Shown: one piece after another, positions 1-31,644 of the stretch
Layout of the letters: every line of letters starts with the position of its first letter
How positions within the stretch are numbered: the stretch's first letter is position 1
Source: a virus
Direction: 5' to 3' (one strand)
Virus record (IMG/VR): IMGVR_UViG_3300043823_000206
Location: 1 to 31,644 of that record
DNA length: 31,644 nt
The notes under the pieces: generated by a model
Database searches by the model: none
What the model was told of the DNA's origin: nothing
The model's input: only the letters and a program-made list of their open reading frames with translations
Made by a program: the position numbers and the translations under genes

Positions 1-3000
1 CAAACCGAGCAGCCATCCAAGGCAGGGAGAAGGTATACGTCTGCAGAGACTGCTGCAGATAGAACGAGGGGCTGAACGTCAGGTACCAGTCGCCTACCAA
101 TCGGTTAATACCATCCAGCATTGAAGGACTACGTATCTGCATGTTCTGGGCTTCGCGTGCCATGAACTCATTGAGGTAGGGATTAGCCTTCGCCCGATTA
201 GTTTTAGCTTCAGTGGCCATGTTGGACAGCGCATCAAGGATGGTGCTGTTATGCTTGAGGTTACCGATAAACCGTGCGTCAGCCATACCCTGCGTGAAGA
301 ACGCACGCATCATATCTTGGTCGTAACCAGCAATACGTTTACGTGTGATTTCCGACTTGCGGGCGCTGAAGTCAGCCAGAGAAGTTAGATAAAGATCTTG
401 TACGATGTTATCCAATGCGTCGTGCATCTTGCGAGCACTGGCATCAAGAGTTTCATCATCTTTGGCCAAATCCAATTTGCGGCGCAGTTCAGCAAAGGCC
501 ATGTGCATGCCGGGGCCAGCGTAAATCTTATCTCGGGCTTCGGAACGTTTGAAAGGCTCTTCAATAGAGAACTTACCAGTCGCAGCCAACTTATCCTTAA
601 TGGCATTGGCTTCACCCATGGTGTCTGCAAATTCGACATGGTAATGGTCACCGCCTTCACGCAGTTTGGCTACTTCTTTCCAGTCGGCGTTCTTCTCAGC
701 TTCCCAGTACTCTTTGGACTTGCCCACCACTACGTATTCACCAAAGCGCTTCAATGGGGCATAGGGGTCAACGGTCTTCAAATTAAGCACCGTTTCAAAC
801 TTCTTGCGGGTTTCATCCTTCTGCTTCTGGATTGCTTCCTTTTCAAAGTCCGTGGCGTTGGCGAGTTTATCCGCATACAGGCTATCAATGTACTCGGTAA
901 TGGCAGCCTTCTTCGCTTCCAATGCCCGCTGGCCGTGCTCAAACACACCTTGGATTACATCTCGAGCTTCTTTCGGAAGGGCATTAAATCGCATAGCCAT
1001 AGGCGAAGCTGGGTCCACTGTTACCCCCGGAATACCCGGGTCATACCCCCACTGCTTATTGAACGTGGACTCGCCAATGAAGCGATTAACTTCACGTTTG
1101 ATTGCATCGGGTAAGGCCTCAAACATAGGGCGCAAAGCAGATACCCGAGTTTCAAAGTCTCGGATGGTTTCCCGCTTCAGCTGGTTGGCCTGAATGTAAT
1201 TAGCAACCGACTTCATGTACTTCTTGGCCAGCTGCGCCACGTCTTCAGTCAATAGCAGCCCAAGGCTCTTATCTTTGATCTTGGCAAAGAACGTTTGGGT
1301 AATAGCTCGCACTGGCCCTTGCAGCACCGGAGGCAGCTTGGAGATGTTGGACGGCGCAGTTGCTACATAGTTATCAAGATCTTTGTTTAGGGGTTCAACG
1401 GTAGAAACCTGTTGATATTTACTTTGGCCTTCTTGTAGCATACGATCAGTTACAAATTTGCCGTCACCTTTTTGCAGGCTGTCCAAGGCGGCTAGTACAG
1501 GGGCATCGGATTGCATACCAAACAGGCTTTTAACCTTTTGCCCCAAGTCTCCGAGCCATTGTTTCAAGCGCCCTAGTACAGTATCAGGCACATTAAATTT
1601 ACCCTGCATAATACGGGCGGCATTTTCAGCCCAGAACTCCGAGGGAGAGGTATGCTGATATGCACTGATATCCACAGCACCGTCCTTCAGCGCATCTGTG
1701 GCTGCTTTCATCACGGCTTCGCCGCCGTTACCCGTATGATAGCCCATCACGTTCTTATAGAATTGTATGGCTGCAGCGTTATTCTCCGCTTTAGCCTTTT
1801 TATACGCAGCCAAGGTAGAACGCACCCATTCTTTGGTAATCGCTGCCCGGATAGGTTCCGGCATCATACGTTCCAGATGGTGCATGATTTCATGGATGGC
1901 TGTGTTACTACGTTCACTGCCTTTGAATAGCGTTACTATACGGGCCGAAGGATTATAGGTTCCCGATACACCTCCTTGTTTGGTTTCCCTGATGGAGATA
2001 CCCAATTCCTCTGCTAAGTGCGGATTTTTTGACAGAAACCAATCCGCAAGATCTGCACCTTCGGCGGAAATTTCTCCCCGTCGTTTAGCTTCTAACAGCC
2101 GCTGACGAACATAGTCTGCCCCTCGGGTACGGCCTTTGTATTCTTTGCGAGATTCAGCTTCTTGTGCGGCTTTATGCGCTTCTGAGATATGCTCTACAGT
2201 TTGCTCTGCATTTAGCTTACCGGATTCAAAACGGCGAAGGGCTGTGCCTACAGCGCGTTTTACCGAAGGGACTTTTTCAGCTGCATCGCGTAAAGAGGAC
2301 CCGTATGGAGCTACCTGCTCATATCCTTCATAATCTGCCCCCCTACCTTCTTTCATATCCTGTTTAGTCTGCGCATCAAGGGTATCTTCTTTTGCTTTAG
2401 GGGGGAGTTCTTCAAGGCGTGCAGCTTTGCTGCGACGGGCAGCACCCGCCAACTCTGCCTGTACTTGCGCGATATCTTCTGGGCGGCCGCTGTCCAATAA
2501 GTTATACATGCGGGAAGCATCATCAAGCTCGATCGCACCACGATCCATTGCGGCGTCAATGATAGGGCGCAAGTGGTCTCCGGGGCCTGTAGGGGCAGCT
2601 TCGGGTGCAGGTTCTTCCGGTAATTTCTCTGCAGGGGCTTCTTCTGTGGGCATTTCTGCCGATGTGGCAGGCGCTTGTTCTTCAGTAGGCACGGGGGTTT
2701 CAGCCTTTTCAGGCTCGATTTTTGCCGATGGCTTTGCCGGTTTTTGTAGGGCTTCTTTGGTCACACCACCACGGGGACCAAACATTTCCCCTTGGCCGGA
2801 AGGTATAGCGGTAGTAGGTTCTTCGGCTTCAATACCCGCACGAGGGCCAGCAGCTTCAGGGAATAGTTCGCCTTGCGTGCCGGGTTCTACTGGAGCGTTG
2901 ACATCGCCTTCTCTTGCTCCAACCCTATCAGGAGCTGCTGCAGGTGGTACCACTCCTCTTGCTTCAGGTGATTCAAGTCCGGGGGTGGCTCCGAGTGGCT

Positions 3001-4507
3001 CGGTCCCGCTAGGTACAGGAACGCGCTCTCCACTTGCTTCAACGTTAGGTGCAGTTCTTGGTGTTCCACGGCTATCTCCTTGCAATGCTTCTGGAGTAAC
3101 CCCGCCTCGGGGGCCAAACATTTCCTTCTGATTCACATTATACAGACGTGATCCGGCCAGATCATGCACGGCCTGCTTTACGTTGCCGGGGATCAATCCA
3201 TTATTCCGCACGGCTGCCAAGGTTCTAGCAACAGCATCAGCATGTTTAGGGTTCGCCAGATCTTTACCCACCAACTGTTTGAAAAGCCCCGCTTCAGGAG
3301 GTAACCCCGTTTGTGCGAGTGCCTCGTGGGAGATTGTTGTGGGCTCAGTAAAGGCAGCGGGGCCATGCGCTTCAGGGGGTACCGGTGCGGTGGGGAATAA
3401 CTCCCCTTGGGTTCCAGCAGGGCCTTCTGCAAATTGGGGGGCTTCGGCAGCAGCTTTTTGTTGCTCTTCTAAGTATTTGCTATGTGCAGCGTCAATAGCT
3501 TGTACGTTCTTAGCGTGTGTACCAGACACAAATTCATGCCCCGCACCAAAAAGCAAAGCCGGAGCAATCCCACCTGCTAGCTGTTCCTTGTATGACTGTA
3601 CTGCCTCGGGGGACATAACATCTTGCCCGGCCTGTGCCCGGCGTAGTGCCTCATCACCCAAGCCCATGGAAGCCAAACCAGCGTAATTGGAACCAATGCT
3701 TTTCAGATACGGCGCGAACTTTGAACCGAGGGCATCAACTGCAGCCTCATGGCTGATTGCACCTTTGCCTACTTGCTCGGTAAGATCTTTTACAGTGGAA
3801 CCAAATGCGCCACGAATACCTTTGGGGATAAAACCCGCGACAGGAATACCGAATCTATCCAACGCAGTTTGGCCAATACCCGCAGCGATGGCTGCGCCGG
3901 TATCTACCGGTTGGCCGGGGTTTACTTGTTGTTGGTATGCAACGTTTTCACCAACATTGGAAGGGAGATCAGCAGCGCCAAATCCGGCTACGCTCGCGAC
4001 ATTTTTGACCCGTGCAGCAGTATTAGCAGCAGCCAGAGTTTCAGCAATTCCAGCACCAGCGGCTACTTCAGGAAGGGCTAGCGGGGCCAGAGCTGCTGCA
4101 GCAGCACCACCCACCATTGGGGCGGCATATCGGGCCAAGCCACCTGAGACGGGTTCGCCTACATAATGTTCAAATGCGGCGCCAAGCCCGGGAAGAATTC
4201 CACGATCAAACGCACGGCTAACATCTTTTTCAGATGTCGGTGCATACGCAGCTTCGGCTTCAGCAGCATTTGCAGCCCCCCGTTGCTTGAGACCTTCACT
4301 ACCCAGCATCTCGCCCAATCCGCTTTCAGCAGAGCCCCACCAACCTTGAAGGCCCGCCTTGAACGCATTAACCATCCCATGCTTATCTGGTCCGGGGATT
4401 TCAAAATCATACTTGTCGGCCAACTGCGTCAGTTGCGAATGGAACTCTTGAGGAGACAAAGAGTCGTTAAATTCTACAAGCCCCAACTTGGGGAGGTTTA
4501 CAATCAT
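1..4507 (-). CDS. Giant polyvalent ejection-type virion protein with zincin motif (3' end cut off)
   Basis: The frame is open from ATG at 4507 (AGGTGA five bases upstream) to the left edge, giving 1502 residues with no stop, so the C-terminus is missing. Residues 1-100 are mixed. Residues 100-340 are rich in Ala and Gly with amphipathic or hydrophobic stretches such as GGAAAAALAPLALPEV near 133, as in proteins that insert into membranes during DNA ejection. Residues 350-700 are Pro/Glu/Ala-rich linker carrying four Q[GK]E[LM]F motifs (Q367, Q460, Q545, Q572) and two FGPRGGVT[PK]EALQ copies. At 872-876 stands HEIMH, a perfect HExxH zinc-protease motif; SEFWAENAAR (E957 or E961) could hold the third ligand. 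The remainder is helical, and its end (WYLTFSPSFYL..SLQTYTFSLPWM) resembles a segment common in large polyvalent phage proteins. It is last in the ejection block, 22 bases after the preceding gene. The virion-ejected role is inferred; the motif is seen directly. Confidence 0.85.
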   Translation of the reverse strand, partial: MIVNLPKLGLVEFNDSLSPQEFHSQLTQLADKYDFEIPGPDKHGMVNAFKAGLQGWWGSAESGLGEMLGSEGLKQRGAANAAEAEAAYAPTSEKDVSRAFDRGILPGLGAAFEHYVGEPVSGGLARYAAPMVGGAAAAALAPLALPEVAAGAGIAETLAAANTAARVKNVASVAGFGAADLPSNVGENVAYQQQVNPGQPVDTGAAIAAGIGQTALDRFGIPVAGFIPKGIRGAFGSTVKDLTEQVGKGAISHEAAVDALGSKFAPYLKSIGSNYAGLASMGLGDEALRRAQAGQDVMSPEAVQSYKEQLAGGIAPALLFGAGHEFVSGTHAKNVQAIDAAHSKYLEEQQKAAAEAPQFAEGPAGTQGELFPTAPVPPEAHGPAAFTEPTTISHEALAQTGLPPEAGLFKQLVGKDLANPKHADAVARTLAAVRNNGLIPGNVKQAVHDLAGSRLYNVNQKEMFGPRGGVTPEALQGDSRGTPRTAPNVEASGERVPVPSGTEPLGATPGLESPEARGVVPPAAAPDRVGAREGDVNAPVEPGTQGELFPEAAGPRAGIEAEEPTTAIPSGQGEMFGPRGGVTKEALQKPAKPSAKIEPEKAETPVPTEEQAPATSAEMPTEEAPAEKLPEEPAPEAAPTGPGDHLRPIIDAAMDRGAIELDDASRMYNLLDSGRPEDIAQVQAELAGAARRSKAARLEELPPKAKEDTLDAQTKQDMKEGRGADYEGYEQVAPYGSSLRDAAEKVPSVKRAVGTALRRFESGKLNAEQTVEHISEAHKAAQEAESRKEYKGRTRGADYVRQRLLEAKRRGEISAEGADLADWFLSKNPHLAEELGISIRETKQGGVSGTYNPSARIVTLFKGSERSNTAIHEIMHHLERMMPEPIRAAITKEWVRSTLAAYKKAKAENNAAAIQFYKNVMGYHTGNGGEAVMKAATDALKDGAVDISAYQHTSPSEFWAENAARIMQGKFNVPDTVLGRLKQWLGDLGQKVKSLFGMQSDAPVLAALDSLQKGDGKFVTDRMLQEGQSKYQQVSTVEPLNKDLDNYVATAPSNISKLPPVLQGPVRAITQTFFAKIKDKSLGLLLTEDVAQLAKKYMKSVANYIQANQLKRETIRDFETRVSALRPMFEALPDAIKREVNRFIGESTFNKQWGYDPGIPGVTVDPASPMAMRFNALPKEARDVIQGVFEHGQRALEAKKAAITEYIDSLYADKLANATDFEKEAIQKQKDETRKKFETVLNLKTVDPYAPLKRFGEYVVVGKSKEYWEAEKNADWKEVAKLREGGDHYHVEFADTMGEANAIKDKLAATGKFSIEEPFKRSEARDKIYAGPGMHMAFAELRRKLDLAKDDETLDASARKMHDALDNIVQDLYLTSLADFSARKSEITRKRIAGYDQDMMRAFFTQGMADARFIGNLKHNSTILDALSNMATEAKTNRAKANPYLNEFMAREAQNMQIRSPSMLDGINRLVGDWYLTFSPSFYLQQSLQTYTFSLPWMAARF

Positions 4508-4529
4508 GGGTCACCTACTAGGTTGATTG

Positions 4530-6704
4530 TTATTTGTTCGGGTTAAGTAATGTACCTGCCTGCGAGACTCCGGGGGCATTTCCAGACTGCCCCAATACGC
4601 TTAACATATTTGCACGCCATGCAGCAAACTCATTTGTCATGTGGCGCTTAGCTGCGGCATCATCGAGTTTATTATCAGCAGCGTATTTTTGTGCGGCTGC
4701 AAATGCGGGCGTATTCTGGAAATCCTTGTAATCATTACGGAGATTAACTTCTTCTTTATCCCGTTGTGCCTGAAGGGCGAGTTGTGTTTTCTCTGCCAGC
4801 CCCTGTGCGGCAGCATCAGCTGCATGCCGTTTTTGGGCCAAAAGGTCCTCGCGGTATTGCAACTGGCCAAGAACCTGAGCCATGTGGCCTTGACGAAGAA
4901 GATCTGCACGTTCAGCACCCATAAGAAGCTGCCCAATACCCTGTTCTTGTTTATCCGCGGCTTGCTGCAGAGCGCCATAGGTACCCACACCTTGAGTAAT
5001 ACCGGCCCCAATGTTGGGGGCAGCAAAGTTAGACCGCCCCATCATACCAGCACCAGCGTTCATAAGCGCCAACCAAGGTGCCATCTTCTGTTGTTCAGCC
5101 AGTTGTGATTTTTGTCGATCAAGGCTATCCATAAATTCTTGGCTATATGGGGATTCTTGGTTCAACATGTCCTTGTAGTAGGACATCAACTTGTCAGCAT
5201 CTGATTGGGGTTGTGCGTTACCACCTAACCCAGCAAGGTATGCGGGAAGTTGATCGGTAGGAATCTGTGCGCCACCGCCAAGATCCGTAATACCCGTGGG
5301 AGTAGCAGGAGCTACAGGAGCTACAGGAGCTACAGGAGCTACGGGGGGTTTAGCAGCGGCAGCAGCACGCTGTGCCTTAACATCTTGCATCGCTTGCAGC
5401 GACGTGTAATCCTGCGGCTGTTTAATAGGACCTTCCTCTGCTGTGGGCGGAGAAGAAGTAAAATAAGGAGCGACGTTACCCTGCAGCCAGCTAGATAGGT
5501 CGTTAACCCACCCGCCATTCTCAAATCGGATTGCGCCACCAGCAGCCATACCAGCACCGGTAACCTTGCTCAAAGGAACAACGCCTTCTTGGCGAATAAT
5601 GGCATGGCGTAGTGTAGCGATACCTTCCGGCGTAGTTGGGATACGATCACCAGCACCGATGTTCAGGGAGTTCGATACGTTCTTGATGTATGAATGTACG
5701 GTTGAATCTGGGTTGTCGCCGCCCTTACTCTTGGGGGGTGCGTAAGTTTCAATGAACGAACGGGGGGTATTCACCCCGCGATTAAGTTTTGCCATGATAT
5801 CGTGGTCAAGCGCAGCCACACCAGACTGCATATCCTTGAACAAAGCAAAGCCTTTTTTATCCGTGCCGACTTGGCCGGGATAGGTAAATCCAGTAGGACG
5901 CAGATTACCTACATTATGCTTACGAGCAGTCTTGTCATCTACACTGACTTGATTATCGGCAGTGTAGGTAGTGGGGGTCCCGCTCATAGACGCAGTATCC
6001 ATATCTGATTCAGGTAGCGTCTGTACTTGCTGCTGTGGGGCATAAAACTTGGCTTGCATAGCCCGTTCAGCATTGGTTAGCCCACCATATTCAGCAGGAT
6101 CGGACTTGGATGGGTCGTATTCAGGGTCCTCTTGGGAGTCACCACCAGCAGCAAACGCAACGATACCGCCCGGGGCATAGCCTTGAGAAGGGAGATTACT
6201 TTGGGCAGTCTCAATGCCTTGCGGAGCTTGTTGGGGGGCCTGCTGCGGAGCTTGTTGTGGAGCAGCTTGTTGCGGCATAGCCATCTGCGGTGCTTGTTGG
6301 GGCATACCTTGGGGCTGGGGCTGGCCACGACCTTCCAGTTGGGCTTTGATTGACTGCAGGGCCTGCAGTTGCTTTACTTGTTCAGCCAGCTTGGGGATAC
6401 CAATATAGGATGGGATCTTGCCATCCTGTACACCGTCCTTAATCTGTACAACTTCTTCGGACAAGGACTTAATCTTATGGTCCAGCGACACTAACGGATC
6501 CATGGCTTGGTCAGCACCCTGCATCACGCTATCAGCTACTGTACCACCGGGAGGGGGAGGGGTTTGCGCACCGGAACCCGCAGTAGAATTGGCGCTGTTG
6601 ACCAGACTAGCCAGCCCAGCAGGAAGCACGCCATCTTTTACAGACTGCCCGATCTGGTTGGGGGACATTTTGCTGGCAGTGTCCAGCATGCTCAAAGGAT
6701 TCAT
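4530..6704 (-). CDS. Internal/ejection virion protein with muralytic-like domain
   Basis: 724 residues. The start ATG overlaps the preceding stop (ATGA), with GGAG five bases upstream. A helical segment (70-125) is followed by a Gln/Pro/Ala-rich tract of QQAP repeats (133-162), then GYAPGGIVAFAAGG (175-188). Residues 264-374 form a compact domain (HNVGNLRP, GTDKKGFALF, NTPRSFIETYAPP, later STVHSYIKNV) that resembles wall-degrading domains embedded in phage structural proteins. I cannot assign the catalytic residue. A VAP tandem repeat (455-466) leads to a copy of the DLGxGxQIPT motif shared with the 488-residue protein at 8629-10095. The C-terminal third (500-705) is Gln/Ala-rich and helical, with WLALMNAGAGMMG typical of internal virion proteins. 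The role in ejection is inferred from context and composition. Confidence 0.8.
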   Translation of the reverse strand: MNPLSMLDTASKMSPNQIGQSVKDGVLPAGLASLVNSANSTAGSGAQTPPPPGGTVADSVMQGADQAMDPLVSLDHKIKSLSEEVVQIKDGVQDGKIPSYIGIPKLAEQVKQLQALQSIKAQLEGRGQPQPQGMPQQAPQMAMPQQAAPQQAPQQAPQQAPQGIETAQSNLPSQGYAPGGIVAFAAGGDSQEDPEYDPSKSDPAEYGGLTNAERAMQAKFYAPQQQVQTLPESDMDTASMSGTPTTYTADNQVSVDDKTARKHNVGNLRPTGFTYPGQVGTDKKGFALFKDMQSGVAALDHDIMAKLNRGVNTPRSFIETYAPPKSKGGDNPDSTVHSYIKNVSNSLNIGAGDRIPTTPEGIATLRHAIIRQEGVVPLSKVTGAGMAAGGAIRFENGGWVNDLSSWLQGNVAPYFTSSPPTAEEGPIKQPQDYTSLQAMQDVKAQRAAAAAKPPVAPVAPVAPVAPATPTGITDLGGGAQIPTDQLPAYLAGLGGNAQPQSDADKLMSYYKDMLNQESPYSQEFMDSLDRQKSQLAEQQKMAPWLALMNAGAGMMGRSNFAAPNIGAGITQGVGTYGALQQAADKQEQGIGQLLMGAERADLLRQGHMAQVLGQLQYREDLLAQKRHAADAAAQGLAEKTQLALQAQRDKEEVNLRNDYKDFQNTPAFAAAQKYAADNKLDDAAAKRHMTNEFAAWRANMLSVLGQSGNAPGVSQAGTLLNPNK
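5307..5342 (-). repeat. 9-bp tandem repeat encoding (VAP)4
   Basis: Four perfect copies of aggagctac (plus strand) encode Val-Ala-Pro four times inside the muralytic-type virion protein (residues 455-466). The likely role is a flexible or extended linker. Identical codon use in all copies suggests recent slippage expansion. Confidence 0.9.
6219..6308 (-). repeat. QQAP-type low-complexity repeat
   Basis: Residues 133-162 of the 724-residue virion protein consist of imperfect PQQAP/PQQAAP units. The tract separates the N-terminal helical part from the muralytic-like domain and probably acts as an unstructured hinge. Confidence 0.75.
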
Positions 6705-8212
6705 ACTTGCTCCATTTCTATGCCCAACATAGCATAGTTAACGCCTTTATATCCATTAGCCATTGTGGTAACCGCTTCGGGCAAGAACTTCTCAACATCT
6801 TGAGCCATAACACCGCGATAACGACCATACCCGGCAGATGCCTTAAACTCAGGTTTGTACTCAAATTCGTAGAACGGCACCCCTTTAGCAAACGTACCCA
6901 CATGAACGATGTTTTCCTTGGTGCGGACATCAGAAGTTGTGGAGCTAGTGGGATTAGCAGCATTATACATACCCAATCCGGCGATACCGGCGGTTCCCAA
7001 GCCAGCAATAGAAGAGGTAAGGCTGGGGGCGGCTTGCGCGGTGGTTGTGGTTACGTCGGTCATCGGTAAACCGGAGGCCAAGTTCTTCAGGTTCGACAAC
7101 TGCGTCATGGGGTACTGCATGGCAGTTGAATAGTTCTGCATGGCTTGGTTGATGATGTTCTGTTGTTGTTGCTGCTGGGTGCCACCCATCGTGCTCTGGG
7201 TGTTGAGGATGCCTTGTTGAGCAGCCAGTTGACCCGTGCCCAGATTACCCAAAGTGCCTGCAGCAGTGTTACCCAGACCATAACCAGCTTGTGCAGCGTT
7301 AACACCAGACAGCCCAGCTTGTGCACCGGTAATGCCTTGTTGGAGACCTGCGAGACCCAGATTAGCCCCAGAGGTAAGCCCTTGCATACCAGTAGTAGCG
7401 GCACCTTGAGCACCAGTTAGGCCCATTTGAGCAGCGGTCTGCATATTCTGTTGAGCAGTGTTGTACGCAGTGTTATACCCTTGGCCGATGGCTTGCTGGG
7501 CTGCGAGGTTACCCCCCTGCTGAACCAGAGCGTTTTGCAGGGCTTCGCGGCTACCACCAAAGGCGCCAGCAGAAGTAGCAGCTCCCTGTTCAGCAGCAGA
7601 TTGAATACCCGTCTGTTGGCCCAGCAGTTGCAGTTGAGGTGCCAAAGAATTGGCCACGTAGGGGTTCATGAAGTTGGATACGGCACCGGGGTTCTGCGCC
7701 ATTTGCCCGTAAGCCTGCCCAGCCTGAGAGATATTCCCAGCGTAATTTTGCCCTGCACCGGCAACGTTTGCACCGGCCATTTGACCGAGATTTGCTGACT
7801 GAGCGCCATAGCCAGCGCCCATACTGCCATAACCTGTAGCTTGTTGAGCACTCTGCATACCACCCATACCTGCGCCAGTAGCCAAGCCAGTAGCAGCTCC
7901 AAATTGCCCGGGGGTTTGCAGGTTAGCAGCGCCAGTAAATGCCTGTTGTTGCAGTGGGGTAAATCCAGCCACAGAAGAAGCTGCAGCGTTCATGTCATTG
8001 GCAGTCATACCATATTGACCACCGGCCCCGTTTGAAGTGCCGAAGGCGTTATAGGGGTTGACGCCGTTAATCTGGCCCGTAGTGGGGTCTACATTGAATA
8101 CTTGCTGCTGTGCAGCACCCAGCATCGATCCAACATACGGCGCTGCCCAAGGGGATACGTTTGAGTACTGATTCGTTTGTTGTGTGGTACCACCACTTTG
8201 TCCACCGCCCAT
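6701..8212 (-). CDS. Gly/Ala/Gln-rich internal virion protein with short S74-like C-terminus
   Basis: 503 residues; perfect AGGAGG five bases before the ATG. The N-terminus (SPWAAPYVGSMLGAAQQQ, 20-37) and the FTPLQQQAFTGAANLQTPGQF region (84-104) are of a type seen in phage internal or ejection proteins. Residues 105-390 are extremely Gly/Ala/Gln-rich and probably helical. Residues 427-503 start with SDVRTKENI and contain YEFEYKPEF, GVMAQDVEKFLPEAV and GVNYAMLG, matching the peptidase S74 / intramolecular chaperone family. That family trimerises fibres and cleaves itself before the Ser-Asp dyad. Here the domain is only about 77 residues and lacks the usual long C-terminal helix. S427, D428 and K432 are present. 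Whether it cleaves is unknown. It overlaps the next gene by 4 nt. Confidence 0.82.
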   Translation of the reverse strand: MGGGQSGGTTQQTNQYSNVSPWAAPYVGSMLGAAQQQVFNVDPTTGQINGVNPYNAFGTSNGAGGQYGMTANDMNAAASSVAGFTPLQQQAFTGAANLQTPGQFGAATGLATGAGMGGMQSAQQATGYGSMGAGYGAQSANLGQMAGANVAGAGQNYAGNISQAGQAYGQMAQNPGAVSNFMNPYVANSLAPQLQLLGQQTGIQSAAEQGAATSAGAFGGSREALQNALVQQGGNLAAQQAIGQGYNTAYNTAQQNMQTAAQMGLTGAQGAATTGMQGLTSGANLGLAGLQQGITGAQAGLSGVNAAQAGYGLGNTAAGTLGNLGTGQLAAQQGILNTQSTMGGTQQQQQQNIINQAMQNYSTAMQYPMTQLSNLKNLASGLPMTDVTTTTAQAAPSLTSSIAGLGTAGIAGLGMYNAANPTSSTTSDVRTKENIVHVGTFAKGVPFYEFEYKPEFKASAGYGRYRGVMAQDVEKFLPEAVTTMANGYKGVNYAMLGIEMEQV

Positions 8213-8221
8213 AATGGCCTC

Positions 8222-8632
8222 CTAAATCTCGGTCTCAACGACCATATATCGTTCATTAAACCCCATAAGACGCAACATACGCACCATTGAAGGCCGGGCG
8301 CCCGCTTGTATCTTTGTTGCCCCCATGGAGGCCACGATGTTCTTCACTTCCTGTAATGCACCCTTAGTGCATATACCTTTACCCCCAGTGGTAGTAATAA
8401 ACGCCACACGATCGTTGGGATAATTTATGAACGATATTGTCATCGCCCCATGAACTACATTTGCTTCGTCTACAGAAACCAAGAGCAGCCACTGACCCAA
8501 GTTTATGAACATCCGAATCTGGGCCAAATCATAGTCTTCCCCATGGTCTAGCGCCTTCGCCAAAAAGGGGGCTACTTGCGGCCATGCTTTAGCCGTAGAT
8601 TCAGGGGGTACGGGCAGGACTTTGTACGTCAT
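8222..8632 (-). CDS. GNAT-like small phage protein
   Basis: 136 residues, starting with an ATGA overlap on the preceding gene's stop. The pattern fits a GNAT acyltransferase fold: a helical N-terminus (AWPQVAPFLAKALDHG, 16-31), strands around WLLLVSVDE and GAMTISFI, a Gly-containing turn before a helix (TTGGKGICTKGALQEVKNIVASMG), and a closing MLRLMGFNERYMVVET resembling the GF-x(2)-Y end of GNAT domains. The classic acetyl-CoA loop Q/RxxGxG/A is not clear, so activity is doubtful. T7 gene 13 and its relatives are similarly sized GNAT-like proteins lying among internal-virion genes. The same position here suggests a virion assembly role or modification of a structural protein. Confidence 0.65.
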   Translation of the reverse strand: MTYKVLPVPPESTAKAWPQVAPFLAKALDHGEDYDLAQIRMFINLGQWLLLVSVDEANVVHGAMTISFINYPNDRVAFITTTGGKGICTKGALQEVKNIVASMGATKIQAGARPSMVRMLRLMGFNERYMVVETEI

Positions 8633-10095
8633 GCGGGCAGTTGCTTCTGTGCGTTAATCTGTTTGCCTTGAGCTTTGCGGCCGGTACGGGCAGTACGCAC
8701 CCGATCCATCATGCTGTAAAGCTGCTTGGCGCCAGCATCAGTAGAGCCATTCCCAAGATGCGAAACCACATCCGCTGGAACCACGAACTCGCCGTCTGCC
8801 AAGCGGGCAGGCTGCTTACCAGAAATGGAAGCGGGGATATTGTCGCTCATGCCGTCACCGGGACCTTCAAGCATCTGGCCGCCGTCGGAGTAACCCCCCA
8901 AGTTACCGTTAATTTTGCCCCCTTTAGCACTAGCTGTGGGAGTAATCTGCGGCATACCGGACAACCGGGCCATCATCATCTGGGCTTGCAGTTCTGCATT
9001 AGGGTCGTAAGCTGGGGCTTGTGCTTGGCCACCATCAGCCATTTGTACCGGGGGGAGACTGCCCATACGAACTTGCTGTGCGCTAGTAGGCATCTGTGAG
9101 GGTACCGAATAGCTAGGATTCTGGATCTGGGCCATAGGAGCAGAGGGGTTAGCGCCCAATGCCGCAATACCGCCAGAAGCCATGTTTGTAGTACCAGTGC
9201 TAGTAGAAGGCAAGCTATATCCGTATTGGTTGGCCAAATTCTGCAGGGTGGCCATAGTCAAAGGGGAGCTGGAGGACGCAGAAGAAGCTGCCAGATCAGC
9301 GGGCATAACCCCCGAAGAAGGGACTACCCCACCCCAAGCGGTAGGGGTATAGCTAGTAGCAGAAGTGCCCGTAGTGCCCGTAGAACCCCCCGTAGCCATA
9401 GCCCGAGTGGGCCTGTACCCAGCAGCAAGAGTACTGCCAAGCCCCATGCTTCCAGCGGTGACAGGGTTGTATCCGGGCAAGTAGTTGTTGCCTTTACCGG
9501 TGAGCATATTATACCCAATGTAGCTCCCAAGACCCAATGCTGCAGCAGTTTTGGGGTACTCTTGAATCCAATTACCTATACTGGAAAGCCCGCTACTTGC
9601 AGCCCCGGGGGCATTTTGAGACATTGCAGAGCCCCAATCAGCCATAGCACTCTGAGGGACCTGTCCAGAAGCGCCTAGGTCATAGACCCCCGGAGTAGTA
9701 GATGAAGCTGCAGCACCAGCAGCGGTACTAGCAGCGGGGTTCATTCCGGCAACAGCAGGGGATATCAAGCCTGCGGGAGTCGTACTTCCAAACCCAGATA
9801 AGTCTCCTGCAGCAGTAGCCGCGCTGGGGGCTTGTTGTGCCATGGCTTGACTCCAAGCACCTAATTGGCTGGTGGGGATCTGGCCATATTGCCCAAGATC
9901 CGTAAGGCCCGCGCCAGCAGTACCTGATTCAGCACCAAAGAGGCCGCCGGTACCCATAAGGCCGCCACCAAGGCCGCCCAATAAAGCGCCTTGCAAAGGG
10001 TTCTTTCCGGCCAGCAGGGATATCCCGCCACCTAGAGCAGAGCCCCCCAGAACGGAACTCATCAATGCCGATTCACCAATCCCGCCGTCTGCCAT
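8629..10095 (-). CDS. Gly-zipper virion protein with conserved C-terminal domain (ejection-type)
   Basis: 488 residues; AGGAGG upstream of the ATG (AGGAGGCTGCTATG). The first 55 residues are nearly all Gly/Ala/Leu (SALGGGISLL, GALLGGLGGGLMG), a glycine-zipper pattern typical of membrane-penetrating ejection proteins. Residues 64-93 and 137-166 are two copies of a thirty-residue repeat (DLGxxGQ[IV]PxSxxxxW, then QxAPxAA). A third, shorter copy lies in the protein at 4530-6704. The middle is Ser/Thr/Pro-rich with GG motifs (MASGGIAAL, MADGGQA, AKGGKI). The C-terminus (about 409-475: GPGDGMSDNIPASI, QPARLADGEFVVPADVVSHL, LYSMMDRVRTARTG) is well structured and resembles a domain recurring in phage structural proteins. 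Its function is unknown. It overlaps the GNAT-like gene by 4 nt. Confidence 0.78.
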   Translation of the reverse strand: MADGGIGESALMSSVLGGSALGGGISLLAGKNPLQGALLGGLGGGLMGTGGLFGAESGTAGAGLTDLGQYGQIPTSQLGAWSQAMAQQAPSAATAAGDLSGFGSTTPAGLISPAVAGMNPAASTAAGAAASSTTPGVYDLGASGQVPQSAMADWGSAMSQNAPGAASSGLSSIGNWIQEYPKTAAALGLGSYIGYNMLTGKGNNYLPGYNPVTAGSMGLGSTLAAGYRPTRAMATGGSTGTTGTSATSYTPTAWGGVVPSSGVMPADLAASSASSSSPLTMATLQNLANQYGYSLPSTSTGTTNMASGGIAALGANPSAPMAQIQNPSYSVPSQMPTSAQQVRMGSLPPVQMADGGQAQAPAYDPNAELQAQMMMARLSGMPQITPTASAKGGKINGNLGGYSDGGQMLEGPGDGMSDNIPASISGKQPARLADGEFVVPADVVSHLGNGSTDAGAKQLYSMMDRVRTARTGRKAQGKQINAQKQLPA

Positions 10096-10125
10096 AGCAG
10101 CCTCCTGAAAACATGTTAAATTGTA

Positions 10126-10425
10126 TCATACACCAGTCCCAACGCTATTTACCCAATGCGTACCGTTCCACCAAATGGGAATACCGAGCGTCGTATCAAA
10201 GTACATCTGCCCAATAAACAACTGCGCCCCCGGACGGTTTTTAGTCGTGCCAGAAGTGGGTACCGCAGTGTATTGGGTAAACGCATCTATCTGCGCAAAA
10301 TAGAGGCGCAACGTGTTACTAAATTGATCTTGGTACTGCTGGGCATAGTTGACCGGTGCGATCGGCAGGTTGGGTGCCGATGTGGGGCTCGGGGTAAATG
10401 TTTTGTACTGTACGTTAGCCATCAT
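10126..10425 (-). CDS. Small conserved tail/virion protein
   Basis: 99 residues. It starts at ATGATGG overlapping the stop of the hub gene, so translation is probably coupled; either Met can initiate. The central part (NLPIAPVNYAQQYQDQFSN, then TLRLYFAQIDAFTQ) is a helical segment common in small phage tail ORFs. The C-terminus (GQMYFDTTLGIPIWWNGTHWVN) resembles the short beta motif found at the ends of many tail-fibre proteins. A minor structural role at the tail tip is inferred from its place directly after the hub gene. No catalytic residues are visible. Confidence 0.7.
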   Translation of the reverse strand: MMANVQYKTFTPSPTSAPNLPIAPVNYAQQYQDQFSNTLRLYFAQIDAFTQYTAVPTSGTTKNRPGAQLFIGQMYFDTTLGIPIWWNGTHWVNSVGTGV

Positions 10426-12545
10426 CTACGCCCGTCAGGACGGATATCAATTCGTGGACTACCCAACTGCCAAGCTACCCCAATATCGTCTGACTCCATC
10501 CTAAAGGCCATCTGACGGCCGCGTAAGCGAGTATAAACCTGCCCAGTAAATACCTGAATCGTATACTCGGGGGCCATCTGATAGTTATTCGCACTGGCTA
10601 CTTGGGGGTTATCCGCAACACCATAGGGCGAACCAGAATTCTGGCGAGGTAGTACCGTCATAGTTACTGAAGGTTGGTTAGCCGAAGACCCATTGAAGTT
10701 CACATCTGGCAGGATACGCCATACAAAGCCAAAGTTGTGCCCATCTCCAATATCAAAGTCAGAAGACTGCACATAAGCTGTAATGGGCTGGGTTACATTT
10801 GTGGAATTGTCGTCACACCCGTTCTCATGGTAGAGCAGGCGGCTATTGTAGTCCGCTGCGATCGGATATTGCACGGTACCGGTCTTAATCCATGCACTGC
10901 GGTTCATAGTGCCGTAGTACCAGACTTTGTCCAAGTAGTTGTACACCACGTATTTATCAATAATAGTGTTGCCACTGGACTGGCTGACATAGAACCACCA
11001 GACTTCATTGAACGCTTCATTCGCCCCGGCAAAGACCTGATATGCCTGATTCTGGTTGATGTCATCATAAACATATTGGCGCAGCGAGCAAGGCAGCACA
11101 TCCACACGCCCCGTGTAGACGTAAAATTTGTCTTTACCCATCCAATATGTGACATTATCCACCGTAACCATGCAATTAGGCGACATTACAGAAATGTTGT
11201 CCATCATAATCTGGAACCCCCACACATACGGGGCGCCAATATACTGCATAGAGTATAGGGCCGAATCCGTCCAAATCAAAATTTCCTGCCGGGTTGACCG
11301 GGCCCCCATGATGTAAGAGCCATTGGTTAGAGGGTATTCCCCAGACTGATTCGTTACTTCTGGGATCCATTGGTAGGCGTTTGCTTGGTCAGACCATCGA
11401 ACCAACAGGGGATTAAACTCAGAACTCGGAGTACCCGGCACGTAGGAATTAGCACCGAAAGCAATAATGAATTCCTGCACCGCCGAAGAAACGACCTGAT
11501 AGGTGCTACTGGGCACAAAAGCCCCTGCGTACGAGAAGTCGTACGTTCCAGAACTTGCCGATGTTGTGGTGCCAATAATTGGTACCGAGGTCCCCCCAGA
11601 AATATAGCTAGGGGCTACGTAAGCCCCGGCAGGCATACCGGTTCCGGTTATGTACATGTAAGGATAGATGTAGGGAGCATTAGCCGAGGTTACCGTGATA
11701 GTGCTAACCCCACCGGTAAAAGTGGAAGCATCGGAAAGAATTGTGGCAGCATTGGCAAGGCTTTCTAGTGACATAGCTCGGGTGGTCGCGCCAAGCTCGT
11801 CTTGCCAATAAAAGATAGGGCCTCCACGTGGGGCCAGAACCAAATCGGCGCCATAGTTATCCGACGACCAAAGCCGAAGCTGCTGGGCAATACCAGAAGA
11901 ATACGCGGAACTCCATGTGCCACGGCTCCAAGGGCCTGCACCCCAACCGGTACCATTAGATTCAACAACTAGCCCGCTCGGATAACAGTATTGGGCCGTA
12001 ACAGTTCCACCGCCGCCCGTATCCGAGCTGTTGGCAGTGGCCGTGGCTGTGAAAGTATAGGTAGATGTTCCAGAGTTAACAGTGAGGATCTGATATTGCT
12101 GATTCAACACCGCTGCCGTTATGTTACCCCCGAGGGACGTAGCGCCGGAAAAGATGACAAAATCACCAACATTGGGGGCATATCCAGCATCGTGTACCGT
12201 GATAGTGGAAGAGCCGCTGGTAGCCGTAAAAGGATTAGTCAGCGTATCAGTCTGCTGAATTGGCGTAACATCATAATAGATACCCCCAGAGTAGATATAG
12301 TACTTCAGGTTAGTACCTACTCCATAGTACAACGTACCCGCAGCAGCGTCACGGTCTGCCCATACCCACAAATCCCGAGCCACGCCCAAGTATTGGGCAT
12401 TGTTAACCTGCGTCCAGCCACCGATCTTTTCGGGAAAGCCAGAACGAAATCGAATCTTATCCCCATCGAACCAGCCGCCTTCGTTGGAGTAGTTAGTGCC
12501 TTCGCGGTTCAAACCGGGGCGGAACTGTAGTTTCTGTAAGGGCAT
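10422..12545 (-). CDS. Tail hub/nozzle protein (P22 gp10 / T7 gp12-like role)
   Basis: 707 residues. The ATG overlaps the endolysin stop by one base (TGATG), with GAGAGGA upstream. The N-terminus (MPLQKLQFRPGLNREGT.. then WFDGDKIRFRSGFPEKIGGW) and the repeated beta-blade-like segments (SALYSMQYIGAPYVWGFQ; DKFYVYTGRVDVLPC; KVWYYGTMNRSAW) fit the beta-propeller tail hub/nozzle proteins that close the short tail in podoviruses. Two beta-rich inserts stand out at about 100-185 (GDFVIFSGATSLGGNITAAV) and 270-350 (STITVTSANAPYIYPYMYIT), of a kind widely shuffled among phage structural proteins. The C-terminus (LRGRQMAFRMESDDIGVAW, LGSPRIDIRPDGRR) matches the closing strands of this family. The exact family (gp10 or gp12) is uncertain. 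Confidence 0.72.
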   Translation of the reverse strand: MPLQKLQFRPGLNREGTNYSNEGGWFDGDKIRFRSGFPEKIGGWTQVNNAQYLGVARDLWVWADRDAAAGTLYYGVGTNLKYYIYSGGIYYDVTPIQQTDTLTNPFTATSGSSTITVHDAGYAPNVGDFVIFSGATSLGGNITAAVLNQQYQILTVNSGTSTYTFTATATANSSDTGGGGTVTAQYCYPSGLVVESNGTGWGAGPWSRGTWSSAYSSGIAQQLRLWSSDNYGADLVLAPRGGPIFYWQDELGATTRAMSLESLANAATILSDASTFTGGVSTITVTSANAPYIYPYMYITGTGMPAGAYVAPSYISGGTSVPIIGTTTSASSGTYDFSYAGAFVPSSTYQVVSSAVQEFIIAFGANSYVPGTPSSEFNPLLVRWSDQANAYQWIPEVTNQSGEYPLTNGSYIMGARSTRQEILIWTDSALYSMQYIGAPYVWGFQIMMDNISVMSPNCMVTVDNVTYWMGKDKFYVYTGRVDVLPCSLRQYVYDDINQNQAYQVFAGANEAFNEVWWFYVSQSSGNTIIDKYVVYNYLDKVWYYGTMNRSAWIKTGTVQYPIAADYNSRLLYHENGCDDNSTNVTQPITAYVQSSDFDIGDGHNFGFVWRILPDVNFNGSSANQPSVTMTVLPRQNSGSPYGVADNPQVASANNYQMAPEYTIQVFTGQVYTRLRGRQMAFRMESDDIGVAWQLGSPRIDIRPDGRR

Positions 12546-13051
12546 CAGCTATTCCTCTCAGCTATGCTGCGTACGGCTTCTGTTCGGGTTATCCACCCGT
12601 GTCCAAAAGTATCGAACGTCGGCAAACTCCGGTAATATACTTCGATTGCATCCAAAAAGCGGTTTGTCGCATTGGGCATACTGTTCGCTGCAGCGACTGT
12701 GGTCGGGCCCCATATACCGTCAGAAGGTACCCCAACAACCGACTGCAGCAGGTGAGCACAGTGGGTCACTCCGGCATTGACAGCAAAATTAAAAACAGCC
12801 AGATCAAGGCCAGAAGACAGAGCATCACAATGGCATGGAATCCAATACTGCTTTTTGTAAATGGCTGCCACGTCTTCATCGGAGATCGCCTTCAAGTCAT
12901 CTGCAGTCAGGTTCGGATTATCGGCGTAGGCGCGATAGGTGCTCAGCGTTATACCGTGCATTGTAGCGCCTCCCGGGTCTTTTGGGTTGTCCGAAAACCC
13001 CCCTTCAAACCGAAGAACCATAACCAGACATGACGGGAAACTACCGACCAT
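12545..13051 (-). CDS. Endolysin, GH108-type N-acetylmuramidase
   Basis: 168 residues. The N-terminus carries the signature of the glycosyl hydrolase 108 / secretion-activator family: RFEGGFSDNPKDPGGATMHGIT (E16 as catalytic acid, followed by DPGG and GIT). This family cleaves the MurNAc-GlcNAc bond of peptidoglycan. The central helices (AIYKKQYW, LDLAVFNFAVNAG) are usual for it. The C-terminal third (GVPSDGIWGPTTVAAANSM) fits the small peptidoglycan-binding domain paired with GH108. There is no signal peptide or anchor, so release to the periplasm must depend on a holin. The start overlaps the end of the i-spanin gene by 11 nt. The family call is firm; substrate details are inferred. Confidence 0.93.
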   Translation of the reverse strand: MVGSFPSCLVMVLRFEGGFSDNPKDPGGATMHGITLSTYRAYADNPNLTADDLKAISDEDVAAIYKKQYWIPCHCDALSSGLDLAVFNFAVNAGVTHCAHLLQSVVGVPSDGIWGPTTVAAANSMPNATNRFLDAIEVYYRSLPTFDTFGHGWITRTEAVRSIAERNS

Positions 13052-13469
13052 AGATCACCACCTGCTTGTTAACCCAGTCTTGCAGAGCCAAGAGCTGCGC
13101 CGTGGTATCGGCACATTGTTCCATTAATGAATCAGCGGGGCCGTTGCTGGCTGTTTCATGAGCTCGGAGGGTGGGGATGGGAATGTTGGGCAGCTTACCG
13201 CTTGGGGCACTGTTGAGCACCCGACCAGAATAATAGGAGTGAATACCAGCAATAGTTTTAGCATACGCATCGAGCGTCTCCTTGGTTTCGTTTTGGCTGA
13301 ACTTGGTCTTTTCATCATCAGCAGCTTGTTGTATTTTAGCTTGGGTAGCCACCTGCACCTTGAACGCCTCAAACCGGGACGACTCAAACTCGTAGCCACC
13401 AAAAGCTCCGAGTAACAAGGCCCCCACAAAGCCTATAGCACCGAGTGCTATGCTATTTAGCCCGAACAC
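13041..13469 (-). CDS. i-spanin (Rz-like inner-membrane lysis protein)
   Basis: 142 residues from a GTG start preceded by AAGGTG; no suitable in-frame ATG follows near the N-terminus. Residues 5-26 form one membrane segment (ALGAIGFVGALLLGAFGGY). A charged, Ala/Gln/Lys-rich coiled-coil-like region (30-80) follows, then a Pro-containing stretch and a C-terminal helix (LMEQCADTTAQLLALQDWVNKQ). This is the layout of Rz-type spanins, which bridge to an outer-membrane lipoprotein to fuse the two membranes in the last step of Gram-negative lysis. It overlaps the upstream holin candidate by 17 nt and the endolysin by 11 nt, and encloses the o-spanin gene in another frame. Sequence similarity within this family is usually low, so the call rests on layout and neighbours. 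Confidence 0.85.
   Translation of the reverse strand: MFGLNSIALGAIGFVGALLLGAFGGYEFESSRFEAFKVQVATQAKIQQAADDEKTKFSQNETKETLDAYAKTIAGIHSYYSGRVLNSAPSGKLPNIPIPTLRAHETASNGPADSLMEQCADTTAQLLALQDWVNKQVVIYGR
13124..13270 (-). CDS. o-spanin (Rz1-like lipoprotein) embedded in the i-spanin gene
   Basis: 48 residues, wholly inside the i-spanin gene in another frame. The start at 13270 has AAGGAG seven bases upstream (AAGGAGACGCTCGATG); the open frame runs further 5' but that part has no lipoprotein features. The N-terminus (MRMLKLLLVFTPIILVGC) is a short lipoprotein signal with lipobox LVGC. Cleavage before C18 leaves a 31-residue mature lipoprotein with seven prolines (PTFPSPPSEL, KQPATAPL). Short, Pro-rich and lipidated is the classic Rz1 profile. 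The product would sit in the outer membrane and bind the C-terminus of the enclosing gene's product. The embedded arrangement is known from lambda-type Rz/Rz1 pairs. Confidence 0.88.
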   Translation of the reverse strand: MRMLKLLLVFTPIILVGCSTVPQAVSCPTFPSPPSELMKQPATAPLIH

Positions 13470-13827
13470 TTTTCACCTTCGCTTTGGGCTTTGCGGGGGT
13501 TTTTGCTGCTTTAGGCTTTGCCTTAGGTTTCGGTGCCGGGGCCGCAATAATAGGGGCTTCCGCCACAGGGGTTACTTCCTTGGTTTCAATGATGGCATCG
13601 GGGGTAACCCGGATTTTCTTCTCTTCAAGCGGATGGCTTGTAACCCATCGTAGCCCAGCTACGACAACGCTCACAAAAATAAACAAGAGGTTATAGTCGT
13701 GCGGGGTCATGAACCCTTGCACGTAGGTGATGTTATCCAGCAGGGCGCCCAGAATAGCCAGCGCACCCGAGAACCACATGGTCTTGGATCGGAGTGCACC
13801 GAGGATTTTAGCTTTGGTCAAAGTCAT
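13453..13827 (-). CDS. Putative holin with histone H1-like basic tail
   Basis: 124 residues; AAGGAG before the ATG. Two membrane segments are visible (about 17-34, MWFSGALAILGALLDNI; about 46-63, YNLLFIFVSVVVAGLRWV), separated by a short loop, then a conserved-looking TSHPLEEKKI. Residues 98-124 are almost only Pro, Lys and Ala (PKPKAKPKAAKTPAKPKAK), like histone H1 tails. Position at the head of the spanin and endolysin cassette, with a 17-nt overlap, supports a holin or holin-associated role: making the inner-membrane hole that frees the endolysin. Positively charged cytoplasmic tails are normal for holins, but this one is long. It could instead be another lysis-linked membrane protein. Confidence 0.7.
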   Translation of the reverse strand: MTLTKAKILGALRSKTMWFSGALAILGALLDNITYVQGFMTPHDYNLLFIFVSVVVAGLRWVTSHPLEEKKIRVTPDAIIETKEVTPVAEAPIIAAPAPKPKAKPKAAKTPAKPKAKVKSVRAK

Positions 13828-13836
13828 GTCTGCTCC

Positions 13837-15147
13837 TTAGTATGTTTCAACCCACTGGGCTATTGAAGAACATGTTGCAGAGTATGATGCCCCGGCAGGA
13901 ACAATGAAAGCAGCGTTTGCTTCTCCACCACTAGATCCAGAGTTTGCATTAACAACCTCAACCCCACCGGCATACGCAACGATAGTTTGAAAGTTACCGC
14001 CTACCGTATAGATATTAACGTGCATAGGAACACCGTTGCTATTGGTATACGAAATACCAGAAGTTCTGGAACTCGTAACATTGTGTACGGCATTAAATAG
14101 AGGAGGTGTCCACCCAAAACTTACCCCATTCCATGACAGGTAAGTACCTGCTGTTGATGGGGCAGTTATAAAAGCCGTGGTGTTTGCAGCACTTTGATAG
14201 ACTATGCCATTTGCAGTACCACCAACAAGATAATCAGCATTAATGGCTGTGATCGCGCTGGTAGCCGAAGATGCGGTGGCAGCGTTACCAGAAATATTAA
14301 TCCCCCAAGTGCCGCTTGCGCCTGTACCCGTTAAGGTGGGGGCATAGGTATTGTAGTTGGCAGCGTCCAGAACCTGTGAACCGCCAATGGTTAGGTTGGT
14401 AAAGTCGGTCTGGCTAGTAGTGGCTGCGGTGCCTGAGATGTTGATACCCCAAGTGCCCGAGGCGTTTACACCAGTTGTGGATGGGGCACCAATCGTGTTG
14501 TAGGAAACCGTTTCGGCTACAGACCCGTTAAATGAAGCCCCGGAAGCAACCCCTGTGCCCGAATTATTGAAAGTTACTGCGTTGGCGGTTTGTGCGCCGC
14601 CCCAAGAGGGGGCTGAAGTACCATTACTTAATAGCACTTGCCCTGCCGTGCCAACAGCTGTGTAGGAAATCGACGTGCCGTTGCTATAGGCTACTGCACC
14701 CTGTACAGGTGCGGCGGAACCGAAAGTACTATTTTGAGTATAGAAGTTCGTACCATCAGACCACACAGCTACAGAGGCCCCAGCAGGGATAGTGACCCCG
14801 TTACCCGCAGGACTTGTGTTTCCAGAGATTGTACTGTTATAAATTGTGGCTACATAGATAGAGGTGTTGTAAATAACATACAGCTTAGGCACAGGAGGCG
14901 CGTATACAGCAAAAGCTGCCCCCGTTGTTGTACTTAATGTAATTGATGCCATCCGCGCTTGGTCTAACGCGCCATTAACCACAGTGAAGGCTTGGTTCGC
15001 AGTGGTTACGCTGATAGCGATGTTCCCAGCAATAGCATCTTCAATAAGCGTGCCGAGGTTGGTATTGGTTACGTCCCCCCAAGTACCGGATAAATCCCCA
15101 TCACCAATCAGGGTGATGCGCAAATCTGGTGAATAAGTCTCAGCCAT
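13837..15147 (-). CDS. Tail fibre protein 2
   Basis: 436 residues; AGGAG six bases before the ATG. The N-terminus (SPDLRITLIGDGDLSGTWGDVTNTNLGTLIEDAI, 6-39) is a virion-attachment domain frequent in phage fibres. The middle is Gly/Ser/Thr/Asn-rich beta structure. Residues 260-350 (ANYNTYAPTLTGTGASGTWG, GFITAP-like ITAPSTAGTYLSWNG) closely match residues 1319-1400 of the giant fibre at 16637-21568, so the two share a module. The C-terminal domain (about 352-436: TSSRTSGISYTNSNGVPM, AAFIVPAGASYSA) is a compact beta fold found at the ends of other phage fibres and may be the receptor-contacting tip. Host recognition is inferred from family and position. Confidence 0.82.
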   Translation of the reverse strand: MAETYSPDLRITLIGDGDLSGTWGDVTNTNLGTLIEDAIAGNIAISVTTANQAFTVVNGALDQARMASITLSTTTGAAFAVYAPPVPKLYVIYNTSIYVATIYNSTISGNTSPAGNGVTIPAGASVAVWSDGTNFYTQNSTFGSAAPVQGAVAYSNGTSISYTAVGTAGQVLLSNGTSAPSWGGAQTANAVTFNNSGTGVASGASFNGSVAETVSYNTIGAPSTTGVNASGTWGINISGTAATTSQTDFTNLTIGGSQVLDAANYNTYAPTLTGTGASGTWGINISGNAATASSATSAITAINADYLVGGTANGIVYQSAANTTAFITAPSTAGTYLSWNGVSFGWTPPLFNAVHNVTSSRTSGISYTNSNGVPMHVNIYTVGGNFQTIVAYAGGVEVVNANSGSSGGEANAAFIVPAGASYSATCSSIAQWVETY

Positions 15148-15156
15148 GTTGGGCTC

Positions 15157-16182
15157 CTATTGCCGGTTATCTATTAAACCCCAGTTGGAGTTCTGTAAGT
15201 TGTTAATGTCGCCCCAGTTGGGGTTCTGTGAGTCATTAATGTTGGACCAGTTGGAGTTCTGTGAGTCATTAATGTTGAACCAGCCACGTAAAATAGCTAT
15301 ATCAGTTAAGGGGGCTACTTCAGTTGTTGTACCAACCCATTTGCTACCATTAGTGATACTGGAGTCGATTAAAGAAGCCGTTTCTGCAGTATACCCTACT
15401 GCCGCATATTGGGAAATCGCGGAGGTATCAACTATTGCTGCTGTTTCCGCAGTAACCGCTACGAACTGGGCGGTACTTCCTTGGGTTGTAGTGAACGTGA
15501 AAGTTTCAGCTGTGTTTATGTGAAGAAAAGCAATAACAGCATCTGTATCAAACAGCGCAGCGGTTTCGCTAGTCGCTGCAGAGAATTCACCAAAGGCCCC
15601 TACGGTATCTACCAAAGGTATGGTTTCAGCAACCAAGGGTACGAAAGCACCAATGACGCTAACTGCATCCGTTAAGGGCATTTGCTCTACAGCCGATCCT
15701 ACAAGGAAAGACTGCACCACATCGGTTTCAGTAAGTGTGATGGCTTCAAAGACAGAGTTAACCGTGTGCCCGATTGCGGATACCGTATCAGTAACCAATG
15801 CGGTTTCATCTGTTTCCCCAACAAGGGCGCTTTGAACCGAATACGCATCGGACAGTAGTGCAGTTTCATTAGTTTGGCTAGCAAACTGAGCAGTAACATC
15901 CTCAGCATCAGTGAGTGTAAAAGTTTCTGCGGTTGCCCCCACCAGCTGGGCCAGCACATTGGCAGTATCGGTAACAGTAATATTTTCATCTGTTTCCCCA
16001 ACCAGTGCAGCGATAAGTGAATCCGTATCAGTAAGCGTAAAAGATTCTGCTAGGCCTACGATATAGTAGTTACCCCATGTAGTCTGATCCGACAAAGAGA
16101 TATTTTCAGCAACTATTACACCGTACGAGTTGTTACCCGTAGATGCAAAGGGGGACTGCCCGAGTGCGGTTAATCCAAACAT
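15157..16182 (-). CDS. Repeat-built tail fibre-like protein (14 twenty-residue repeats)
   Basis: 341 residues. After a 25-residue lead, residues 26-301 are 14 repeats of 20-21 residues with the pattern E[TN]xxLxDxxxxxxxxxxxxxx. Examples are ETFTLTDAEDVTAQFASQTN and ETIPLVDTVGAFGEFSAATS. Such spacing suggests a stacked beta fold in which each repeat makes one turn or hairpin. The C-terminus (302-341) switches to three 11-residue repeats ([FSG][ND]IN[DN][SL]QN[SP]NW) and a final GLIDNRQ. There are no catalytic residues and almost no Cys. It lies between the two fibres, so a shaft or side-fibre role is inferred. No clear Shine-Dalgarno precedes the ATG (ACAATAAATAATG), so translation may depend on the upstream gene, which ends four bases before. 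Confidence 0.75.
   Translation of the reverse strand: MFGLTALGQSPFASTGNNSYGVIVAENISLSDQTTWGNYYIVGLAESFTLTDTDSLIAALVGETDENITVTDTANVLAQLVGATAETFTLTDAEDVTAQFASQTNETALLSDAYSVQSALVGETDETALVTDTVSAIGHTVNSVFEAITLTETDVVQSFLVGSAVEQMPLTDAVSVIGAFVPLVAETIPLVDTVGAFGEFSAATSETAALFDTDAVIAFLHINTAETFTFTTTQGSTAQFVAVTAETAAIVDTSAISQYAAVGYTAETASLIDSSITNGSKWVGTTTEVAPLTDIAILRGWFNINDSQNSNWSNINDSQNPNWGDINNLQNSNWGLIDNRQ
15181..15279 (-). repeat. 33-bp tandem repeat, three copies
   Basis: Three 33-bp units encode the 11-residue repeats at the C-terminus of the protein at 15157-16182 (NINDSQNSNW, NINDSQNPNW, DINNLQNSNW). The DNA copies are nearly identical (plus-strand core cagttggagttctgtgagtc), unlike the diverged 60-bp repeats next to them, so they expanded more recently. 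Confidence 0.88.
15280..16107 (-). repeat. Degenerate 60-bp coding repeat, 14 copies
   Basis: Fourteen units of 20 codons (two have 21) encode the E[TN]xxLxD repeats of the protein at 15157-16182. The copies are diverged at DNA level but in strict register, which suggests an old internal amplification held by structural selection. Confidence 0.85.
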
Positions 16183-16185
16183 TAT

Positions 16186-16635
16186 TTATTGTGGCTGCGC
16201 CGGTTGTGCGGGCATCGTAGCCATGAAAGCAGTTGGGTCAGTTCCAGCAGCAACAGTTGCGAATTGCGGAATAGCCCATGCCCAGACAGCATCACGCCAG
16301 CCAATCAAGGCTTTTGCATCCGCTGCATACTGGGTGTTCGTGCTGCTGGCGTATGAGGCCGCAGATACTATGTTGTCATAACCCCATGCTTTAGCCCCAG
16401 CGTCAAGGGATTGCTGAATAGCTAATGTGATGCTTGAAACTGTTTCTGCTTGAGTGGGGGCTGGGTTTTGCAAGGCTTGTGCTTGAAGGTCTGAAATTGT
16501 AGTAGCCGTTTGTATTGTTGGTGCAAGAAACGCCACAACAGAAGGGTCTGCGTCATCTACCCATGTAGTAGGAAATGCTTGTTCACAAGCAAATACCCCG
16601 ATTATTTTGTTTGAGGAATCATATTGAACATACAT
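16186..16635 (-). CDS. Possible tail fibre assembly/chaperone protein
   Basis: 149 residues; the ATG comes one base after the giant fibre's stop (TAATATG), with GGGAG a little upstream inside that gene. The N-terminus (MYVQYDSSNKIIGVFACEQ) is a short beta part. The C-terminal half (AKAWGYDNIVSAASYAS.., then DAKALIGWRDAVWAWAIPQF, about 83-133) is helical and resembles the helical domain of fibre-assembly proteins encoded beside phage fibres. Its place right after the largest fibre fits a chaperone that folds or trimerises the fibre, but it could also be a small structural subunit. Confidence 0.65.
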   Translation of the reverse strand: MYVQYDSSNKIIGVFACEQAFPTTWVDDADPSVVAFLAPTIQTATTISDLQAQALQNPAPTQAETVSSITLAIQQSLDAGAKAWGYDNIVSAASYASSTNTQYAADAKALIGWRDAVWAWAIPQFATVAAGTDPTAFMATMPAQPAQPQ

Positions 16636-16636
16636 A

Positions 16637-19600
16637 TTAAACGCTCCCGGCGAAATCCCACCATCCTTTTGTAGAAATCAAAATATTTGATGAAGTATCT
16701 GCCATTCTCCATCGAATTTGCGCGCTGGTATTAGTAAATACCGTTAATTCTACAGGCCCAGTCCACGCCCCGTTAGACATAGCATACAAAGCAAGAGGAA
16801 ATGCGGTTGCGCTAAACCCAGTTACATCTGCACCATCCAAATCAGAAACATACGAAATAGGAATCCCTGCTGGAGTTGATGACGCTTGTGTAAGAATCGC
16901 CAGCATTTTTCGCCCTCTTGGAACTACAAGAGTCCCTGTATTGGCAGAAGCATTGCCGGTTGCACTAATATCGGATGTTGGAGTGGCCCAATAGAATACG
17001 CGCCCTACCTGCTTAAATGATTGCCATTGACTTGAAGCATTAGTAATCATCCCCCCAATATACCGATAATATGTATATCCGCTAGGTAGCGATGGCGCAG
17101 AATTGTTTAAGCTAAAAACAACATCAGTTGTTCCACCAGTAGTAGATATTAGGTAAAAATAATACCAAGTAGAAGCGGCAATACTTCCGGTGTCCAACCC
17201 GCCATTACCAGAACCAGCGACCCAAGCGGAAGTAGTTTTATTTATAGCAGAAGCTAGATTTATGTTAACCGCATTTGTTGAATCTGCGGCTTGGCCCGCA
17301 GCTATTGACATTGTTGTTGAAGAACCTGCGGTGCTCATTTGAGCGCCATTCAAATATCCGTGCATTACTGGAGATGGAGTTGCCCAAGCAAATGAGCTTC
17401 CATTCCATTCCAAGAAAGTGCTTGCGGTTGTTGGGGCAGTGATAAATCCAGTAGTGCTGGCAGCAGTTTGATAGTTGATCTGATTAGCTGCGCCTCCAGC
17501 ATGATTAGTAGCAGTCGCTGCGTTGCCCGAAATACTGATACCCCAAGTTCCAGAAGCACCACCACCAGTCAGAGTAGGGGCATAGGAGTTGTAGTTTGCT
17601 GCTGTGAGGATAGTGCTGCTATTAGCTAGAACCGCAGTCCCTGTGATATTGGTATACCCATTGGCGCGTGTCCAGCTAATAATAGACCCACCAGAAGCAG
17701 AGTACAGCCCCCATGCAGAACTATTGCTGTATAAATACGCATTGTTGTAGCCAGCCAATGCCACACCGATGTCGTTCTCTGTGCCCGATCCATTAGTATA
17801 GAATGAACTACCAGAGCCATTGCCAGCCAGAGTAGCGGAAGAAGCAGAAGTGGCAGAAGTGGCAGTTGCTGCGTTGCCCGTAATATTGATACTCCAAGTA
17901 CCAGAAGCACCTCCGCCGGTTAAGGTAGGGGCGTAGGAGGTGTAGTTTGCTGCGGTGAGGGCTGTGCTACCACCAACAGTAAGCGAGGTAAATGCCCCAG
18001 TAGACGCAGCAGTTGCACCAATCGCAATACCATTCAAACCAGTGGAGGTCACATAGCCCACATAAGCTGGAGAGGTAGATCCGGGCGCAGTTACGTTAAA
18101 CGCGATTTCCGAGGGGGTGCTACCAGCCGTCCAAGTCGTACCGCCGTACCCAGAGTGCAGGGCATTGAAGTCAATGGAGCCAGCGTAGCTATAAGCAGCA
18201 CCGGTATATCCCCAGAAGTCAGCGTTACCGAGCGTAGCACCAGCCAGCGTAGCAGCAGTACCATTGGAGGATACAAAGGCCAGAGAAGCATTGCTGGAAC
18301 CTGTGAAGTTCTCCATCACCTGCGAGTATCCAGCATATACCCCAGTAGTTGCTCCAGTGATATACAGGTTATTCATGGAGGCGTTATTGCTCAACACCAC
18401 ACTACCGGTACCCGTAGCAGAAGTAACGCCCGTACCACCATTGGCGGGAGCCAGAACACCGGAAACCGCAGATCCCAAAGCAAGGCTCGTTGCATTGGTC
18501 AAGTTAATCGAAGCAGGAGTACCGAGATAGTTTCCAGAACCAGTCAGAGTAAGCCCCGACATCGTAGCCCCAGTGCTCAACACAGTACTACCAGACCCCG
18601 TAGCGGTAGATACACCACTACCACCATTTGCCACAGGAAGAATCCCAGAAACACCGGAAGTCAGTGGTAGGTTAGTAGCGTTGGCCAGATTCACCGTGGA
18701 AGGAATACCCAGATTCGGTGTAATCAAAGCGGGAGACGTAGAAAGCACCACACTGCCAGAACCCGTAGAGCTGGTAACCCCAGTACCCCCAGAGGTGACA
18801 GGCAATGTACCCGTGGTCAGAACAGAAGTGCTAGTAGCGTAAACTGCGCCAGAAGATGTAAATGAAGTCAGCCCGGTACCGCCATTACTAGTAGCTAGCG
18901 TACCACTAACCCCAGTGCTAAGAGCCAATCCGGTAGCGTTGGTCAAGGAGATCTGTGCCGGAGTTCCCAGATAAGGGGCGACTAGCGTAGGGCTAGTAGC
19001 AAGCACCAGAGCACCAGAACCAGTGGAGAGCGAAGTACCCGTACCCCCATTGGCCGTAGGCAGAACACCGGTAATCGCAGATGAATTGATATTTAAGGCA
19101 CCATAAGCAGGTACATTCCCACTACCAGCAGAAAGCAATGGAAGCCCAGAGGACCCCGGAGCAAGCTGTCCAATGGCCGAAGTGCTGCTTGAATACAGTA
19201 ATCCACCAACCCCAGTGAACGCGGTTAATCCAGTACCCCCAGCTACAGTAGGTAAAGTACCTGTAGTTATAGCAGTGGTAGACGTTGTATATAGCGCTCT
19301 GTTAGCCCCAGCAAACCCAGTTAATCCGGTACCCCCTTGGCTTGTAGGGAGTACTCCAGAAGTTGCATGTGATAGGTTTAAGTTGGTTATTTGTGAGCCG
19401 TTACCAACAAAGTAAGAAGCGGTAAAAGTACCATCATTGTTAAGCGTTGCTACTTGCTGTGGGCCTACCGTACCATTTGGGGTAAGGTTAAATGCAAACA
19501 TCGTACCCGCTGCAGTATCACTGAAGTTCTGAGTAGCATCAACATCAATAGAAGCAGCGTAAACGAATCCTGATGTACCGTATCCATAATAGTCAACATT

Positions 19601-21568
19601 ACCAATCGTATCCCCGCTAATAACGGCTGCAGGGCTTGCGCTGGTTCCTCGCGCAGTCTTCACTGAAAAGGACGAATTGGTGAGGATATTGCCACTAGGA
19701 GGTGCCCCGTTATACGAGGTAGAGTCCAGCGAATATCCGTTTACATCTACAGATGTAGTGGCTAGCGTACCAATCGCCAAGTTACCTACACTACCGTTGT
19801 ATTCGGCAGCAGAAGGCAGCGTGGACATAATGGCCGCTACAGAAGGGGAGCTGAACCCAGACACCATTCCAACTGATGCAACAGTCTGTGAAACGCTAAC
19901 TTGATAGGTACCTGTACCGCCAGTACCTGTAATGAACGCAACAATAGTCGTTCCATCAGCAATTTCAGGCCCACCTGATTCAGCAATGCCTTGACCGGGG
20001 ATAATTGTCCCAGCACTGATGGAGGTAACCGTCAAAGTTGTTCCGCTTATGGAGCCAACAAACGTGGCAGCGGTACTATTAGTCAGGTTAAACGAAAACA
20101 GGGTAGGGGTAGATACTTCATTCCAAGCCCCAGAAGTGTCGCAGTCGATTGAAGCTGCATAAGCAAGTTCTTCCCCGTTATACCCCCAGTAATCAACGTT
20201 ACCAATGGTGTCCCCAGAGATCATAGCTACTGGAGAACCGGGAGTACCTCGCGCGGTCAGGAAAGCCTGTGATGCGTTGTTGATAATGTTACTGCCAACG
20301 TTCTGTGCATACTCAGTACTTTCAATGGAATACCCATTAACATCTACAGCAGTAGTAGCAATAGTACCTACTGACATGTTACCAACAGCACCGTCTTGCT
20401 GGTTGCTGGAAATAAGCGTGGTAATGTTCGCAGCTTCGGGGGGCGCGGATCCCGCAAATCCAGCAAGAATAGCAACGTTCGTAAGCGTGGCAGCTGCCGT
20501 ACCAAGTGTATATGTACCTACCCCACCGGTACCCGTACCGTATCCGGTAATGAATACATCTTCTGGAAGCCCAGTTCCTTCAACAACCATGCCCAGATAC
20601 AATGCCCCAGAAGTAACAGCCGTTACGGTCAGCGAAGTTCCAGAAGTGTTGGCGGTACCTGAAAAGGTACCAACAGGAAGCACATTGAAATTAATCAGTA
20701 CAGGGGTGGAATACTCCAGCCAATTATCTGCAGCTACAAAGTCAATCGAAGCAGCGTAGGCAAATTCAGTACCATCCCCGCCCCAAACATCCACATTTCC
20801 TAGTACGTCTCCGACCTGTGAAGGTAATGGGGATGTAGGTGTACCTCTGCTGGAACTAAACCCAATAGAGGCGTTTGAATTATTGTTGCTCCCGCTGTAG
20901 AACTGGGCATCTACAGAATACCCACCGGTGTAATCAACGCTATCAGTGGTAATGTAGCTGAACGCAGCGGGGGCAGGAGTACCACCAATCTGAGAATCCT
21001 GAATGGTACAACCATCCAAATTAACCCCAGTCAGGGTACCACCAGTGAAATTTACCGAAGCAGATGCAAGAGTTGCACCGCTGATTGCACCACCGGTAAT
21101 GGTCGCATTGGAAGAAGTGACTGTACCGGTAAACGTGTTGGTTCCGCTAGTGATCGTTGCATTGGCCAGCGTAGCAGAAGTAGTGTTGGTCAGCGTTGTG
21201 AACTTACCAGAAGAGGCAGTTGCAGCCCCCAAGTTAGGAACAAACGCGTTACCACTTGCATCCAACCATAACCCCTTTTCAGAGGGGTAAGTAACAAATA
21301 CGTTAGCTGGGTTACCAGACAAAGCAATATGGGAGCCTGTAGAGCTTTCATAAACCGTATCACGGGATAGAGTCCCAGTACCCGCAGTGGAGTACGTACC
21401 AATACCAACTTCCCAATTATTGCCATCGACAATAGTGTAATAGGTGGTATTCCCATTACCGATGTTGTCAAAATCTTGGAAGCCGGGAACAGCACCATTA
21501 AGAGTAACGGTACCGGTCCCAGAGGTTGTGGTGAGTTCTTGGACTCTATCCAATAATACTAGTGCCAT
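16637..21568 (-). CDS. Giant modular tail fibre protein 1
   Basis: 1643 residues, the largest complete gene here; AGGAG before the ATG. The N-terminal domain (1-115: TTTSGTGTVTLNGAVPGFQDF, WEVGIGTYSTAGTGTLSRD, FVTYPSEKG) is a known virion-anchoring type. Four copies of a beta module with (I/L)GN(V/A)DxWG and YAASID signatures follow (about 222-298, 424-500, 625-700, 1084-1165). Two copies of a second module (SGT[ST]LTVT, GTGGxGTY; 301-372, 502-572) are inserted between them. Seven GG[TS]G linker repeats span 735-1050, and two ANYxSYAPTLTGGGASGTW units lie at 1204-1237 and 1321-1354. The C-terminus (1400-1643) has two more beta domains, probably for receptor contact. Host binding is inferred from family and position. 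Confidence 0.9.
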   Translation of the reverse strand: MALVLLDRVQELTTTSGTGTVTLNGAVPGFQDFDNIGNGNTTYYTIVDGNNWEVGIGTYSTAGTGTLSRDTVYESSTGSHIALSGNPANVFVTYPSEKGLWLDASGNAFVPNLGAATASSGKFTTLTNTTSATLANATITSGTNTFTGTVTSSNATITGGAISGATLASASVNFTGGTLTGVNLDGCTIQDSQIGGTPAPAAFSYITTDSVDYTGGYSVDAQFYSGSNNNSNASIGFSSSRGTPTSPLPSQVGDVLGNVDVWGGDGTEFAYAASIDFVAADNWLEYSTPVLINFNVLPVGTFSGTANTSGTSLTVTAVTSGALYLGMVVEGTGLPEDVFITGYGTGTGGVGTYTLGTAAATLTNVAILAGFAGSAPPEAANITTLISSNQQDGAVGNMSVGTIATTAVDVNGYSIESTEYAQNVGSNIINNASQAFLTARGTPGSPVAMISGDTIGNVDYWGYNGEELAYAASIDCDTSGAWNEVSTPTLFSFNLTNSTAATFVGSISGTTLTVTSISAGTIIPGQGIAESGGPEIADGTTIVAFITGTGGTGTYQVSVSQTVASVGMVSGFSSPSVAAIMSTLPSAAEYNGSVGNLAIGTLATTSVDVNGYSLDSTSYNGAPPSGNILTNSSFSVKTARGTSASPAAVISGDTIGNVDYYGYGTSGFVYAASIDVDATQNFSDTAAGTMFAFNLTPNGTVGPQQVATLNNDGTFTASYFVGNGSQITNLNLSHATSGVLPTSQGGTGLTGFAGANRALYTTSTTAITTGTLPTVAGGTGLTAFTGVGGLLYSSSTSAIGQLAPGSSGLPLLSAGSGNVPAYGALNINSSAITGVLPTANGGTGTSLSTGSGALVLATSPTLVAPYLGTPAQISLTNATGLALSTGVSGTLATSNGGTGLTSFTSSGAVYATSTSVLTTGTLPVTSGGTGVTSSTGSGSVVLSTSPALITPNLGIPSTVNLANATNLPLTSGVSGILPVANGGSGVSTATGSGSTVLSTGATMSGLTLTGSGNYLGTPASINLTNATSLALGSAVSGVLAPANGGTGVTSATGTGSVVLSNNASMNNLYITGATTGVYAGYSQVMENFTGSSNASLAFVSSNGTAATLAGATLGNADFWGYTGAAYSYAGSIDFNALHSGYGGTTWTAGSTPSEIAFNVTAPGSTSPAYVGYVTSTGLNGIAIGATAASTGAFTSLTVGGSTALTAANYTSYAPTLTGGGASGTWSINITGNAATATSATSASSATLAGNGSGSSFYTNGSGTENDIGVALAGYNNAYLYSNSSAWGLYSASGGSIISWTRANGYTNITGTAVLANSSTILTAANYNSYAPTLTGGGASGTWGISISGNAATATNHAGGAANQINYQTAASTTGFITAPTTASTFLEWNGSSFAWATPSPVMHGYLNGAQMSTAGSSTTMSIAAGQAADSTNAVNINLASAINKTTSAWVAGSGNGGLDTGSIAASTWYYFYLISTTGGTTDVVFSLNNSAPSLPSGYTYYRYIGGMITNASSQWQSFKQVGRVFYWATPTSDISATGNASANTGTLVVPRGRKMLAILTQASSTPAGIPISYVSDLDGADVTGFSATAFPLALYAMSNGAWTGPVELTVFTNTSAQIRWRMADTSSNILISTKGWWDFAGSV
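18419..19366 (-). repeat. GGTG-type fibre linker repeats, seven copies
   Basis: Residues 735-1050 of the giant fibre hold seven variants of L[PA]xxxGG[TS]G (near 740, 772, 836, 891, 921, 977 and 1038), spaced 30-60 residues apart with similar flanks (SGVLP, LTNAT, VVLSTSP). This segment type forms the shaft in many phage fibres. Confidence 0.85.
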
Positions 21569-21584
21569 GGTAGGCTCCTATATG

Positions 21585-22148
21585 TTACGCAGTCAGGCTA
21601 TAGGTAACGCTTAGGGTGTCACCATTTGACACAGTTTTAGACCCAGCAGTAAAGTCCCCTGCACTGAACAACGTACCAGTGGTGGAGTCAATAGACGCTG
21701 AACCGCCAACGTTAATAAAGCAGCCAGCTACAGTACCAGACGAAGTGATGGAAAATATCACAGCAGTACTGGTAGTAATGGTGCCAGCAGAAGCAGTTCC
21801 GAACACGGGAGTCTTACGTGTACCAGAATAGGTAGGGGCATTAGCACCGCCAACTTCCAGCCATCCACTATGGCTAGCTTGTGTATCGGATACATTGGGG
21901 GTACCGGTGCCCATCAGGCCCATAACCACAGCGCCAGCAGTAGTATTGTTCAGGTACGCAGTGACAATGCTGTTTTGACCCCCGGTTGTAACCAAATTGG
22001 AGAATCCATCGGTCCACTTCAGGTTACCTTCAGAATCACGACATTCAACGGTGTAGTACCCGTTAATGCCCATCTTTTCTACGTGCCCGGCCCCGCGAAC
22101 TACGGTAGCATCGCACGCTTCAATGGCGTTCAGCTTCTCGGAAAACAT
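21585..22148 (-). CDS. Conserved phage virion protein near fibre genes
   Basis: 187 residues; AAGGAGG five bases before the ATG, one of the best ribosome sites here. The N-terminal third (GINGYYTVECRDSEGNLKW, then FSNLVTTGGQNSIVTAYL) matches a recurring phage structural family with a YTVECRD..GNLKW signature. The middle has SHSGWLEVGG and a Thr/Ser-rich beta-strand series, ending in FTAGSKTVSNGDTLSVTYSL, typical of an outer beta-sandwich protein. It sits just upstream of the giant fibre. A virion surface or fibre-attachment role is inferred; no enzyme motif is present. Confidence 0.7.
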   Translation of the reverse strand: MFSEKLNAIEACDATVVRGAGHVEKMGINGYYTVECRDSEGNLKWTDGFSNLVTTGGQNSIVTAYLNNTTAGAVVMGLMGTGTPNVSDTQASHSGWLEVGGANAPTYSGTRKTPVFGTASAGTITTSTAVIFSITSSGTVAGCFINVGGSASIDSTTGTLFSAGDFTAGSKTVSNGDTLSVTYSLTA

Positions 22149-22157
22149 AAAACCTCC

Positions 22158-22397
22158 TTACGATTGAGATTGTGCGGGTTGCGCTTGGGTATCCGCAGAT
22201 TGGGTTGAATCCGTAGCGGGCGCGGCTGCGGAGGGTGCTACATCTTGTGTTTGAGCCGCTTGAGCAGCCTGCTGTACTTGGGGAATAGCTTGCTGGCGGG
22301 TTTTGCTCACGAGTTCTTCAGCCACTTCCATGGGCAACTTGCGCAGGGCAGCAAGGATCATTTCCACTTCTTTTACAGCAAAGGTCAGGGTAATCAT
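22158..22397 (-). CDS. Small conserved phage protein with helical head and Gln/Ala tail
   Basis: 79 residues; AAGGAG precedes the ATG. The first 40 residues (LTFAVKEVEMILAALRKLPMEVAEELVSK) form one or two amphipathic helices of a type common in small ORFs of tail regions. The rest is Gln/Ala/Pro/Ser-rich and probably disordered. The function is unknown; helical adaptor or assembly-factor roles are possible given neighbouring neck and fibre genes. Confidence 0.65.
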   Translation of the reverse strand: MITLTFAVKEVEMILAALRKLPMEVAEELVSKTRQQAIPQVQQAAQAAQTQDVAPSAAAPATDSTQSADTQAQPAQSQS

Positions 22398-22408
22398 TGT
22401 GTTTCTCC

Positions 22409-22618
22409 TTAGTTGATTGTTTGTGTTGTGCTGCTAGGTGCAGGAGCAGCTGCCTGTTGAGTATCCGGGTGATTCAAATTTATGTGCTTAATGAGCGCAG
22501 CCTTTTGTGGGGGCTTGATAACCGTCTGGAAATTAATGCGCTTATGGGTGCTACGGCTAGCCACTTCAGCTTCACGCTTGGGGAATACTTCAGCAGGTGC
22601 TTTGGGAGGTATAGCCAT
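22409..22618 (-). CDS. Small hypothetical phage protein
   Basis: 69 residues; GGAG eight bases before the ATG (TGGAGATTAACGATG) supports the start. The N-terminus is Pro/Ala/Lys-rich (MAIPPKAPAEVFPKREAEV), the centre is basic (RSTHKRINFQTVIKPPQKA) and the C-terminal tail is Ala/Pro/Thr-rich. I recognise no family. It has the same gene spacing as its neighbours, so it is a real gene, probably a minor structural or assembly component. Confidence 0.6.
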   Translation of the reverse strand: MAIPPKAPAEVFPKREAEVASRSTHKRINFQTVIKPPQKAALIKHINLNHPDTQQAAAPAPSSTTQTIN

Positions 22619-22620
22619 CG

Positions 22621-23079
22621 TTAATCTCCAGAACTAATGATAGTGGCGCTAGTATAGCTGCCAACCGATAAGATTGCAGTGCCTGCGGTCGCTGCGGGGA
22701 ACTGCACCGTGAAACTGTTGGAACAGACCTTATCCGAGCCAAAATTCAGCACAAAACATGCCGCCTTAGTCGCGTAATTGTACACCAAAGCACCACGGGC
22801 CGTAAACGAAGCAGGGTTCCAAACAGCATTGGCGAAGGACATGTAAACCGTGTTGGAATTGTTATCCACCGTGGGGGTTACCGTAATGGTAAGCGCTTGG
22901 CCCCCGGCCGTATATCCAGTACCGACAACTTCATTCAGGGCCGTGTATGCCGTGGTGGTGTTATCCAGATTGGCATTACCGTTGTACAGAGCGATGTAGT
23001 ACGTATCGGTACTTAGGTTTTCGACCCCGTTCATGAGGTTCTGCATGAAGGTCGTGGTTGCGGTTTGGGTGATCGCCAT
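22621..23079 (-). CDS. Conserved beta-rich neck/virion protein
   Basis: 152 residues; the ATG overlaps the upstream adaptor stop by one base (TAATG), so translation is coupled. The sequence has DTYYIALYNGNANLDNTTTAY, EVVGTGYTAGGQALT and FVLNFGSDKVCSNSFTVQFP. The GYTAGG-containing family is common as a small structural protein encoded beside head-tail adaptors, and its strands suggest a beta-sandwich. A head-completion or tail role is inferred from location. Confidence 0.7.
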   Translation of the reverse strand: MAITQTATTTFMQNLMNGVENLSTDTYYIALYNGNANLDNTTTAYTALNEVVGTGYTAGGQALTITVTPTVDNNSNTVYMSFANAVWNPASFTARGALVYNYATKAACFVLNFGSDKVCSNSFTVQFPAATAGTAILSVGSYTSATIISSGD

Positions 23080-23990
23080 TACGGATTAACCTTTATCTTG
23101 GCCTGCTCATCGCGGTAGGCATCGCCACGTTCCAGTCCAGTACCCAGACGGTTGAGTTGTTGCATGGCTTCTTGGTACTTACTTTCGTAATACCCGATCA
23201 GATCCTGCTCGCCCTTCATAAAGAGCATAGCTTCTCGCATAGCGCCATAAAATAGCACGGGGTCATAGTTGTCGCCCACCCAGCTTGTTCCAGTGGCGTT
23301 GGAAACTTGAGTAACGGTAAGTACCAGACCCGACCCCGTGTTCCCGATAGATGAGCAAGATAAGGTGTCTCCAACCACATAAAAATTACCCCCAAAGGTC
23401 AGATTTACAGCCGTAATAGCCCCACCGGTGACCACAATATCCGCCACAGCATTGGCCCCAGTACCGTTGGTAAGCGATACATTCGGATATACCCCATTGG
23501 TATACCCCACGCCACCGTTAGTAATCACGAGAAGGGAGATCTGCCCTTGTACGATGGTGGGTGGGTAGTAGAAATAGTGCATCTCCACCGTGTAGGTCTG
23601 GTCCGGCGTAGGGCCCAAGATATAAGTTAGTTCATTAACATTACCGTATTGGGGGCCAAACAAGGCATAGCATCGGGGCAAGCCATTGGCAGCAGGATTT
23701 GGAAACGCCTCACGGATGTAGTTCACATCCTTGTTCAGCAGGTAGTTGTAGTTGCCCGAAGAATCAATTACCGCCACAGAGAACGACGACAGATAGTCAT
23801 CCGGCAATGTCAAATAGGGGTTACTCGGTGTAGTGTCGCCCGTCACGTTTTTGCGTAAAGCAGATAGCTGCACCGAGTTGTAAATGCGATCTTCGGCCTC
23901 CTGTACAAACACAGGGATATTCGCCACAAACAACTGTTCGGTGTTCTCAGCGTAAGCCTGAATCGTGTTATACAGGGTTTCGTAGTTCAT
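23079..23990 (-). CDS. Head-tail adaptor protein (SU10-type) with beta insertion
   Basis: 303 residues; the start overlaps the upstream stop (TAATG). The N-terminus (LYNTIQAYAENTEQLFVANIPVFVQEAEDRIYN, 6-38) matches adaptor proteins of short-tailed phages such as SU10, which join portal to tail. The core continues with YLTLPDDYLSSFSVAV and MHYFYYPP. Residues 154-232 form a separate beta domain (NGGVGYTNGVYPNVSL, DIVVTGGAITAVNL, GDTLSCSSIGNTGSG) inserted before the helical C-terminus (FYGAMREAMLFMKGEQDLIG, YYESKYQEAMQQLNRL). The same gene neighbourhood holds a second adaptor at 24883-25815. The insertion probably faces outward on the virion neck. Confidence 0.78.
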   Translation of the reverse strand: MNYETLYNTIQAYAENTEQLFVANIPVFVQEAEDRIYNSVQLSALRKNVTGDTTPSNPYLTLPDDYLSSFSVAVIDSSGNYNYLLNKDVNYIREAFPNPAANGLPRCYALFGPQYGNVNELTYILGPTPDQTYTVEMHYFYYPPTIVQGQISLLVITNGGVGYTNGVYPNVSLTNGTGANAVADIVVTGGAITAVNLTFGGNFYVVGDTLSCSSIGNTGSGLVLTVTQVSNATGTSWVGDNYDPVLFYGAMREAMLFMKGEQDLIGYYESKYQEAMQQLNRLGTGLERGDAYRDEQAKIKVNP

Positions 23991-24268
23991 TAGCCCATTT
24001 TCCCACTGGTTTTACGGCCTTTGGTGGCAGCGCCATAACCGCGCATTTCACCGGTACCTTGGGGGTTCACGCCCTTGTAGTTACCCTTGCTCAGGCCGCC
24101 AACAGAAATGTTGTACTTGTCCACGGGGTTACCAGACATATCTACCACGTTTTCAGCGGCAGAGTCAGCGTTTGTCATAGGTTGTTTGTACACGCCGATG
24201 TCGTTGCCACCACCGGTAGGGTATACAAAGCCCGTCAGGTTACTCGCTTGGGTATCGCGCTTGGCCAT
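23990..24268 (-). CDS. Small conserved phage protein with basic C-terminus
   Basis: 92 residues, starting one base after the stop of the 55-residue gene. The N-terminal part (SNLTGFVYPTGGGNDIGVYKQ) is uncharged; the last 20 residues (MRGYGAATKGRKTSGKMG) are basic and Gly-rich. A RGxGAAxKGxxxxGKM ending is a recurrent signature in small ORFs beside phage adaptor genes. It overlaps the adaptor by one base. The function is unknown; the basic end suggests contact with DNA or an acidic capsid surface. Confidence 0.65.
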   Translation of the reverse strand: MAKRDTQASNLTGFVYPTGGGNDIGVYKQPMTNADSAAENVVDMSGNPVDKYNISVGGLSKGNYKGVNPQGTGEMRGYGAATKGRKTSGKMG

Positions 24269-24269
24269 G

Positions 24270-24437
24270 TTATTTACCTCGCTGGTTCATCGCACGGGCC
24301 ATGTTACGGCCGTACTTCTTCATATCAGAAGAGGTTACACCACCCTTCTTCATGCCCTTGGGCTCTTTCTTTTCGGACTGCTTAATCATTTTTGCGATCA
24401 GCTTCTTGTCCTGTGCTTCATCTGCATGCTTGGCCAT
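24270..24437 (-). CDS. 55-residue MKKGG-type phage protein
   Basis: This short gene has AGGAGG four bases before its ATG and ends one base before the next start. It encodes a Lys-rich, mostly helical protein (KKLIAKMIKQSEKKEPK) with a central GMKKGGVTSSDMKKYG and a closing RNMARAMNQRGK. The MKKGG motif recurs in three neighbouring genes. No function is known; high charge and small size suggest a DNA- or capsid-associated virion component. Confidence 0.72.
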   Translation of the reverse strand: MAKHADEAQDKKLIAKMIKQSEKKEPKGMKKGGVTSSDMKKYGRNMARAMNQRGK

Positions 24438-24445
24438 ATTGCCTC

Positions 24446-24880
24446 CTAAGAAGTTAATACAGTAACTGTACCAATAGTTACCACAGGTATCAAGCTGTTA
24501 GGGGTTAATGCCCTATCGAAATAGCTTGCACCACCTACGGGGTTCCACGCCCATTGAAATACTCGGCTACCAGATTCTGGATATCCGTACTCGTCCACGT
24601 TATTCACGTTGGGGTCATACAGGTTGGTTAAAACGCCACTTTGCCCAGACACATAGTAGCTTACATCCGGCCGAGGCTCTAACACAGCCTGCGGGTCATT
24701 AACTGGGTACATCCCAAGCTGCAACTGGGGATGGTCAGGATCCCAACAAGTCTTGCATACCTTGATTCGGTAGGGCTTAGTCTTTATGGTCTCTACCCGC
24801 AGCTCCGTCAGCTTGTACCGTTGGGCGCAGCGATCACATTCAGCAATCGCATATTTACCCGAGGCGTATTTACTGGGCAT
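24446..24880 (-). CDS. Zinc-ribbon virion-associated protein
   Basis: 144 residues; GGGAGA five bases before the ATG. Two pairs of cysteines (C15-x2-C18 in AECDRCAQRYKL and C42-x2-C45 in IKVCKTCWDP) form a likely zinc ribbon. The following HPQLQLGMYPVNDPQAVLEPRPD is characteristic of a conserved phage structural family. The C-terminal half is beta-rich and Tyr/Asn/Gly-rich. It lies between the two adaptor genes, which suggests a neck component stabilised by zinc. No nuclease residues are visible. It could instead be a regulator, but its position argues against that. Confidence 0.75.
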   Translation of the reverse strand: MPSKYASGKYAIAECDRCAQRYKLTELRVETIKTKPYRIKVCKTCWDPDHPQLQLGMYPVNDPQAVLEPRPDVSYYVSGQSGVLTNLYDPNVNNVDEYGYPESGSRVFQWAWNPVGGASYFDRALTPNSLIPVVTIGTVTVLTS

Positions 24881-24882
24881 GG

Positions 24883-25815
24883 CTATCTCCCGTAGAACAA
24901 GCTACGCGGAACAAACCTAACTGAAGCCTTTTCCCGGTCTTCCTCGGCTGCCTGCTGCCATACCTCATCATACGTCGCTTTCAGGCCCATAACCCGCTGC
25001 GGATCCACACCTTCCAGCTTCACGCTCAAATGATAAGCCAGCCCCGCGACAAGGGCTGGAATCAAGCGGAAGGGGATGTCTTGGGTATTGATACCGTTAC
25101 CAGCATCCTGCATACGGCGCATGCGGTAATACACGAAAGTATATTGATTACCCGGAGGATTCGGGGTCGGCCACACATTGATGCAGGGCAGGCGGTTCAC
25201 ATACACGCTAGCACCAGCAGAATGGGCCGCAGCAGTGGTTCCCGCTTGGCCACGCCAAGCACTTGTGATCTGGTTACCAACAATGTTCTGATACCCGATG
25301 GTCTCGTTGTCGATATTGATAAAGCCCATGGTAGGCAGCCCATCTGTTGAAGACAGGGTAATAGTCGTATCCGTAGCCCCAATAGGAGCGGTGATTGTCC
25401 CTTGCGGAATCGAAGCAACCCCACCCGTTTGGCGGTTCACGTATACCTGAATGGGTCTACCCAAAGCGTTCTTATTCGGGATAGTGGAGTACGTGCTTTC
25501 GCTGATACGGCTGATGTTAATGTCGATCTGGTTCTGCTGCATGCCGTTGTATTGGCGGGTCACAGAATCAAGCAGGTCAATGGTATCCACAGGCAGGGGG
25601 TAGATGGCTTGTCCCGTATTCATAACGAGTTGGCCCTGTTCCACCGTCCACAGGTTGATACCTTTGTTGGCCCACTCGATTGTGAGCAGATTTACCGAAC
25701 GCCGGGCGGTGCGAAAGTCATAACCAGAACGCAACTGTCGACCGCATCTTTCAAATGCTTCTTCGACCAGTTCATCCATTTCAAGGTTGAACGCAGTTGT
25801 TCCGGTTGTGGCCAT
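24883..25815 (-). CDS. Head-tail adaptor/tail accessory protein (P22 gp4-like) with beta insertion
   Basis: 310 residues; the start overlaps the preceding stop (TAATG). The N-terminal helices (FNLEMDELVEEAFERCG, GYDFRTARRSVNLLTIEWANKGINLW) and C-terminal helices (IPFRLIPALVAGLAYHLSVKLEG, LKATYDEVWQQAAEEDREK) match adaptor proteins that bind under the portal in short-tailed phages. Residues about 135-206 are an inserted beta domain (IGATDTTITLSSTDGLPTMG, FINIDNETIGYQNI, WRGQAGTTAAAHSAGASV), a known portable module with an IDNE[TI]xxY and RGxxGTxxxxH signature. Removing it leaves a normal adaptor core. An adaptor role is well supported by fold and place. Confidence 0.76.
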   Translation of the reverse strand: MATTGTTAFNLEMDELVEEAFERCGRQLRSGYDFRTARRSVNLLTIEWANKGINLWTVEQGQLVMNTGQAIYPLPVDTIDLLDSVTRQYNGMQQNQIDINISRISESTYSTIPNKNALGRPIQVYVNRQTGGVASIPQGTITAPIGATDTTITLSSTDGLPTMGFINIDNETIGYQNIVGNQITSAWRGQAGTTAAAHSAGASVYVNRLPCINVWPTPNPPGNQYTFVYYRMRRMQDAGNGINTQDIPFRLIPALVAGLAYHLSVKLEGVDPQRVMGLKATYDEVWQQAAEEDREKASVRFVPRSLFYGR

Positions 25816-25961
25816 TATTTACCCCGCTTTTTAGCGCTCTTCTTACCTACTTTGCCACCTTTGTTATATTCGGTGAAGTCGGTATTGTCCCGGCGGGGCT
25901 TAACCTTAGCCTTGCCCATCTTTGAGGGGGCTACGGCCCCCATTCCGCGACTAGCTCTCAT
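25815..25961 (-). CDS. 48-residue basic phage protein with KGGKV motif
   Basis: This short gene starts at ATG in an ATGA overlap with the upstream stop and ends in TAATG overlapping the adaptor start, so it is translationally linked on both sides. The product is very basic: MRASRGMGAVAPSKMGKAK, then DFTEYNKGGKVGKKSAKKRGK. The RGMGAVxPSKM start and YxKGGKV end form a pattern recurring in small phage ORFs. The function is unknown; DNA or capsid binding is plausible from charge. Confidence 0.74.
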   Translation of the reverse strand: MRASRGMGAVAPSKMGKAKVKPRRDNTDFTEYNKGGKVGKKSAKKRGK

Positions 25962-26278
25962 GAGAGTTTACCCCGAGTTTTGCCACGAATAGCAATACCA
26001 TCAGCACGTTTAGAAGCAGAAGATACTTTACCTCCTTTCTTCATGCCGGGTTGGGCATCGGGGTTATCCGAGGGCTTAGCATACCGACCAACGGCTTTCA
26101 CCGCATTACCTACAGCACTACCCACGCTCTTTGCAGCATTGGCTACATCCGAAGCCGAGGGAAGTTCCAGCTTGTCTTGAGCAGCCTCTTCTCGATCCCG
26201 ATTACGAACCCACTCTTGGGGGTCTACGTCAGCGTCGCTTTTGGGCACCCGTTTAGCGGCAACGGCTATGGTTGCCAT
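25958..26278 (-). CDS. MKKGG-family basic virion protein
   Basis: 106 residues. The N-terminal half is charged (DADVDPQEWVRNRDREEAAQ, 15-34), the middle is a helix rich in Ala and Val (SASDVANAAKSVGSAVGNAV), and the C-terminus is basic: GMKKGGKVSSASKRADGIAI then RGKTRGKLS (78-106). The KGGKVxxASKRADG..RGKTRG signature recurs widely in small phage ORFs and here follows an MKKGG motif. It lies between two other such genes. The function is unknown, with a virion or packaging role likely. Confidence 0.72.
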   Translation of the reverse strand: MATIAVAAKRVPKSDADVDPQEWVRNRDREEAAQDKLELPSASDVANAAKSVGSAVGNAVKAVGRYAKPSDNPDAQPGMKKGGKVSSASKRADGIAIRGKTRGKLS

Positions 26279-26279
26279 A

Positions 26280-26735
26280 TTAGCACTTGCCGCCTTTCTT
26301 CATGGCGATGTTTTTGCCCTTGGTGTGGCCTTTCTCTTGGATGGTGTGCTCGCCAAAAGCGCGTTTGCCACCAGCAGTTACTTTGCCCATACCAGAAGCA
26401 GCTACGCCGCCCTTGTTCATTTTCTTAGCCTTAGCCATGTCAGTTTCCTTTTTAACAGAACCACCTTTCTTCATCCCCTCAAACTTATCCAAGTTGATAT
26501 TGGGGACACCTTTTTGATACCCCAGCGTGCTGCCACGTCTGGTTTCTTGCTTGTTAATCATGCCCTCACCACCTCGAGTAATCTTGGCGGATCCACCCAT
26601 ACCAAACCGTTTGCCTTTATCTGCAGCGGAAAAGTCTTTTCCCACCGAAGTAGGAATCCCCACCTTCTTGGCAAAGGCGGGGTTGTGGGCAACAGCAGCC
26701 ATAAGGTTATGCTGTTTTTTGGACCTACTGGGCAT
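26280..26735 (-). CDS. Basic MKKGG-family protein with conserved N-terminal domain
   Basis: 151 residues; AAGGA upstream of the ATG lies inside the preceding gene (11-nt overlap). The N-terminal domain (SKKQHNLMAAVAHNPAFAKK, VGIPTSVGKDFSAADKGKRF, 5-44) is recurrent in phage structural regions. After residue 85 come three MKKGG-like units (GMKKGGSVKK 87-96, MNKGGV 106-111, AMKKGGKC 144-151). The protein is very Lys- and Gly-rich and ends in Cys. Its role is unknown; multiple Gly-Gly/Lys motifs could bind DNA or acidic capsid surfaces. Confidence 0.72.
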   Translation of the reverse strand: MPSRSKKQHNLMAAVAHNPAFAKKVGIPTSVGKDFSAADKGKRFGMGGSAKITRGGEGMINKQETRRGSTLGYQKGVPNINLDKFEGMKKGGSVKKETDMAKAKKMNKGGVAASGMGKVTAGGKRAFGEHTIQEKGHTKGKNIAMKKGGKC

Positions 26736-26940
26736 TATCTTCCTTGGCCACGGAGACCGCTTTGTTTACCCAGCCCTGCACCGTTTTGGTCTCGTAAATA
26801 CGGAGACTGGTCCAGATAATGCTGAACAATGCAGCAATCGCGGGTAACGCAGCAGTTAATGTAGCTAATGCAGTCACAATAGAAGCGCCGTCCAGAACGT
26901 ATTTAACAGGTTCGTCCATGCTTTGGATAGGATCTTTCAT
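26725..26940 (-). CDS. Small membrane protein, possible second holin
   Basis: 71 residues; AGGAG six bases before the ATG. A 30-residue hydrophobic stretch (17-46, DGASIVTALATLTAALPAIA then ALFSIIWTSLRIY) with a central proline could be one long or two short membrane helices. The C-terminus is amphipathic (ETKTVQGWVNKAVSVAKED). Its size and layout resemble small holins of T7-like phages, yet it sits far from the lysis cassette, among neck genes. It may instead be a membrane-inserted virion component. No lipobox is present. Confidence 0.68.
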   Translation of the reverse strand: MKDPIQSMDEPVKYVLDGASIVTALATLTAALPAIAALFSIIWTSLRIYETKTVQGWVNKAVSVAKEDNAQ

Positions 26941-26948
26941 GGCCGCTC

Positions 26949-27476
26949 CTAGCCGTAAAACACGTATACGGAATCAATCTCTCCCGCATCCATGGTCACG
27001 TACACGTTGTTATACGCTTTAATGCCCTCAGCGGGTAGCTGCAGATAATTTGCGTATATATCACCAACAGCGAGAGCCATAAAGAACATGTAGTTACCAT
27101 TTACTGCATAAATACACGTAGTGCCCGCAGTAACAGTATTGCTATTGATATCAGGGACGGTAAAAGTATTAGCCCCCGTTACAGTTACCGTGCAATTACC
27201 ATTAGTAGCTGAAATACCCCCAGACGTTGGGTAGTATGCAATAGCTATTTGTTGTCCGGTAACTAACCCGTGTGCGGTAGATGTTACTGTAACAGTAGTA
27301 CCCGATTGTGCATACGTAGCAGTAATTGGAACCGTTGGAGTATCAAACATAGCTACACGCCCGGTTGTAGAGCCATTACCGCCTCGTACTGAGACTGCTC
27401 TAACTCTAGTGGGCCCGTTAACAATCCAGCCCGTTTGGGTTAGTCGGGCTGATCGGATATCAGTTTGCATCGCCAT
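26949..27476 (-). CDS. Beta-rich virion protein with TTaHGL module
   Basis: 175 residues; GGAG nine bases before the ATG. Residues 48-118 contain a compact beta module (ITATYAQSGTTVTVTSTAHG, LVTGQQIAIAYYPTSG, CTVTVTGANTFTVPD) of a type shuffled among phage tail and virion proteins, in which a strand ending in AHGL is followed by GQ/D-[VI]. The ends (RARLTQ-like SARLTQTGWIVNGPTRVRA at the start; AEGIKAYNNVYVTMDAGEID at the end) form the host domain. A structural role is inferred; the exact site is unknown. Confidence 0.66.
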   Translation of the reverse strand: MAMQTDIRSARLTQTGWIVNGPTRVRAVSVRGGNGSTTGRVAMFDTPTVPITATYAQSGTTVTVTSTAHGLVTGQQIAIAYYPTSGGISATNGNCTVTVTGANTFTVPDINSNTVTAGTTCIYAVNGNYMFFMALAVGDIYANYLQLPAEGIKAYNNVYVTMDAGEIDSVYVFYG

Positions 27477-27491
27477 GACAGGGTACTCCTA

Positions 27492-28001
27492 TTAACGAGA
27501 CTCGGTACCATCGTCAGCAACGAAGTAGGTAATGTAACCGGTAACCGCGCCAGAGGCAGACACATTGGCTTCCGAAGTCACTTCCACTACGTTCGTAGCA
27601 CTTGTTACTACACCCAAGTAAGCGCCAGCGCCGGTGGAACCGGGCACTACAGTAACGTTAGAACCCACAGCTTCATCAACCAGCAGGCCTTGGGGTACGG
27701 GGGTACCAGTAGTGGTGTTCTGGCCGGGGCCAATGTTGTTCAGGGGGGTGAAGCCCAGATCAATGTGGCCGGTAGCCGAACCGCTGTTAATTACCACGCT
27801 GGTAACCACAGCCCCCACGGGCAGAATCACGTTGGGCGGGTAGGGCAGGCTAGTAGTGGGGGCTACGGTCACCACGTTGCCAGAAGTGGCAGCGTTGGCA
27901 ATATAGAAAGATACGGCCATTTGCATGGAGCCGGGAGTAGTCGTGCGGGTTTGGTCACCGCCGTTAGAGCGCCATACGGCCAGAGTAGTAGAACGAGCCA
28001 T
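27492..28001 (-). CDS. Beta-rich virion protein, first gene after the capsid terminator
   Basis: 169 residues; AAGGA precedes the ATG. It opens the operon after the terminator and probable promoter region, so it is likely expressed from a separate message. It is Val/Thr/Gly/Asn-rich with little Lys (SGNVVTVAPTTSLPYPPNV, PVGAVVTSVVINSGSATGHID), consistent with an all-beta surface or spike-type structural protein. Cys is absent. I do not recognise the family. Confidence 0.62.
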   Translation of the reverse strand: MARSTTLAVWRSNGGDQTRTTTPGSMQMAVSFYIANAATSGNVVTVAPTTSLPYPPNVILPVGAVVTSVVINSGSATGHIDLGFTPLNNIGPGQNTTTGTPVPQGLLVDEAVGSNVTVVPGSTGAGAYLGVVTSATNVVEVTSEANVSASGAVTGYITYFVADDGTESR

Positions 28002-28100
28002 GATATTTTCCTTCGTACAAAGTTGGGCTAGCTGTAGTGTACGCTTCTGCTGGATCAGTCAAACTAGCCAAAATTCCAGATATGTGTAGTGTACATCAAC
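28002..28100 (-). promoter_or_regulatory. Putative promoter region with repeated GTACACTACA boxes
   Basis: Between the capsid terminator and the next start, the minus strand holds GTACACTACA twice (plus-strand tgtagtgtac at 28033-28042 and 28085-28094, 52 bp apart). The upstream copy extends to TGTA-CAC-TACA, a dyad. Two readings are possible. As sigma70 -10 boxes (TACACT), they have weak -35 candidates TTGCTT (16 bp) and TTGACT (15 bp). As phage RNA polymerase sites, CACTACAG differs from the T7/SP6 core CACTATAG by one base. No transcription evidence exists here. Confidence 0.45.
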
Positions 28101-28101
28101 T

Positions 28102-28137
28102 AAAAAATAAAGCAAGAAAGGGGGCCGAAGCCCCCTT
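28102..28137 (-). terminator. Rho-independent terminator after the major capsid gene
   Basis: Four bases after the capsid stop, the minus strand has an 8-bp perfect stem AAGGGGGC / GCCCCCTT with a TTCG tetraloop (28118-28137), then TCTTGCTTTATTTTTT. The T-rich tail starts directly at the stem. It would limit read-through from head genes into the neck and tail operon. Confidence 0.88.
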
Positions 28138-28141
28138 ATCT

Positions 28142-29050
28142 TTAGGCACCTTCGGAACCGAACATTCCGAGGGGATCCGACCAGCCGAAGCTGTAACGTT
28201 CGCGGGACTTATAGCGCACGTTACCGGTGTCGAAGTCACCATCCATAGACTGCTGGAGGGGGACACGAACAAAGTGCTTCATACCGTTGGGTACATCAGT
28301 GGTCAAGTACCAACCATTGGTGTCGGTCAAGAAGTGGTTAATGGTATACCCTTCAGGAATCGAACCGTTGTTCTTGATTGCATTGATGTCGTTGTCGTTG
28401 GTACCAACACGCAGTTCGGTTTCCAGCAAACGAGTTGCCACGAATTGCAGTGCGGGGGGAACGATCAACTTACGGGGCTTGGCAGCGATCAGCAGGCTGC
28501 GTTCATCAGTCCACAGCGAGATCTGAATAACGGCGGCTTCCAAAGAAGTTTCGTTCAGATCAGCGGGGGTTGAGGGAACGTTGCTGTTGGTACCACCAGA
28601 CACCAACGGGTGAGCGTTGGAGAACAGAGGCACACCATCACCACCGTTGTAGCCGGAAGTGAAACCGTTGTTGATAACGGCGGCAGCCTTAACCTGCTTG
28701 GTATAAGCCATGGAACGGGCCAGCGCTTTGGTATAACGAGCCGACAAAGAGTCGTACAGGTTATCTTCGATCGCTTCTTCGGTCAGGGAGAAACCCTGAG
28801 CGATAGTTTCATGGTTGTATCGAGCGGTCCATGCTTCTTGACCGTTGTCATAAGCAATAGGTGCACCTTCATTCTTAACAGGGGCAGCGCTAAAGCCGGA
28901 CAGCTTGGTTTCTTCTTCAAAGCTACGTTCCGAGGTTTCGGTTTCGTAGATTTCCTTGTGCTCTTCGCCGTACTTGGCGTACTCCAGACCAAACAAAGCG
29001 TTCAGGCCGGGGAGCAATTCCTTGAGCAGTTGTGCGCGTGAAATAGCCAT
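28142..29050 (-). CDS. Major capsid protein (HK97 fold, Mu gpT-like)
   Basis: 302 residues; AAGGAG seven bases before the ATG. The N-terminal helix (MAISRAQLLKELLPGLNALF), the long acidic arm-like region (EIYETETSERSFEEETKLSG), GAPIAYDNGQEAWTARYNHE, TIAQGFSLTEEAIEDNLYD, DGVPLFSNAHPLVSGG and KPRKLIVPPALQFVATRLLE match the Mu gpT-like family of HK97-fold capsid proteins. The C-terminus (RYSFGWSDPLGMFGSEGA) is also typical. It forms the icosahedral shell, and the scaffold, GroES-like and decoration genes lie directly upstream in the same operon. A strong terminator follows it, so its message can be made in excess over the tail genes. Confidence 0.92.
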   Translation of the reverse strand: MAISRAQLLKELLPGLNALFGLEYAKYGEEHKEIYETETSERSFEEETKLSGFSAAPVKNEGAPIAYDNGQEAWTARYNHETIAQGFSLTEEAIEDNLYDSLSARYTKALARSMAYTKQVKAAAVINNGFTSGYNGGDGVPLFSNAHPLVSGGTNSNVPSTPADLNETSLEAAVIQISLWTDERSLLIAAKPRKLIVPPALQFVATRLLETELRVGTNDNDINAIKNNGSIPEGYTINHFLTDTNGWYLTTDVPNGMKHFVRVPLQQSMDGDFDTGNVRYKSRERYSFGWSDPLGMFGSEGA

Positions 29051-29061
29051 TTAATCGCTCC

Positions 29062-29682
29062 TTATGCGAAGTTGAGTGCTTCAGCGGCGCCAGTGATCTG
29101 CGGATTGTTCATCTTAACGATGAGTTCCACATAAGCATTGGTACCGGTTGCGGTTGCGGGGACGACTTCTACAACACGGAAAGGCAGAGCAGCAGCACTA
29201 CCAGCACCGGAAGTAGGAGCCAGAACGGATTGGCCGGAATCACCAGTGGTGGTGCTACCGGTACCTTGAACCACTTGCACGTTGGTGCCAATGGCGTTCA
29301 GGGTCGTGGTAGTGATAGCACTACCGGAAGTGGTAACAGCAACTTTGAATTCCACAGAGGGATCAACCACTACATAGGCGAACGCATTGGTTGCACCGGA
29401 AGCAGGGTAATACTGGGCCTGCACGGTTTGGCCAAGGGTGTTCACATACTGACAACCAACGAACACACCATAGGTGTAGTTGGCGGAAGAGGTGGTGGAA
29501 TCAGAAGTTACACCAGACTTTACAATACCCCCGAGGGCCAGTGCCACAACATCACCATCAAAAATGGCGGTGCCATAGCTCGCTTGAATCGGAACCAGCT
29601 TGGTGGAACCTGCGTAGGGCAGGCCATCAATACGATTCAGCGGTTGGAAGCCGTAGGGAGCGCTAACGACGGGATATGCCAT
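29062..29682 (-). CDS. Putative capsid decoration protein
   Basis: 206 residues; AGGAG before the ATG. The N-terminus (MAYPVVSAPYGFQPLNRIDG) and the following PYAGSTKLVPIQASYG are typical of a family encoded next to phage major capsid genes. The remainder is Gly/Thr/Val-rich beta structure (IFDGDVVALALGGIV, FRVVEVVPATATGTNAYVEL) with no enzyme motif. Such proteins usually sit on the outer capsid surface and stabilise it. The role is inferred mainly from position 11 bases before the capsid gene and from composition. Confidence 0.72.
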   Translation of the reverse strand: MAYPVVSAPYGFQPLNRIDGLPYAGSTKLVPIQASYGTAIFDGDVVALALGGIVKSGVTSDSTTSSANYTYGVFVGCQYVNTLGQTVQAQYYPASGATNAFAYVVVDPSVEFKVAVTTSGSAITTTTLNAIGTNVQVVQGTGSTTTGDSGQSVLAPTSGAGSAAALPFRVVEVVPATATGTNAYVELIVKMNNPQITGAAEALNFA

Positions 29683-29710
29683 GTTAAAACTCCTAAAGTA
29701 AAATTAAAAA

Positions 29711-30166
29711 TTAACCCTTACCGAATCGGCTCACTTCAGACCGGTGTTCATTGAACAGAGGCATCCGTGGGTCGCTTTGGCGCATCAGAGTCTGATCCAC
29801 TGCTTCGGTCTGCTGGTCACTTTGTTTGCGGTAGTACTGATTACGTTGTTCCACAAACTCCAGCGGAGTCTTACAGAGAAGCAAACCGCCAACCTCAACA
29901 TTGTCTTTATAACGGCTGCTGGGGTCGACTAACAGTTTGAATTTAGGTTGCTCTTCGATTCTGACCGGTTCCCAGCCTTCCCGCAGTTTTGCAGAGAAGT
30001 TACGAGGATCTGATTGGTTCAGCGTCGAAACGCGAATCCATCGGTAAGCGTAACCAGCTTGTTTATCAGGCTCAGGGAGAAGTTCCGGGGGCATCCACTG
30101 CTTGGGGCGTTCCGAAAATTCACGGTTATCAACTTCACGAGGTACACCTACTTTGTTCTCAGCCAT
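29711..30166 (-). CDS. Conserved head-module protein of unknown function
   Basis: 151 residues; GGAGG six bases before the ATG, which comes one base after the scaffold stop. It is soluble, charged and mixed-fold: WMPPELLPEPDKQAGYAYRW, IRVSTLNQSDPRNFSAKLRE, GWEPVRIEEQPKF and LLVDPSSRYKDNVEVGGLLL. The C-terminus (FVEQRNQYYRKQSDQQTEAV) is a helix. This protein type is a regular neighbour of scaffold and capsid genes in phages, but I know no function for it. An assembly factor or minor head protein is likely. Confidence 0.68.
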   Translation of the reverse strand: MAENKVGVPREVDNREFSERPKQWMPPELLPEPDKQAGYAYRWIRVSTLNQSDPRNFSAKLREGWEPVRIEEQPKFKLLVDPSSRYKDNVEVGGLLLCKTPLEFVEQRNQYYRKQSDQQTEAVDQTLMRQSDPRMPLFNEHRSEVSRFGKG

Positions 30167-30167
30167 G

Positions 30168-31139
30168 TCAGGCCTCCATTTTCAAAAGTTCACGAACATA
30201 CTGTTCCGGGGTTAATCCGAGTTTCTTTGCGATCGCAACTTGCGATTGAGAAAGACGTACCTTTTTCGGCGCTGTCGTCCGAGTAGCCGGAGCTACGTTC
30301 GTTACAGGCTTCGCTTTAGGCTTGTCTGCGGTGGGCGGGGCTGTTGATTCTTGGGGTTCAGCATCGCTGAAGTTTTCCCCAAAGCGTTTACGCATAGTGG
30401 CGTCCAACCGTGCGTAGTATTCTTCCGATCCAACGTGTACCCCTTCAGACCTCATCTTCTCGTGAAGTCCCAGCGCCGAGGCGGTCATCTCTTGATCTTG
30501 TCCAAACCAAGGATTTTCCTGTTGCCATCTCATCACCCGGGCATCTGGTTGGGGTACAGATTGAACCTGTTGAGTACGTTGTACACTAACTTGTTCTTGC
30601 TGTAAAGGTGGCAACTTAAATTTCTTTGCCTCATCCATCTGACGCTGCGCTTTCAGCATACTTTCTTGTGCGGCCATCAGGGCTTCGGTGTCACCAGACT
30701 CATGTGCGGCCTTAAAGGCTTTCTTGGCTGCCTTGTACTTCAGTTTGGCAGCATCACCCATCGCTTCCTTGTAGTCCTTGGCACCTTTATTCAGCATATC
30801 CTTCATACGCTGGTTCTCGGCCATCAGGTACTGGGCAGCTTCAATGGCGGCTTGTTGCTCGCGCAGGGCAGCTTCTTTCTCCCGGCGCTCGTCGTTCCAA
30901 ACACGCTTCATCTTGATGATCTTGTCCTTGGCATCCTTACTGTACTTGTCCAAGTCGTCGACATCAATTTCAAGCTGCTTCACTTTCTCAGGGTTAGATG
31001 GGGTACGCCCACGGTCTTCTTCGGGGGTATCGTCCTCGATTTCAATGGAAAAGGCGTTCTCCACCGGGGTATCTCCCGGCTTCGCACCACCCTCCAGCTC
31101 GTCAGGGAACTTGAATTCTTGCGTTTCCATGTCGGCCAT
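30168..31139 (-). CDS. Scaffolding-like head assembly protein
   Basis: 323 residues; perfect AGGAGG five bases before the ATG. The N-terminus is acidic (PEEDRGRTPSNPEKVKQLEI), and a long coiled coil covers about 65-175 (NDERREKEAALREQQAAIEA, MKDMLNKGAKDYKEAMG). Then follow a Gln/Pro-rich linker, a folded piece (RWQQENPWFGQDQEMTASAL), and a basic C-terminal helix-turn-helix (VRLSQSQVAIAKKLGLTPEQ). Coiled-coil rod plus basic C-terminus, placed before the capsid gene, is the standard scaffolding layout: it nucleates shell assembly and then leaves. No protease motif is seen. It follows the GroES-like gene by 12 bases. Confidence 0.8.
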   Translation of the reverse strand: MADMETQEFKFPDELEGGAKPGDTPVENAFSIEIEDDTPEEDRGRTPSNPEKVKQLEIDVDDLDKYSKDAKDKIIKMKRVWNDERREKEAALREQQAAIEAAQYLMAENQRMKDMLNKGAKDYKEAMGDAAKLKYKAAKKAFKAAHESGDTEALMAAQESMLKAQRQMDEAKKFKLPPLQQEQVSVQRTQQVQSVPQPDARVMRWQQENPWFGQDQEMTASALGLHEKMRSEGVHVGSEEYYARLDATMRKRFGENFSDAEPQESTAPPTADKPKAKPVTNVAPATRTTAPKKVRLSQSQVAIAKKLGLTPEQYVRELLKMEA

Positions 31140-31151
31140 GTCTGCCTCCTA

Positions 31152-31559
31152 TTAGTAGAACTTGCGTTTGATGCCGCGAGGATCTTGCACGATCGCTTCT
31201 ACGGAATCATCATTGATGATACGGAATTCCCGGTCATGGATTACCAAACGGGTTCCGGCGTTGGGGCGCACAAGGATGAAGTCGCCCGGCTTACACCAAG
31301 CTCCGGTGGGGTACCGGCTCGTATCCTTATAACAATCAGGGCCCAATGACACTACGAATAGTACTGTTGACAGTGTTTCTTCGATGCGCATGGTCTGGTC
31401 TGCCTTCACAATCCCACTATCAAACTCCTTTTCGGCTTCGGGAATAGCACACAAGATGCGGTATCCAGAAGGTTCGGGGAGCTGTGTGGCCCGGTCTTCT
31501 ACTGCCTTGTTCAGAATTGCCGATAAGTCAACGGCTCTTCCGAGGTCGAGTTCACTCAT
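31152..31559 (-). CDS. GroES-like co-chaperonin
   Basis: 135 residues from ATG at 31559, supported by GGAGA ten bases upstream; a longer TTG start at 31595 lacks a ribosome site. Residues 31-126 align with GroES: a first strand (GYRILCAIP), a likely mobile-loop region (SGIVKADQTMRIEETLS), a LFVVSLGPDCY strand-turn, then KPGDFILVRPNAG, LVIHDREFRI and INDDSVEAIVQD as in the closing barrel. The N-terminal 30 residues are extra. No GroEL gene is present in this window, so it would cap the host GroEL ring. Its position right before scaffold and capsid suggests help in capsid folding, as T4 gp31 does. Confidence 0.87.
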   Translation of the reverse strand: MSELDLGRAVDLSAILNKAVEDRATQLPEPSGYRILCAIPEAEKEFDSGIVKADQTMRIEETLSTVLFVVSLGPDCYKDTSRYPTGAWCKPGDFILVRPNAGTRLVIHDREFRIINDDSVEAIVQDPRGIKRKFY

Positions 31560-31644
31560 TGTCAGAGTTCTCCATACGTTGTTTGAGGTCTGCAATTACA
31601 CTACATGCTGCCTCCAGACCCCGGAGTTGGCCGCATATATATCT
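31552..31644 (-). CDS. C-terminal part of a small phage ORF (5' end outside the window)
   Basis: The frame is open from the right edge to TGA at 31552, giving 30 residues: YICGQLRGLEAACSVIADLK then QRMENSDNE. It is a helical, Glu/Ala/Leu-rich end typical of small phage ORFs. It overlaps the GroES-like gene by eight bases (ATGAGTGA), and the downstream gene's GGAGA lies inside it, so the two are translationally coupled. The function is unknown. Confidence 0.6.
   Translation of the reverse strand, partial: RYICGQLRGLEAACSVIADLKQRMENSDNE

Follow-up and report, generated by a model that had tools for sequence, protein, structure and literature searches.

A putative zincin cassette within a giant polyvalent-type protein of an environmental phage

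The virion gene module and the giant reading frame

The window, i.e., the whole stretch of DNA analysed, is the complete IMG/VR record IMGVR_UViG_3300043823_000206 and comprises 31,644 bases. Its major capsid protein (28142-29050, minus strand) is 62-72% identical to the proteins of Pag-Yong1, DSL-LC04 and HTVC023P/HTVC027P, the value being 72% for Planktothrix phage Pag-Yong1 and 63-64% for DSL-LC04 and HTVC023P. The genomes of Pag-Yong1, phage DSL-LC04 and the Pelagibacter phages HTVC023P/HTVC027P measure ~58-65 kb, and the window probably represents about half a genome. A giant polyvalent-type protein is encoded at its edge (2..4507, minus strand), where 1502 codons are open from an ATG (4507 to 2) and no stop occurs in the window. 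Given that the window is the whole record, the protein is incomplete: its N-terminal 1502 aa are present and the 3' end lies beyond the record.

The initial annotation had put the gene among internal virion genes; within the record it closes the virion module and lies next but one to a match to the phrog_4287 'DNA ejection protein' (6701..8212, minus strand; 4.4e-23). The product of the latter is partly of low complexity and carries a C-terminal Peptidase_S74 chaperone domain, which was the only part found by tblastn. A small neighbouring gene (8222-8632, minus strand) looked GNAT-like by eye, with no Pfam match. In Pag-Yong1 the virion module also ends in a 'large polyvalent protein', but the HExxH motifs of that phage are different ones and were not matched by the profile of the window clade. 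Similarly, gp69 of Burkholderia phage JC1 (4,515 aa) carries a different HExxH domain at the corresponding position; this protein was detected in purified virions by mass spectrometry with 51 unique peptides (PMC9144972). On the basis of gene position and this analogue, it is reasonable to infer that the window protein resides in the virion and is ejected. The zincin was rejected as a marker of the basic particle, as DSL-LC04 and HTVC023P had no HExxH in the large proteins examined.

Regarding the giant protein itself, residues 100-345 (3473..4210, minus strand) consist of 21% Ala and 14% Gly, in line with the Ala/Gly-rich N-terminus described by the initial annotation. Its description as membrane-active was not supported, since the best 19-residue Kyte-Doolittle mean was 1.52, under the usual transmembrane threshold. 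Further along, Q(G/K)E(L/M)F occurs four times within residues ~360-600 (2708-3430, minus strand), close to positions 367, 460, 545 and 572, and two of the copies sit in a repeated EMFGPRGGVT.EALQ. The copies resemble the Qxx(L/M)F sliding-clamp-binding motif; four copies were obtained in 0 of 20,000 shuffles, and a single relative had the QGELF copy in common with the window protein.

The C-terminal part of the available sequence matches the giant proteins phrog_11358 (2.9e-10) and phrog_30335. It includes PLKRFG at residues 1251-1256 (740..757, minus strand), the namesake motif of the 'PLxRFG proteins', and is co-linear in its similarity with POI1126 and Pavtok, as found in DarB-like/PLxRFG giants. 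In relatives having PLxRFG this motif lies ~680-850 residues from the protein end, so that the complete window protein may be expected to reach ~1,950-2,100 aa, with ~450-600 aa beyond the record end.

A conserved HExxH domain and its predicted fold

The translation of the reading frame places HEIMH at residues 872-876 (1880..1894, minus strand) and SEFWAENAAR at residues 956-965, with E957 and E961 at +81 and +85 from H876, exactly as initially annotated. Because HExxH arises in 3.5% of composition shuffles of the window protein, the motif by itself is weak evidence, and a chance occurrence devoid of function had to be considered. This explanation has a negligible probability and is refuted by conservation: H872, E873, H876, H877, E879, Y950, S956, E957 and W959 are invariant in 70 divergent sequences that are 31-47% identical to the window, which adds a second invariant motif to the first, and a fold is predicted around them. 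As the relatives were collected via patterns on either side of the domain, circularity was checked by counting each side where its own search pattern was absent. HExxH was kept in all 23 domains lacking the HExxH-side pattern and SE in all 11 lacking the SEFWAVN-side pattern, so the conservation is not merely a search artefact. The invariance thus confirms HEIMH, at the level of sequence, as a real motif in a conserved domain.

By this pattern, H872 and H876 would be metal ligands and E873 the general base. The candidate for the third ligand is E957 (1637..1639, minus strand) in SEFWA (956-960) and not E961, because the former is invariant (70/70) whereas the position of the latter is occupied by Val in nearly all of the 70 relatives. 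Seven residues before E957, the invariant Y950 (1658..1660, minus strand; 70/70) is a possible transition-state residue. Conservation across 63 non-redundant giant proteins climbs sharply at residue ~742 and drops at ~1026, with 15-residue means of 0.24-0.78 within the domain and mostly 0.1-0.3 outside, which delimits a conserved zincin domain at residues 742-1026 (1430..2284, minus strand); the set was gathered by zincin similarity, and the standing of the zincin as its most conserved part is partly due to this selection. A SHOCT-like helical hairpin may open the zincin cassette at residues ~746-775 (2183..2272, minus strand), as suggested by weak Pfam matches to DUF1707/SHOCT, which 2-3 of the 12 members gave with a best E of 0.02-0.03.

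The AlphaFold2 model of the window domain, built on the alignment of 70 sequences, had a mean pLDDT of 87.8, with ~89-98 in the core blocks. Its elements follow the order of helices, strands 836-840, 849-852 and 857-861, the HExxH helix 869-881, a helical insert and helix 955-971 with E957, while the linker after the domain, which is gap-rich in the alignment, fell below pLDDT 50. The minimal zincin core of polyvalent proteins has been described as a three-stranded sheet, an HExxH helix and a later helix with Glu (PMC5512222), and the predicted layout is the same. At the level of secondary structure the model also bears out the site proposed in the initial annotation, with the HExxH residues on one helix and the third-ligand Glu on another. 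A Foldseek search against PDB returned zincins as the top 15 matches and most of the others shown, including anthrax lethal factor, selecase, jannalysin, IrrE and CapP, although the best E was 0.07 and none was below 0.001. Among viral models the best match was an uncharacterised phage protein (9e-19), followed by weak matches to polyvalent, SprT and IrrE proteins. In a replicate headed by the divergent relative L096, AlphaFold retained the two key helices without forming the sheet (pLDDT ~50 there), and Foldseek with this model found no zincin; the fold call thus depends on one good model and the sequence pattern. A metalloenzyme of another chemistry appears very improbable. HExxH is common to other enzyme types, and α-ketoglutarate-dependent HExxH enzymes were mentioned for N4 (PMC12633501), yet a Glu from a later helix is the candidate third ligand, and the structures matched in PDB are metallopeptidases and their relatives, such as lethal factor, selecase/jannalysin and IrrE.

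Searches of Pfam and NCBIfam with the window protein or its zincin gave no zincin at or near cut-off, and a sequence search of PDB with either found no family for the domain, which is common in phages yet has no Pfam or NCBIfam model. A match to a catalogued family is not part of the published fold definition of the zincin-like MPTases found in polyvalent phage proteins by Iyer et al. (2017, PMC5512222), whose HExxH helix, Glu on a later helix and three-stranded sheet the window domain has in its predicted form. The C1 zincin of the N4 virion RNA polymerase (vRNAP) likewise carries HExxH followed by EFMAW ~80 residues on, but the profile match to the window clade was weak (66% versus 0.2% for the reversed control) and spanned just 45 columns ending at HExxH. 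The N4 domain has neither the HHLERMMP and SEFWAVN signatures nor the Tyr seven residues before Glu, and the window protein shows no polymerase. As regards other known systems, homology to the JC1-type zincin (HEAFH) was not supported (profile match 0.8%), and the HExxH region of the phrog_87 metallo-protease aligned with E=0.0014 over only 48 residues and in just two of 12 members. Too few loci were obtained when the N4 and POI1126 zincins were used as single sequences to find their relatives.

The domain could also be a structural or packaging element that keeps the metal site with little or no proteolysis. Such a role is favoured by the N4 vRNAP, in which the zincin-holding region is required for encapsidation though the protein is packaged uncut (PMC5512222) and in which the role of the C-terminal region is still unknown (PMC12633501). 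Nevertheless, we consider it improbable: the general-base Glu873 is invariant besides the ligands, although a metal site serving structure alone could do without it, and the two capsid relatives devoid of HExxH in the large proteins examined suggest that the domain is unneeded for such a particle.

Domain partners, cassette borders and distribution

A first scan found relatives on 10 viral contigs, and a scan with the alignment as query extended them to 287 IMG/VR contigs and to 10 contigs from assemblies of bacterial genomes. Among phage isolates, the Erwinia phages Stean, Pavtok and PEp14 match at ~35%, and Pavtok and PEp14 gp27, which are DarB-like/PLxRFG proteins, hold the same zincin domain as the window (E about 1e-92), followed by LPD39. 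The relatives range from 525 to 5,010 aa. According to Pfam, LPD38 is present in seven of them, LPD39 in Pavtok, POI1126 and two others, LPD23 in two (one of which also carries LPD39), ddrB-ParB in one, ART-PolyVal in two (one of which also carries LPD38) and Eco57I/SNF2/transglycosylase in Pavtok. As judged from these assignments, the partner domains are modules described for polyvalent proteins, whose published zincins are likewise fused to LPD, ART, ParB and helicase domains (PMC5512222). In the 1502 aa of the window protein only the zincin, the PLKRFG region and the C-terminal similarity to giant phrogs are recognisable; Pfam found no DNA methylase + SNF2-type helicase module there. The DarB-like/PLxRFG giants differ in having ~4,500-5,000 aa and methylase/helicase modules, with an additional N-terminal transglycosylase in Pavtok. 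The view that this is a giant protein of the polyvalent class with a zincin domain was upheld by the invariant residues, the predicted layout and the LPD/ART/ParB fusions of the relatives, and the giant protein is supported as one more member of the known class of polyvalent virion proteins.

Some features of the relatives were observed in passing. At least two HExxH motifs occur in 15 of 83 relatives, and one protein of 3,162 aa has four, at 0, +299, +574 and +996 from the first. The N-termini of 25 of 74 relatives share a short hairpin-helix module, MP..PDG..Y.IE.PEG, which was found only N-terminally (no fragment among 1,402 internal ones exceeded that score). This module is a candidate packaging tag, the analogue being the initial 30 residues of P1 DarB (PMC9024508). 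No such tag is claimed for the window protein, which scores only 2 bits.

What is new here is that the points at which similarity stops between related proteins mark out the zincin as an exchangeable cassette with sharp borders, corresponding to residues ~717-1042 of the window protein (1382..2359, minus strand; -155 to +170 around H872). Among the 66 relatives that are complete, the stretch following HExxH hardly varies in length (median 1,100, middle half 1,066-1,133), and the stretch preceding it spans anything between 153 and 3,874. Among 140 pairs with an identity of 50% or more across the zincin, a few of which include proteins cut by a contig end, 57 lost similarity early, with no homology downstream. 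The break point fell 148-216 residues past HExxH in 55 of these, and the remaining two ended at +20 owing to an in-frame stop in L102. For example, the identity between L070 and L076 is 93% as far as +168 and they are unrelated beyond, while the 82% identity between L083 and L091 is confined to -155 to +148. The modules behind the junction include an LPD module of ~1,100 aa, a coiled coil of ~190 aa ending in NRGCD, a second HExxH domain that ends likewise, and an ART. The common tail ...LQK.NRGCD was seen in the alternative C-termini of eight relatives, whether the coiled coil or the second HExxH domain precedes it.

Whole-genome scans in two bacterial orders, covering 399 and 201 genomes, matched only three genomes already known to hold the domain, which we therefore regard as essentially viral, and no solo zincin copy was seen in these ~600 genomes. 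In L102, which derives from a bacterial assembly (JADCGX010000197.1, 7522-13560), an in-frame TAG lies within the zincin between HExxH and SEFWA and reflects either a decayed gene or a sequencing error. One locus considered as a naturally separate zincin gene was dropped, its start being ambiguous and its overlapping frames suggesting a frameshift or deletion.

These observations bear on the proposal of the initial annotation that the protein, if ejected, would deliver a protease into the host at the moment of infection. The zincin would then be an injected effector cleaving a host protein, e.g., one of defence or regulation. Published proposals permit such a use of polyvalent zincins (PMC5512222), and the cargo domains beside the zincin in relatives, namely ART-PolyVal and methylase/helicase, are effector-like. 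The scanned bacterial genomes, by comparison, held no free-standing copy, and nothing points to a host substrate. The zincin is the best-conserved portion of the set, in part because the loci were chosen by zincin similarity, whereas effectors directed against hosts tend to diverge the fastest. Overall, we find an effector role unlikely, though less so than a structural one.

A possible role in processing the carrier protein

Taken together, the conserved active site, the bounded cassette, the changing neighbours and the flexible linker would lead one to expect a processing peptidase. We propose that residues ~742-1026 form a gluzincin-like site, with H872, H876 and E957 as putative ligands and E873 as putative general base, mid-way in a giant polyvalent protein, itself a probable component of the virion. 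The domain would bind metal, presumably zinc, would probably be active, and would cut near the cassette borders, either in its own chain or in partner virion proteins. Such cleavage, either while the particle matures or once the protein has been ejected, would detach the C-terminal module from the N-terminal cargo, which is variable. For this reading as a whole, the most likely of those considered, we judge the arguments on the two sides to be about evenly balanced. An exchangeable cassette with such sharp borders is more in keeping with cleavage of the carrier or of virion partners than with a free protease aimed at the host, and the absence of solo copies in ~600 bacterial genomes also counts in its favour. 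Against it, modules are also exchanged at ordinary domain borders, with no protease needed, and the L096 model showed neither the sheet nor a zincin match. As for precedents, P1 DdrB is processed before packaging and self-cleavage has been proposed for it, a role extended on that basis to polyvalent proteins at large (PMC5512222), while the zincin-bearing N4 vRNAP is packaged uncut (PMC5512222), which counts against self-processing.

A more specific and more doubtful suggestion is that the zincin constitutes a portable self-cleavage cassette, a unit of ~325 aa that may move between giant virion proteins and free whichever module is plugged in behind it. Its clade is possibly undescribed and would either add to or fall within the 12 published clades of polyvalent zincins (PMC5512222). 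With similar reserve, the cassette may be likened to the pre-toxin peptidases of bacterial polymorphic toxins. Whether the zincins of virion proteins cut their carrier protein or host targets has been an open question since polyvalent proteins were described in 2017. The sharp borders, the swappable neighbours and the availability of hundreds of environmental copies together with the isolates Pavtok and PEp14 make it testable with a single E-to-A mutant. If true, the portable cassette would provide environmental phages with a plug-and-play delivery protein.
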